Shown piece by piece: positions 1-38,103 of a DNA stretch of 38,103 nt. The stretch covers positions 1 to 38,103 of the forward strand of contig CAJQRD010000057.1 in the NCBI GenBank assembly GCA_905480605.1, given 5' to 3'. Source of the DNA: an uncultured Saprospiraceae bacterium (GTDB lineage: Bacteria > Bacteroidota > Bacteroidia > Chitinophagales > Saprospiraceae). The number at the start of each line of letters is the position of its first letter. Position 1 is the stretch's first letter. The translations under genes were made by a program, and so were the position numbers. The notes under the pieces were generated by a model. The model did not search any database and was not told the DNA's origin. It worked only from the letters and a program-made list of their open reading frames with translations.

Positions 1-1
1 A

Positions 2-49
2 TGTTCTAGGCTAGAGCTCATGGGAAAAAGCTTAAGAAAAAGTTCTTAA
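2..49 (+). CDS. istB: IstB-like IS21 helper ATPase, C-terminal fragment
   Basis: Frame 2 reads C-S-R-L-E-L-M-G-K-S-L-R-K-S-S and then TAA at 47-49. This matches the usual C-terminus of IstB helper ATPases (S-x-R-I-E-L-x-G-x-S-L-R-K), and the IS21 subterminal repeats follow 38 bp later. IstB is the AAA+ ATPase that assists the IstA transposase. Only the last 15 residues are in the window, so intactness cannot be judged. The gene converges on smc. Confidence 0.65.
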   Translation, partial: CSRLELMGKSLRKSS

Positions 50-87
50 ATATAATTTTTACCTTTATTCTAACTTCTGATTCTTAG

Positions 88-132
88 GGGGGTCAGCTTG
101 CGCCATTAAGGGGGTCAATGGTGCGCCATTAT
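88..132 (+). repeat. IS21 subterminal tandem repeat, two copies
   Basis: Two head-to-tail copies of GGGGGTCA followed by 4 or 5 variable bases and GCGCCATTA, with a period of 22-23 bp. They are GC-rich against an AT-rich background and lie between the istB stop codon and the presumed IS tip, where IS21-family transposase binding repeats are expected. Confidence 0.7.
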
Positions 133-197
133 ACAATAATAGCAGATCAAGTATCAGGCTAACCTTTATAACTCCTTATAGGATATTGTAATATGTT

Positions 198-3100
198 TTA
201 CTGGATATTGGTTTTCTGAAATACTTCATTGTGTTCGTACTCTCTAAAGTCAACTTTTGTTACGCCAGAAATTCCTTGTTCTTGCATATACACGCCATAA
301 AGGATATCCATTGATGCCATTGTAGATTTGTTATGAGTAATAATAATCATTTGTGATGCATCGGAGAACCTTCTTATCAACTTACAGAATTTTATAGTGT
401 TGATGTCATCTAGTGGTGCATCAACCTCATCGAATATACAAAAAGGGGCAGGTTTTAGAAGGTACAATGAAAACAATAGAGCTGTTGCAGTTAATGTCTT
501 TTCTCCTCCTGATAGTTGAGATAAAACCTTCGGCCTTTTACCTTTAGGTTTTGCAACGATTTCGATATTAGATTCCAATGGACTCTCTGGATTAAAAAGT
601 ACCAAATCACAATCATCTTCAGATGAGAATAAACTTCTAAATACTTCCTTGAAATTCTCTTTAACTTTGTAGAAGGAATCTAAAAACATTTTCGTTGCCT
701 CAGTATCTATTTCAGCAATGGTCTCCTCTAACGAAGTTCTCGCATCTGTTATATCATTACGCTGAGTCTCCATTGATTCAAATCTCTCAACAATTTCGTC
801 ATATGCTTCTACGGCCATTGGGTTTATTTCTCCGTAGTTATCCAATCTTCTTTTAACCTTGAAGTATCTTTCATTCAATTGATTGATACTGTCCTCAGTT
901 TCCTCATCGATATCTACATCTAGAGATTTTAGATCTATATTGAATTCTATCTTTAATCTTTCTATCGCTGATCTTAATTCGAACTCAACTCCTGTAAGTT
1001 TGTCTTTTAGATCATTGATAGTCATTTGTTGATTCTGAAGTTTTCTATTTAATGACTTTAAAGTATCCTCTTTTTCACTTACCACATTTCTGTTGGCAAA
1101 GAAGTTTTGTTCAGTCTCATTAAGCTCAGATTTTTTAGAATCTCTGACTTTATAATCCTCATAGAGATCTTTCTTAACTTCTTCAATTATATTTTCATTT
1201 TCAATAATTGATCCATCAAGATCTAATGTTTCATTTTTTGCTTGTTCTATTTTTGATTGAAGCTCATTAATTTGTTGATTTCTAAATTGAATTTCATTAT
1301 CAATACTCTTAATGTCATTTTGATGCTTTACCCATTCTAATTGAGCTTCGTTAAATTTACTGTTGATCTCTCCATAATTTCTAGAGATGTGCTCGATCAT
1401 TCCAGATTGATTTTCAACAATTAATCTTTTCTCTTTAATTGTATGGCTCAGTGATACCAAATTAGAATCAATTTCTGTAATATTGACTTTATAATCACTA
1501 ATCGCTTGTTGGTATTGCGTTACTCTATTCTTTAATGTTTCAACGATAGAGTTGGCATTATTGATTTTAGTTTCAACTTGAGCCCTTCTTAATTCATATT
1601 GACGTAACTCACCTTGTTTTTTATGAATTTCAGTTTTGATTTGACCCGTAACAAGAGCTTCAATTTTTGATTGAAATTTCAAAATAGTTTCTTCAATTTT
1701 CTGAATATCCTGAGAAGTACTATCAATGCGTTTCTTTAGTTTTTCAATTTCCTTTTTGCGACCAATTCTCTTGCCATCAAACAAGCCAACAGACCCACCC
1801 GAAATAGCATGTTTAGAACGGTTTGCACTACCAGACATTGATAGATAAGTGAGATTGTCATCGGGCACATTGTCTCTTAAGAGCGTTGCATCATCAATGA
1901 TGACAACATTGTACAATAAGTGATGAATTAGCGAATCGTATTTACTGTCTGTTTTAACAACATTGATTGCAGCTCTACCATATTGAGATAGGTTAATCTC
2001 ATTGGTTTTGTAACTTTCAAAACTAGACAAGATAAAGAATTGAGATTTACCTTTCTGTGCTCTTTTCAACAAATCGATTGACTCTCTTGCCTCTTCGACA
2101 GAATCAAGAACAAAATATGAAAGATATGGATCTAAATATGCTTCAATCGCACTTCTGTACTCTTCATTACATTCAATTATATCAGACAATAACGGCTTGT
2201 TTTTCTTCCAGTTTTTTGAAAGAAATTTCGCTGATTCTGGGAATCCTTCCAGATTGTCAATCATATCTTTTAACAAATTATATTCATTGTTAAAAGCGTC
2301 TAATTTTCTATTGTGAATAACTAGATTTTCTTTTTCAGATTGAAGTTCATTGTTAAGTTTTTGTTTTTCACCAACAATATTTTCCAACTTGAAATTGAAG
2401 TTTTTTATTTCTTCTTGAACACTTTCCAACTTCGTTTTTATTTCTTCATATTCGGAAGTAAGATTCGTGTTTGAGTTTAGTAATGAGTTTTGTTCTTCTA
2501 CTGTTCTTGATTCGTTTTGTGCAGCGTTAGAGCTTTTACTTTGTATCTCAATTAGTTTTTTCTCTAACTCAAATCTTTCTGATTCTAAGTTTTTCAATTC
2601 TTCTAAATCCGAAGAACTTTCGCCTTGAATTCTCTTCCTTTCTTCTTCTATTTCTGCAAATTTTTGCTTCCAATTTTCAAAGCTTGATTGAAGAGCCGTC
2701 GTCAAAGAGTCTTTCGAATGTTGTTCTTCTTTTTTGTTGTTTACAAGAATTGAAATATCGTTAATAGATTTTTCAAATTCAGAAATATTGCCACTAGCTC
2801 TCTTTATATTTTGTTGAATAAAAGAGAGATTTTGTTTTTTAATCTCTAGTAAGTTTTCAGCTTTTCTGATTTTTTCAATAATTTCATTGAAATTCTTCTG
2901 CTTGTTACTTAGTAGTTTTTCAGAATCTAAATTCGATTTCTTTATATTTTCTATTTCAGCTTCTAACGCATGAAAGTTTTTAGAATACTCATTATACTTT
3001 TCATTAGCTTCAAGGACTTGAGATTTAAATACTCTCTCTTGTTCTAAAGCTTCTTTTTGACTTATTGCTGCATTTCTAATACTTAACTCCTTGTATTCTT

Positions 3101-3758
3101 CTTTGAGTTCGTAATATTTTTTAGTTCTTTTGGCTTGTTTTTCTAAAGACTTTATATTGCCTTGCAACTCAAACAAAATGTCTTCGATTCTATCAAGATC
3201 TGTTTGTGTACTCTTGAGCTTAAGTAAAGTTTCTCTTTTCCGGATCTTATATTTTGAGATGCCAGCAGCTTGCTCAAACATTCTACGACGTGCGTTATCC
3301 TTATCCATAAGAATATCGTCAACCATACCCAATTCAATAATAGCGTAGCTGTTAGAACCAATTCCAGTATCTAAAAATAGATTTCGAATATCCTTTAGAC
3401 GGCAAGGCACATTATTGAGTCTGTATTCACTCTCATTTGTGCTGTAAAGTATTCTTGATACTTCAACAGTGTCGTAATCGAGAGGAATTAGTTTTTGGGA
3501 ATTCTCAAAAGTCATGGTGACTTGCGCCATATTGGCTTTACGCTTTGATTTTGTACCGTTGAAAATGACATCTACCATTTTGTCAAGTCGAAGCTCCTTA
3601 CTCTTTTGTTCTCCCAATACCCATCTTATCGAATCTACTACATTCGACTTCCCTGAACCATTTGGTCCTATAATACCAGTTATTTCATCATTAAAATGAA
3701 TGGTGGTTTCATTAGCGAAACTCTTAAATCCTTTTATTTGTAAGCTCTTTAATTTCAC
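198..3758 (-). CDS. smc: Chromosome segregation protein SMC
   Basis: Structural maintenance of chromosomes ATPase, which organises and segregates the chromosome in the cytoplasm. It is 1186 aa, the normal length for bacterial SMC. Visible parts are the N-terminal ABC half with Walker A GPNGSGKSN at residues 31-39, a long coiled coil, a globular hinge at about 510-680, a second coiled coil, and a C-terminal half with signature LSGGEK (1082-1087) and Walker B FCIFDEVD (1106-1113). The start codon is GTG at 3758; the N-terminus MKLKSLQIKGFKSFA is canonical, so this start is secure. A consensus promoter sits only 7 bases upstream. The kleisin partners scpA and scpB are not in the window. An IS21 end lies immediately downstream. 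Confidence 0.97.
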   Translation of the reverse strand: MKLKSLQIKGFKSFANETTIHFNDEITGIIGPNGSGKSNVVDSIRWVLGEQKSKELRLDKMVDVIFNGTKSKRKANMAQVTMTFENSQKLIPLDYDTVEVSRILYSTNESEYRLNNVPCRLKDIRNLFLDTGIGSNSYAIIELGMVDDILMDKDNARRRMFEQAAGISKYKIRKRETLLKLKSTQTDLDRIEDILFELQGNIKSLEKQAKRTKKYYELKEEYKELSIRNAAISQKEALEQERVFKSQVLEANEKYNEYSKNFHALEAEIENIKKSNLDSEKLLSNKQKNFNEIIEKIRKAENLLEIKKQNLSFIQQNIKRASGNISEFEKSINDISILVNNKKEEQHSKDSLTTALQSSFENWKQKFAEIEEERKRIQGESSSDLEELKNLESERFELEKKLIEIQSKSSNAAQNESRTVEEQNSLLNSNTNLTSEYEEIKTKLESVQEEIKNFNFKLENIVGEKQKLNNELQSEKENLVIHNRKLDAFNNEYNLLKDMIDNLEGFPESAKFLSKNWKKNKPLLSDIIECNEEYRSAIEAYLDPYLSYFVLDSVEEARESIDLLKRAQKGKSQFFILSSFESYKTNEINLSQYGRAAINVVKTDSKYDSLIHHLLYNVVIIDDATLLRDNVPDDNLTYLSMSGSANRSKHAISGGSVGLFDGKRIGRKKEIEKLKKRIDSTSQDIQKIEETILKFQSKIEALVTGQIKTEIHKKQGELRQYELRRAQVETKINNANSIVETLKNRVTQYQQAISDYKVNITEIDSNLVSLSHTIKEKRLIVENQSGMIEHISRNYGEINSKFNEAQLEWVKHQNDIKSIDNEIQFRNQQINELQSKIEQAKNETLDLDGSIIENENIIEEVKKDLYEDYKVRDSKKSELNETEQNFFANRNVVSEKEDTLKSLNRKLQNQQMTINDLKDKLTGVEFELRSAIERLKIEFNIDLKSLDVDIDEETEDSINQLNERYFKVKRRLDNYGEINPMAVEAYDEIVERFESMETQRNDITDARTSLEETIAEIDTEATKMFLDSFYKVKENFKEVFRSLFSSEDDCDLVLFNPESPLESNIEIVAKPKGKRPKVLSQLSGGEKTLTATALLFSLYLLKPAPFCIFDEVDAPLDDINTIKFCKLIRRFSDASQMIIITHNKSTMASMDILYGVYMQEQGISGVTKVDFREYEHNEVFQKTNIQ

Positions 3759-3765
3759 GGGAGCG

Positions 3766-3794
3766 CAAATATATGCCTTTCATTAAAACGACAA
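3766..3794 (-). promoter_or_regulatory. Bacteroidetes-type promoter of smc
   Basis: On the minus strand, TTG (3794-3792), an 18-bp spacer, then TATATTTG (3773-3766). This matches the TTG / TAnnTTTG consensus of the Bacteroidetes primary sigma factor. The last G of the -7 box is 7 bases from the GTG start, so the predicted mRNA leader is at most a few bases. Confidence 0.6.
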
Positions 3795-3937
3795 TATCTT
3801 ATAAGAGAAATGTATTCATATATTTATGTACAATTTACTAACATGTTTGCGTGGAGATGTTTATTTCTTTTAAGATATAAATCTTCTATATGTTTAATGT
3901 TTTGATAATTAATTATTTAAGAAAAAATAGAGAAATA

Positions 3938-6031
3938 ATGGAGAATGCAGAGGTTAAATTCCCTATAGCAATAAAAAAAGCAAAAGAATTAAAAATTCAT
4001 GGCGAAACAAGGATTGACAATTATTATTGGATGAAATTGTCTGACGAACAGAAGAATGCAAAGGAATTAGATGCTCATACGAAAGAGGTTGTAAGTTATT
4101 TAGAGGCAGAAAATGCATATACAAAGTCAAAAACCACACATTTAGAGACTTTTAAAGATGATTTGTTCAAAGAAATGGTGGGAAGAATCAAGCAAACTGA
4201 TGAATCTGTCCCTTATTTGAAGAATAACTACTACTATTTAACTAAATATGAAGAAGGAAAAGAATATCCTATTTATACAAGAAAAAAGAAATCCCTATCT
4301 GCTGAAAGTGAGTTACTTATAAATGTAAACGAGTTAGCGACTGACTATGAATATTACTCAGCGAAAGGCTTGTCTGTTTCACCTAACAATGAAATTCTTG
4401 CCTATGGTGAGGATACCGTCTCTAGGCGAATTTATAAGATAGTATTTAAAAACCTTGTTACTGGAGAGTATTTAGCTGATGTTATTGAAAACACTACAGG
4501 AGGTTTGGTTTGGGCAAATGACAATACAACAGTATTCTATACTAGAAAAGATGAGATATTAAGAGCTTATAAGATCTTCAAACACATATTGGGAACTTCT
4601 TCAGATCAAGATGTTGAAGTTTATCATGAAAAAGACGAGACTTTTTCAACATATGTATATAAAACTAAATCCCAAAAATACATTGTAATAGGATCACATG
4701 CCACAGTTTCTAGTGAGTTTAGATACTTAGATGCTGATAATCCAAATATGGAGTTTAAACTTTTTCAGCCTAGGAGGCGAGATCATGAATATAGTATCTC
4801 TCATTACAATGGTCATTGGTACATATTAACCAATAAAGATGATGCTAAGAATTTTAAAGTAATGAGGGTTGCTGAAGGTGATACTTCTATAGAAAATTGG
4901 ATGCCATTCATTGATCATGATACTAAGGTGTTTATTTCTGGCTTAGAAATATTTAAAGATTACTTAGTTATTGATGAACGGCGTGATGGAATAACAAAGG
5001 TTAGAATTATGCCTTGGGATGATATTCCCAATTCATATAATATTGATTTTGGTGAAGAGGTTTATATGGCACATGCTTCTACCAATCCTGAATACAACAC
5101 TCATATTGTGCGTGTTTTCTTTTCTTCTATGACGACTCCGAGTTCTACATTTGATTATAACATGAAAAGCAAGGAATTGGTGCTCATGAAAAGGCAAGAA
5201 GTCCTTGGAGATTTTGATCCATCTAATTATCAATCAGAAAGACTGATGGTAAAAGCCAAGGGGGGCGTTATGGTTCCTGTCAGTTTGGTTTACAAAAAGG
5301 GATATAAGAAAGATGGTAAGCAGCCATTGTTATTGTATTCTTATGGTTCCTATGGACATAGTATGGATCCATATTTTAGTTCAGTTAGATTGTCATTGTT
5401 AAACAGAGGTTTTGCATATGCTATAGCACATATTAGAGGGGGGCAAGAAATGGGAAGGGCTTGGTATGACGATGGAAAACTATTTAATAAGATAAATACC
5501 TTTACTGACTTTATAGATGTAGGACAATACTTGGTAGATCACAAATACACAAGTAGTGATAATCTGTACGCAATGGGTGGTAGTGCTGGCGGATTGTTAA
5601 TAGGGGCCGTCATGAATATGGCTCCCGATTTATGGAAAGGAATGATTGCAGCGGTTCCTTTTGTTGATGTTGTGACTACAATGCTAGATGAAACGATTCC
5701 TTTAACAACTGGGGAATTTGATGAATGGGGAAACCCCAAAGATAAGGCTTACTATAAGTACATGATGACTTACTCTCCGTATGATAATGTTGAAAGCAAA
5801 GATTATCCGTCTTTATTGATTACAACTGGTTACCATGATAGTCAAGTTCAGTATTGGGAGCCAGCAAAATGGATTGCAAAACTTAGAGAAATGAAGACTG
5901 ATAATAATTTACTGTTGCTTCATACTGATATGGGCGCTGGGCATGGTGGTAAATCTGGCCGTTTTGAATCTTTAAGAGAAACGGCCCTTGAATATGCATT
6001 CTTGTTAGATTTGGCTGGGAGGGCAGAATAA
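3938..6031 (+). CDS. ptrB: Oligopeptidase B (S9A prolyl oligopeptidase family)
   Basis: Cytoplasmic serine peptidase that cleaves short peptides after basic residues. It has an N-terminal beta-propeller and a C-terminal alpha/beta-hydrolase domain. Counting from the chosen start, the catalytic residues are Ser549 (GGSAGG), Asp634 (GYHDSQV) and His669 (GAGHGGKSG). The segment MLDETIPLTTGEFDEWGNP, with its acidic residues, is the oligopeptidase B version of this region and supports specificity for basic P1 residues. The frame is open from an ATG at 3890, but the ATG at 3938 (697 aa) is preferred because homologues begin close to the HGETRIDNYYWM motif. No signal peptide is seen. The gene stands alone and converges on the glycosyltransferase gene. 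Confidence 0.9.
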   Translation: MENAEVKFPIAIKKAKELKIHGETRIDNYYWMKLSDEQKNAKELDAHTKEVVSYLEAENAYTKSKTTHLETFKDDLFKEMVGRIKQTDESVPYLKNNYYYLTKYEEGKEYPIYTRKKKSLSAESELLINVNELATDYEYYSAKGLSVSPNNEILAYGEDTVSRRIYKIVFKNLVTGEYLADVIENTTGGLVWANDNTTVFYTRKDEILRAYKIFKHILGTSSDQDVEVYHEKDETFSTYVYKTKSQKYIVIGSHATVSSEFRYLDADNPNMEFKLFQPRRRDHEYSISHYNGHWYILTNKDDAKNFKVMRVAEGDTSIENWMPFIDHDTKVFISGLEIFKDYLVIDERRDGITKVRIMPWDDIPNSYNIDFGEEVYMAHASTNPEYNTHIVRVFFSSMTTPSSTFDYNMKSKELVLMKRQEVLGDFDPSNYQSERLMVKAKGGVMVPVSLVYKKGYKKDGKQPLLLYSYGSYGHSMDPYFSSVRLSLLNRGFAYAIAHIRGGQEMGRAWYDDGKLFNKINTFTDFIDVGQYLVDHKYTSSDNLYAMGGSAGGLLIGAVMNMAPDLWKGMIAAVPFVDVVTTMLDETIPLTTGEFDEWGNPKDKAYYKYMMTYSPYDNVESKDYPSLLITTGYHDSQVQYWEPAKWIAKLREMKTDNNLLLLHTDMGAGHGGKSGRFESLRETALEYAFLLDLAGRAE

Positions 6032-6048
6032 GTCTTTCAGTAGATTAA

Positions 6049-7158
6049 TTATAATGTAGTAGTTACCGACTTAAAAATATCAATGAGTTTCTTTGACTCG
6101 TTTTCCCAATTGAAAACCTGCCTCGCTAAAAGACAACTTTTTTGTAAACGCTTGTAATTTGTATCTATTTCCAAGAATCTTAAAGCTTGTATTAAATCTG
6201 TGGTTGTATAATTGTTTACCAATAAGGAGACTTCGTACTTAGAATTGATATTTAAGTATTCTGGAAAATTCATATTAACAGATGGCAATCCTGCATGCAT
6301 GTAATCAAAAAACTTATTGGCCAGTGACAGTTTATAATTTTCGCTTTCAGGTATCAACATGTTTAGTCCTATGCTTGATAATTCTAATTCTTTGTGAATT
6401 TCTGTTGGATTTAAATAACCTAAGAATTCAACTCTAGATTCAAGATTTAATTCTTGTGTAAGCGCTTTGAGGTCTGCTGAAACATCACCATCCCCTATCA
6501 GCTTTAGATTATAATCTGTTAGAGTCACAAGTGAATTTATTGCAAGTTCTATTCCTCTGCCTTTATTAAGTACTCCTAAGTATACAATTGTTTTATTTGA
6601 AACCAGAGGAAGAGATCGTTCCTTCTCTAACAATGGTGGTACATTTCGAATAACTTGGAAGTCTGCCTTGAATTCACATTTGAAAATATGCTTTAGTGAT
6701 GTATTAACTGTATATTTTGTATCGATTTTCGGATAATACCTTGCTGAAATTTGTTTCCAGATCTTCCTTTTAAATGGTTTGTTGATCAATTCAGGTACCC
6801 CGTGGAAGATTTCATGAGCATCAAAAACCAACTTTTTACGGGTCAATTTTGAAGCATAATAACATGATAGAATAGTATCATTGTCGATACTACAGATAAT
6901 ATTTGCTTTCGAAAAGAGTAATTTAATAAAGATTCTTATGTTTATTTCTAAGTAAAAAAGAACTCCAGATTTGTAATATGTTCTTAATTTCTGATGATTT
7001 ATTTTAGGTAATACTTTACTTTTAAGACTGTACTCTCTTGATATCCAGTCAATTGAGTATTCATTTTTTTGCAAAGCGCTTATAATGCGTTGTAACCTTC
7101 TGTCATATTCAAAATATGAAGTTGAGCAAAATATGATATGGTTTTGGTTGTTATTCAT
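6049..7158 (-). CDS. Glycosyltransferase, GT4-like (GT-B fold)
   Basis: A 369-aa protein resembling retaining GT4-family glycosyltransferases. The N-terminal half is a Rossmann-like acceptor domain with FDAHEIFHGVPEL at about residues 115-127. The C-terminal donor domain shows YLGVLNKGRGIELAI, LIGDGD and EFLGYL. The nucleotide-sugar loop ends SLANKFFDYMHAGLPSV, a variant of the usual P-N-K-x-x-E-Y-M-A-x-G-x-P motif with Asp in place of Glu. The start overlaps the end of recQ by 8 bp, so the two are cotranscribed. Substrate and pathway are not indicated: no other envelope-sugar genes are nearby. Assignment to a glycosyltransferase is good; anything finer is open. Confidence 0.82.
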   Translation of the reverse strand: MNNNQNHIIFCSTSYFEYDRRLQRIISALQKNEYSIDWISREYSLKSKVLPKINHQKLRTYYKSGVLFYLEINIRIFIKLLFSKANIICSIDNDTILSCYYASKLTRKKLVFDAHEIFHGVPELINKPFKRKIWKQISARYYPKIDTKYTVNTSLKHIFKCEFKADFQVIRNVPPLLEKERSLPLVSNKTIVYLGVLNKGRGIELAINSLVTLTDYNLKLIGDGDVSADLKALTQELNLESRVEFLGYLNPTEIHKELELSSIGLNMLIPESENYKLSLANKFFDYMHAGLPSVNMNFPEYLNINSKYEVSLLVNNYTTTDLIQALRFLEIDTNYKRLQKSCLLARQVFNWENESKKLIDIFKSVTTTL

Positions 7159-9064
7159 TAATTAAATACACCTTTTTACCTTTTATATTGATTTTCTCCT
7201 CTTCTATTAAATAGTCTATCGCATTAATTATTACTTCTTTCTCTTTTAAATGAAAACTTTTAATAAGATCATCTAAGTCATTGATATTGTTTGATATACG
7301 ATTTAAAATCATCTTTTGATAACTCCCTTGATCTTCTTCAATTACAAAATTTGATGTTTCGCAATTATCACAACACCCACATGCATCGACGTTGATAAAA
7401 CCAAAATATTTTGAAATAAACACTTGCCTGCATCCTACAAAGTCGATATAGGCCGTGATTGATGATATACACTCTTTAAGTCTTTGCTTTTGAGATTTAT
7501 ATATAGAATCATCTAAAACGATCTGGTCAACATTGTGAATGAAGCCGTTAAAACTTATTTTATGACCATCAAAAGTAGGGCTGTATTTTAGTACTTCCCT
7601 ATTTTGAAGCCATTTCAATGCCTCCTTGGCTTGGTCCATTTTGACTTCTGCTTTTTTAGCAAGTATTTTTTCATCAATCTTTCGCTCTTCTAAAAAGATA
7701 CCATCATATGTTCTAAGAATTGTCTTAATAAACGATTTCATCTTATCTGAGACATTGTTATTCTTTAACATGTTCTTAGTAGAACCTTCGAATAGCATCA
7801 ATTTTGAGGGATGTAAAAATGATGGAGATAAATTGATGTAGTTTGCTTTTTTCAAAAGATTTAATGCATGAGACGTGATAGAAATCTTAGACTTAGCAAA
7901 AGCTGAAAATTCACTGATGTTAAAATTTTTCCAATCAAGAGAATTTAACCCCTTACCCAATTTATAAAATTGCTTAAGTGAATTGTATGTTTTGTGAATG
8001 AACTCAAGAGATGGATAATAATTGTTTATGTTTTCCCTAAGTGATTTTATATCATATTTGTTCCATAACATTATTGCTCTTGCGGGTAATTGATCTCTTC
8101 CTGCCCTTCCTGCCTCTTGAACATATGCCTCCAAAGCATCTGATGGTTGATAATGTATAACAGTTCTAACATTTGGTTTGTCCATTCCCATGCCAAATGC
8201 TTTTGTTGCTATTATAAGTTGCAAATCATCTTTGTTCCAATCTTCTATTATTTTACTTCTTAATTTAACATCGAGACCTCCATGAAATGATTCTGCTTTC
8301 ATGCGGCGATCCATAAAAAAGTTTTGTAATTCCCTTGCTGTTTTACGTTTTTGCACATAGATCAAACAACAACCTTTTGTAGTTCTGACTATATCTAAAA
8401 TATCAGTCTTCTTATTTTCTGAATAAATAACATGGTATGAAAGATTCTTACGTATTGGAGATTGTGCAAAAGTTTTAGGTTCTTTTAATTGAAGATTGGT
8501 TTTTATATCTTCTGCAACTGATGGAGTGGCTGTTGCTGTTAGCGCAATAAAGGGTACATCAATTAATTGATCTTTTAGTGCTGCAATTTCTCGATACTCA
8601 GGTCTGAAATCATGTCCCCATTCCGAAATACAATGTGCTTCGTCTATAGCTACTAACTTAATATTAAGTTTTTCAATTCTATCCTGGAAGTATTTTGATT
8701 TTAGTCTTTCGGGTGATAAAAACAGGAATTTGGCATTACCATAAGCTGCATTGTCAAATAAAATATCTTGCTCTCGAATTGACTGCCCAGACATTATACC
8801 AATAGCCTTAATCCCTTTAGATTTTAACCCTTCGATTTGATCTTTCATTAAGGCTATTAGCGGGCTTACGACCAATGTTAATCCATTGTTGTATAATCCA
8901 GGTAATTGATAACATAATGACTTTCCGCCACCTGTTGGTAGAATGGCTAATGTATCGTTGCCAGCAATAATTGAAGTGACAATCTCTTCTTGGAGTGGTC
9001 TGAATGAGTCATATCCCCAATATTGCTTTAGTAAACTATAAATTCTATGTGTATCAATATTCAT
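7151..9064 (-). CDS. recQ: RecQ-family ATP-dependent DNA helicase
   Basis: 3'-5' superfamily 2 DNA helicase for repair and recombination. With the ATG at 9064 it is 637 aa. It shows Walker A TGGGKS (44-49), DEAH (141-144) followed by CISEWGHDFRPEY, the LTATAT motif and QEAGRAGRD motif VI. The RecQ-C-terminal zinc-binding cysteines are in CRQVFISKYF...CGCCDNC. The C-terminus ends in a winged-helix-like segment rather than a recognisable HRDC domain, as in short Bacteroidetes RecQ proteins. The frame is open 53 codons further up, to 9223, but that extension is hydrophobic and unlike RecQ, and a promoter lies inside it, so 9064 is chosen. The downstream glycosyltransferase overlaps by 8 bp. Confidence 0.93.
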   Translation of the reverse strand: MNIDTHRIYSLLKQYWGYDSFRPLQEEIVTSIIAGNDTLAILPTGGGKSLCYQLPGLYNNGLTLVVSPLIALMKDQIEGLKSKGIKAIGIMSGQSIREQDILFDNAAYGNAKFLFLSPERLKSKYFQDRIEKLNIKLVAIDEAHCISEWGHDFRPEYREIAALKDQLIDVPFIALTATATPSVAEDIKTNLQLKEPKTFAQSPIRKNLSYHVIYSENKKTDILDIVRTTKGCCLIYVQKRKTARELQNFFMDRRMKAESFHGGLDVKLRSKIIEDWNKDDLQLIIATKAFGMGMDKPNVRTVIHYQPSDALEAYVQEAGRAGRDQLPARAIMLWNKYDIKSLRENINNYYPSLEFIHKTYNSLKQFYKLGKGLNSLDWKNFNISEFSAFAKSKISITSHALNLLKKANYINLSPSFLHPSKLMLFEGSTKNMLKNNNVSDKMKSFIKTILRTYDGIFLEERKIDEKILAKKAEVKMDQAKEALKWLQNREVLKYSPTFDGHKISFNGFIHNVDQIVLDDSIYKSQKQRLKECISSITAYIDFVGCRQVFISKYFGFINVDACGCCDNCETSNFVIEEDQGSYQKMILNRISNNINDLDDLIKSFHLKEKEVIINAIDYLIEEEKINIKGKKVYLINE

Positions 9065-9453
9065 ATTTGCTTGACATCGGAAGCAAAGAAACACAAAAAG
9101 AATGCTTATTGCAATAATTATGTTCTTACAAGCTTTTGTACCCCTAAAAGGATACGAACCGAAACTTATGCTCTTAAGTTTGTTTGAATTCCATGGTTGA
9201 TGACATAAAAAGCTAATAACCACTATTTTGTCACCTCTAAAGTGTTAATATTAAGTTACTGTTGTCGATCGAAATCAACGTTTAAGCTAAAATTTGTCAA
9301 ATCTTAGGAAAATAGGACACCAAGAGTCATTTCTAAGCTAACATTTTTATCAAAATCGCATTATATTCGCAATCACATTAAACAAGAGCACATTATTAAA
9401 TTTTGCAATCCTTATAAAATGTGCGAAAATTTTTAACATTTAAATACAAAAGA
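9065..9453. other. Divergent intergenic region between recQ and subtilase genes
   Basis: 389 bp with no gene I can support. It holds the recQ promoter at its left side. An imperfect direct repeat, TAAGCTAA followed by (A/C)ATTT and TCAAA, occurs at about 9283-9303 and again at 9334-9357, 51 bp apart. A weak -7-like AAATTTTG at 9398-9405 may serve the subtilase. The 9065-9223 part is open on the minus strand but its translation does not look like a real protein. Confidence 0.5.
9084..9114 (-). promoter_or_regulatory. Probable promoter of recQ
   Basis: Minus strand TTG (9114-9112), a 20-bp spacer, then TTTCTTTG (9091-9084), one base off TAnnTTTG. It is 19 bp upstream of the ATG at 9064 and inside the over-long reading frame, which supports the shorter start. 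Confidence 0.4.
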
Positions 9454-11115
9454 ATGAAAATTAAGTCAATCCTATTAATGCTATTTACCTTTACATATTT
9501 AGGTAGTAATGCTCAAGAGGCTGGATGGCAATTAGAGAAGGCTGACGAGAATTCGTCAATTGGAATTGGAGCTCAAAACTTATATTCTCAACTATTAAAA
9601 GGACGTACATCTACAACTGTAGTTGTTGCTGTTATTGATTCAGGAGTTGATGTTGAGCATGAAGATTTACAAGATAATGTTTGGATTAACATTGATGAAA
9701 TCCCCGGCAATGGAATTGATGATGATAACAATGGCTATATTGATGATATAAATGGCTGGAATTTTATTGGAGGGCCTGATGGAAATGTTGATGCCGATTC
9801 ATACGAAGTAACAAGAGTATACTCTAAATTGAAATACAAATTTGATAAAGCTGATGTTAGTAAATTATCTAAAAAAGATAAGAAGGAATACGAACTTTAT
9901 AAAAGAAGTAAGAAAGAAGTTGAAAACAAGTTAGAGCAAGCTCAAGCAAATCTTAACAATATTGAAGCAACTATAGAAAGATTAACCTCTGGTCTTAAAA
10001 CCGTTGCCAAAGCAATTGGGGAAAAAGAAATTAATTTAGAATCACTGCAAGGAATTGATGCCACAGAAGAACCAATGCTAGCTGTTGGTAAAAATATTCT
10101 TCTTGATCAAATTGCTAGAGGAATGGAGATTAATAGTGTTGATGAGTTGCTAGAAGGTATTGGAGAACAAATGGGAGGGGCTAAAGAATATTATTCGGAT
10201 CAAGTAAAATATGCTTACAATACCGAATTTGATTCGAGAAAAGTAATTGGTGACAATTATGCCGATCAATACGAAAAGCATTATGGAAACAATGATGTAG
10301 AAGGTCCAGATGCAATGCATGGTACTCACGTTGCTGGCATCATTGGTGCTGTTAGAAACAATGAAATTGGAATGGACGGAGTTGCTGATAATGTAAAAAT
10401 AATGTCTGTAAGAACTGTGCCCAACGGTGATGAAAGAGATAAAGATGTTGCAAACGCAATACGATATGCTGTAGACAATGGTGCTAGTATTATCAATATG
10501 TCATTTGGTAAAGGTTATTCTTGGGAAGAAAAAGTAGTAGAAGATGCTATTAAGTATGCTGAGAGTAAAGATGTTTTGTTGGTTCATGCGGCTGGTAACT
10601 CATCTCAAGATAATGACACAACTGATAATTTCCCTAATGACAATTATAGAGGTAAAGGTTTCTTATTTTTTAAAGGAAAAATAAAAAGCTTTAAAAACTG
10701 GATTGAGGTAGGCGCATTGAGTTACCAAGTTGGTGAAAATTTAGCTGCTCCATTTTCAAACTACGGATCAGATAATGTTGATTTATTTGCTCCAGGTATG
10801 GAAATATATGCTACAGTTCCAAATGATGAATATATGATGCTTCAAGGAACAAGTATGGCGGCCCCTGTAGTTGCTGGTGTTGCATCTGTTTTGAGATCAT
10901 ATTTCCCAGCTTTGACAGCTGTTCAAGTTAAGGATATTTTAATGAGAACGGTAACCAAGCAATCGCAACTAGTTATTAAGCCAGGATCTAGTGATAAGGT
11001 TCCATTTTCAGAATTAAGTGTTTCTGGAGGTGTTGTAAATATTGAAAATGCAGTAAAGCAAGCAATGCAAACAAAAGGTAAAAAGAAGGTTTCTAAGAAG
11101 AAAGCTAAGGCTTAA
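9454..11115 (+). CDS. Secreted S8 subtilisin-like serine peptidase
   Basis: Exported subtilase of 553 aa from the ATG at 9454, which begins a clear signal peptide (MKIKSILLMLFTFTYLGSNA, cleaved before QEAGW). An upstream in-frame GTG at 9421 would put 11 charged residues ahead of the signal and is rejected. The catalytic triad is Asp62 (AVIDSGVD), His289 (HGTHVAG) and Ser467 (GTSMAAP), with Asn382 (AAGNSS) as the likely oxyanion residue. A D/N-rich loop, DDDNNGYIDDINGWNF (about 89-104), may bind calcium. About 180 residues of charged, helical sequence (120-285) are inserted between Asp62 and His289. The C-terminus is a lysine-rich tail (KGKKKVSKKKAKA) with no T9SS domain, so a periplasmic or cell-associated site is likely. 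Confidence 0.9.
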   Translation: MKIKSILLMLFTFTYLGSNAQEAGWQLEKADENSSIGIGAQNLYSQLLKGRTSTTVVVAVIDSGVDVEHEDLQDNVWINIDEIPGNGIDDDNNGYIDDINGWNFIGGPDGNVDADSYEVTRVYSKLKYKFDKADVSKLSKKDKKEYELYKRSKKEVENKLEQAQANLNNIEATIERLTSGLKTVAKAIGEKEINLESLQGIDATEEPMLAVGKNILLDQIARGMEINSVDELLEGIGEQMGGAKEYYSDQVKYAYNTEFDSRKVIGDNYADQYEKHYGNNDVEGPDAMHGTHVAGIIGAVRNNEIGMDGVADNVKIMSVRTVPNGDERDKDVANAIRYAVDNGASIINMSFGKGYSWEEKVVEDAIKYAESKDVLLVHAAGNSSQDNDTTDNFPNDNYRGKGFLFFKGKIKSFKNWIEVGALSYQVGENLAAPFSNYGSDNVDLFAPGMEIYATVPNDEYMMLQGTSMAAPVVAGVASVLRSYFPALTAVQVKDILMRTVTKQSQLVIKPGSSDKVPFSELSVSGGVVNIENAVKQAMQTKGKKKVSKKKAKA

Positions 11116-11136
11116 TTATCATTAACTTTTAAATAG

Positions 11137-11174
11137 AAAAAGGTCAATGAGATTAAGTTCTCATTGACCTTTTT
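11137..11174. terminator. Bidirectional intrinsic terminator
   Basis: A perfect 16-bp stem, AAAAAGGTCAATGAGA (11137-11152) with TCTCATTGACCTTTTT (11159-11174), and a 6-base loop TTAAGT. T-runs follow on both strands. It separates the convergent subtilase and M1 peptidase genes. Confidence 0.9.
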
Positions 11175-11211
11175 TATTAATAAATCAGTGTCAAATTCAC
11201 AACGGAATCCT

Positions 11212-13062
11212 TTATTTATCTGGTCTTGGCCAAACATTGTTTTTGACATCAATATCAGAAGTTCTTAATAAAGGATCAATTGTAATTGACTTTACCTTTG
11301 TCAAATCAATATCTTCTTCAATGATATAGCTGGTATTTGTCCAAGGCCAATCTTTTAATGTTTTTGCAATAAATCTATTGTCTGTTTTTTCGCCTCTCAT
11401 AATTCGCATTGGAATTGTGTAATTAAATGCTCTTCCATCTTTCATTACGACAGTTAAATCAACAGGCATTGGAAACCTTCCTTTACGGTTCAATTGAATA
11501 ACGGTCTTACCATTATTATCAGAAGCAGATTCCACACTGTAGTCAATTTGGTGAATTGTGTTAACCATATATTCTCTATACCAGTCAAGTTCTAAGCCCG
11601 ATACTTTCTCCATAACTCTAATGAAGTCATTTGGATTGGGATGTCTAAATTTCCATTCATTGAAATACCTGAGCATACCTTTTTCAAAAGCTTCTTGGCC
11701 GATAACATACTCCAACTGTTTTAAGAAAACAGTTCCTTTTGTATATGCAGCAACACTGTAAGCTTGATTTGTATTAAAATGATCGGAATGAGTTGAAAGC
11801 GGTTCTTCAAGGCCAGACTTCGAAAATCTTGCAAAACCAGACAAACTATTACCATGAGGATTATCTACAATATCACCTGAGATCAGCTGCAATGATTTTA
11901 GGTGATTCATAACTTCTGCAGAAGCATAACTAGTAAACCCTTCATCCATCCAAGCATACAAACTCTCATTTGTCCCCAAAACCATTTGATACCAACTGTG
12001 CATCCATTCGTGCACAGAAACGCCAACAAGGCTGCCATAGCTGCGTTCTCCTGTAATTAATGTCGCCATGGCATATTCCATACCGCCATCACCACCTTGA
12101 ATAAATGAATATACAGGATAAGGGTACTTGCCATATTTATTATTTATAAAAGCTTCAGCTGCATTCATCGCTTTATGCAATTGCTCCCAATTTTCCTTTG
12201 TTCTTTCGTTCTCCTGATAAAAATAATGGAGCTCTGTACCAGCATCAGTCATTTTAATACTATGGGTGTAGTCAGGATCTGCAGCCCATACGAAATCATG
12301 AACATTCTTGGCTTCAAACTCCCAAGTCAGTTTTTTCTTACCTAGAAATTTTTTATTCTTAGTGTCTTTATCTGAATATCCGTGACCCATCTTTGTTTGG
12401 TTTTTAACCTTCCCTGATGCAGCAACAGTATATTTTCGATCAATTTTTATTTGCACTTTAAAATCTCCCCAAACCCCATGAAATTCGCGACCTATATATG
12501 GGTTTGCATGCCACCCTTGGTAATCATATTCTGAAAGTTTAGGATACCACTGGGCCATTGATAATCTGATACCTTCTTTGTTGTCTCTCCCACTCCTTCT
12601 TACTTGTAACGGAACTTGAGAATCAAATTGCATTTCAAGTTTTGTGGTTTGCCCAGGTAAGATTGGATGATCTAAATCAACTTCAAGTATTGTACCTTCT
12701 ACATGAAAATCCACATCTTTCCCATCTTGTTTAAGTCGCGTTATTTTATGATACCCTATTTCATCTTCTTCTAAATTGTAAATACGATCTGCAACTCTTC
12801 TGTCTGGATCTGCAATCGTACGAGAGCGTACATCCATCATACTTCCAGGCTGGAATGCATTAAAATACAAATGATAGAAAACTTTGTGTAATGTATCAGG
12901 TGAATTATTGTAGTATTTTATTCTCTGTTTTCCTTTAAATTGATTCTTGTCTACATCAACATCAATTGACATATCATATTCTGCTTTTTGTTGCCAGCGT
13001 TGGCCTTGAGAAAAACAAAATTCAGATATGAAAAAAGCAAGTATTAAAAAAAAGTATTTCAT
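11212..13062 (-). CDS. Exported M1-family zinc metallopeptidase
   Basis: A 616-aa gluzincin aminopeptidase-like protein. It has an N-terminal signal peptide (MKYFFLILAFFISEFCFSQ), the zinc motif HEWMH (351-355) with the third ligand Glu374 in DEGFTSYA, and GGMEYA (326-331), the counterpart of the M1 GAMEN substrate-binding motif. The M1 beta-sandwich N-domain precedes it, with typical phrases such as HLYFNAFQPGS and MAQWYPKL. It is shorter than classical PepN because the large C-terminal helical domain is missing, as in other Bacteroidetes M1 proteins. It lies 13 bp downstream of the CPBP protease gene on the same strand, so the two probably share a transcript. Confidence 0.9.
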   Translation of the reverse strand: MKYFFLILAFFISEFCFSQGQRWQQKAEYDMSIDVDVDKNQFKGKQRIKYYNNSPDTLHKVFYHLYFNAFQPGSMMDVRSRTIADPDRRVADRIYNLEEDEIGYHKITRLKQDGKDVDFHVEGTILEVDLDHPILPGQTTKLEMQFDSQVPLQVRRSGRDNKEGIRLSMAQWYPKLSEYDYQGWHANPYIGREFHGVWGDFKVQIKIDRKYTVAASGKVKNQTKMGHGYSDKDTKNKKFLGKKKLTWEFEAKNVHDFVWAADPDYTHSIKMTDAGTELHYFYQENERTKENWEQLHKAMNAAEAFINNKYGKYPYPVYSFIQGGDGGMEYAMATLITGERSYGSLVGVSVHEWMHSWYQMVLGTNESLYAWMDEGFTSYASAEVMNHLKSLQLISGDIVDNPHGNSLSGFARFSKSGLEEPLSTHSDHFNTNQAYSVAAYTKGTVFLKQLEYVIGQEAFEKGMLRYFNEWKFRHPNPNDFIRVMEKVSGLELDWYREYMVNTIHQIDYSVESASDNNGKTVIQLNRKGRFPMPVDLTVVMKDGRAFNYTIPMRIMRGEKTDNRFIAKTLKDWPWTNTSYIIEEDIDLTKVKSITIDPLLRTSDIDVKNNVWPRPDK

Positions 13063-13075
13063 AGTTTATTTTTAA

Positions 13076-14245
13076 TTAGACGATATTTTTTGTTTGATTT
13101 ATCGGGGTTATTATTTTATTAAACGAACCCCACTTGTATTTGTATTTTAAAATGATTAAAAATATTATTGAAATCACAATAAATCCTATCACCATAAAGG
13201 TTGGGTTCAGATTTGAAGTCTTGAGTATTGAATCGGTTTGGATAGCAGCACCATCATATCCAACAAATACAGCTCCTGCAAAGTTAGTTGCAGCATGTAC
13301 ACCTAATGCCAATTCTAAACCATCGTCCATTATGGTCATAATTCCTAAAACCAAACCGGCAGATATATAGTAAAGCTGCATTATACCAAATCCAAATTTT
13401 TCTATTTCTGGATTCATTGCATGCATTAAGCCAAATAAGATTGCTGTAATTATTAAAGGAACTACTTTGTAGTTTTTATTCAATAATGAATCTGGGCTAC
13501 TTCCAAATCTAAAAAAAAGTAGAGACAGTAGTTTATAAGAAATCCCTAGAGCCAAAATTCCACAGAGGAATGCAAGTATACTGGGAATAGAGTCAATATC
13601 ACTAATGCCATCCCATTGTTGACTAGCTTTCCCAATCAATTTTGAAGATCCAAAAGCCAAACCAAAAGATAAAATCAAAGGAATAATTTGCTTCAATTTC
13701 ATAGTACCAATTCCTTGAAGTAGGTAACCTCTAAAAATCAGTTCTTCCATACTCGTTTGTACTGGTAAGAGTAAAACTGAAAGAATAACCAATGGAATAA
13801 ACATATTAAACTTGAAACTTATACTGTAGTATTCTGGTGAGATGAAATATGCTACAGCTTCCATCAATAAGGCAAGACCCAACCAAGTAAAAAAGGCAAA
13901 GAAAATTTTCGACCAATTCATTCTTGACTTAGGTGTAATTAAAGTTTTAAATTCTCTCTGATGCAATGGTTTGAATGCAAAAAAGAATGCTGTGAGTGCT
14001 GCAACAAACATAATTAACAACAAAGCAAAACCCATATTTGAATTGATGCCAAATACTTCAAAATTTGGTTCATCAGCAAATTGATTGAGTGTATTACCTG
14101 TGGACTCTGAATTTTCATCTGAGGATCTAGATAAAGCTAAAAACAAAGGAATTTGACCTACAGTATAACCCAGAATAATTGCTATAAGAGCTATAACATA
14201 TCTCCACCAGTCGTTAAAGCCATTAAACGCTTTTCTAAAAAACAT
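13076..14245 (-). CDS. CPBP-family intramembrane metalloprotease (Rce1/Abi type)
   Basis: A 389-aa polytopic membrane protein with about eight hydrophobic segments. The CPBP motifs are present in order: EExxxR as MEELIFRG (Glu167, Glu168, Arg172), the second-motif histidine in FGLMHAMN (His275), and the third in GVHAATNF (His317, Asn321). These mark the catalytic core of Rce1/Abi glutamate-dependent intramembrane proteases. The substrate is unknown. It is the upstream gene of a pair with the M1 peptidase. The 190-bp gap upstream contains a TAATTTTG -7 box. Confidence 0.88.
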   Translation of the reverse strand: MFFRKAFNGFNDWWRYVIALIAIILGYTVGQIPLFLALSRSSDENSESTGNTLNQFADEPNFEVFGINSNMGFALLLIMFVAALTAFFFAFKPLHQREFKTLITPKSRMNWSKIFFAFFTWLGLALLMEAVAYFISPEYYSISFKFNMFIPLVILSVLLLPVQTSMEELIFRGYLLQGIGTMKLKQIIPLILSFGLAFGSSKLIGKASQQWDGISDIDSIPSILAFLCGILALGISYKLLSLLFFRFGSSPDSLLNKNYKVVPLIITAILFGLMHAMNPEIEKFGFGIMQLYYISAGLVLGIMTIMDDGLELALGVHAATNFAGAVFVGYDGAAIQTDSILKTSNLNPTFMVIGFIVISIIFLIILKYKYKWGSFNKIITPINQTKNIV

Positions 14246-14265
14246 ATTTCATTTAATATTAAGCT

Positions 14266-14273
14266 CAAAATTA
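14266..14273 (-). promoter_or_regulatory. -7 promoter element of the CPBP/M1 pair
   Basis: TAATTTTG on the minus strand matches TAnnTTTG and lies 20 bp upstream of the ATG at 14245. No TTG is found at the expected 17-23 bp further up, so the promoter call is moderate. Confidence 0.4.
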
Positions 14274-14385
14274 AAAATTGCTGTCACTAATTATGTCTGA
14301 TTGACAATATTTAATCTATTTATAGTCTTTGTTTGACGCAAATATGATTTTAAACTCATTAATATGATGGTTTTCGTGTTGCGCA

Positions 14386-14418
14386 TTGATTTTTATATTA
14401 ATAATTTTAGCATCTTTG
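14386..14418 (+). promoter_or_regulatory. Promoter of the DUF6580 gene
   Basis: TTG (14386-14388), a 22-bp spacer, then CATCTTTG (14411-14418), one base off TAnnTTTG. It ends 18 bp before the ATG at 14437. The TTG codon at 14386 could open a longer frame, but that stretch is better explained as promoter. Confidence 0.5.
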
Positions 14419-14436
14419 CAATATAAATTTAATGAA

Positions 14437-14994
14437 ATGAACAAGAAGATTGCTTTTGCTAGTGTTTTGATATGTCTTGGTGCTATATTTAGATTAATAC
14501 CACATCCAAGTAACTTTACGCCTGTGGCAGCTATGGCCTTATTGGGTGGTTTTTACTTTTCTAAAAAGTATTTGGCATTCCTTGTTCCTGTTTTGGCTTT
14601 ATTGGTAAGTGATTTTATTTTAAACAATACCGTAAATAGGATCTTCTTTGAAGATCAGATTGGAATGGTTCTGTGGGCAGATTATATGACCTTTACATAT
14701 ACAGCAATTGTACTGACAGTGATTATTGGTTTTGCTTTGTCAAAAACTTCATTCGCTGGCAAGGTTGCGGGGGGTTCTTTGGCGGCATCAATTTTGTTTT
14801 TTATTGTCACAAATTTTGGTTCATGGCTAACCGCAAGTTTTTATCCTAAAGATTTTACTGGTTTATTGGCTGCTTATACAGCAGGAGTTCCATTTTTTGC
14901 AAATACACTTATGAGTAATTTATTGTTTGTTGGCTTGTTCGTTTTTGCTATTGAAGGTGCTCTAAAGTATTCTAAAAAAGCGGTGACAGCTTAG
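14437..14994 (+). CDS. DUF6580-like small multipass membrane protein
   Basis: A 185-aa hydrophobic protein with about five membrane segments. The N-terminus (KKIAFASVLICLGAIFRLIPHP, with NFTPVAAMALLGGFYF after it) matches the family annotated DUF6580, described as putative transport proteins and resembling substrate-binding (S) components of ECF transporters. The ATG at 14437 is chosen over an upstream TTG because a promoter overlaps the extension. It is a single gene converging on the PgpH-like gene. A vitamin or metabolite transport role is inference; the cobalamin adenosyltransferase 2 kb away makes cobalamin-related uptake worth testing. Confidence 0.7.
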   Translation: MNKKIAFASVLICLGAIFRLIPHPSNFTPVAAMALLGGFYFSKKYLAFLVPVLALLVSDFILNNTVNRIFFEDQIGMVLWADYMTFTYTAIVLTVIIGFALSKTSFAGKVAGGSLAASILFFIVTNFGSWLTASFYPKDFTGLLAAYTAGVPFFANTLMSNLLFVGLFVFAIEGALKYSKKAVTA

Positions 14995-15041
14995 AAATTA
15001 TGTCATTACCGTTTCTACTTATTTCTATTTAAACGTTATTT

Positions 15042-16700
15042 TTATTGTTGTGAAGTACTTTTTTCACTGGGATATTCTATTCTTACATGATAAATACTTC
15101 TGAGCAAAGATTTAAATTCTGATATACAGATTTCTAATTCCTTAAATGACAATTCGGAATTTGATAGTTGATCAGCCTTGATTTTGTAATCGACAATACC
15201 ATCAATTAGTTTGTCAAGGTCAGAGCCTGATGGGCTTTTAAGACTTTTACATGCTGCTTCTATTGAGTCAGCCAGCATTAAAATAGTTTGTTCTTTAGTT
15301 GTAGGTTTTGGGCCAGGATATCTAAAAAGAGTTTCATCAAATTCTCTATCAGGCTCTTGGTTCTTCTGGTTTCTATAAAAATACTCGACTCTCGTAGTTC
15401 CGTGGTGTGTTGAAATAAAATCAATTAAAACTTTTGGCAATTTGGCCTTTACAGCCATTTTTTTACCTTCTATGACATGGTCAATGATTATTTTAGCACT
15501 TTCAAAATTGCTAATTTTATCATGTAAATTTTCTCCCTTTGAATTTTCAATAAAATAAAAAGGATTTGCCATTTTACCAATATCGTGGTACAAGGCAGCC
15601 GTTTTAACCAATAAGCTGTTGGCTCCAATTTTAACAGCTGCAGATTCACACAAATTAGCAACTTGCATTGAATGTTGCAATGTGCCCGGTGCTTTTATTG
15701 ATAGCTCTTTTAAAAGAGGCTTATTCATATCCGCTAATTCTGCCAACGTAATTGTTGATGTGAACCCAAATAATTTTTCAACTAACGGTATGAGAGGATA
15801 TGCTAATAGAAGTAACAAAGAATTTATCGACAACCAAACAAAAACATTATATTCGTTTGAAACTAAAGAGCCTGAATTAATTAGTGCAAGCCCTAAATGA
15901 CCAATAAAGTAGGTGCCAAGAATTATCAGTATAGCCAAGAAAAACTTATTCCAATATCGAGTTTCATTTACTATCAGAACGGTAACCAAACCGGCAAGAA
16001 TCTGTAAAAAAGTAAACTCATAACCTTGTCCACTAATAAAACTTGATAAGAGAACCACAACAATATGAATTATTAAAGCCAGCTTACCATCATAAAAATT
16101 AAGTATAACTATCGGTGCGATGCAAAAAGGAATCAAATAAGGATTTAAACCACTTGAATTACTTACTGAAAATGCAATAAAGGAAAATATAACTGGCCAG
16201 AAAACAAGAAAGCTAATGCCCTTAACACTATTGAAATCGTTGGTAAAAAACTTGAGAGCATAAAATATCAAAGCACCAAGGATTAAGGCTGTGAGTATAA
16301 AGTAGCCTAAAAAGTAAAATATATTCCTTGAAGAGTATAAAAAGCTTTTCTTGACCTTAACACCTTCAAGGTATTGATCAATTGTTTGTTTTAAAGGATT
16401 AGAAACATATTGCCCTTTGTAAATGATTAGATTGCCTTTTGCATAATTAACTTGGGATTCTATCAGGGAGTCTACCCCGTATTGAATAGGTTTTTGAATG
16501 ATAACTGAAAAATCTCTATCAGCATACAAATCATTGTTTTCCCAATTGTAACCTACTTTGTATTCAATCTTTTTACTTGGCTCATGTTCAGGGAATAGTA
16601 AGCATATAATAGTAACTGCTAAAACAACAACAAGTAGTTTTGGTAGGTTTTTGATATTGAATATCTTATTTGAAGACTTTGCTTCTATCGTATCTATCAC
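15042..16700 (-). CDS. PgpH-like 7TM-HD membrane phosphohydrolase
   Basis: Membrane protein of the 7TM-HD family; characterised members (PgpH) hydrolyse cyclic di-AMP. Its order is a first membrane segment (about 21-36), a short extracytoplasmic stretch (37-125), seven membrane segments (about 126-310), and a cytoplasmic HD domain with His343 (PGTLQHSMQVA), His372-Asp373 (YHDIGK), HHG (432-434) and MLADSIEAA. It is 552 aa, whereas relatives I know are near 680-700. The shortfall is in the extracytoplasmic HDED domain, of which only the flanks remain (DLYADRDFSVIIQK, then LIIYKGQYV). It is the last gene of the gatC-ABC-adenosyltransferase cluster, 15 bp after the previous gene. The cyclic di-AMP role is inferred from family. 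Confidence 0.85.
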   Translation of the reverse strand: MIDTIEAKSSNKIFNIKNLPKLLVVVLAVTIICLLFPEHEPSKKIEYKVGYNWENNDLYADRDFSVIIQKPIQYGVDSLIESQVNYAKGNLIIYKGQYVSNPLKQTIDQYLEGVKVKKSFLYSSRNIFYFLGYFILTALILGALIFYALKFFTNDFNSVKGISFLVFWPVIFSFIAFSVSNSSGLNPYLIPFCIAPIVILNFYDGKLALIIHIVVVLLSSFISGQGYEFTFLQILAGLVTVLIVNETRYWNKFFLAILIILGTYFIGHLGLALINSGSLVSNEYNVFVWLSINSLLLLLAYPLIPLVEKLFGFTSTITLAELADMNKPLLKELSIKAPGTLQHSMQVANLCESAAVKIGANSLLVKTAALYHDIGKMANPFYFIENSKGENLHDKISNFESAKIIIDHVIEGKKMAVKAKLPKVLIDFISTHHGTTRVEYFYRNQKNQEPDREFDETLFRYPGPKPTTKEQTILMLADSIEAACKSLKSPSGSDLDKLIDGIVDYKIKADQLSNSELSFKELEICISEFKSLLRSIYHVRIEYPSEKSTSQQ

Positions 16701-16715
16701 ATGTCAAAAATAACC

Positions 16716-17258
16716 TTATTTTGGATTCCATTTAACTTCATCAACTTTATCTAATAAACAAAGGTATCTTGATAGCGAAAAAAAGTAATCAGAAAGGCGA
16801 TTTAAATAAATAATTATGATTTGAGGTAATTTTTTATGCTCGTTCAAACTAATCACCCTTCGTTCTGCTCTTCGACATACTGTTCTACAAATATGAGAGA
16901 TCGCAATACGCTGATTTCCACCCGGCATAACAAAGTTTTTTAACTGAGGTAATTCAAGTGAATGTCTATCTATCTCATTTTCAAGAGTTAAAGCAAGATC
17001 ATCACTTAGAATCGGTAGATAATGGTCTGCTTTTCCATCAGAAGCCAAATGTGAGCCCAAATCAAACAATATAGATTGAATAGGCATTAAAACCTCTAAT
17101 ATATCTTTCTCTGAAATCTGACTGATTAGCAAACCAAGTTGTGAATTCAACTCATCCACTGTGCCATAGGCCTCAATTTGGACATGATCTTTATTGACTC
17201 TAGTTCCACCAAACAGTGCCGTTGATCCTTTGTCTCCAGTTTTAGTATAAATTTTCAT
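16716..17258 (-). CDS. PduO-type cob(I)yrinic acid a,c-diamide adenosyltransferase
   Basis: ATP:corrinoid adenosyltransferase, which makes adenosylcobalamin in the cytoplasm. The 180-aa length is typical of the PduO type. The N-terminal ATP loop is TKTGDKGSTALFGG (5-18), followed by VNKDHVQIEAYGTVDELNS. The conserved C-terminal arginine motif is CRTVCRRAERRV. It lies 8 bp after the ABC ATPase gene and 15 bp before the PgpH-like gene. No B12 synthesis genes are nearby, so the protein probably works on salvaged corrinoid. Confidence 0.93.
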   Translation of the reverse strand: MKIYTKTGDKGSTALFGGTRVNKDHVQIEAYGTVDELNSQLGLLISQISEKDILEVLMPIQSILFDLGSHLASDGKADHYLPILSDDLALTLENEIDRHSLELPQLKNFVMPGGNQRIAISHICRTVCRRAERRVISLNEHKKLPQIIIIYLNRLSDYFFSLSRYLCLLDKVDEVKWNPK

Positions 17259-17266
17259 TATAGAAC

Positions 17267-18007
17267 TTAAGATTTAACGTTGTAATGATGATCTGGATCT
17301 GCAGCTTTCACAATATTTTCATTTTTATCATCAGACTCCAAAAGACCATCTCTTAATCTAATGATACGGTGAGCATGATCTGCAATATCTGGCTCATGAG
17401 TCACCAGAATTACTGTATTTCCTTCAGATTGAATTTTTTCAAAAATAGCCATGATTTCGATCGATGTCTTAGTATCTAGATTTCCTGTAGGTTCATCTGC
17501 GAGAATGATACTTGGGTCATTGACCAAAGCTCTTGCAATTGCAACTCTTTGTCGTTGTCCACCTGAAAGTTCATTAGGCTTATGATCAACACGATCTCCT
17601 AGTCCTACACTTTCTAATACTTTAAAGGCTTTTTCTAATCTGTTTTTTTTACTTATTCCTGAATAGACCAGCGGTAAAGCCACATTTTCCAAAGCTGTTA
17701 ATCTTGGCAAAAGGTTAAAGGTTTGAAAAACAAAACCTATTTCCTTATTTCGAACAGTAGCCAATGCAGAATCAGACATACTACTAACAAGTTCATCGTT
17801 AAACAAATATGTCCCAGTTGTTGGTGTATCCAAGAGACCGAGAAGATTCATTAAGGTCGACTTTCCTGACCCTGATGGTCCCATCAGCGCTACATATTCA
17901 TTTTTCTGAATATCGAGACTTACACCATTCAAGGCAAAAACTTTTTCAACACCCATGACATAAATTTTCTTCATGTCTTTTATTGAAATAATAGTATTGT
18001 TGTTCAT
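17267..18007 (-). CDS. ABC transporter ATP-binding protein, LolD/MacB type
   Basis: A 246-aa ABC ATPase of the LolD/MacB/FtsE-like group. It has Walker [10 protein letters not shown] (43-51), the Q-loop in [10 protein letters not shown], signature LSGGQ (147-151) with [11 protein letters not shown], and Walker B with ADEPTGNLD at about 170-178; PTGNLD is typical of this exporter and lipoprotein-release group. No permease gene is adjacent, so its membrane partner must be elsewhere. It starts 4 bp after gatC ends and is followed by the adenosyltransferase after 8 bp. Substrate unknown. Confidence 0.9.
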
Positions 18008-18011
18008 AAAT

Positions 18012-18299
18012 TTATTTTAAAACTTTTGGTACAGTAAAGTAAACGCCAGAATTGTGTTTTGTGTTTATCAAGGCAGCATCATTTGATAACATATTTCCAG
18101 TTTTATCTGACCTTAATACTTGTTCATGGTTGTTAATATTTATTAATGGTTCTATATCAATGGTATCAATTTCTGAAAGCTTATTGATCAAACTTATCAT
18201 TTTTTCTAATTCAGGCTTTAGATTTTCTCTTTCTTCCTTTGAAAGTGAGAGCATTGATAGTGATTCTAAGCGTTTAATTAGTTGATCTTCAACTTTCAT
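18012..18299 (-). CDS. gatC: Asp-tRNA(Asn)/Glu-tRNA(Gln) amidotransferase subunit C
   Basis: Small subunit of the GatCAB amidotransferase, which converts misacylated Glu-tRNA(Gln) and/or Asp-tRNA(Asn). At 95 aa it has the usual length. Family features are the N-terminal helix [17 protein letters not shown], a central helix ending [12 protein letters not shown], and a C-terminal strand with [10 protein letters not shown], where most homologues have F-x-V-P-K-V. gatA and gatB are not adjacent, as is common in Bacteroidetes. It is the first gene of the four-gene minus-strand cluster, with a TAATTTTG box 25 bp upstream. Confidence 0.9.
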
Positions 18300-18323
18300 C
18301 TATTTCTTTTTAGCTTAAGTAAT

Positions 18324-18331
18324 CAAAATTA
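18324..18331 (-). promoter_or_regulatory. -7 promoter element of the gatC cluster
   Basis: TAATTTTG on the minus strand, an exact TAnnTTTG match, 24 bp upstream of the gatC ATG. No TTG is seen at the expected distance. It is the same 8-mer as the box ahead of the CPBP gene. Confidence 0.4.
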
Positions 18332-18420
18332 TCTATTGTTTTGCTTAAGATTAATAAATATCTCCAAAACTATTGAATTATTTAGATGTTCAGATGTCTA
18401 TCTCCGTCTAAATGACTAAT

Positions 18421-18453
18421 TTGGGCAACCAAAATTAAAATTAGATAACTTTA
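18421..18453 (+). promoter_or_regulatory. Promoter of the deoxynucleoside kinase gene
   Basis: TTG (18421-18423, part of TTTGGG), a 22-bp spacer, then TAACTTTA (18446-18453), one base off TAnnTTTG. The box ends 5 bp before the ATG at 18459, so the mRNA leader would be extremely short. Confidence 0.4.
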
Positions 18454-18458
18454 CTATT

Positions 18459-19106
18459 ATGTCTAACGGAGGAGGAACCACAACAAAGCTAAAGCACATT
18501 GCTGTATCTGGAAATATTGGCGCAGGCAAGACAACTTTATCAGAAATGCTTGGCAAACATTACAATTGGGATGTTGAATATGAAGATGCCAATACCAATC
18601 CATATTTAAGTGATTTTTATGAAGATATGCAGCGTTGGTCATTCAATCTTCAAATCTACTTTTTAAATTCAAGATTTCAGCAACTCTTAGATATTCGAGG
18701 TGGTGAAAGAATTGTCATTCAAGATCGTACCATATATGAAGATGCCAATATATTTGCACCAAACCTTCACGAAATGGGTTTGATGTCAAAACGCGATTTT
18801 GAAAACTATTCAACTTTATTTGATGTAATGACATCGCAAGTACAACCTCCTGATCTTTTAATTTATTTAAAAGCCAGCATTCCAAAATTGGTTGAGCATA
18901 TCCAAAAACGAGGACGCGAATATGAAGGCAGTATCAGTCTAGATTACCTGAAACGATTAAATGAGAAATATAACAATTGGATAGATAATTACACTGAGGG
19001 GAATTTGCTCATTATAGATGCTGATAATACTGACTTTAAGAGCAATAAAAGTGATTTTGGTAATATCATAGAGCAAATTGATGCTAAACTTTTCGGCTTA
19101 TTTTAA
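18459..19106 (+). CDS. Deoxynucleoside kinase
   Basis: A 215-aa cytoplasmic kinase of the dCK/dGK/dNK family, which phosphorylates salvaged deoxynucleosides. It shows the P-loop GNIGAGKTT (18-26), the substrate segment with YEDANTNPYLSDFYED and RWSFNLQIYFL, the catalytic DRTIYEDANIF motif (the family D-R-S/T), and the lid arginines in KRGREYE. Which deoxynucleoside it prefers cannot be read from the motifs. It has its own promoter, is followed by yggS on the same strand after 38 bp, and is divergent from gatC. Confidence 0.9.
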   Translation: MSNGGGTTTKLKHIAVSGNIGAGKTTLSEMLGKHYNWDVEYEDANTNPYLSDFYEDMQRWSFNLQIYFLNSRFQQLLDIRGGERIVIQDRTIYEDANIFAPNLHEMGLMSKRDFENYSTLFDVMTSQVQPPDLLIYLKASIPKLVEHIQKRGREYEGSISLDYLKRLNEKYNNWIDNYTEGNLLIIDADNTDFKSNKSDFGNIIEQIDAKLFGLF

Positions 19107-19144
19107 TGTTTGACAATTAAAGTTTTCAATGTTAATTATTGTAC

Positions 19145-19795
19145 ATGGACATTTACTCTGAAATCAATTCCTTTTTACAAAAACAGGATGTCAATTTGGT
19201 AGCTGTTTCTAAAACCAAGCCTGTATCATTGATCCAACAGTTCTATAACAAAGGTCAACGTATTTTTGGTGAGAACAGAGTAAATGAATTGGTTGAAAAA
19301 CACGAATCTCTCCCTAAAGACATAGAATGGCATATGATTGGCCATCTTCAGAAAAATAAAGTTAAATACATTGCCCCCTTTATAACTTTAATCCATTCAG
19401 TTGACAATGTAAAATTGGCTAAAGTTGTTAACAAAGAGGCAGAGAAAAACGAACGAACTATCAATGTCCTATTGCAAATAAAAATTGGTGACGAATCTAG
19501 TAAGACTGGGTTTGATTATGAGGACTTGATAGAACAGATCCCCTATCTAATGTCATTAACTTCTATCAACATTGTTGGCTTGATGGGCATGGGAACATTT
19601 ACCAACGATAAAGAGATAACACAACAAGAGTTTGGTGCTATGAAATCGTACTTCGACAAATTGAAAGCCACAAGATTTAAAGATAATGACGACTTTACAG
19701 AATTGTCAATGGGAATGTCAGGTGACTATAAAATTGCTGTGGAGAATGGCAGCACAATGGTTAGAATCGGTAGCTTACTCTTTGGTAATAGATGA
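19145..19795 (+). CDS. yggS: YggS-family pyridoxal phosphate homeostasis protein
   Basis: PLP-binding barrel protein (YggS/PROSC/YlmE family) that maintains pyridoxal phosphate and amino-acid balance in the cytoplasm. The PLP lysine is in LVAVSKTKPV near the N-terminus. Further family motifs are FGENRVNE, EWHMIGHLQKNK, GLMGMGTF, LSMGMSGDYKIAVENGSTMVRIGS and the final LFGNR. The frame could begin at a TTG at 19139, but the ATG two codons on (19145, 216 aa) is preferred. It probably follows the deoxynucleoside kinase on the same transcript. It converges on the FG-GAP gene. Confidence 0.93.
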   Translation: MDIYSEINSFLQKQDVNLVAVSKTKPVSLIQQFYNKGQRIFGENRVNELVEKHESLPKDIEWHMIGHLQKNKVKYIAPFITLIHSVDNVKLAKVVNKEAEKNERTINVLLQIKIGDESSKTGFDYEDLIEQIPYLMSLTSINIVGLMGMGTFTNDKEITQQEFGAMKSYFDKLKATRFKDNDDFTELSMGMSGDYKIAVENGSTMVRIGSLLFGNR

Positions 19796-19852
19796 TAATT
19801 AGACAACAGTTCTTAAGAATAGAGATCATTTAGTATATCTATTTTTTTTAGA

Positions 19853-22147
19853 TTATTTTATCAAACTGATCGTTTTAACCACATTGAAATCCTTACCTCT
19901 TATTTTTAAATAATAAATCCCTGCAGCTTCTTTAGATAGATCAACTTCATTTTTATTGCTAACTTTCTTGACTAGCCTCCCCGCTGCACTTATAACTTCA
20001 ATAAAGTCAATGGATTTGTAATTTTTATGTTCAATTGTAACTATTGAATTGGTAGGATTAGGAAATACATTTATAATATCTTTATTGACGATGACTTGTG
20101 TGTTAGAGCTTGTGCCTGTTTCAATATCAGTATTATAAAATACAAGTCCTCCCCTAGATGTTCCAATTAATATTTCAAAGAAACCATCATTATTTATATC
20201 AAAAAGTGCAGGAGATGAATCATTTCCTTCCTTTAAAAATCCAAGATAGTCATTGACAATTGGAGCTTCAGCAATAGGATCTGTTGAGTTAAATTGATGA
20301 TGCACCATTCGTCCTGTTTTTGATCCAACAATGACATTTAATTTATCATCCTTTGTAAAAAAGACAGGAGCGGCGCCCCCATCCACCGCCGTATTTAGGG
20401 CAAAGGATACTTTTATTCTTCCCAGTGCACTTGTATTATTGGGATTAAAAACATCATTGTTGAATAACGGTTCTGATGCTTTACCGATATTTTTAAAATA
20501 ATTCAGATTGCCAGTAATGAATTCTTGCGTTCCGGGAATTTCAAATCCATTTGTTCTTTCTTCTCCGATAACCAAATCCATTAATCCATCTTGATCAAAA
20601 TCTACCAAATAGGGTTTGGCGCCATTCCCAACATTGATGTCCATGTACTTAAATACTTTATTGGCAAAATCCAATGTTTGCCCTGCCCCCGCTATGTTTT
20701 CGTAATAATATAAATTGCCAACATTGTCGCCAATTATTAAATCCAAATCACCATCACTGTCCAGGTCTCCAAATGTGGGAGAAGGATTATTTGATGTGGT
20801 TTTAAATTCTGAAAAACCAAGATAGTCGTGATCTACTAATTCAAAGGAAGGATTTTTTTTTGTTCCAGTGTTTTCAAATAAAACCAAAGACATATTAACA
20901 TCTTCATCACTGAGTGAACCACCTTGGCCAACTAAAATATCCATCAAACCATCTGCATTGTAATCAATAAAGGTAGGTGATGTAAAACTTCCAAAATCAA
21001 TGGTTTCCTCTTGAAGAAAGTTTTTCTTTCTTAATGAAAATTGATTAGGTCCTACGCCATTGTTTTTATAATACCAGATACTATTAAAATCTTGAATTTT
21101 CCCTATAGCGTTTGGCGTTGTTAAAATGTCTTTTAATCCATCATTATCAACATCGATACTAAATGAAGATAAAAATACATTCATATTTGCAGGCAATGAA
21201 TAAGATGGGAAAGTTTCATCGATATCTGTCATTAAATCCTGATTTGCTGACCCACCATTATTTAGATAGACCAAACCATTATACAATAGATCTCCTAAAA
21301 TTAAATCTGTATCAGAATCTTCGTCAGGATCAAATGCCAATACTGTTGAGCCAGAATGCAACCCACCTGATTTAAGTTGCTCTTGAGAGATCTGGTTATT
21401 AATGTTTGGTCTAGGTTCAAATGCACATAGTGCGGGATCTGTACTTAAGCTTATTTCTTGGCTAAGTCCTCCTTCCTCAAATTTACCAAAACAGATATCA
21501 TCTACTCTGAAGTCCATGGTGTCTTTTGAGAAACCATTTTCAACTTGAAAATTTCTGTTGTAGATTACATATGACCCTCCACTATCAAATGACAATATAT
21601 CTAGGTCTCCATCAAAATCAACATCTGCAATAGCTGGTATATCTGTTGGTGCTACATAGACTTGAGCACCATCCAATCTATTCCATAGAGCTGGTGCAGA
21701 ATTGGCATCTGCCCTTCCCATTTTTCTTACCTTAAATCCAAACCCATCTTCTATTGTACTGCCCTCAAATAGCATTACACCTGATACACCTATCGGAACT
21801 CCAGATGTGAAAAGATCAACTACCCCATCTCTATTGAAGTCATTAACAAGGCAGAAACTTGTAATACTTAAAGGAAGATACTGATTGTATTTTTTTGTGA
21901 ATGAAAATGAATTATCGGAAGCATTCCTTAGAAAGACCATTGATGCATCTCCTTGTTTGTCAAAAACAAAAAGATCCAACAAGCCATCTTGATCAAAATC
22001 ATATTCTGAGAACTGGGCATTGCTAAATCCACCCGTAAATGGATAGGCCAAACTCTTACCATCTATACTTACGGGACACTCAAAAGTTTGGTAATGTTGA
22101 CTAGACAATGTTGTCGCAAAGAGGAATAGGACTGTAAATATTTTCAT
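19853..22147 (-). CDS. Secreted FG-GAP/VCBS-repeat protein with T9SS sorting domain
   Basis: A 764-aa exported protein. It has an N-terminal signal peptide (MKIFTVLFLFATTLSS). The body contains nine calcium-loop motifs of the D-x-D-x-D-G-x-x-D/E type, for example DFDQDGLLDLFVFD, DVDFDGDLDIL, DLDSDGDLDLIIGD, DFDQDGLMDLVIGE and DINNDGFFEILIG, which suggest an FG-GAP beta-propeller. The C-terminal ~75 residues, starting near VFPNPTNSIVTIEH and ending in KTISLIK, are a type A T9SS sorting domain, so the protein is expected on the surface or in the medium. Its ligand is unknown. A GATATTTG box lies 18 bp upstream. It stands alone between convergent yggS and mhpD. Confidence 0.88.
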   Translation of the reverse strand: MKIFTVLFLFATTLSSQHYQTFECPVSIDGKSLAYPFTGGFSNAQFSEYDFDQDGLLDLFVFDKQGDASMVFLRNASDNSFSFTKKYNQYLPLSITSFCLVNDFNRDGVVDLFTSGVPIGVSGVMLFEGSTIEDGFGFKVRKMGRADANSAPALWNRLDGAQVYVAPTDIPAIADVDFDGDLDILSFDSGGSYVIYNRNFQVENGFSKDTMDFRVDDICFGKFEEGGLSQEISLSTDPALCAFEPRPNINNQISQEQLKSGGLHSGSTVLAFDPDEDSDTDLILGDLLYNGLVYLNNGGSANQDLMTDIDETFPSYSLPANMNVFLSSFSIDVDNDGLKDILTTPNAIGKIQDFNSIWYYKNNGVGPNQFSLRKKNFLQEETIDFGSFTSPTFIDYNADGLMDILVGQGGSLSDEDVNMSLVLFENTGTKKNPSFELVDHDYLGFSEFKTTSNNPSPTFGDLDSDGDLDLIIGDNVGNLYYYENIAGAGQTLDFANKVFKYMDINVGNGAKPYLVDFDQDGLMDLVIGEERTNGFEIPGTQEFITGNLNYFKNIGKASEPLFNNDVFNPNNTSALGRIKVSFALNTAVDGGAAPVFFTKDDKLNVIVGSKTGRMVHHQFNSTDPIAEAPIVNDYLGFLKEGNDSSPALFDINNDGFFEILIGTSRGGLVFYNTDIETGTSSNTQVIVNKDIINVFPNPTNSIVTIEHKNYKSIDFIEVISAAGRLVKKVSNKNEVDLSKEAAGIYYLKIRGKDFNVVKTISLIK

Positions 22148-22164
22148 ACAATATATTTGATAGA

Positions 22165-22172
22165 CAAATATC
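22165..22172 (-). promoter_or_regulatory. Possible -7 element of the FG-GAP gene
   Basis: GATATTTG on the minus strand, one base off TAnnTTTG, 18 bp upstream of the ATG at 22147. No TTG is found at the right distance, so this is tentative. Confidence 0.25.
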
Positions 22173-22270
22173 GATGAAAATTAGGTAATTATTGCTGATA
22201 ATTCTTTTAAAAGAAGATGGTCAATAATATATTCATAAGTATTAAGTTTGAAGGACATTCTGACTAAATT

Positions 22271-23065
22271 TTAAGACTCAAAATTTACCGAGACTGAACC
22301 CATTCCCTCAAAAGTAGCTTTTACTGAATCTCCTGCTTTAATATTTACCATAGGTCCAACTGCCCCAGAGAGAATAAGCTCGCCAGCTTGCAGTGGCTGA
22401 CCCATTTGCATCATCTTTCTTGCCAACCATAATGTGGCATTTAATGGAGAACCTAAGCATAGTCCCCCATGCCCTGTTGACGCTATTTCACCATTCAACG
22501 TCATACTCATTTTGCAATTTACAACATCTAATTGATCAAGCGTTTTGGGTGAATGTCCGATCACATAATGACTAGCTGATGCATTATCTGCCACAGTATC
22601 AGTAATTTTAATATCCCAATTTTCGATTCGACTTCCAACAATCTCAATAGCAGGAAGAGCATAATCTATGCATTCAATTACATCAATGATAGTCATGTGT
22701 TCAATATCTAAATCTTCTGCAAGTACAAAAGCAATTTCAGCTTCAGCTTTAGGTTGAATAAGTTCCTTAACACTAATAGATAATCCATTTAAGACCTCCA
22801 TGTCATGGAATAAAACTCCAAAATCGGGTTGATCAACCCCTAGTTGCTTTTGAACAGCAATAGACGTTAAACCAATTTTTTTGCCGATGATTCGAGCACC
22901 TTGATTTAACTTATATTCAGTATTCGCATTTTGAATTGAATATGCAAAGTTTATATCTTCAATTCCTATATGATTTCTTAAAGGAGGAATTGTTATTTTA
23001 TTTAGCTGGGCTTCTCTTAATAATTTTGCGTAATCTGCTGGTTTCACTTGTATATAATTTGGCAT
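22271..23065 (-). CDS. 2-keto-4-pentenoate hydratase / 4-oxalocrotonate decarboxylase family
   Basis: A 264-aa cytoplasmic enzyme of the MhpD/DmpE/XylJ family, which hydrates 2-hydroxypenta-2,4-dienoate or decarboxylates 4-oxalocrotonate in meta-cleavage routes. Family marks are GKKIGLTS (61-68), FGVLFHDM, the metal-binding E-x-E in KAEAEIAF (Glu108, Glu110), IEIVGSRI and LSGAVGP near the end. The motifs do not separate hydratase from decarboxylase. No ring-cleavage or other meta-pathway gene is in the window, so it is an isolated member. In Bacteroidetes a role late in kynurenine/3-hydroxyanthranilate breakdown is possible, but this is inference. Its upstream region carries two hairpins. Confidence 0.85.
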   Translation of the reverse strand: MPNYIQVKPADYAKLLREAQLNKITIPPLRNHIGIEDINFAYSIQNANTEYKLNQGARIIGKKIGLTSIAVQKQLGVDQPDFGVLFHDMEVLNGLSISVKELIQPKAEAEIAFVLAEDLDIEHMTIIDVIECIDYALPAIEIVGSRIENWDIKITDTVADNASASHYVIGHSPKTLDQLDVVNCKMSMTLNGEIASTGHGGLCLGSPLNATLWLARKMMQMGQPLQAGELILSGAVGPMVNIKAGDSVKATFEGMGSVSVNFES

Positions 23066-23102
23066 AAATGTAAGAGAAAATGGAGATTTAATAGATTAAT
23101 AG

Positions 23103-23120
23103 CTTGGTTAATAAACCAAG
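23103..23120. other. Hairpin upstream of the mhpD-like gene
   Basis: Perfect 7-bp inverted repeat CTTGGTT / AACCAAG with a 4-base loop, 37 bp upstream of the mhpD-like start. It has no T-run and so is not a standard terminator. It lies directly beside the larger hairpin at 23125-23161. Confidence 0.6.
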
Positions 23121-23124
23121 TTCT

Positions 23125-23161
23125 GCAAGAGACCCCTCTCTGCCAGAGACCCCTCCCTTGC
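23125..23161 (-). repeat. GC-rich 37-nt palindromic element with internal 17-bp repeat
   Basis: On the minus strand the outer arms GCAAGGGA and TCTCTTGC pair over 8 bp with one G-U, followed by an internal GGGG/GGGG loop and an inner stem TCTCT / AGAGA with loop GGC. The same stretch read on the plus strand contains AGAGACCCCTC twice, 17 bp apart (23128 and 23145). Its composition is unlike the surrounding AT-rich DNA. It could be a REP-like mobile palindrome or a leader structure of the mhpD-like gene. Confidence 0.55.
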
Positions 23162-23329
23162 TCTTTTAAATACAACGCACCCAACCATTATATTTAGAAC
23201 AATAAAAAAAAGTTAAAGAATGACCAAAGTTCACCGACTTTAAAATATATATTTAAGAAAACAGACTCTCTGCAATTCAGCGCATGAAATAAACAATTAA
23301 ACTAATTTATGGGCTATGTAAAGTCCATT

Positions 23330-23359
23330 TTGATACTTATTTAATAACAATTATATTTA
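23330..23359 (+). promoter_or_regulatory. Promoter of the Deg protease gene
   Basis: TTG (23330-23332, within TTTTG), a 19-bp spacer, then TATATTTA (23352-23359), one base off TAnnTTTG. It predicts a leader of about 55 bases to the ATG at 23421. A second, exact -7 match TATATTTG at 23409-23416 ends only 4 bases before the ATG but lacks a TTG upstream. Confidence 0.45.
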
Positions 23360-23420
23360 TCAATGCGTTAAAGATTAATTAAAATGTTCTATATAGTTAC
23401 ATATTAGTTATATTTGTAAT

Positions 23421-24836
23421 ATGAAGCAAACATTTCAAACAGCCCTTTTGGCTTCGATAATCAGCCTTGCCTTTATAGGGCTCTATCATCTTTGGCACAA
23501 AGAACATGTGATTGAGATTGAGGAAAACTATGGCAAACTGGTTGCTAGAGCTGAAAACAGTTCGTTAAGGGACAGATATTTTAAGGATGAAAATTTACAT
23601 GTCAACTTTGTAGAAGCTGCGAAAGCCGCAACGAATGCTGTAGTAGCAGTCAAAGCTATTCAAATAAAAGGAAATAGTTTTTCGAAGAATAAGTACTTAA
23701 AAGTCAACGGATCTGGTGTAATTCTTTCATCCAATGGATATATTGTCACCAATTACCACGTCATTGAAGATGCTGATGATGTTGAAGCGTTGTTGGGAAA
23801 TAACCGTGAGTATAAATGTAAGGTTATTGGATTTGACCGCTCTACAGACTTGGCTTTGCTTAAAATAAATGAAGAAGGTTTAGATTACCTTGAATTTGGT
23901 GATTCTAATACGCTAGAAGTTGGTGAATGGGTATTGGCAGTAGGAAATCCATTCAAATTACATTCCTCAGTAACTGCAGGAATAGTCAGTGCTAAAGCCA
24001 GAGACATTAATATTTTTAATAAACAAGGTATAGAATCTTTTATACAAACGGATGCTGCTATTAATCAAGGTAATAGTGGAGGTGCGTTGATTAACACCAA
24101 TGGTTATCTTATTGGAATAAACACTGCTCTATTGACTATTAGCGGAAAGTTTGAAGGTTTTTCATTCGCTGTCCCAAGTTCTATTGTTAAAAAAGTTGTA
24201 GACGACCTTAGAGAATATGGTGCTGTACAAAGAGCATGGTTAGGAATTTCAGCATTGGAAATAAATGAAACGAAAGCAAATGATCTAGGTCTTCCACATG
24301 TGGGTGGTACATTGGTTGGAGGTGTAGAAAAAGAAGGTGCAGCTAAAGATGCTGGCTTACAATCCGATGATGTTATTTTAAGTATCAATGGTCAGAAAAC
24401 AACTTCAAGACCACAGTTCTTGGAAATGATATCACAAAGAAGGCCTGGAGATGAAATACTAATTGAGTATTTTAGAAAAGGAAAGAAAAGTAGTACAATT
24501 GCTACGTTGAAAAATCAATTGAATACAACAGATTATATTGCAGTTAGAAAAGATAAGATCTTAACAAATCTTGGTTTTACATTACGTGATTTAGATACAT
24601 CAGAAAAATCAAAATTGAAAACAGAAGGTGCTTTGGTTGTGTCTATCACTAAGAAAAGTAAAATATCTGTAACAAATATGGATCAGGATTATATCATCAC
24701 CTCAATAAATAATGAGAGCGTTACTACAGTTGATGATGTTGTGAAAATTTTAGAAAAAACGAAAGGACGAGTAGAATTAAAAGGCTTCTATGAACTTTGG
24801 CCAGGAGATTATCCTTATGTCTTTGAGATAAATTGA
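23421..24836 (+). CDS. Deg/HtrA-family serine protease with two PDZ domains
   Basis: Periplasmic quality-control protease of 471 aa. An N-terminal hydrophobic segment (about 7-24, LLASIISLAFIGLYHLW) acts as signal or anchor. The trypsin-like domain has His113 (VTNYHVIEDADD), Asp143 (RSTDLALLKI) and Ser219 (NQGNSGGALIN). PDZ1 covers about 262-355 (AWLGISALEIN, then GAAKDAGLQSDDVILSINGQ). PDZ2 (about 370-471) is more divergent and ends in VFEIN. This is the usual DegP/DegQ layout. It is a single gene; the methionine leader begins about 60 bp after its stop, and no terminator of its own is obvious. Confidence 0.93.
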   Translation: MKQTFQTALLASIISLAFIGLYHLWHKEHVIEIEENYGKLVARAENSSLRDRYFKDENLHVNFVEAAKAATNAVVAVKAIQIKGNSFSKNKYLKVNGSGVILSSNGYIVTNYHVIEDADDVEALLGNNREYKCKVIGFDRSTDLALLKINEEGLDYLEFGDSNTLEVGEWVLAVGNPFKLHSSVTAGIVSAKARDINIFNKQGIESFIQTDAAINQGNSGGALINTNGYLIGINTALLTISGKFEGFSFAVPSSIVKKVVDDLREYGAVQRAWLGISALEINETKANDLGLPHVGGTLVGGVEKEGAAKDAGLQSDDVILSINGQKTTSRPQFLEMISQRRPGDEILIEYFRKGKKSSTIATLKNQLNTTDYIAVRKDKILTNLGFTLRDLDTSEKSKLKTEGALVVSITKKSKISVTNMDQDYIITSINNESVTTVDDVVKILEKTKGRVELKGFYELWPGDYPYVFEIN

Positions 24837-24895
24837 TCAATAGTTAATTAAACTTTAAATTATCGTAAGTGGTAGGAATAATATAAATGCTTAGT

Positions 24896-24903
24896 GATAT
24901 TTG
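24896..24903 (+). promoter_or_regulatory. Possible -7 element for the methionine operon leader
   Basis: GATATTTG, one base off TAnnTTTG, 19 bp before the first leader helix. It would start the transcript near 24909. No clear TTG lies 17-23 bp upstream. I find no other promoter-like sequence between the terminator and the first start codon. Confidence 0.3.
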
Positions 24904-24908
24904 AACGA

Positions 24909-25036
24909 GAAAAGAAATAATGATTGTAAATAATTATATGATGTGTTCAATGTACTTCCTTAAAGGGAGACGATAAACACATGGATTAATTACAATCTAA
25001 AAAGGCTTATCGTTAATATGATAGGCCTTTTTTTAT
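24909..25036 (+). ncRNA. Structured leader RNA of the osmC-metZ-metX operon (candidate attenuator or riboswitch)
   Basis: Three nested helices are visible. P1 is GATTGTAA (24922-24929) with TTACAATC (24990-24997), 8 bp. P2 is ATGTGTT (24941-24947) with AACACAT (24976-24982), 7 bp. P3 is CTTCC (24955-24959) with GGGAG (24965-24969), 5 bp with one G-U. The intrinsic terminator at 24999-25034 follows directly, so transcription must read through it to reach osmC at 25065. CGATAA (24971-24976) is perfectly complementary to TTATCG (25007-25012) in the terminator's left arm and could act as antiterminator. The pairings are seen in the sequence; ligand control by SAM or another methionine-pathway signal is inference. 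It does not match the SAM-I or SAM-II cores as I know them. Confidence 0.5.
24999..25034 (+). terminator. Intrinsic terminator inside the methionine operon leader
   Basis: A 13-bp stem with one T-G wobble: AAAAAGGCTTATC (24999-25011) with GATAGGCCTTTTT (25020-25032), 8-base loop, then further Ts. It sits 163 bp past the deg stop and 32 bp before the osmC-like ATG, more consistent with attenuation of the downstream operon than with simple termination of deg. Confidence 0.8.
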
Positions 25037-25064
25037 TTACAAATTTTAAATTAAATCTAAATAA

Positions 25065-25487
25065 ATGCAAACTAAAATTACATTAAATCGACTTGATGAT
25101 CATGTTAACTTCGAAGCTATCAATTCTACAAGTAATACTATGTTAATGGATGGATCTGAAGCGATTGGAGGCAAGGGTAATGGTGTTCGTCCAATGGAAA
25201 CTTTATTGATGGGATTGGCAGGTTGCAGCGGTATTGATGTTGTATTGATCTTAAAGAAAATGAAACAAGTAATAGATGATATCAAAATTGAGGTAGTGGC
25301 TGATATTGAAAAAATCGATCACTACAAAAGATACAGCAAGATAAACGTTCACTTCGATATTTGGGGAGATATAAGAGAATCAAAAGTTGAAAAAGCCATT
25401 GAAATGTCAATGGAAAAGTATTGTTCAGTTTCTAAGACTTTAGAAAAAGCATCAGAAATCACCTCTTCATTTAAATTGCATTCTTAA
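25065..25487 (+). CDS. OsmC-family protein in the methionine operon
   Basis: A 140-aa cytoplasmic protein of the OsmC/Ohr superfamily, whose characterised members reduce organic hydroperoxides with two cysteines. Both cysteines are present: Cys54 in LLMGLAGCSGIDVV and Cys120 in MEKYCSVSKTLEKA. The motif GGKGNGVRPMETLL is typical of the YhfA-like branch. It is the first gene after the leader, and its stop is one base before metZ, so it is cotranscribed with methionine synthesis. A link to sulfur or thiol chemistry is likely, but its substrate is unknown. Confidence 0.88.
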   Translation: MQTKITLNRLDDHVNFEAINSTSNTMLMDGSEAIGGKGNGVRPMETLLMGLAGCSGIDVVLILKKMKQVIDDIKIEVVADIEKIDHYKRYSKINVHFDIWGDIRESKVEKAIEMSMEKYCSVSKTLEKASEITSSFKLHS

Positions 25488-25488
25488 T

Positions 25489-26652
25489 ATGAAATTTGAA
25501 TCTAAAGCTATACGCTTACAAACAGAAAAATCTCAATTTAGAGAACACAGCACACCGTTATATGCGACGTCTAGCTTTTGCTACGACAACGCAGAACAAA
25601 TGCGTGCTGTTTTCGCTGCAGAGGAAGAGGGATATATTTATAGTAGATTTATCAATCCCAATTCAACTGAATTTGAGACTAAGATGGCACAGTTGGAAAA
25701 GACGGAAGCATGTTTTGCTACGGCATCAGGCATGTCCGCTGTCTTCGCTAGCTTTATGGCATTTCTTAAATCTGGAGATCACATAATTGCAACACGAGCT
25801 ATTTTCGGATCTACTTATAGATTATTAAGTGTGTGGTTAACCAAGTGGAATATTGAACACACTTTCATTGATGGTTCTGATGTTGACTCTTGGATAAAAG
25901 CAGTTAAGCCAAATACAAAAATGCTTTACCTCGAAACACCATCCAATCCTGCATTGGAATTGGTTGATCTTGAAAAAGCTGGCGAGTTTTGTAAATCTCA
26001 CAATATTATTTTTAATGTAGACAATTGTTTTGCTACACCTTACATTCAAAATCCAGTTTACTATGGAGCGGACCTGGTAGTTCATTCTGCAACTAAATAT
26101 ATTGATGGACAAGGCAGAGTTTTGGGTGGTGCTGTCTGTGGAAGTCAAGATCTTGTCAATAACGTTAAAGCATTTTGTCGTGCGACTGGACCTTCATTGT
26201 CTCCTTTCAATGCCTGGATATTGTCTAAGAGTTTAGAGACTCTTTCTATCCGTATGGAAAAACATTCAGAAAATGCACTTAAGCTTGCACAGATACTTGA
26301 AAATACTAAGAAAATTAATTGGGTTAAATATCCGTTTTTGCCATCTCACCCTCAATATGAATTGGCTAAAAAACAAATGCTTTTAGGAGGAGGAATAGTA
26401 AGTTTTGAATTGACAGGAGGACTGAATGCTGGTAAACAGTTTTTGGATAACCTTAAGATGTTATCACTTACTGCAAATCTAGGCGATTCACGAAGCATAG
26501 CATCACATCCTGCATCAACTACACATGCGAAATTAACTGAAATGGAGAGACAAGAAGTTGGCATCACTCCTGGTCTCATTAGAATTAGTGTGGGGCTAGA
26601 ACATATTGCAGATATTAAGAATGACATTCTACAGTCAATAAATACACTCTAA
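25489..26652 (+). CDS. metZ: O-acyl-homoserine sulfhydrylase (MetZ-like), PLP-dependent
   Basis: Cys/Met-metabolism PLP enzyme of 387 aa that makes homocysteine from O-succinyl- or O-acetyl-homoserine and sulfide. It has the family YSRFINPNSTEFE (51-63; usually YSR-x-x-NPT), ETPSNPALELVD (149-160), VDNCFATPYIQNP and the PLP lysine Lys203 in VVHSATKYIDGQGR. The GQGRVLGG continuation is typical of MetZ. It sits one base after the osmC-like gene and one base before metX, which supplies its acylated substrate. The choice of acyl group is not readable from the sequence. Confidence 0.9.
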   Translation: MKFESKAIRLQTEKSQFREHSTPLYATSSFCYDNAEQMRAVFAAEEEGYIYSRFINPNSTEFETKMAQLEKTEACFATASGMSAVFASFMAFLKSGDHIIATRAIFGSTYRLLSVWLTKWNIEHTFIDGSDVDSWIKAVKPNTKMLYLETPSNPALELVDLEKAGEFCKSHNIIFNVDNCFATPYIQNPVYYGADLVVHSATKYIDGQGRVLGGAVCGSQDLVNNVKAFCRATGPSLSPFNAWILSKSLETLSIRMEKHSENALKLAQILENTKKINWVKYPFLPSHPQYELAKKQMLLGGGIVSFELTGGLNAGKQFLDNLKMLSLTANLGDSRSIASHPASTTHAKLTEMERQEVGITPGLIRISVGLEHIADIKNDILQSINTL

Positions 26653-26653
26653 G

Positions 26654-27703
26654 ATGACTCCAATCAAAAACCAGATGCCTATTACTCTAAAAGACTACAA
26701 GCTATTTGAAGTTGACGCTCCTTTTGAATTAGAAAATGGAGGCGTATTAAAGGAAATGACAATCGCATATCATTCTTACGGAACTTTAAATGACAAACGC
26801 GATAATGTTATCTGGGTTTGTCATGCACTGACAGCTAACTCTGATGTAGTAGATTGGTGGTCTGGTATCTTTGGAGAATCAAAATTATTTGATCCAACAG
26901 AGAGCTTTATAGTTTGTGCTAATATTATTGGATCATACTACGGGAGCACTGGGCCGAGAAGTATTAACCCAGATACTGGAATAGCATATGGGTTAGATTT
27001 TCCACTTGTTACAGTAAAAGATATGGCCAAAGCACATGTATTGTTGGCGAAGCACTTGGAAGTAAATTCAATTGAAATTATTATCGGTGGTTCATGTGGT
27101 GGCCATCAAGTTCAAGAACTGTGTTTGATTTCTGATGTTTCTATTCGCAATGCAATTATGCTAGTGACCAGTGCTAAGGAAACAGCTTGGTCGATTGCCA
27201 TACATGAGGCACAAAGATTGGCCTTAAGGGCAGATCAAACGTTTCAAGAGAATAATAATGAATCAGGGATAGATGGACTAAAGGCGGCACGTGGCATGGG
27301 ATTAATTGGATACCGTACTTTTGATCAATATATAAATCAACAAGATGATTTAGACAACCGTTATTCAGATTTTAAAGCCTCCAGTTATATCCGTTATCAA
27401 GGAGAAAAATTAGCCAAACGATTTCATGCTCATTCTTACTTTCACCTTTTGAATTCTTTGGATACGCACAACATTGGGCGAAATAGAGGAGGTTTAAAAA
27501 ATGCCTTGAGCTTAATAAAACAAAGAACGCTATTAATCTCTATTAACTCTGATATTTTAATTCCTGAAAGCGAACAACGTTTTATGGCAGATCACATACC
27601 TCAATCTAAACATGTGGTTATTGAATCAAAATATGGACATGATGGGTTTTTAGTTGAGACTGATAAAATCAGGAATATAATCCACGAGTTTTTACAGAAG
27701 TAA
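26654..27703 (+). CDS. metX: Homoserine O-acyltransferase, MetX family
   Basis: Alpha/beta-hydrolase-fold enzyme of 349 aa that transfers an acyl group (acetyl or succinyl) to homoserine, the first committed step of methionine synthesis. It shows IAYHSYGTLN (38-47), VCHALTANSD, IIGSYYGSTGPRSINPDTG, the nucleophile elbow GGSCGGHQ with Ser147, an Asp in SINSDILIPESEQ and the final His in KYGHDGFLVE. Most MetX proteins have GGSMGG at the elbow; Cys replaces Met here. It is the last gene of the three-gene operon. It converges on the DUF4097 gene after a 43-bp gap in which I see no terminator. Confidence 0.9.
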   Translation: MTPIKNQMPITLKDYKLFEVDAPFELENGGVLKEMTIAYHSYGTLNDKRDNVIWVCHALTANSDVVDWWSGIFGESKLFDPTESFIVCANIIGSYYGSTGPRSINPDTGIAYGLDFPLVTVKDMAKAHVLLAKHLEVNSIEIIIGGSCGGHQVQELCLISDVSIRNAIMLVTSAKETAWSIAIHEAQRLALRADQTFQENNNESGIDGLKAARGMGLIGYRTFDQYINQQDDLDNRYSDFKASSYIRYQGEKLAKRFHAHSYFHLLNSLDTHNIGRNRGGLKNALSLIKQRTLLISINSDILIPESEQRFMADHIPQSKHVVIESKYGHDGFLVETDKIRNIIHEFLQK

Positions 27704-27746
27704 TTTATGTATCCTCCTAGATTTACAACTACGATTCAATCCGAAT

Positions 27747-28544
27747 TTATTTTGCTCTTAACATTATATCACCACTATGTGTATTAATTTTTATTTCATT
27801 GCCTCCTCCATTTAGTTTAGCATAAGTCCATGTATCAGTGTACAATTTGAAAGAACCTTTTTTAGATGATTTAAACTCTGGAGTCTTACCTACTTCCTCA
27901 ATATCAAGATCACTCAGGATTTCTCCGTTAACAGTTTTAAGCTTGAAGTCTGCCCTATATGATGAAGGTAGTGAAATGTCAATATCACCATTGTATGAAC
28001 TAAACGCCATGTCTTTTGAACTTGGAATTTTATCAAATGAAATTTCTACATCGCCGTTGTATGTGTTAGCATTTACAAACCCTGAAATGTTAAGAGCGCT
28101 AATGTCACTATTGTGACTTTCTATATTAATTTCACCAGTAATATTTTCTACAGTCAAGTCATCGCCGTTATGGTTGCTTATTTCGATATTGAAATTTAAA
28201 GGAACTATTATGGTTATTTCAATATCTTTATTTTTTGAATCACTATCAATTTCAATAATATTGTTATCCTCAGTAATTTTAATACCTGACTTGGCTCTTC
28301 CTACCCTTTTCAATCCTCCTCTTCTAGAATCCTCCTCTTCGTGATTGTCATCTTCATCTAAGTCATAGTTTACAACCACATTATCTCTATCTTCTCCGAT
28401 GACAATAATAGATCCATGATGCAGATGCGTTTTAAGAAAACCTATCTTACCAGGATTAGATAATGGTACTTCAATATCTTTATTGCTTTGAGCTCCTAGT
28501 ATTGTTACAAATGACAGTAGGAATAATGTAAAAATATTTTTCAT
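27747..28544 (-). CDS. DUF4097-family exported beta-repeat protein
   Basis: A 265-aa exported protein with signal peptide (MKNIFTLFLLSFVTILGAQ). The body is a run of short beta repeats with alternating N-G-D / S-G-D turns (EISNHNGDDLTVENITGE, NIESHNSDIS, NANTYNGDVEISF, FSSYNGDIDISL, LKTVNGEILSDL, ending INTHSGDIML). This is the DUF4097/adhesin-like beta-helix family, usually placed after sigma and anti-sigma genes in Bacteroidetes. An acidic stretch (DLDEDDNHEEEDS) lies near residues 60-75. Function unknown; an envelope location is likely. It is the downstream gene of the sigma cluster, separated from the anti-sigma gene by a 110-bp gap holding a DUF4097 remnant. Confidence 0.8.
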   Translation of the reverse strand: MKNIFTLFLLSFVTILGAQSNKDIEVPLSNPGKIGFLKTHLHHGSIIVIGEDRDNVVVNYDLDEDDNHEEEDSRRGGLKRVGRAKSGIKITEDNNIIEIDSDSKNKDIEITIIVPLNFNIEISNHNGDDLTVENITGEINIESHNSDISALNISGFVNANTYNGDVEISFDKIPSSKDMAFSSYNGDIDISLPSSYRADFKLKTVNGEILSDLDIEEVGKTPEFKSSKKGSFKLYTDTWTYAKLNGGGNEIKINTHSGDIMLRAK

Positions 28545-28565
28545 AATTTAATTTTCTTTTGTTTT

Positions 28566-28634
28566 TTAAATGACATTTCCATTGAATGTTTCTGATGATA
28601 ATTTAACTCCGCCGTTTCCAGCTATCACATATGT
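28566..28634 (-). pseudogene. C-terminal remnant of a second DUF4097-family gene
   Basis: In the 110-bp gap between the anti-sigma and DUF4097 genes one minus-strand frame reads T-Y-V-I-A-G-N-G-G-V-K-L-S-S-E-T-F-N-G-N-V-I and then TAA. It parallels the end of the intact neighbour (G-G-G-N-E-I-K-I-N-T-H-S-G-D-I-M-L) and the common DUF4097 ending with N-G-N. No start codon or body precedes it, so it looks like the tail of a deleted paralogue. It is very short, so the call rests on motif similarity and position. Confidence 0.45.
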
Positions 28635-28654
28635 TTTTTTTAAAAGCCTTGATA

Positions 28655-29392
28655 TTAATAAATGTTTTTATCGAAAGTTTTATTTTTGTCATTATCGATA
28701 GTATTTATAATACCTGATGTATTAATTTTCTCTCCAATAATATTTAAAGCTTCAGTCAGATACTCTTTCATTATGAATGATTCTTGCTGACCAATAGATT
28801 TTATCAAACCTTCTCTTACAATGGCTTTATCTGAATGTGACATTAATGCATCTACAGCAGCCATTCGAACATTAGCACTCTTGTCAAAATTTAACGACAT
28901 GAAAAGCACTCTAATAATTTGTTCTTGATTTTCTGAATTTTTATTGGCATTGTTTACCAATGTTAATCTATGACTTGATGATGGATGGTATAAAATATCA
29001 TTTACCATTTGAACATTACCAGGTTGTGAGTTGACTATACCTGTAAAAGTGTTCTTTTCAGTATTCTGCCATGATTTCCCTGCAAAGAATCCACATAATA
29101 AAAGCATTATAGGAAATGCGAGCTTAATTGGCAATGGCAAGAATGTGAACCAGTGTTTTTTATGCTGTTTTGTATTTTCTTTTTGAATCTCATCAGATAT
29201 TAAGTTTTGTATCTTATGATCTAAGCTTATATTGATATCTTCATCTTCATAATGTGATTCCAAATTGCGGTATATATCAAATTCATCAATTGTCAATGAA
29301 TCATTTATAAACATGGTTTCTAAGGTATCTGATTCAGTGTCAGAAAGTACTCCTTTATTAAATTTCTCCAGTAATTCTTTCTTGTTGATCAT
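28655..29392 (-). CDS. Membrane anti-sigma-like protein with HEAT repeats
   Basis: A 245-aa protein encoded 2 bp after the ECF sigma gene. The cytoplasmic N-terminal ~85 residues are acidic and helical and would bind the sigma factor. One membrane segment follows at about 90-106 (IKLAFPIMLLLCGFFAG). The extracytoplasmic C-terminal part carries HEAT-like helical repeats, for example NVRMAAVDALMSHSD and IVREGLIKSIG. There is no zinc-binding anti-sigma motif. The adjacent sigma gene and the membrane topology imply transmembrane control of the sigma factor; this is inference from context and family. Confidence 0.78.
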   Translation of the reverse strand: MINKKELLEKFNKGVLSDTESDTLETMFINDSLTIDEFDIYRNLESHYEDEDINISLDHKIQNLISDEIQKENTKQHKKHWFTFLPLPIKLAFPIMLLLCGFFAGKSWQNTEKNTFTGIVNSQPGNVQMVNDILYHPSSSHRLTLVNNANKNSENQEQIIRVLFMSLNFDKSANVRMAAVDALMSHSDKAIVREGLIKSIGQQESFIMKEYLTEALNIIGEKINTSGIINTIDNDKNKTFDKNIY

Positions 29393-29394
29393 GC

Positions 29395-29949
29395 TTAAAA
29401 ATTATAGTTTAAATGTGCATAATGATTCTGCAATTCTTTGATTGCTCTAAATACTTTTGACTTTACAGCAGATTCTTTTATTGAGAGAATTTGAGCCACT
29501 TCTTTATATTTTTTCTCCTGAATTTTCACCAAGTATAAAATCTCTCTCTTTTCATTATCTAACTTACTAAGAGCCTGAGACAAAATATTTGAGAGGTCCT
29601 TTTTATGAATATTATGATCAGCATGTGCGCTTTCATCTACTTTATCAATATTAGGTTCCATAGCCTGATGATTATTGCGTTTATTCTTTCTTATTTCATC
29701 TATCATGGCATTGCGTCCTATTGTAAATAGCCATGCCTTAAAATTGTCACCAGATTTATAATTATGCTTGTATTTAATTAGTCTGTAGAAAGTCGCTTGT
29801 ACTAAGTCTTCACTAAATACTTTATCACTAGTCTGATTACAAAAGTAACCATATAGCATTTTCTTATATCTCTCAAAGAGTAAAGTCACGAAGTTTAAAT
29901 GCCCTTCTTGTACTTTAATCATTAAATAATTGTCAGCTAGTTTGTCCAC
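29395..29949 (-). CDS. ECF-type RNA polymerase sigma factor
   Basis: A 184-aa group 4 sigma factor. Region 2 shows FERYKKMLYGYF, SEDLVQATFYRLIKY and FKAWLFTIGRNAMIDEIRK, which bind core polymerase and the -10 element. A basic linker (RKNKRNNHQ) follows. Region 4 shows LDNEKREILYLVKIQEKKYKEVA and the helix-turn-helix ILSIKESAVKSKVFRAIKEL. It is the first gene of the cluster, with the anti-sigma gene 2 bp downstream. The 188 bp upstream are very AT-rich and show no clear TAnnTTTG box, which could mean that it uses a self-specific promoter. Confidence 0.92.
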   Translation of the reverse strand: MDKLADNYLMIKVQEGHLNFVTLLFERYKKMLYGYFCNQTSDKVFSEDLVQATFYRLIKYKHNYKSGDNFKAWLFTIGRNAMIDEIRKNKRNNHQAMEPNIDKVDESAHADHNIHKKDLSNILSQALSKLDNEKREILYLVKIQEKKYKEVAQILSIKESAVKSKVFRAIKELQNHYAHLNYNF

Positions 29950-30137
29950 GTTTTGTGTTATATATAGGTATACTTATTGGTAATAATAAAGTTGCTTATT
30001 TATTATATATTTTTATTATAAAAGAATAAAAAGCACTGGTATTCAAAAAATTTAAGCGATAATTAGACTTAACAAGTCATAACTTACGATATTAGTGAAA
30101 AGTCAAAAAGTAGTTACCGAATGAAATAGATTAATAT

Positions 30138-30599
30138 TTACAATTCTATCATTTCTTCTGTAATAGGATGGAATTTAGTACCTGTTATAATTGCAGTAGC
30201 TTCTAAACGGTAATCAGAAGAAACATTTTTTAGTTTCTTAGCAAGCAAATAGAATGGTTTTGTAAGGAAACTTTCGTCTTCCATGACGTCCATTTCTGAT
30301 TTCATGAGATTGTAAGGTAATTTAAAAGCAATGGATTTGGATTCTCCTTTATCAATTTTAAAATCTACTTCTAGTTCAAGGCTGCCTAATAAATAGTTGT
30401 TGATCAGTTTTGCTTCTTTTCGACCACGCTTATATTTTTCAATAAGCTTTACCTCAATTTTATTTATATGGCGGGTAGATTGCGATGTGAAAACCAATTT
30501 ACCTTTAATTATTCCAGGTGTAATTGCACTTTCATCATTAAGCTCTAAGCTTATTTTTACACCTTCAATTCCAAGAATATCTTTTAACTTATTTAGCAT
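30138..30599 (-). CDS. Spo0M/arrestin-like protein
   Basis: A 153-aa, mainly beta-strand protein. The opening LKDILGIEGVKISLELNDESAITPGIIKGKLVF resembles Spo0M and arrestin-like proteins, which start with a similar G-x-x-x-x-x-L-x-x-x-x-x-x-P-G-x-x-x-G-x-L/V pattern. The middle KIDKGESKSIAFKLPYNL also fits (Spo0M homologues have a proline-containing strand here). It is about half the length of Bacillus Spo0M and would make one arrestin-like lobe. It is the last gene of a four-gene redox operon, 5 bp after the preceding gene. Function unknown. Confidence 0.55.
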   Translation of the reverse strand: MLNKLKDILGIEGVKISLELNDESAITPGIIKGKLVFTSQSTRHINKIEVKLIEKYKRGRKEAKLINNYLLGSLELEVDFKIDKGESKSIAFKLPYNLMKSEMDVMEDESFLTKPFYLLAKKLKNVSSDYRLEATAIITGTKFHPITEEMIEL

Positions 30600-30604
30600 C
30601 TTTC

Positions 30605-31087
30605 TTAATCTATATATCTGTTTAGCCAGCTTTCATTGAGAGGAGTGACCCAATCATTTATAAAGGCTTCTTTATTGTTAACAAGATTATTAAAGAAAAG
30701 AGTTTCATTCTTGATTCTTCCTTCTGATAAGCCTGTCTTCATATCAGTATGGAATATTCGATTAATTTTATCGTTTTCGAAAAAAACATAGTTCAACCTA
30801 TCAAAAAAATCGACGTTGTACTTACTTCCTAGTGCTTGAATGAAATGCACACTTGAATCTATTGAGCATCCACTTACATGATTTGTCTCATCTGCAACGA
30901 AAACCAAAAAGAGTTTGTGAAAAATATGTCCATAACTATCAACATCTTGGCCGTGAGACTTCCACTTCATGGTAAAGTCATATATTTCAGATTGTATTCT
31001 TAATGTTTCTTCATCATTAAGTAATCTATTGGCTTGATAAACCCATACTTTAGCGGTATCTGGAAGTGCAATTAAATCTCGTCTCAT
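30605..31087 (-). CDS. Conserved Bacteroidetes protein often named 'ABC transporter ATPase'
   Basis: A 160-aa protein with the recognisable Bacteroidetes-wide start MRRDLIALPDTAKVWVYQA and the internal motif SGCSIDSSVHFIQ. In databases it is usually labelled an ABC transporter ATPase, but I see no Walker A, signature or Walker B motif, so that name is unsupported. Function unknown. The frame is open from a TTG at 31111, but the ATG at 31087 fits the family start and leaves one base after the upstream Fe-S gene. It is the third gene of a four-gene operon with two iron-sulfur proteins, suggesting a role linked to redox metabolism. Confidence 0.75.
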   Translation of the reverse strand: MRRDLIALPDTAKVWVYQANRLLNDEETLRIQSEIYDFTMKWKSHGQDVDSYGHIFHKLFLVFVADETNHVSGCSIDSSVHFIQALGSKYNVDFFDRLNYVFFENDKINRIFHTDMKTGLSEGRIKNETLFFNNLVNNKEAFINDWVTPLNESWLNRYID

Positions 31088-31088
31088 T

Positions 31089-31868
31089 TTACCACTTATT
31101 TGCTTGTACAATTAATTCTGAAATATCATAAATCATAACATCTTCCTCCTTGCCTTTGTTCTTAACACCATCATTCATCATTAAAATACAAAATGGACAA
31201 TTGGCGGCAATAATATCAGGCTTGACATCTAATAGCTCCTCTACCCTTTCAATATTTACACCCTTTGATCCTTCTTCCTCTTCTTTGAATACTTGAGCTC
31301 CTCCGGCCCCACAACAAAATCCTTTACTGCGATTTCTCTTTACCTCAGCATACTCAGAATCAATAGCTCTAAGAATTTCCCTAGGGGCTTCATAGATACC
31401 ATTTACACGACCTAAATAACAAGAATCGTGATAGGCTATTTTTTTTCCTTCAAATGCACCACCTTCTATTGTTATTTTTTTCTCCTTGATGAGATCTGCT
31501 ATCAATTGTGTATGGTGTACAACTTCATATTCACCACCCAAAACTGGGTATTCATTTTTGATGGTGTTGAAACAATGAGGGCATGCCGTAACAATTTTCT
31601 TAACCTTATACATGTTAAGTGTCTCTATATTTTGAAGAGCTTGCATTTGAAACAGAAACTCGTTGCCTGATCTTCTTGCTGGATCTCCAGTACAAGATTC
31701 TTCATTACCTAATACAGCAAACTTAATTTTAGCTTCGTTCAATATTTTGACAAATGCATAGGTTATGCGTTGTGCTCTTGAATCAAAACTCCCGGCACAT
31801 CCGACCCAAAATACAATTTCAGGTGTCTCGTTATTACTTGCGAATTCTTCTAACGTATAAACTTTCAC
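31089..31868 (-). CDS. CCG-domain iron-sulfur protein (HdrB/GlcF-like)
   Basis: A 259-aa soluble protein of the CCG/heterodisulfide-reductase-B-like family, which holds Fe-S clusters and passes electrons to disulfide or hydroxyacid chemistry. Cysteines fall in two repeats: Cys24 (WVGCAGS), Cys59, ACPHC (Cys96, Cys99) and HDSC (Cys150), then FCCGAGG (Cys185-186) and NCPFC (Cys224, Cys227). It follows the membrane Fe-S protein gene after 11 bp and probably forms a complex with it. The next gene starts one base after its stop. The electron acceptor is unknown. Confidence 0.87.
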   Translation of the reverse strand: MKVYTLEEFASNNETPEIVFWVGCAGSFDSRAQRITYAFVKILNEAKIKFAVLGNEESCTGDPARRSGNEFLFQMQALQNIETLNMYKVKKIVTACPHCFNTIKNEYPVLGGEYEVVHHTQLIADLIKEKKITIEGGAFEGKKIAYHDSCYLGRVNGIYEAPREILRAIDSEYAEVKRNRSKGFCCGAGGAQVFKEEEEGSKGVNIERVEELLDVKPDIIAANCPFCILMMNDGVKNKGKEEDVMIYDISELIVQANKW

Positions 31869-31879
31869 TCTCTTATATT

Positions 31880-33214
31880 TTAGTTTTGACTATCTTCATT
31901 TAAACTCTTTGCCCAATCAAATCGTTGATCTGGCATTTGCCACACGCTACCACCACTTTCAAGAGCATTAAACATTGAAAGCCAATCTGATGGACCTGCA
32001 GATTCGGTAAGTAATTTATATCTTCTTAATTCTAAAATTGGCTCTAGTGGATCTAGCATAATAGGACAAGCTTCAACACATGCGTTACATGTCGTACAAG
32101 CAAATATCTCTTCATCACTTATGTAATCGAACAATGATTTCTCATCATTATAATCATTCAATGTCTGGGCACCAACTTCAATGTTTATTTGTACTTCAGT
32201 GGCTCTGTCTCTTATATCCATAAGTATCTTACGTGGCGATAATTTTTTTCCAGTTTGATTCGCTGGACAAACTGAAGTACATCTTCCACATTCTGTACAA
32301 GTATGTGCATCCAAGATGTTTTTCCAACTTAGATCAAATATATCTTTTGAACCAAATTCTGGTAAATCTGCATTCGGATCAATTTCTTGTTCTGTTAATA
32401 AGCCCATCATTGATTTTACCTCATTCATGATCTCAGGCATATTTTTGATTTCACCTCTTGAAGTTAATTTGCTAAAGTAAACAGTAGGAAAAGCCAACAT
32501 AATATGAAGGTGTTTAGATATAGGCAAATACAATAAAAATCCAAACACTACTAAAATATGGAGCCACCAACCTACGCGTTCGATAATCATTAGAGTTGAA
32601 ATTTCCAATCCACTAAATATGGCTCCACCTATAGCAGAACTGATAACTAAATTTCCTGTATTGGTAAAGTAATCTGTACCAGCTTTTTGCAACATTGAAT
32701 CAGCACCGTTCATAGAGAAGATACCAATCACAAGAAAAATTTCTGCAATTAGAATATAATTAGCATCTAATGTTGGCCAACCTTTCATTTCAGGTTTTAC
32801 AAGTCTTGGAATTTTAAGTAAATTTCTTCTTGCTAAGAAAATAATGGTGGCGATTAAAGCCAAAACAGAAAGGCACTCGATTGTATTTATTATGATAGGA
32901 TAAAGAAATCCTATTTTATCAGCAAAGAATCTGTGTACTCCAAAGATACCATCTATTAAAATTTCTATCAATTCAATTTGTGTAAACAGAAAGGCTATAT
33001 AAATAAACAAGTGAAGAATAGCTGGTATAAAACGCTTAAACATCTTTTTTTGACCAAAAGCAACCAATAAGACGTTCTTCCATCTTTGACCAGTATCTCC
33101 TGAGATATCAAGAGCCTTTCCAAGGTGGATCGTTTTATAAATTCTACTGTAAGATTTATAGGCAAAAAAGCCAACTACAAGTAAAATTGATATAAATATT
33201 ATTTGTTGTATCAT
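31880..33214 (-). CDS. Membrane-bound 4Fe-4S protein (HdrE/HdrC-like)
   Basis: A 444-aa membrane electron carrier. About six membrane segments fill the first 250 residues, with histidines in or near them (for example RFIPAILHLF, WWLHILVVFG and SKHLHIML) that could ligate heme as in NarI/HdrE-type subunits. Two 4Fe-4S motifs follow: CTECGRCTSVCP (Cys306, 309, 312, 316) and CTTCNACVEACP (Cys373, 376, 379, 383). It is the first gene of the operon, and with the CCG protein would make a membrane-to-cytosol electron transfer unit. The donor is probably quinone, by analogy. It is divergent from the phosphoribosyltransferase gene. Confidence 0.87.
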   Translation of the reverse strand: MIQQIIFISILLVVGFFAYKSYSRIYKTIHLGKALDISGDTGQRWKNVLLVAFGQKKMFKRFIPAILHLFIYIAFLFTQIELIEILIDGIFGVHRFFADKIGFLYPIIINTIECLSVLALIATIIFLARRNLLKIPRLVKPEMKGWPTLDANYILIAEIFLVIGIFSMNGADSMLQKAGTDYFTNTGNLVISSAIGGAIFSGLEISTLMIIERVGWWLHILVVFGFLLYLPISKHLHIMLAFPTVYFSKLTSRGEIKNMPEIMNEVKSMMGLLTEQEIDPNADLPEFGSKDIFDLSWKNILDAHTCTECGRCTSVCPANQTGKKLSPRKILMDIRDRATEVQINIEVGAQTLNDYNDEKSLFDYISDEEIFACTTCNACVEACPIMLDPLEPILELRRYKLLTESAGPSDWLSMFNALESGGSVWQMPDQRFDWAKSLNEDSQN

Positions 33215-33374
33215 AATCGATGACTTGAACCGCTAATTTAATCATTTGATTTTAGTTAATTAGGATGAAGTACGTAAAGTATTACTTTATTTGGGTGCAG
33301 TTTTAATTGAATATCACATGTTTTCGATAAGGTTTAGATCTTTTGTTGATATATTTACGCTTTAAATAGATAGT

Positions 33375-33869
33375 ATGAAGGTATTAAGCAACAAACAAAT
33401 AGAGCAAAAGGTAGACAGATTGGCCTATGAAATACTTGAAGATAACTTCAACGAACCTATGGTCGTTTTCCTTGGTATAAATAAGAATGGATTGCGTTTT
33501 GCAAAGTATTTGAAGGAAACTTATGATGGAATTTCCGAAGGAAAATCAACTATTGGGGGCATAACATTAAATGCAGCAAAACCACTTGAAGGTGAAATTC
33601 TAATTGATGTTGATCTGAAGTCGCTTAATAACAAATCTATTGTAATTGTTGATGATGTTGCCAATACTGGACGAACTATCTTTTATGGTGCTAAGCCACT
33701 GATGGAATACTTGCCAAAGAAGGTACAGGTTGCCGTTTTAGTAGATAGAAAACACAAGCAATTTCCAATAGAAGTTGATTATGTAGGATTATCATTAGCT
33801 ACAACTTTGAAAGAAAATATCAGAGTCGATCTATCAAGAAAAGCATCGAAGTCAGTTTTCTTAGAGTAA
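33375..33869 (+). CDS. PyrR-like phosphoribosyltransferase
   Basis: A 164-aa type I phosphoribosyltransferase. The PRPP-binding loop is IVDDVANTGRTI (91-102), and LGINKNGLRFAKYL (33-46) matches the N-terminal PPi loop region. VAVLVDRKHKQFPIEVDYVG closely follows the PyrR pattern A-V-L-V-D-R-G-H-R-E-L-P-I-x-x-D-Y-V-G, so PyrR (uracil phosphoribosyltransferase / pyrimidine regulator) is the nearest relative. No pyr genes are nearby, so a salvage role is as likely. A TATATTTA box at 33350-33357 lies 17 bp upstream of the ATG. The gene is divergent from the Fe-S operon. Confidence 0.75.
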   Translation: MKVLSNKQIEQKVDRLAYEILEDNFNEPMVVFLGINKNGLRFAKYLKETYDGISEGKSTIGGITLNAAKPLEGEILIDVDLKSLNNKSIVIVDDVANTGRTIFYGAKPLMEYLPKKVQVAVLVDRKHKQFPIEVDYVGLSLATTLKENIRVDLSRKASKSVFLE

Positions 33870-34065
33870 AAGAATTAAAATTGGCATTTAGATTAGATCT
33901 TATTTAGCGAAATTCCTTGATTTATGTGCGTTGTATTCTAAGAAGGGCAAAGAACATACTTTGGCCAAATCATTCAAGACAAGAAAAATAATTATAAAAT
34001 GCAAATAGATGACGTCATTTATTTGATGTGTCACTATTTTATTTTTTGTAAGCGTTTGTAAACGT

Positions 34066-34094
34066 TTAAAAAGGACATGGCATGTCCTTTTTAA
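34066..34094 (+). terminator. Intrinsic terminator after the phosphoribosyltransferase gene
   Basis: A 12-bp stem TTAAAAAGGACA / TGTCCTTTTTAA with loop TGGCA. The T-run lies in the stem and both strands look alike, so it may work in either direction. Confidence 0.6.
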
Positions 34095-34168
34095 TATAGA
34101 AATATTTGGTTTTATGAAAACTTCTTTTCTGAGAATGATTCTATAAAATTTACAAGATTAGAATACAT

Positions 34169-34201
34169 AAAAAAAGCAGAACCAATCGGTTCTGCTTTTT
34201 T
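34169..34201 (-). terminator. Terminator of the tandem-repeat T9SS gene
   Basis: GCAGAACC (34176-34183) pairs with GGTTCTGC (34188-34195) around a 4-base loop, flanked by seven As and a run of Ts. On the minus strand it ends in a T-run and lies 20 bp past the stop at 34221. It could also stop plus-strand transcription. Confidence 0.85.
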
Positions 34202-34220
34202 ATTTATAAACAGATCATTC

Positions 34221-35774
34221 TTAGTTCTTTACAACTTGTTGAACATATACTGCATCATCAAAAATTACTTTTAAAGTATATATTCCACTTGCTATATTAT
34301 TCAAGTCGATAGTGTTACTTATGTTGTTTGTTGAAAGCATCAATTGGCCATTAATGCTATAAATTTGAATGCTATTGAATCTATCATCTGCATCAATAAT
34401 TAATTGGCCTTCTGTTGGATTTGGATATATTTCAATACTTCCTTCATAAATGTTTTCATTGCTTAAATAAGGTTCAAAAGCAGTTAAAGAATAAGGAAGT
34501 AATTGATAACCACTGTCGAAAGGGGCATCGCTATCAAATTGACCACCAATTCCTGTTACAATAGAAAAACCATCTGGTATAGGCTCTGAAGATAAAGGTG
34601 AATCCGAATCTATTCGAACTCTTATGACTTCTCCTCCTGCTGTATTAAAATCTACATTAAAACTAGATCCATCTCCAGCCCATTGACTTGGATCAACCCA
34701 TCCTGTCATTGTGATAGAAGTTACACTTGATTCAGTAGATTCATCAAGAGTCATTTTTTGAGTCCCTATTTGAAGAACATTGTTTGTGCTTACAACATCA
34801 ATTGAATCTGGATTAATTTGAGTTAGACCATTAAATTGTGCCATTCTTCCCCACACTGTAATTTCATCTGATTCTTTAAATGAGTATCCCAAAGTATCAC
34901 TAGCACTGAACAATCCAATTCCAATGTTCGTATCATCAATAATTGAGAATTGTAAACCAGAAGGTCTGAAATTAATTCCATGAACGACTCCAGTAATTTC
35001 AACCAAGTCCCCTACTCTCGTAGATACAAAATCGCCATCAGTTTCTCTAGCTTGTGTTATTGTAAGCTTTTCATATGTTGGTCCTCCAGTTGAGCCCGTG
35101 TCATATGGATTTATATCAGCAACCGATCTTGGGAAAACTTGATATCCTTGAAAATAAGGGGCTTCATTGTCAAATTGTCCCACAATTCCTGTAATATTAA
35201 ATGTGCCTTGCGGCGCAGGCATTCCTGAAATATCAATATCAGAATCGATTCTAGCTTGAAATGTATTTGTACCATCAGTAATGTTGACATTAAAAGATCC
35301 TGATCCCCATTCCGCTTCATCAACTAAAGAAACATTTTCAATAGTTACTAAAGAAGCTTCATTTGCTTCAGTCAATTCTGTAACCACATTTGGTGCAGGA
35401 ATTGCATTTCCTTGAGAGATTATTTCTAAAGATGTAGGAATCAATTCTGCCAAACCATTAAATTCATCTAAGTCACCAATTACTTTTAATTCATCTCCAT
35501 CAGTCACATCATAACCAACATCATTGTTAAATGCAAATACTGTGATTCCAATATTTTCCGTTTCACTAAAAAGAACCCAAGTTTGACCTCCAGATCTAAA
35601 GTTAGGACCGATTGCGATCCCTGTCAATTCAACGTTTTGGTTCAGCCTAATCAATGCACCTTCACCATCAACTTCTCTAGCTTGAGCAATAGTGATGACT
35701 TCCTGAGCAACAGTATTATTGCTGAAGAAAGCAATTGAAAGTAAGACAAATGATAATTGTATAATTTTTTTCAT
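34221..35774 (-). CDS. T9SS-secreted protein with two tandem OB-like repeats
   Basis: A 517-aa exported protein. A signal peptide (about 1-23, ending NNTVAQ) is followed by two tandem copies of a ~200-residue unit at about 27-224 and 237-436. Each begins ITIAQAREVDGEG / LTITQARETDGDF and contains V-E-L/I-T-G, an N-F-R-x-x-G segment, the strand D-E-L/I-x-V-x-G-x-x-x-x-F-N-G-L, and T-G-I-V/G-G-Q-F-D. The strand pattern suggests OB-fold domains as in DUF5689-type surface proteins. The last ~70 residues (IEIYPNPTEGQLIIDA to QQVVKN) are a T9SS type A sorting domain. It lies downstream of the TonB-dependent receptor, separated by a terminator. Function unknown. Confidence 0.82.
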   Translation of the reverse strand: MKKIIQLSFVLLSIAFFSNNTVAQEVITIAQAREVDGEGALIRLNQNVELTGIAIGPNFRSGGQTWVLFSETENIGITVFAFNNDVGYDVTDGDELKVIGDLDEFNGLAELIPTSLEIISQGNAIPAPNVVTELTEANEASLVTIENVSLVDEAEWGSGSFNVNITDGTNTFQARIDSDIDISGMPAPQGTFNITGIVGQFDNEAPYFQGYQVFPRSVADINPYDTGSTGGPTYEKLTITQARETDGDFVSTRVGDLVEITGVVHGINFRPSGLQFSIIDDTNIGIGLFSASDTLGYSFKESDEITVWGRMAQFNGLTQINPDSIDVVSTNNVLQIGTQKMTLDESTESSVTSITMTGWVDPSQWAGDGSSFNVDFNTAGGEVIRVRIDSDSPLSSEPIPDGFSIVTGIGGQFDSDAPFDSGYQLLPYSLTAFEPYLSNENIYEGSIEIYPNPTEGQLIIDADDRFNSIQIYSINGQLMLSTNNISNTIDLNNIASGIYTLKVIFDDAVYVQQVVKN

Positions 35775-35910
35775 AAAGTGTATTTATTTAATATTTAAAT
35801 ATTTGTGAAAATTCTAGTGTAACTCAACATTCCAAAATAGAGAAAAATCTTATTAAAACAATATTTTATAAGATAAATAATTGAGATTTTGTTTAAAAAT
35901 GAGTGTGCAT

Positions 35911-35941
35911 AAAAAAAGCCGAGTTATAAATAACTCGGCTT
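35911..35941 (-). terminator. Terminator of the TonB-dependent receptor gene
   Basis: An 11-bp stem, AAGCCGAGTTA (35916-35926) with TAACTCGGCTT (35931-35941), and loop TAAA. On the minus strand it is followed by a run of Ts from the As at 35911-35917. It ends 22 bp past the receptor stop codon, so the receptor and the downstream T9SS gene are probably separate transcripts. Confidence 0.88.
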
Positions 35942-35962
35942 AGTTAATATTATTTTCAAGAT

Positions 35963-38103
35963 TTAGAAAGTATATTTCATAGCTATATTCCAAGTTCTTG
36001 TTTTACCAAATCTAACTCTGTTAGCCATATTGATCCCATTCCAATTTTCAGCTTCAACCATTGATGCTGGCGTAGAAGAATTTGCTTGAGAAATATATAA
36101 CTCATCTAATAAGTTATAAATGTTAGCACTAATTCTAAATACATTACCATTCTCTAATGGTAGCGCATAACTTACATTAAGATCCACAACACCATAAGAA
36201 GGTAATTCTAATTCTCCACTTGTTACGTTAGCATACATTCCACTGTAACCGATGTATTGTAATTCTGTACTTAGGTTTTTAGCTACTTTATATCTTAAAC
36301 TTGCTCCATAAGATGTCTGTGGAGCTCCTCCAATTTTTGTTCCATCAATTGAATTTTCACCAGAAAAAGTTTCTGAATCAACAAGTTCTTGATTATCATT
36401 AAAGTAGTCAGTTGTTGCATCACCGTCAACCTTCCAATCTCCAACAGATCCAAAAGCTTTAACAGTAAGTTTACTGCTTGCTCTATAAGCCAAATCTAGT
36501 TCAACACCTGCGTGTGTTTGATCTTGTTTAGTGTTAGTGTAACCTTCATTTACAACTGTATAATCAGTACCGTTTAAAGTTACAATGTCACCGTCTCTAA
36601 ATGATTGAGTTCTAATTCTATTTTTCCAACTTGTTTGATAAACGTTTGCGTTTAAAGTTAAACCGTTAGCATAGTATTTGTAACCTAATTCAAGACCAGT
36701 AATCTTTTCATTTTCTGTAACAGGATTTAAAGTATTAGAGAAGTTTAAGAAAACTACATCATGGAAAGGTTGTCTTGAATAAGTACCTGCATTTACAAAT
36801 ACAGTGTTGCTTTCATTAAGACTATAACTTACACCTGCTTTTAAATTGTAGCCATTGTTTGTAACCTTTACTGATTCTTCATTTTCAGGTAACTCATTAA
36901 ATCTTTCAAATCTAACGTGACTTTGAGTTGAGTAAGCACCTTGTACATATGCTGATAAATCTTCTTTAGCATATTCTAATTGACCAAACAATCCAGAATA
37001 ATTGATAGTTTCTGAGTTGTCATATGCAATTCTATCATCTTCAGGTGCAAAGTCACTTAAAGCTTTCCATGGATCTGGAGAGTATTCAGTAGATGCTAAT
37101 CTTCCTCCAGGAACATTTAATCTGTCTCTTTGAGCATAATTTTCTGAACCAAGAAGATTTACTACTTGTCTGAAGTGATCACCAGTGTAAGTTCTCAAAT
37201 CAGCACCTAGACTAAAAGTTAAATCATCATTGAGTTCTCTTTCATAATTTAAAACAGCTCCTTTCCAAGAGTGGTTGTTTACTGAAGCTCTTCTGATGTA
37301 AGTTGTGGATTCAGAAGTATCTTTTGTAGCCTCTGTCGCATCAAAATTAATTAATCCTGATTCTGTTCTTAATCTACCACTTCCTAAACCACCGGTTCCA
37401 CCACCACGGCCCCAAGAAGCATATAAAACAGTTGAAAACTTAGACTTATCATTGATATCCCATTCATAGTTTAAGTTCATAACTGGCTTGTGATAGTAGT
37501 TTCTTCTTTCAGTGAAATAGTCACCATCATAAACACCCCAGTTGTTATTATATCTTGGGTTTATCTCTCCATTGCCATCTATATGGCTTGAAATTGATTT
37601 GTTAAAGTTCTGATCATGCCATTGAGGTGCACCAGTCAATAAGAAATTAATTGAGTGGTTTTCTGCTGCTTTGTAACCAGCAGATACAAAATATGTTTGT
37701 CCTTGTCCTTTTGTACCATTAGCCCAACCATCACCAGACCAGTTAGACAATAGAACCGAAACTCCCCATTTGTCATTCACTAAGCCAGTGTTGTAAAATG
37801 CAGATACTTTTTGGTAGTTATTGTTACCAACTGAAGTTGATACACCTCCACCTTTTTCATTATCAGTAGACTTCATAATAAAGTTCCATGTTCCTCCTAC
37901 TGAAGAAATCGCTAACTTAGAAGCTCCTAATCCTCTTTGAATTTGAATTGCAGATGCAACATCCGTCAATCCTGACCAGTTAGACCAGTACATTTTACCA
38001 TCTTCCATTCCATTAATAGGTTGTCCATTTAAAAGAAAGGCAGTATTTGTTTGATCAAAACCTCTTGTGAATACTTCAGAGTCTCCGTATCCGCCACTTT
38101 GAT
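35963..38103 (-). CDS. TonB-dependent outer-membrane receptor, 5' end beyond the window
   Basis: The frame is open to the window edge, so the gene starts beyond 38103; an internal ATG at 38008 is not the start. The 712 residues visible begin inside the plug domain: EVFTRGFDQTNTAFLLNGQ, INGMEDGK, DVASAIQIQRGLGASKLA, then SVGGTWNFI, the G-G-T-x-N plug motif with Trp in the variable position. The remainder is a 22-strand-type beta-barrel, with alternating aromatic strands and periplasmic turns, ending RVRFGKTRTWNIAMKYTF with the C-terminal Phe typical of outer-membrane proteins. It imports a ligand across the outer membrane using TonB energy; the ligand cannot be told from the sequence. Signal peptide and any carboxypeptidase-like N-terminal domain are out of view. 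Confidence 0.93.
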   Translation of the reverse strand, partial: QSGGYGDSEVFTRGFDQTNTAFLLNGQPINGMEDGKMYWSNWSGLTDVASAIQIQRGLGASKLAISSVGGTWNFIMKSTDNEKGGGVSTSVGNNNYQKVSAFYNTGLVNDKWGVSVLLSNWSGDGWANGTKGQGQTYFVSAGYKAAENHSINFLLTGAPQWHDQNFNKSISSHIDGNGEINPRYNNNWGVYDGDYFTERRNYYHKPVMNLNYEWDINDKSKFSTVLYASWGRGGGTGGLGSGRLRTESGLINFDATEATKDTSESTTYIRRASVNNHSWKGAVLNYERELNDDLTFSLGADLRTYTGDHFRQVVNLLGSENYAQRDRLNVPGGRLASTEYSPDPWKALSDFAPEDDRIAYDNSETINYSGLFGQLEYAKEDLSAYVQGAYSTQSHVRFERFNELPENEESVKVTNNGYNLKAGVSYSLNESNTVFVNAGTYSRQPFHDVVFLNFSNTLNPVTENEKITGLELGYKYYANGLTLNANVYQTSWKNRIRTQSFRDGDIVTLNGTDYTVVNEGYTNTKQDQTHAGVELDLAYRASSKLTVKAFGSVGDWKVDGDATTDYFNDNQELVDSETFSGENSIDGTKIGGAPQTSYGASLRYKVAKNLSTELQYIGYSGMYANVTSGELELPSYGVVDLNVSYALPLENGNVFRISANIYNLLDELYISQANSSTPASMVEAENWNGINMANRVRFGKTRTWNIAMKYTF

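Follow-up and report, generated by a model that had tools for sequence, protein, structure and literature searches.

A putative leader-peptide attenuator with methionine and cysteine codons ahead of an osmC-metZ-metX operon in Bacteroidota

The leader that lies between deg and osmC in the window (the whole stretch of 38,103 nucleotides analysed here) is very likely a ribosome-mediated transcription attenuator of the trp/his type, which would read Met codons and one Cys codon. The signal is likely to be the charging of tRNA-Met (and of tRNA-Cys), sensed by a ribosome, and not a metabolite sensed by the RNA. In a first-pass annotation, this leader had been proposed as a candidate new methionine-responsive RNA; our results support a methionine-linked attenuator with mutually exclusive helices, but not a new ligand-binding riboswitch. 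The three genes behind the leader form, as judged from their sequence, an operon for methionine biosynthesis (Table 1). The metX-like product also matches PF00561 above cut-off, and the osmC-metZ pair was found repeatedly among 110 collected metZ loci.

Table 1. Positions of the leader features and of the downstream genes in the window.
Feature	Position	Strand	Remarks
Promoter-like GATATTTG	24896-24903	+	5 of the 6 fixed positions of TAnnTTTG; 16 nt upstream of the leader ATG
Leader ORF MIVNNYMMCSMYFLKGRR	24920-24976	+	18 codons; 4 Met including the start, 1 Cys; from sequence
P1, outer helix (GATTGTAA)	24922-24929 / 24990-24997	+	8 bp
Control codons ATG ATG TGT TCA ATG (Met-Met-Cys-Ser-Met), codons 7-11	24938-24952	+	From sequence
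P2 helix	24941-24947 / 24976-24982	+	7 bp
P2/P3 hairpin, putative protector	24941-24982	+	-14.5 kcal/mol computed for 24936-24986
P3 helix	24955-24960 / 24964-24969	+	6 bp
Antiterminator 5' arm GACGATAA	24969-24976	+	3' end is the leader stop codon TAA
Intrinsic terminator	24999-25038	+	15-pair stem (24999-25032) and U-rich tail; -17.5 kcal/mol
Antiterminator 3' arm TTATCGTT	25007-25014	+	Within the terminator 5' arm
osmC family gene (P0001)	25065-25487	+	PF02566, 69.2 bits (cut-off 27.5)
metZ, O-succinylhomoserine sulfhydrylase (P0002)	25489-26652	+	NF006003, 525.9 bits (cut-off 522)
metX-like homoserine acyltransferase (P0003)	26654-27703	+	Best NCBIfam TIGR01392 MetX, 337.5 bits (under the cut-off of 500)

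The leader ORF, situated in 24896-25064 and absent from the first-pass annotation, overlaps the helices listed there, and its stop codon TAA (24974-24976) makes up the last three bases of the CGATAA switch arm. Its codons (24920-24976) are ATG ATT GTA AAT AAT TAT ATG ATG TGT TCA ATG TAC TTC CTT AAA GGG AGA CGA TAA, so that Met or Cys accounts for four of the 17 residues after the start. Among 5000 dinucleotide shuffles of 24896-24998, an ATG-started ORF with at least four Met/Cys in eight residues arose in 0.12%, and 0.48% contained one in which three of seven residues are Met, the Met/Cys residues of this comparison having been picked once the leader ORF was known. Visual inspection revealed no Shine-Dalgarno-like sequence upstream of the leader ATG (24920). 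Three of the features that characterise a leader-peptide attenuator are found at this locus, namely a short upstream ORF with a start and a stop, clustered codons for the amino acids of the pathway, and a terminator between the ORF and osmC.

The folded structure of the leader is genuine and goes beyond chance. The RNA from 24880 to 25070 folds with -44.5 kcal/mol, versus -24.8 +/- 3.6 for shuffles (z -5.54), and none of 200 dinucleotide shuffles reached the stability of the native fold. Three nested helices of 8, 7 and 5 bp had been described at first pass, followed by a 13-bp intrinsic terminator ending 32 bp before the ATG, together with a perfect pairing of CGATAA (24971-24976) with TTATCG (25007-25012). 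All three helices are present, P1 and P2 with the lengths then given and P3 with 6 bp instead of 5, to which 24951-24953 paired with 24970-24972 add 3 bp more. The terminator is of the type and at the position described, its stem ending 32 nt upstream of the osmC ATG (25065), but this stem has 15 pairs; it is the one terminator-like site found in 24600-25300, where 0.1 was expected. The CGATAA/TTATCG pairing is indeed perfect, and with its flanking bases it reaches 8 bp (24969-24976 with 25007-25014).

As P2/P3 occupies part of the antiterminator 5' arm (24969-24972 and 24976), it can serve as a protector. According to our computations, P1-P3 and the terminator fold side by side when no ribosome is present, and a ribosome at the leader stop codon covers the antiterminator arm, the terminator alone being formed. 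For a stalled ribosome, the RNA was folded stepwise, its end being moved 4 nt at a time and the ribosome edge being fixed at 24964, which corresponds to a stall at codon 11 if the ribosome is assumed to reach 12 nt beyond the A-site codon. The antiterminator is then the most stable fold for RNAs ending at 25012 to 25024, and the terminator takes its place once the end reaches 25028. The equilibrium energies favour the terminator over the antiterminator (-20.0 versus -9.9), and the switch must therefore be kinetic and decided during RNA synthesis; in other attenuators too, the choice is made while the RNA is synthesised.

From the ORF, its codons, the pairings, the computed energies, the cognate genes and the recurrence of the plan in other genomes, we infer the start of transcription, the translation of the leader, the stalling and the response to methionine as follows. 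RNA polymerase would start shortly upstream of 24920, and a ribosome would enter the 18-codon leader. With ample Met-tRNA, it would reach the UAA (24974-24976) and cover the antiterminator arm, the terminator (24999-25032) would form and the operon would be off. With scarce charged tRNA-Met or tRNA-Cys, it would wait at codons 7-11, P2/P3 would be opened and GACGATAA (24969-24976) freed; the latter could then pair with TTATCGTT (25007-25014) as soon as this is transcribed, ahead of the terminator 3' half, which would allow readthrough into osmC-metZ-metX. Without any ribosome, P1-P3 and the terminator would form together and the operon would be off. There is a tension in this model. Methionine starvation should reduce initiation as well as elongation, and a slower initiation on the leader should favour the off state: how can a methionine leader then switch on? 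The Cys codons next to the Met codons might go some way towards explaining this, and we conjecture that these Cys codons, together with initiation near the 5' end, may matter here.

The plan of the window leader recurs in other Bacteroidia. Both strands were scanned for short ORFs with a stop at most 110 nt upstream of an intrinsic terminator, the main set comprising L131-L160 and L192-L339, which are 178 metX-centred loci from as many genomes. Three of these loci are shorter than 500 nt and uninformative, L131 starts behind the window's leader, and 58 (L131-L160, L192-L219) reach at most 1.5 kb either side of metX. ORFs with at least five Met/Cys in eight residues and a terminator, 17 in all, were found in 11 of the 178 loci (genomes G073, G077, G081, G108, G145, G149, G179, G235, G262, G307 and G421), and every one of the 17 stands upstream of a methionine or sulfur gene. 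The gene behind is metY in eight loci, with osmC-metZ additionally in G307; in G108, G149 and G262, which are sister species, it is a NirA/sulfite-reductase-like gene. Among the products named by family models (P0005-P0009), P0008 (L264) is MetY, above the cut-off; under the cut-off, MetY is the best family for the partly masked P0005 (L150), MetZ and OsmC for P0006 and P0007 (L307), and NirA for P0009 (L194). The remaining names come from similarity of the translations, the genes of G179 and G235 being 81 and 79% identical to P0008.

The leader peptides are very different beyond the Met/Cys run, as can be seen from MINQNKMMCCCCKSTERWKW (L192) and MIAFKSININMMMCCCMPINRPEQLYHIA (L264); they have a plan in common, not a sequence. 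Between sister species, the Cys run is retained and the codons TGT and TGC interchange, a pattern expected of a translated run. In G307 (L307), the terminator of the leader MNLTITMCMMYMCSPAKGPYACMP ends 24 nt ahead of osmC-metZ, and the distance from terminator to gene varies elsewhere, up to 210 nt in L247 and 342 nt in L329. Leaders in tandem occur in five of the 12 leader genomes other than the window's (G108, G149, G262, G235 and G307). G108, G149 and G262 belong to one genus, and their loci (L192, L194 and L198) hold two tandem leaders with terminators between metX and the NirA/sulfite-reductase-like gene. In the methionine cluster of L307 (G307:C55), a Met/Cys leader with its terminator lies ahead of osmC-metZ, and two more, likewise with terminators, stand in tandem ahead of metY, making three in all; metY is followed by the start of a metX-like gene.

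The order of the screens means that the Met+Cys criterion was fixed after the window and L150 were known: a Met-only screen of loci L131 upward gave no leader, the single-residue screen revealed L150 (under Cys), and the Met+Cys screens revealed the remaining leaders. Residue-pair enrichment was assessed by residue permutation over 339 loci and 1309 distinct ORF+terminator pairs, for residue pairs with a combined frequency below 0.2. Cys+Met came out on top, with 19 ORFs at five or more of eight versus 0.35 expected, a count made of the 17 leaders plus L071 and L082 (both judged spurious) and in which tandem and sister-species leaders are not independent; Asp+Glu was second (9 seen versus 0.35 expected). 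The window leader, scoring 4 of 8 Met/Cys, has fewer control codons than most comparison leaders. At a score of at least 4, 34 distinct peptides were found over 406 loci, of which 19 were accepted (the 17 scoring at least 5, the window and L344) and 15 were not, so that the case for the window draws on position, plan and genes in addition to the score. Those not accepted are L071 and L082 at score 5, then, at 4 or above, L029, L043, L048, L051, L092, L105, L295 (two) and L319, and, provisionally, L345, L352, L356 and L368.

For 18 leaders, the window included and L344 outside the set, the best duplex that the stretch behind the control codons can form with the terminator 5' arm was set against 300 mononucleotide shuffles, in which base composition alone is preserved. 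The p value is at most 0.1 in 15 of the 18, the exceptions being the window (0.19 for this leader taken alone), L296b (0.48) and L291 (0.81); L291 and L296b were retained as leaders despite their non-significant antiterminators. When combined by Fisher's method, zero p values being set to 1/300, the antiterminators give 6e-12 for all 18 leaders, 5e-12 minus the window, and 5e-10 over the 13 that keep one of the three sister species. The antiterminator starts 0-22 nt after the last control codon (15 nt in the window), and 17-39 nt separate the leader stop codon from the terminator (22 nt in the window).

Methionine genes are a textbook case of control by metabolite-binding RNA, namely by SAM riboswitches, among which SAM-I binds SAM directly. 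The leader could alternatively be a new metabolite riboswitch (for SAM, methionine or homocysteine) with P1-P3 as its aptamer and the terminator as its expression platform, as its three nested helices, stable fold, CGATAA/TTATCG competition and downstream methionine genes would allow. We consider this improbable. It was noted at first pass that no SAM-I, SAM-II or SAM-III core could be recognised, and Rfam bears this out: the whole window has no match at gathering thresholds, and the 10 sub-threshold matches at E<=10 over 24840-25100 include neither a SAM family nor any other riboswitch. A T-box match is likewise absent, both from the window at gathering thresholds and from 24840-25100 at E<=10. 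The nearest match to the leader is Bacteroid-trp (RF01692), membership of which was rejected on its 29.5 bits (gathering threshold 49) and on a leader ORF devoid of Trp codons. Furthermore, a riboswitch gives no role to the run of Met/Cys codons nor to a stop codon sitting in the switch arm, and the leader DNA is unrecognisable in relatives. In the 12 loci bearing comparable leaders, Rfam at E<=0.01 finds one SAM-I and one sub-threshold sRNA match and nothing else, and no match overlaps a leader itself; more such leaders may thus stay unnoticed in Bacteroidota genomes. The riboswitch reading of the window leader is probably wrong.

SAM-I riboswitches are nevertheless part of the same landscape. 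A strictly filtered search of 60 genomes, the window's included, found SAM-I in 37 of them; none was found in the window's genome, where a second search again gave none. In five genomes of the same genus (G001, G005, G007, G010 and G012), SAM-I (RF00162) stands directly upstream of metZ, at the place equivalent to that of the window leader. A mutual exclusion of leaders and SAM-I per genome was ruled out, SAM-I being present in 10 of the 13 leader-bearing genomes (11 of 14 once G528, in which no leader was found, is included), and the replacement of SAM-I by a leader is therefore not general. In G421 (L291, G421:C49), the reverse strand at about 2268-2597 carries a SAM-I aptamer scoring 59 bits and, directly behind it, an ORF ending in MMFGMCCCMC with its terminator, after which comes metY; SAM and the charging of Met/Cys-tRNA could possibly be sensed there in series.

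It is equally improbable, in our estimation, that the leader is an ordinary gap between deg and osmC, in which the hairpin would end deg transcripts, the ORF would be accidental and the operon would owe its expression to constitutive readthrough or to a promoter that escaped notice. This would agree with deg (23421-24836) having no terminator-like site in 24600-25300 apart from that of the leader, with the 15 of 34 peptides at or above the window's score that look accidental, and with the leader being unrecognised elsewhere in the genus. By DNA similarity, the matches listed from 100 related genomes were the leader itself and short terminator or AT-rich fragments; in the 14 genomes of the genus, the leader part matched itself and one terminator fragment, no orthologue being recognised in the 13 other genomes. 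The regions upstream of 110 osmC/metZ loci gave no homologous leader. In the terminator scan, which covered the 106 of these 110 loci with at least 100 nt upstream, only L008, L018 and L023, the window aside, have a terminator within 300 nt, and these look like the ends of preceding genes. In G013 (53% complete), the nearest relative with osmC-metZ-metX, osmC lies 4 nt behind another gene and there is no leader.

Several observations speak against an ordinary gap. The density of Met/Cys codons is improbable by chance here, and equivalent leaders precede methionine genes elsewhere, one of them ahead of osmC-metZ. Moreover, the absence of a promoter between the terminator and osmC, already remarked upon at first pass, is confirmed: there is no sigma-70-like site on the + strand between the terminator and the osmC ATG, and 25033-25064 is devoid of G, which makes TAnnTTTG, the Bacteroidota -7 promoter box, impossible there too. 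Ahead of the leader, the GATATTTG box has a shuffle p of 0.32 and is thus weak on its own; of 19 leaders examined for it, 6 have a perfect TAnnTTTG within 28 nt of their ATG, at a distance of only 4 nt in one case.

In two genomes of the same genus, G006 (L163, G006:C3) and G009 (L165, G009:C23), deg is directly followed by the osmC orthologue, without metZ-metX, an arrangement that also speaks for the ordinary gap. Compared with these, the leader of the window occupies the gap between deg and osmC, and the adjacency of the two genes may predate the methionine operon at this place.

A leader-peptide attenuator sensing something other than Met/Cys charging, for instance general translation speed or an arrest peptide, would suit an ORF that passes through structured RNA with Met/Cys at just 4 of its 17 post-start residues, but it is the least likely possibility of all, as the control codons fit the pathway here and in 11 loci, His codons fit hisG in the same genome, and the peptides vary widely beyond the Met/Cys run.

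Those His codons belong to a leader, MNFSHLHHHHFHTCYQARS, located upstream of hisG in the window's genome (L404, G000:C91; ORF 1190-1249, reverse), with TATATTTG 17 nt ahead of its ATG. The U-tract of the hairpin behind it, AACCCGTCTGAGTTTTCAGACGGGTT, is interrupted, and this hairpin was not picked up by the terminator scan. A His-rich leader ORF (at least four His in eight residues) is present in six of the seven hisG loci found among 30 genomes, five of the six being accompanied by a scan-passing terminator; the seventh locus, L400, has only a weaker candidate. The presence of His leaders before hisG, here and elsewhere, indicates that ribosome-mediated attenuation is very probably in use in the window's lineage. 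A different genus of the family has, in L116 (G029:C61, reverse 1515-1723), an ORF ending in NIHFHHHHAFVEHCKW and a terminator before a hisG-like gene.

Leader-peptide attenuation itself has long been known, with ribosome-mediated attenuators of the trp/his type in Proteobacteria and Cys leaders in Actinobacteria, the latter having reportedly been the subject of work by Canestrari in 2020. As in the trp/his attenuators, which are mentioned in the accessible parts of PMC1262725 and PMC8079986, the window has a leader ORF with pathway codons, a putative protector, a candidate antiterminator, a U-tract terminator and a biosynthetic operon behind; unlike in these Proteobacteria systems, the codons are Met and Cys, the host is a member of the Bacteroidota and no Shine-Dalgarno is visible. 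Bacteroid-trp (RF01692) is also a Bacteroidota peptide-leader RNA, and its alignment with the window finishes at a terminator start of the same AAAAAGGCUU type, but it is a Trp leader, whereas the window leader has no Trp codon and remains far under the threshold.

The metL leader of Streptomyces lividans (Actinobacteria), as presented in the accessible part of PMC8079986, ends in RCMCRRMCAF and precedes metNIQ. Like the window leader, metL is a leader peptide linked to methionine genes and containing Met and Cys, which in metL lie towards the end; unlike the window leader, it precedes a methionine importer and not biosynthesis genes, and has no typical terminator according to its authors. The Cys leaders of Actinobacteria have Cys codons in a short upstream ORF and lack an obvious terminator, and the same study found no RNA elements upstream of methionine operons in this phylum (PMC1262725, accessible part). 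In Rhodobacterales, uORFC-8-2 is an upstream ORF with Cys codons before cysS (PMC8632094, accessible part). These two differ from the window in having cysteine genes or cysS behind them, and the accessible parts of both sources make no mention of Met codons. In Bacteroides thetaiotaomicron, long 5' UTRs hold short ORFs 'reminiscent of leader peptides' (PMC7366714, accessible part). Methionine leader-peptide attenuators of Bacteroidota are not described in the accessible parts of PMC8079986, PMC4833913, PMC7366714, PMC2965389, PMC1262725, PMC8632094 and PMC13236596, and our literature search gave no report of Bacteroidota methionine leaders, although the attenuator survey of Lopatovskaya, Seliverstov and Lyubetsky (2010) may contain such predictions.

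We lean towards a Bacteroidia class of dual Met/Cys attenuators with varied sequences and perhaps more than one origin, in each of which a single short run of codons would serve to sense both sulfur amino acids. Its members would precede metY, osmC-metZ, metB-like or sulfite-reductase-like genes, in tandem in 5 of 12 genomes; the one of G421 would act behind SAM-I, SAM and tRNA charging being then sensed in series, and that of the window would stand where relatives of the same genus have SAM-I. If the window leader works as proposed, a tRNA-charging attenuator on methionine genes would show that one regulator can take the place of another on an unchanged operon, and a genus in which the same gene is preceded either by SAM-I or by a leader would be a case for studying such a swap.

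The metB-like gene is that of L344 (G395:C45), where the leader MINQQNMRMHSMCFLSEGPLACMR (score 4) and its terminator, at 1112-1242, are followed by this gene and, beyond it, by an apparent homoserine dehydrogenase, both genes being named by eye. The end of this leader, GPLACMR, resembles the GPYACMP of the G307 leader, which is the site of the antiterminator arm.
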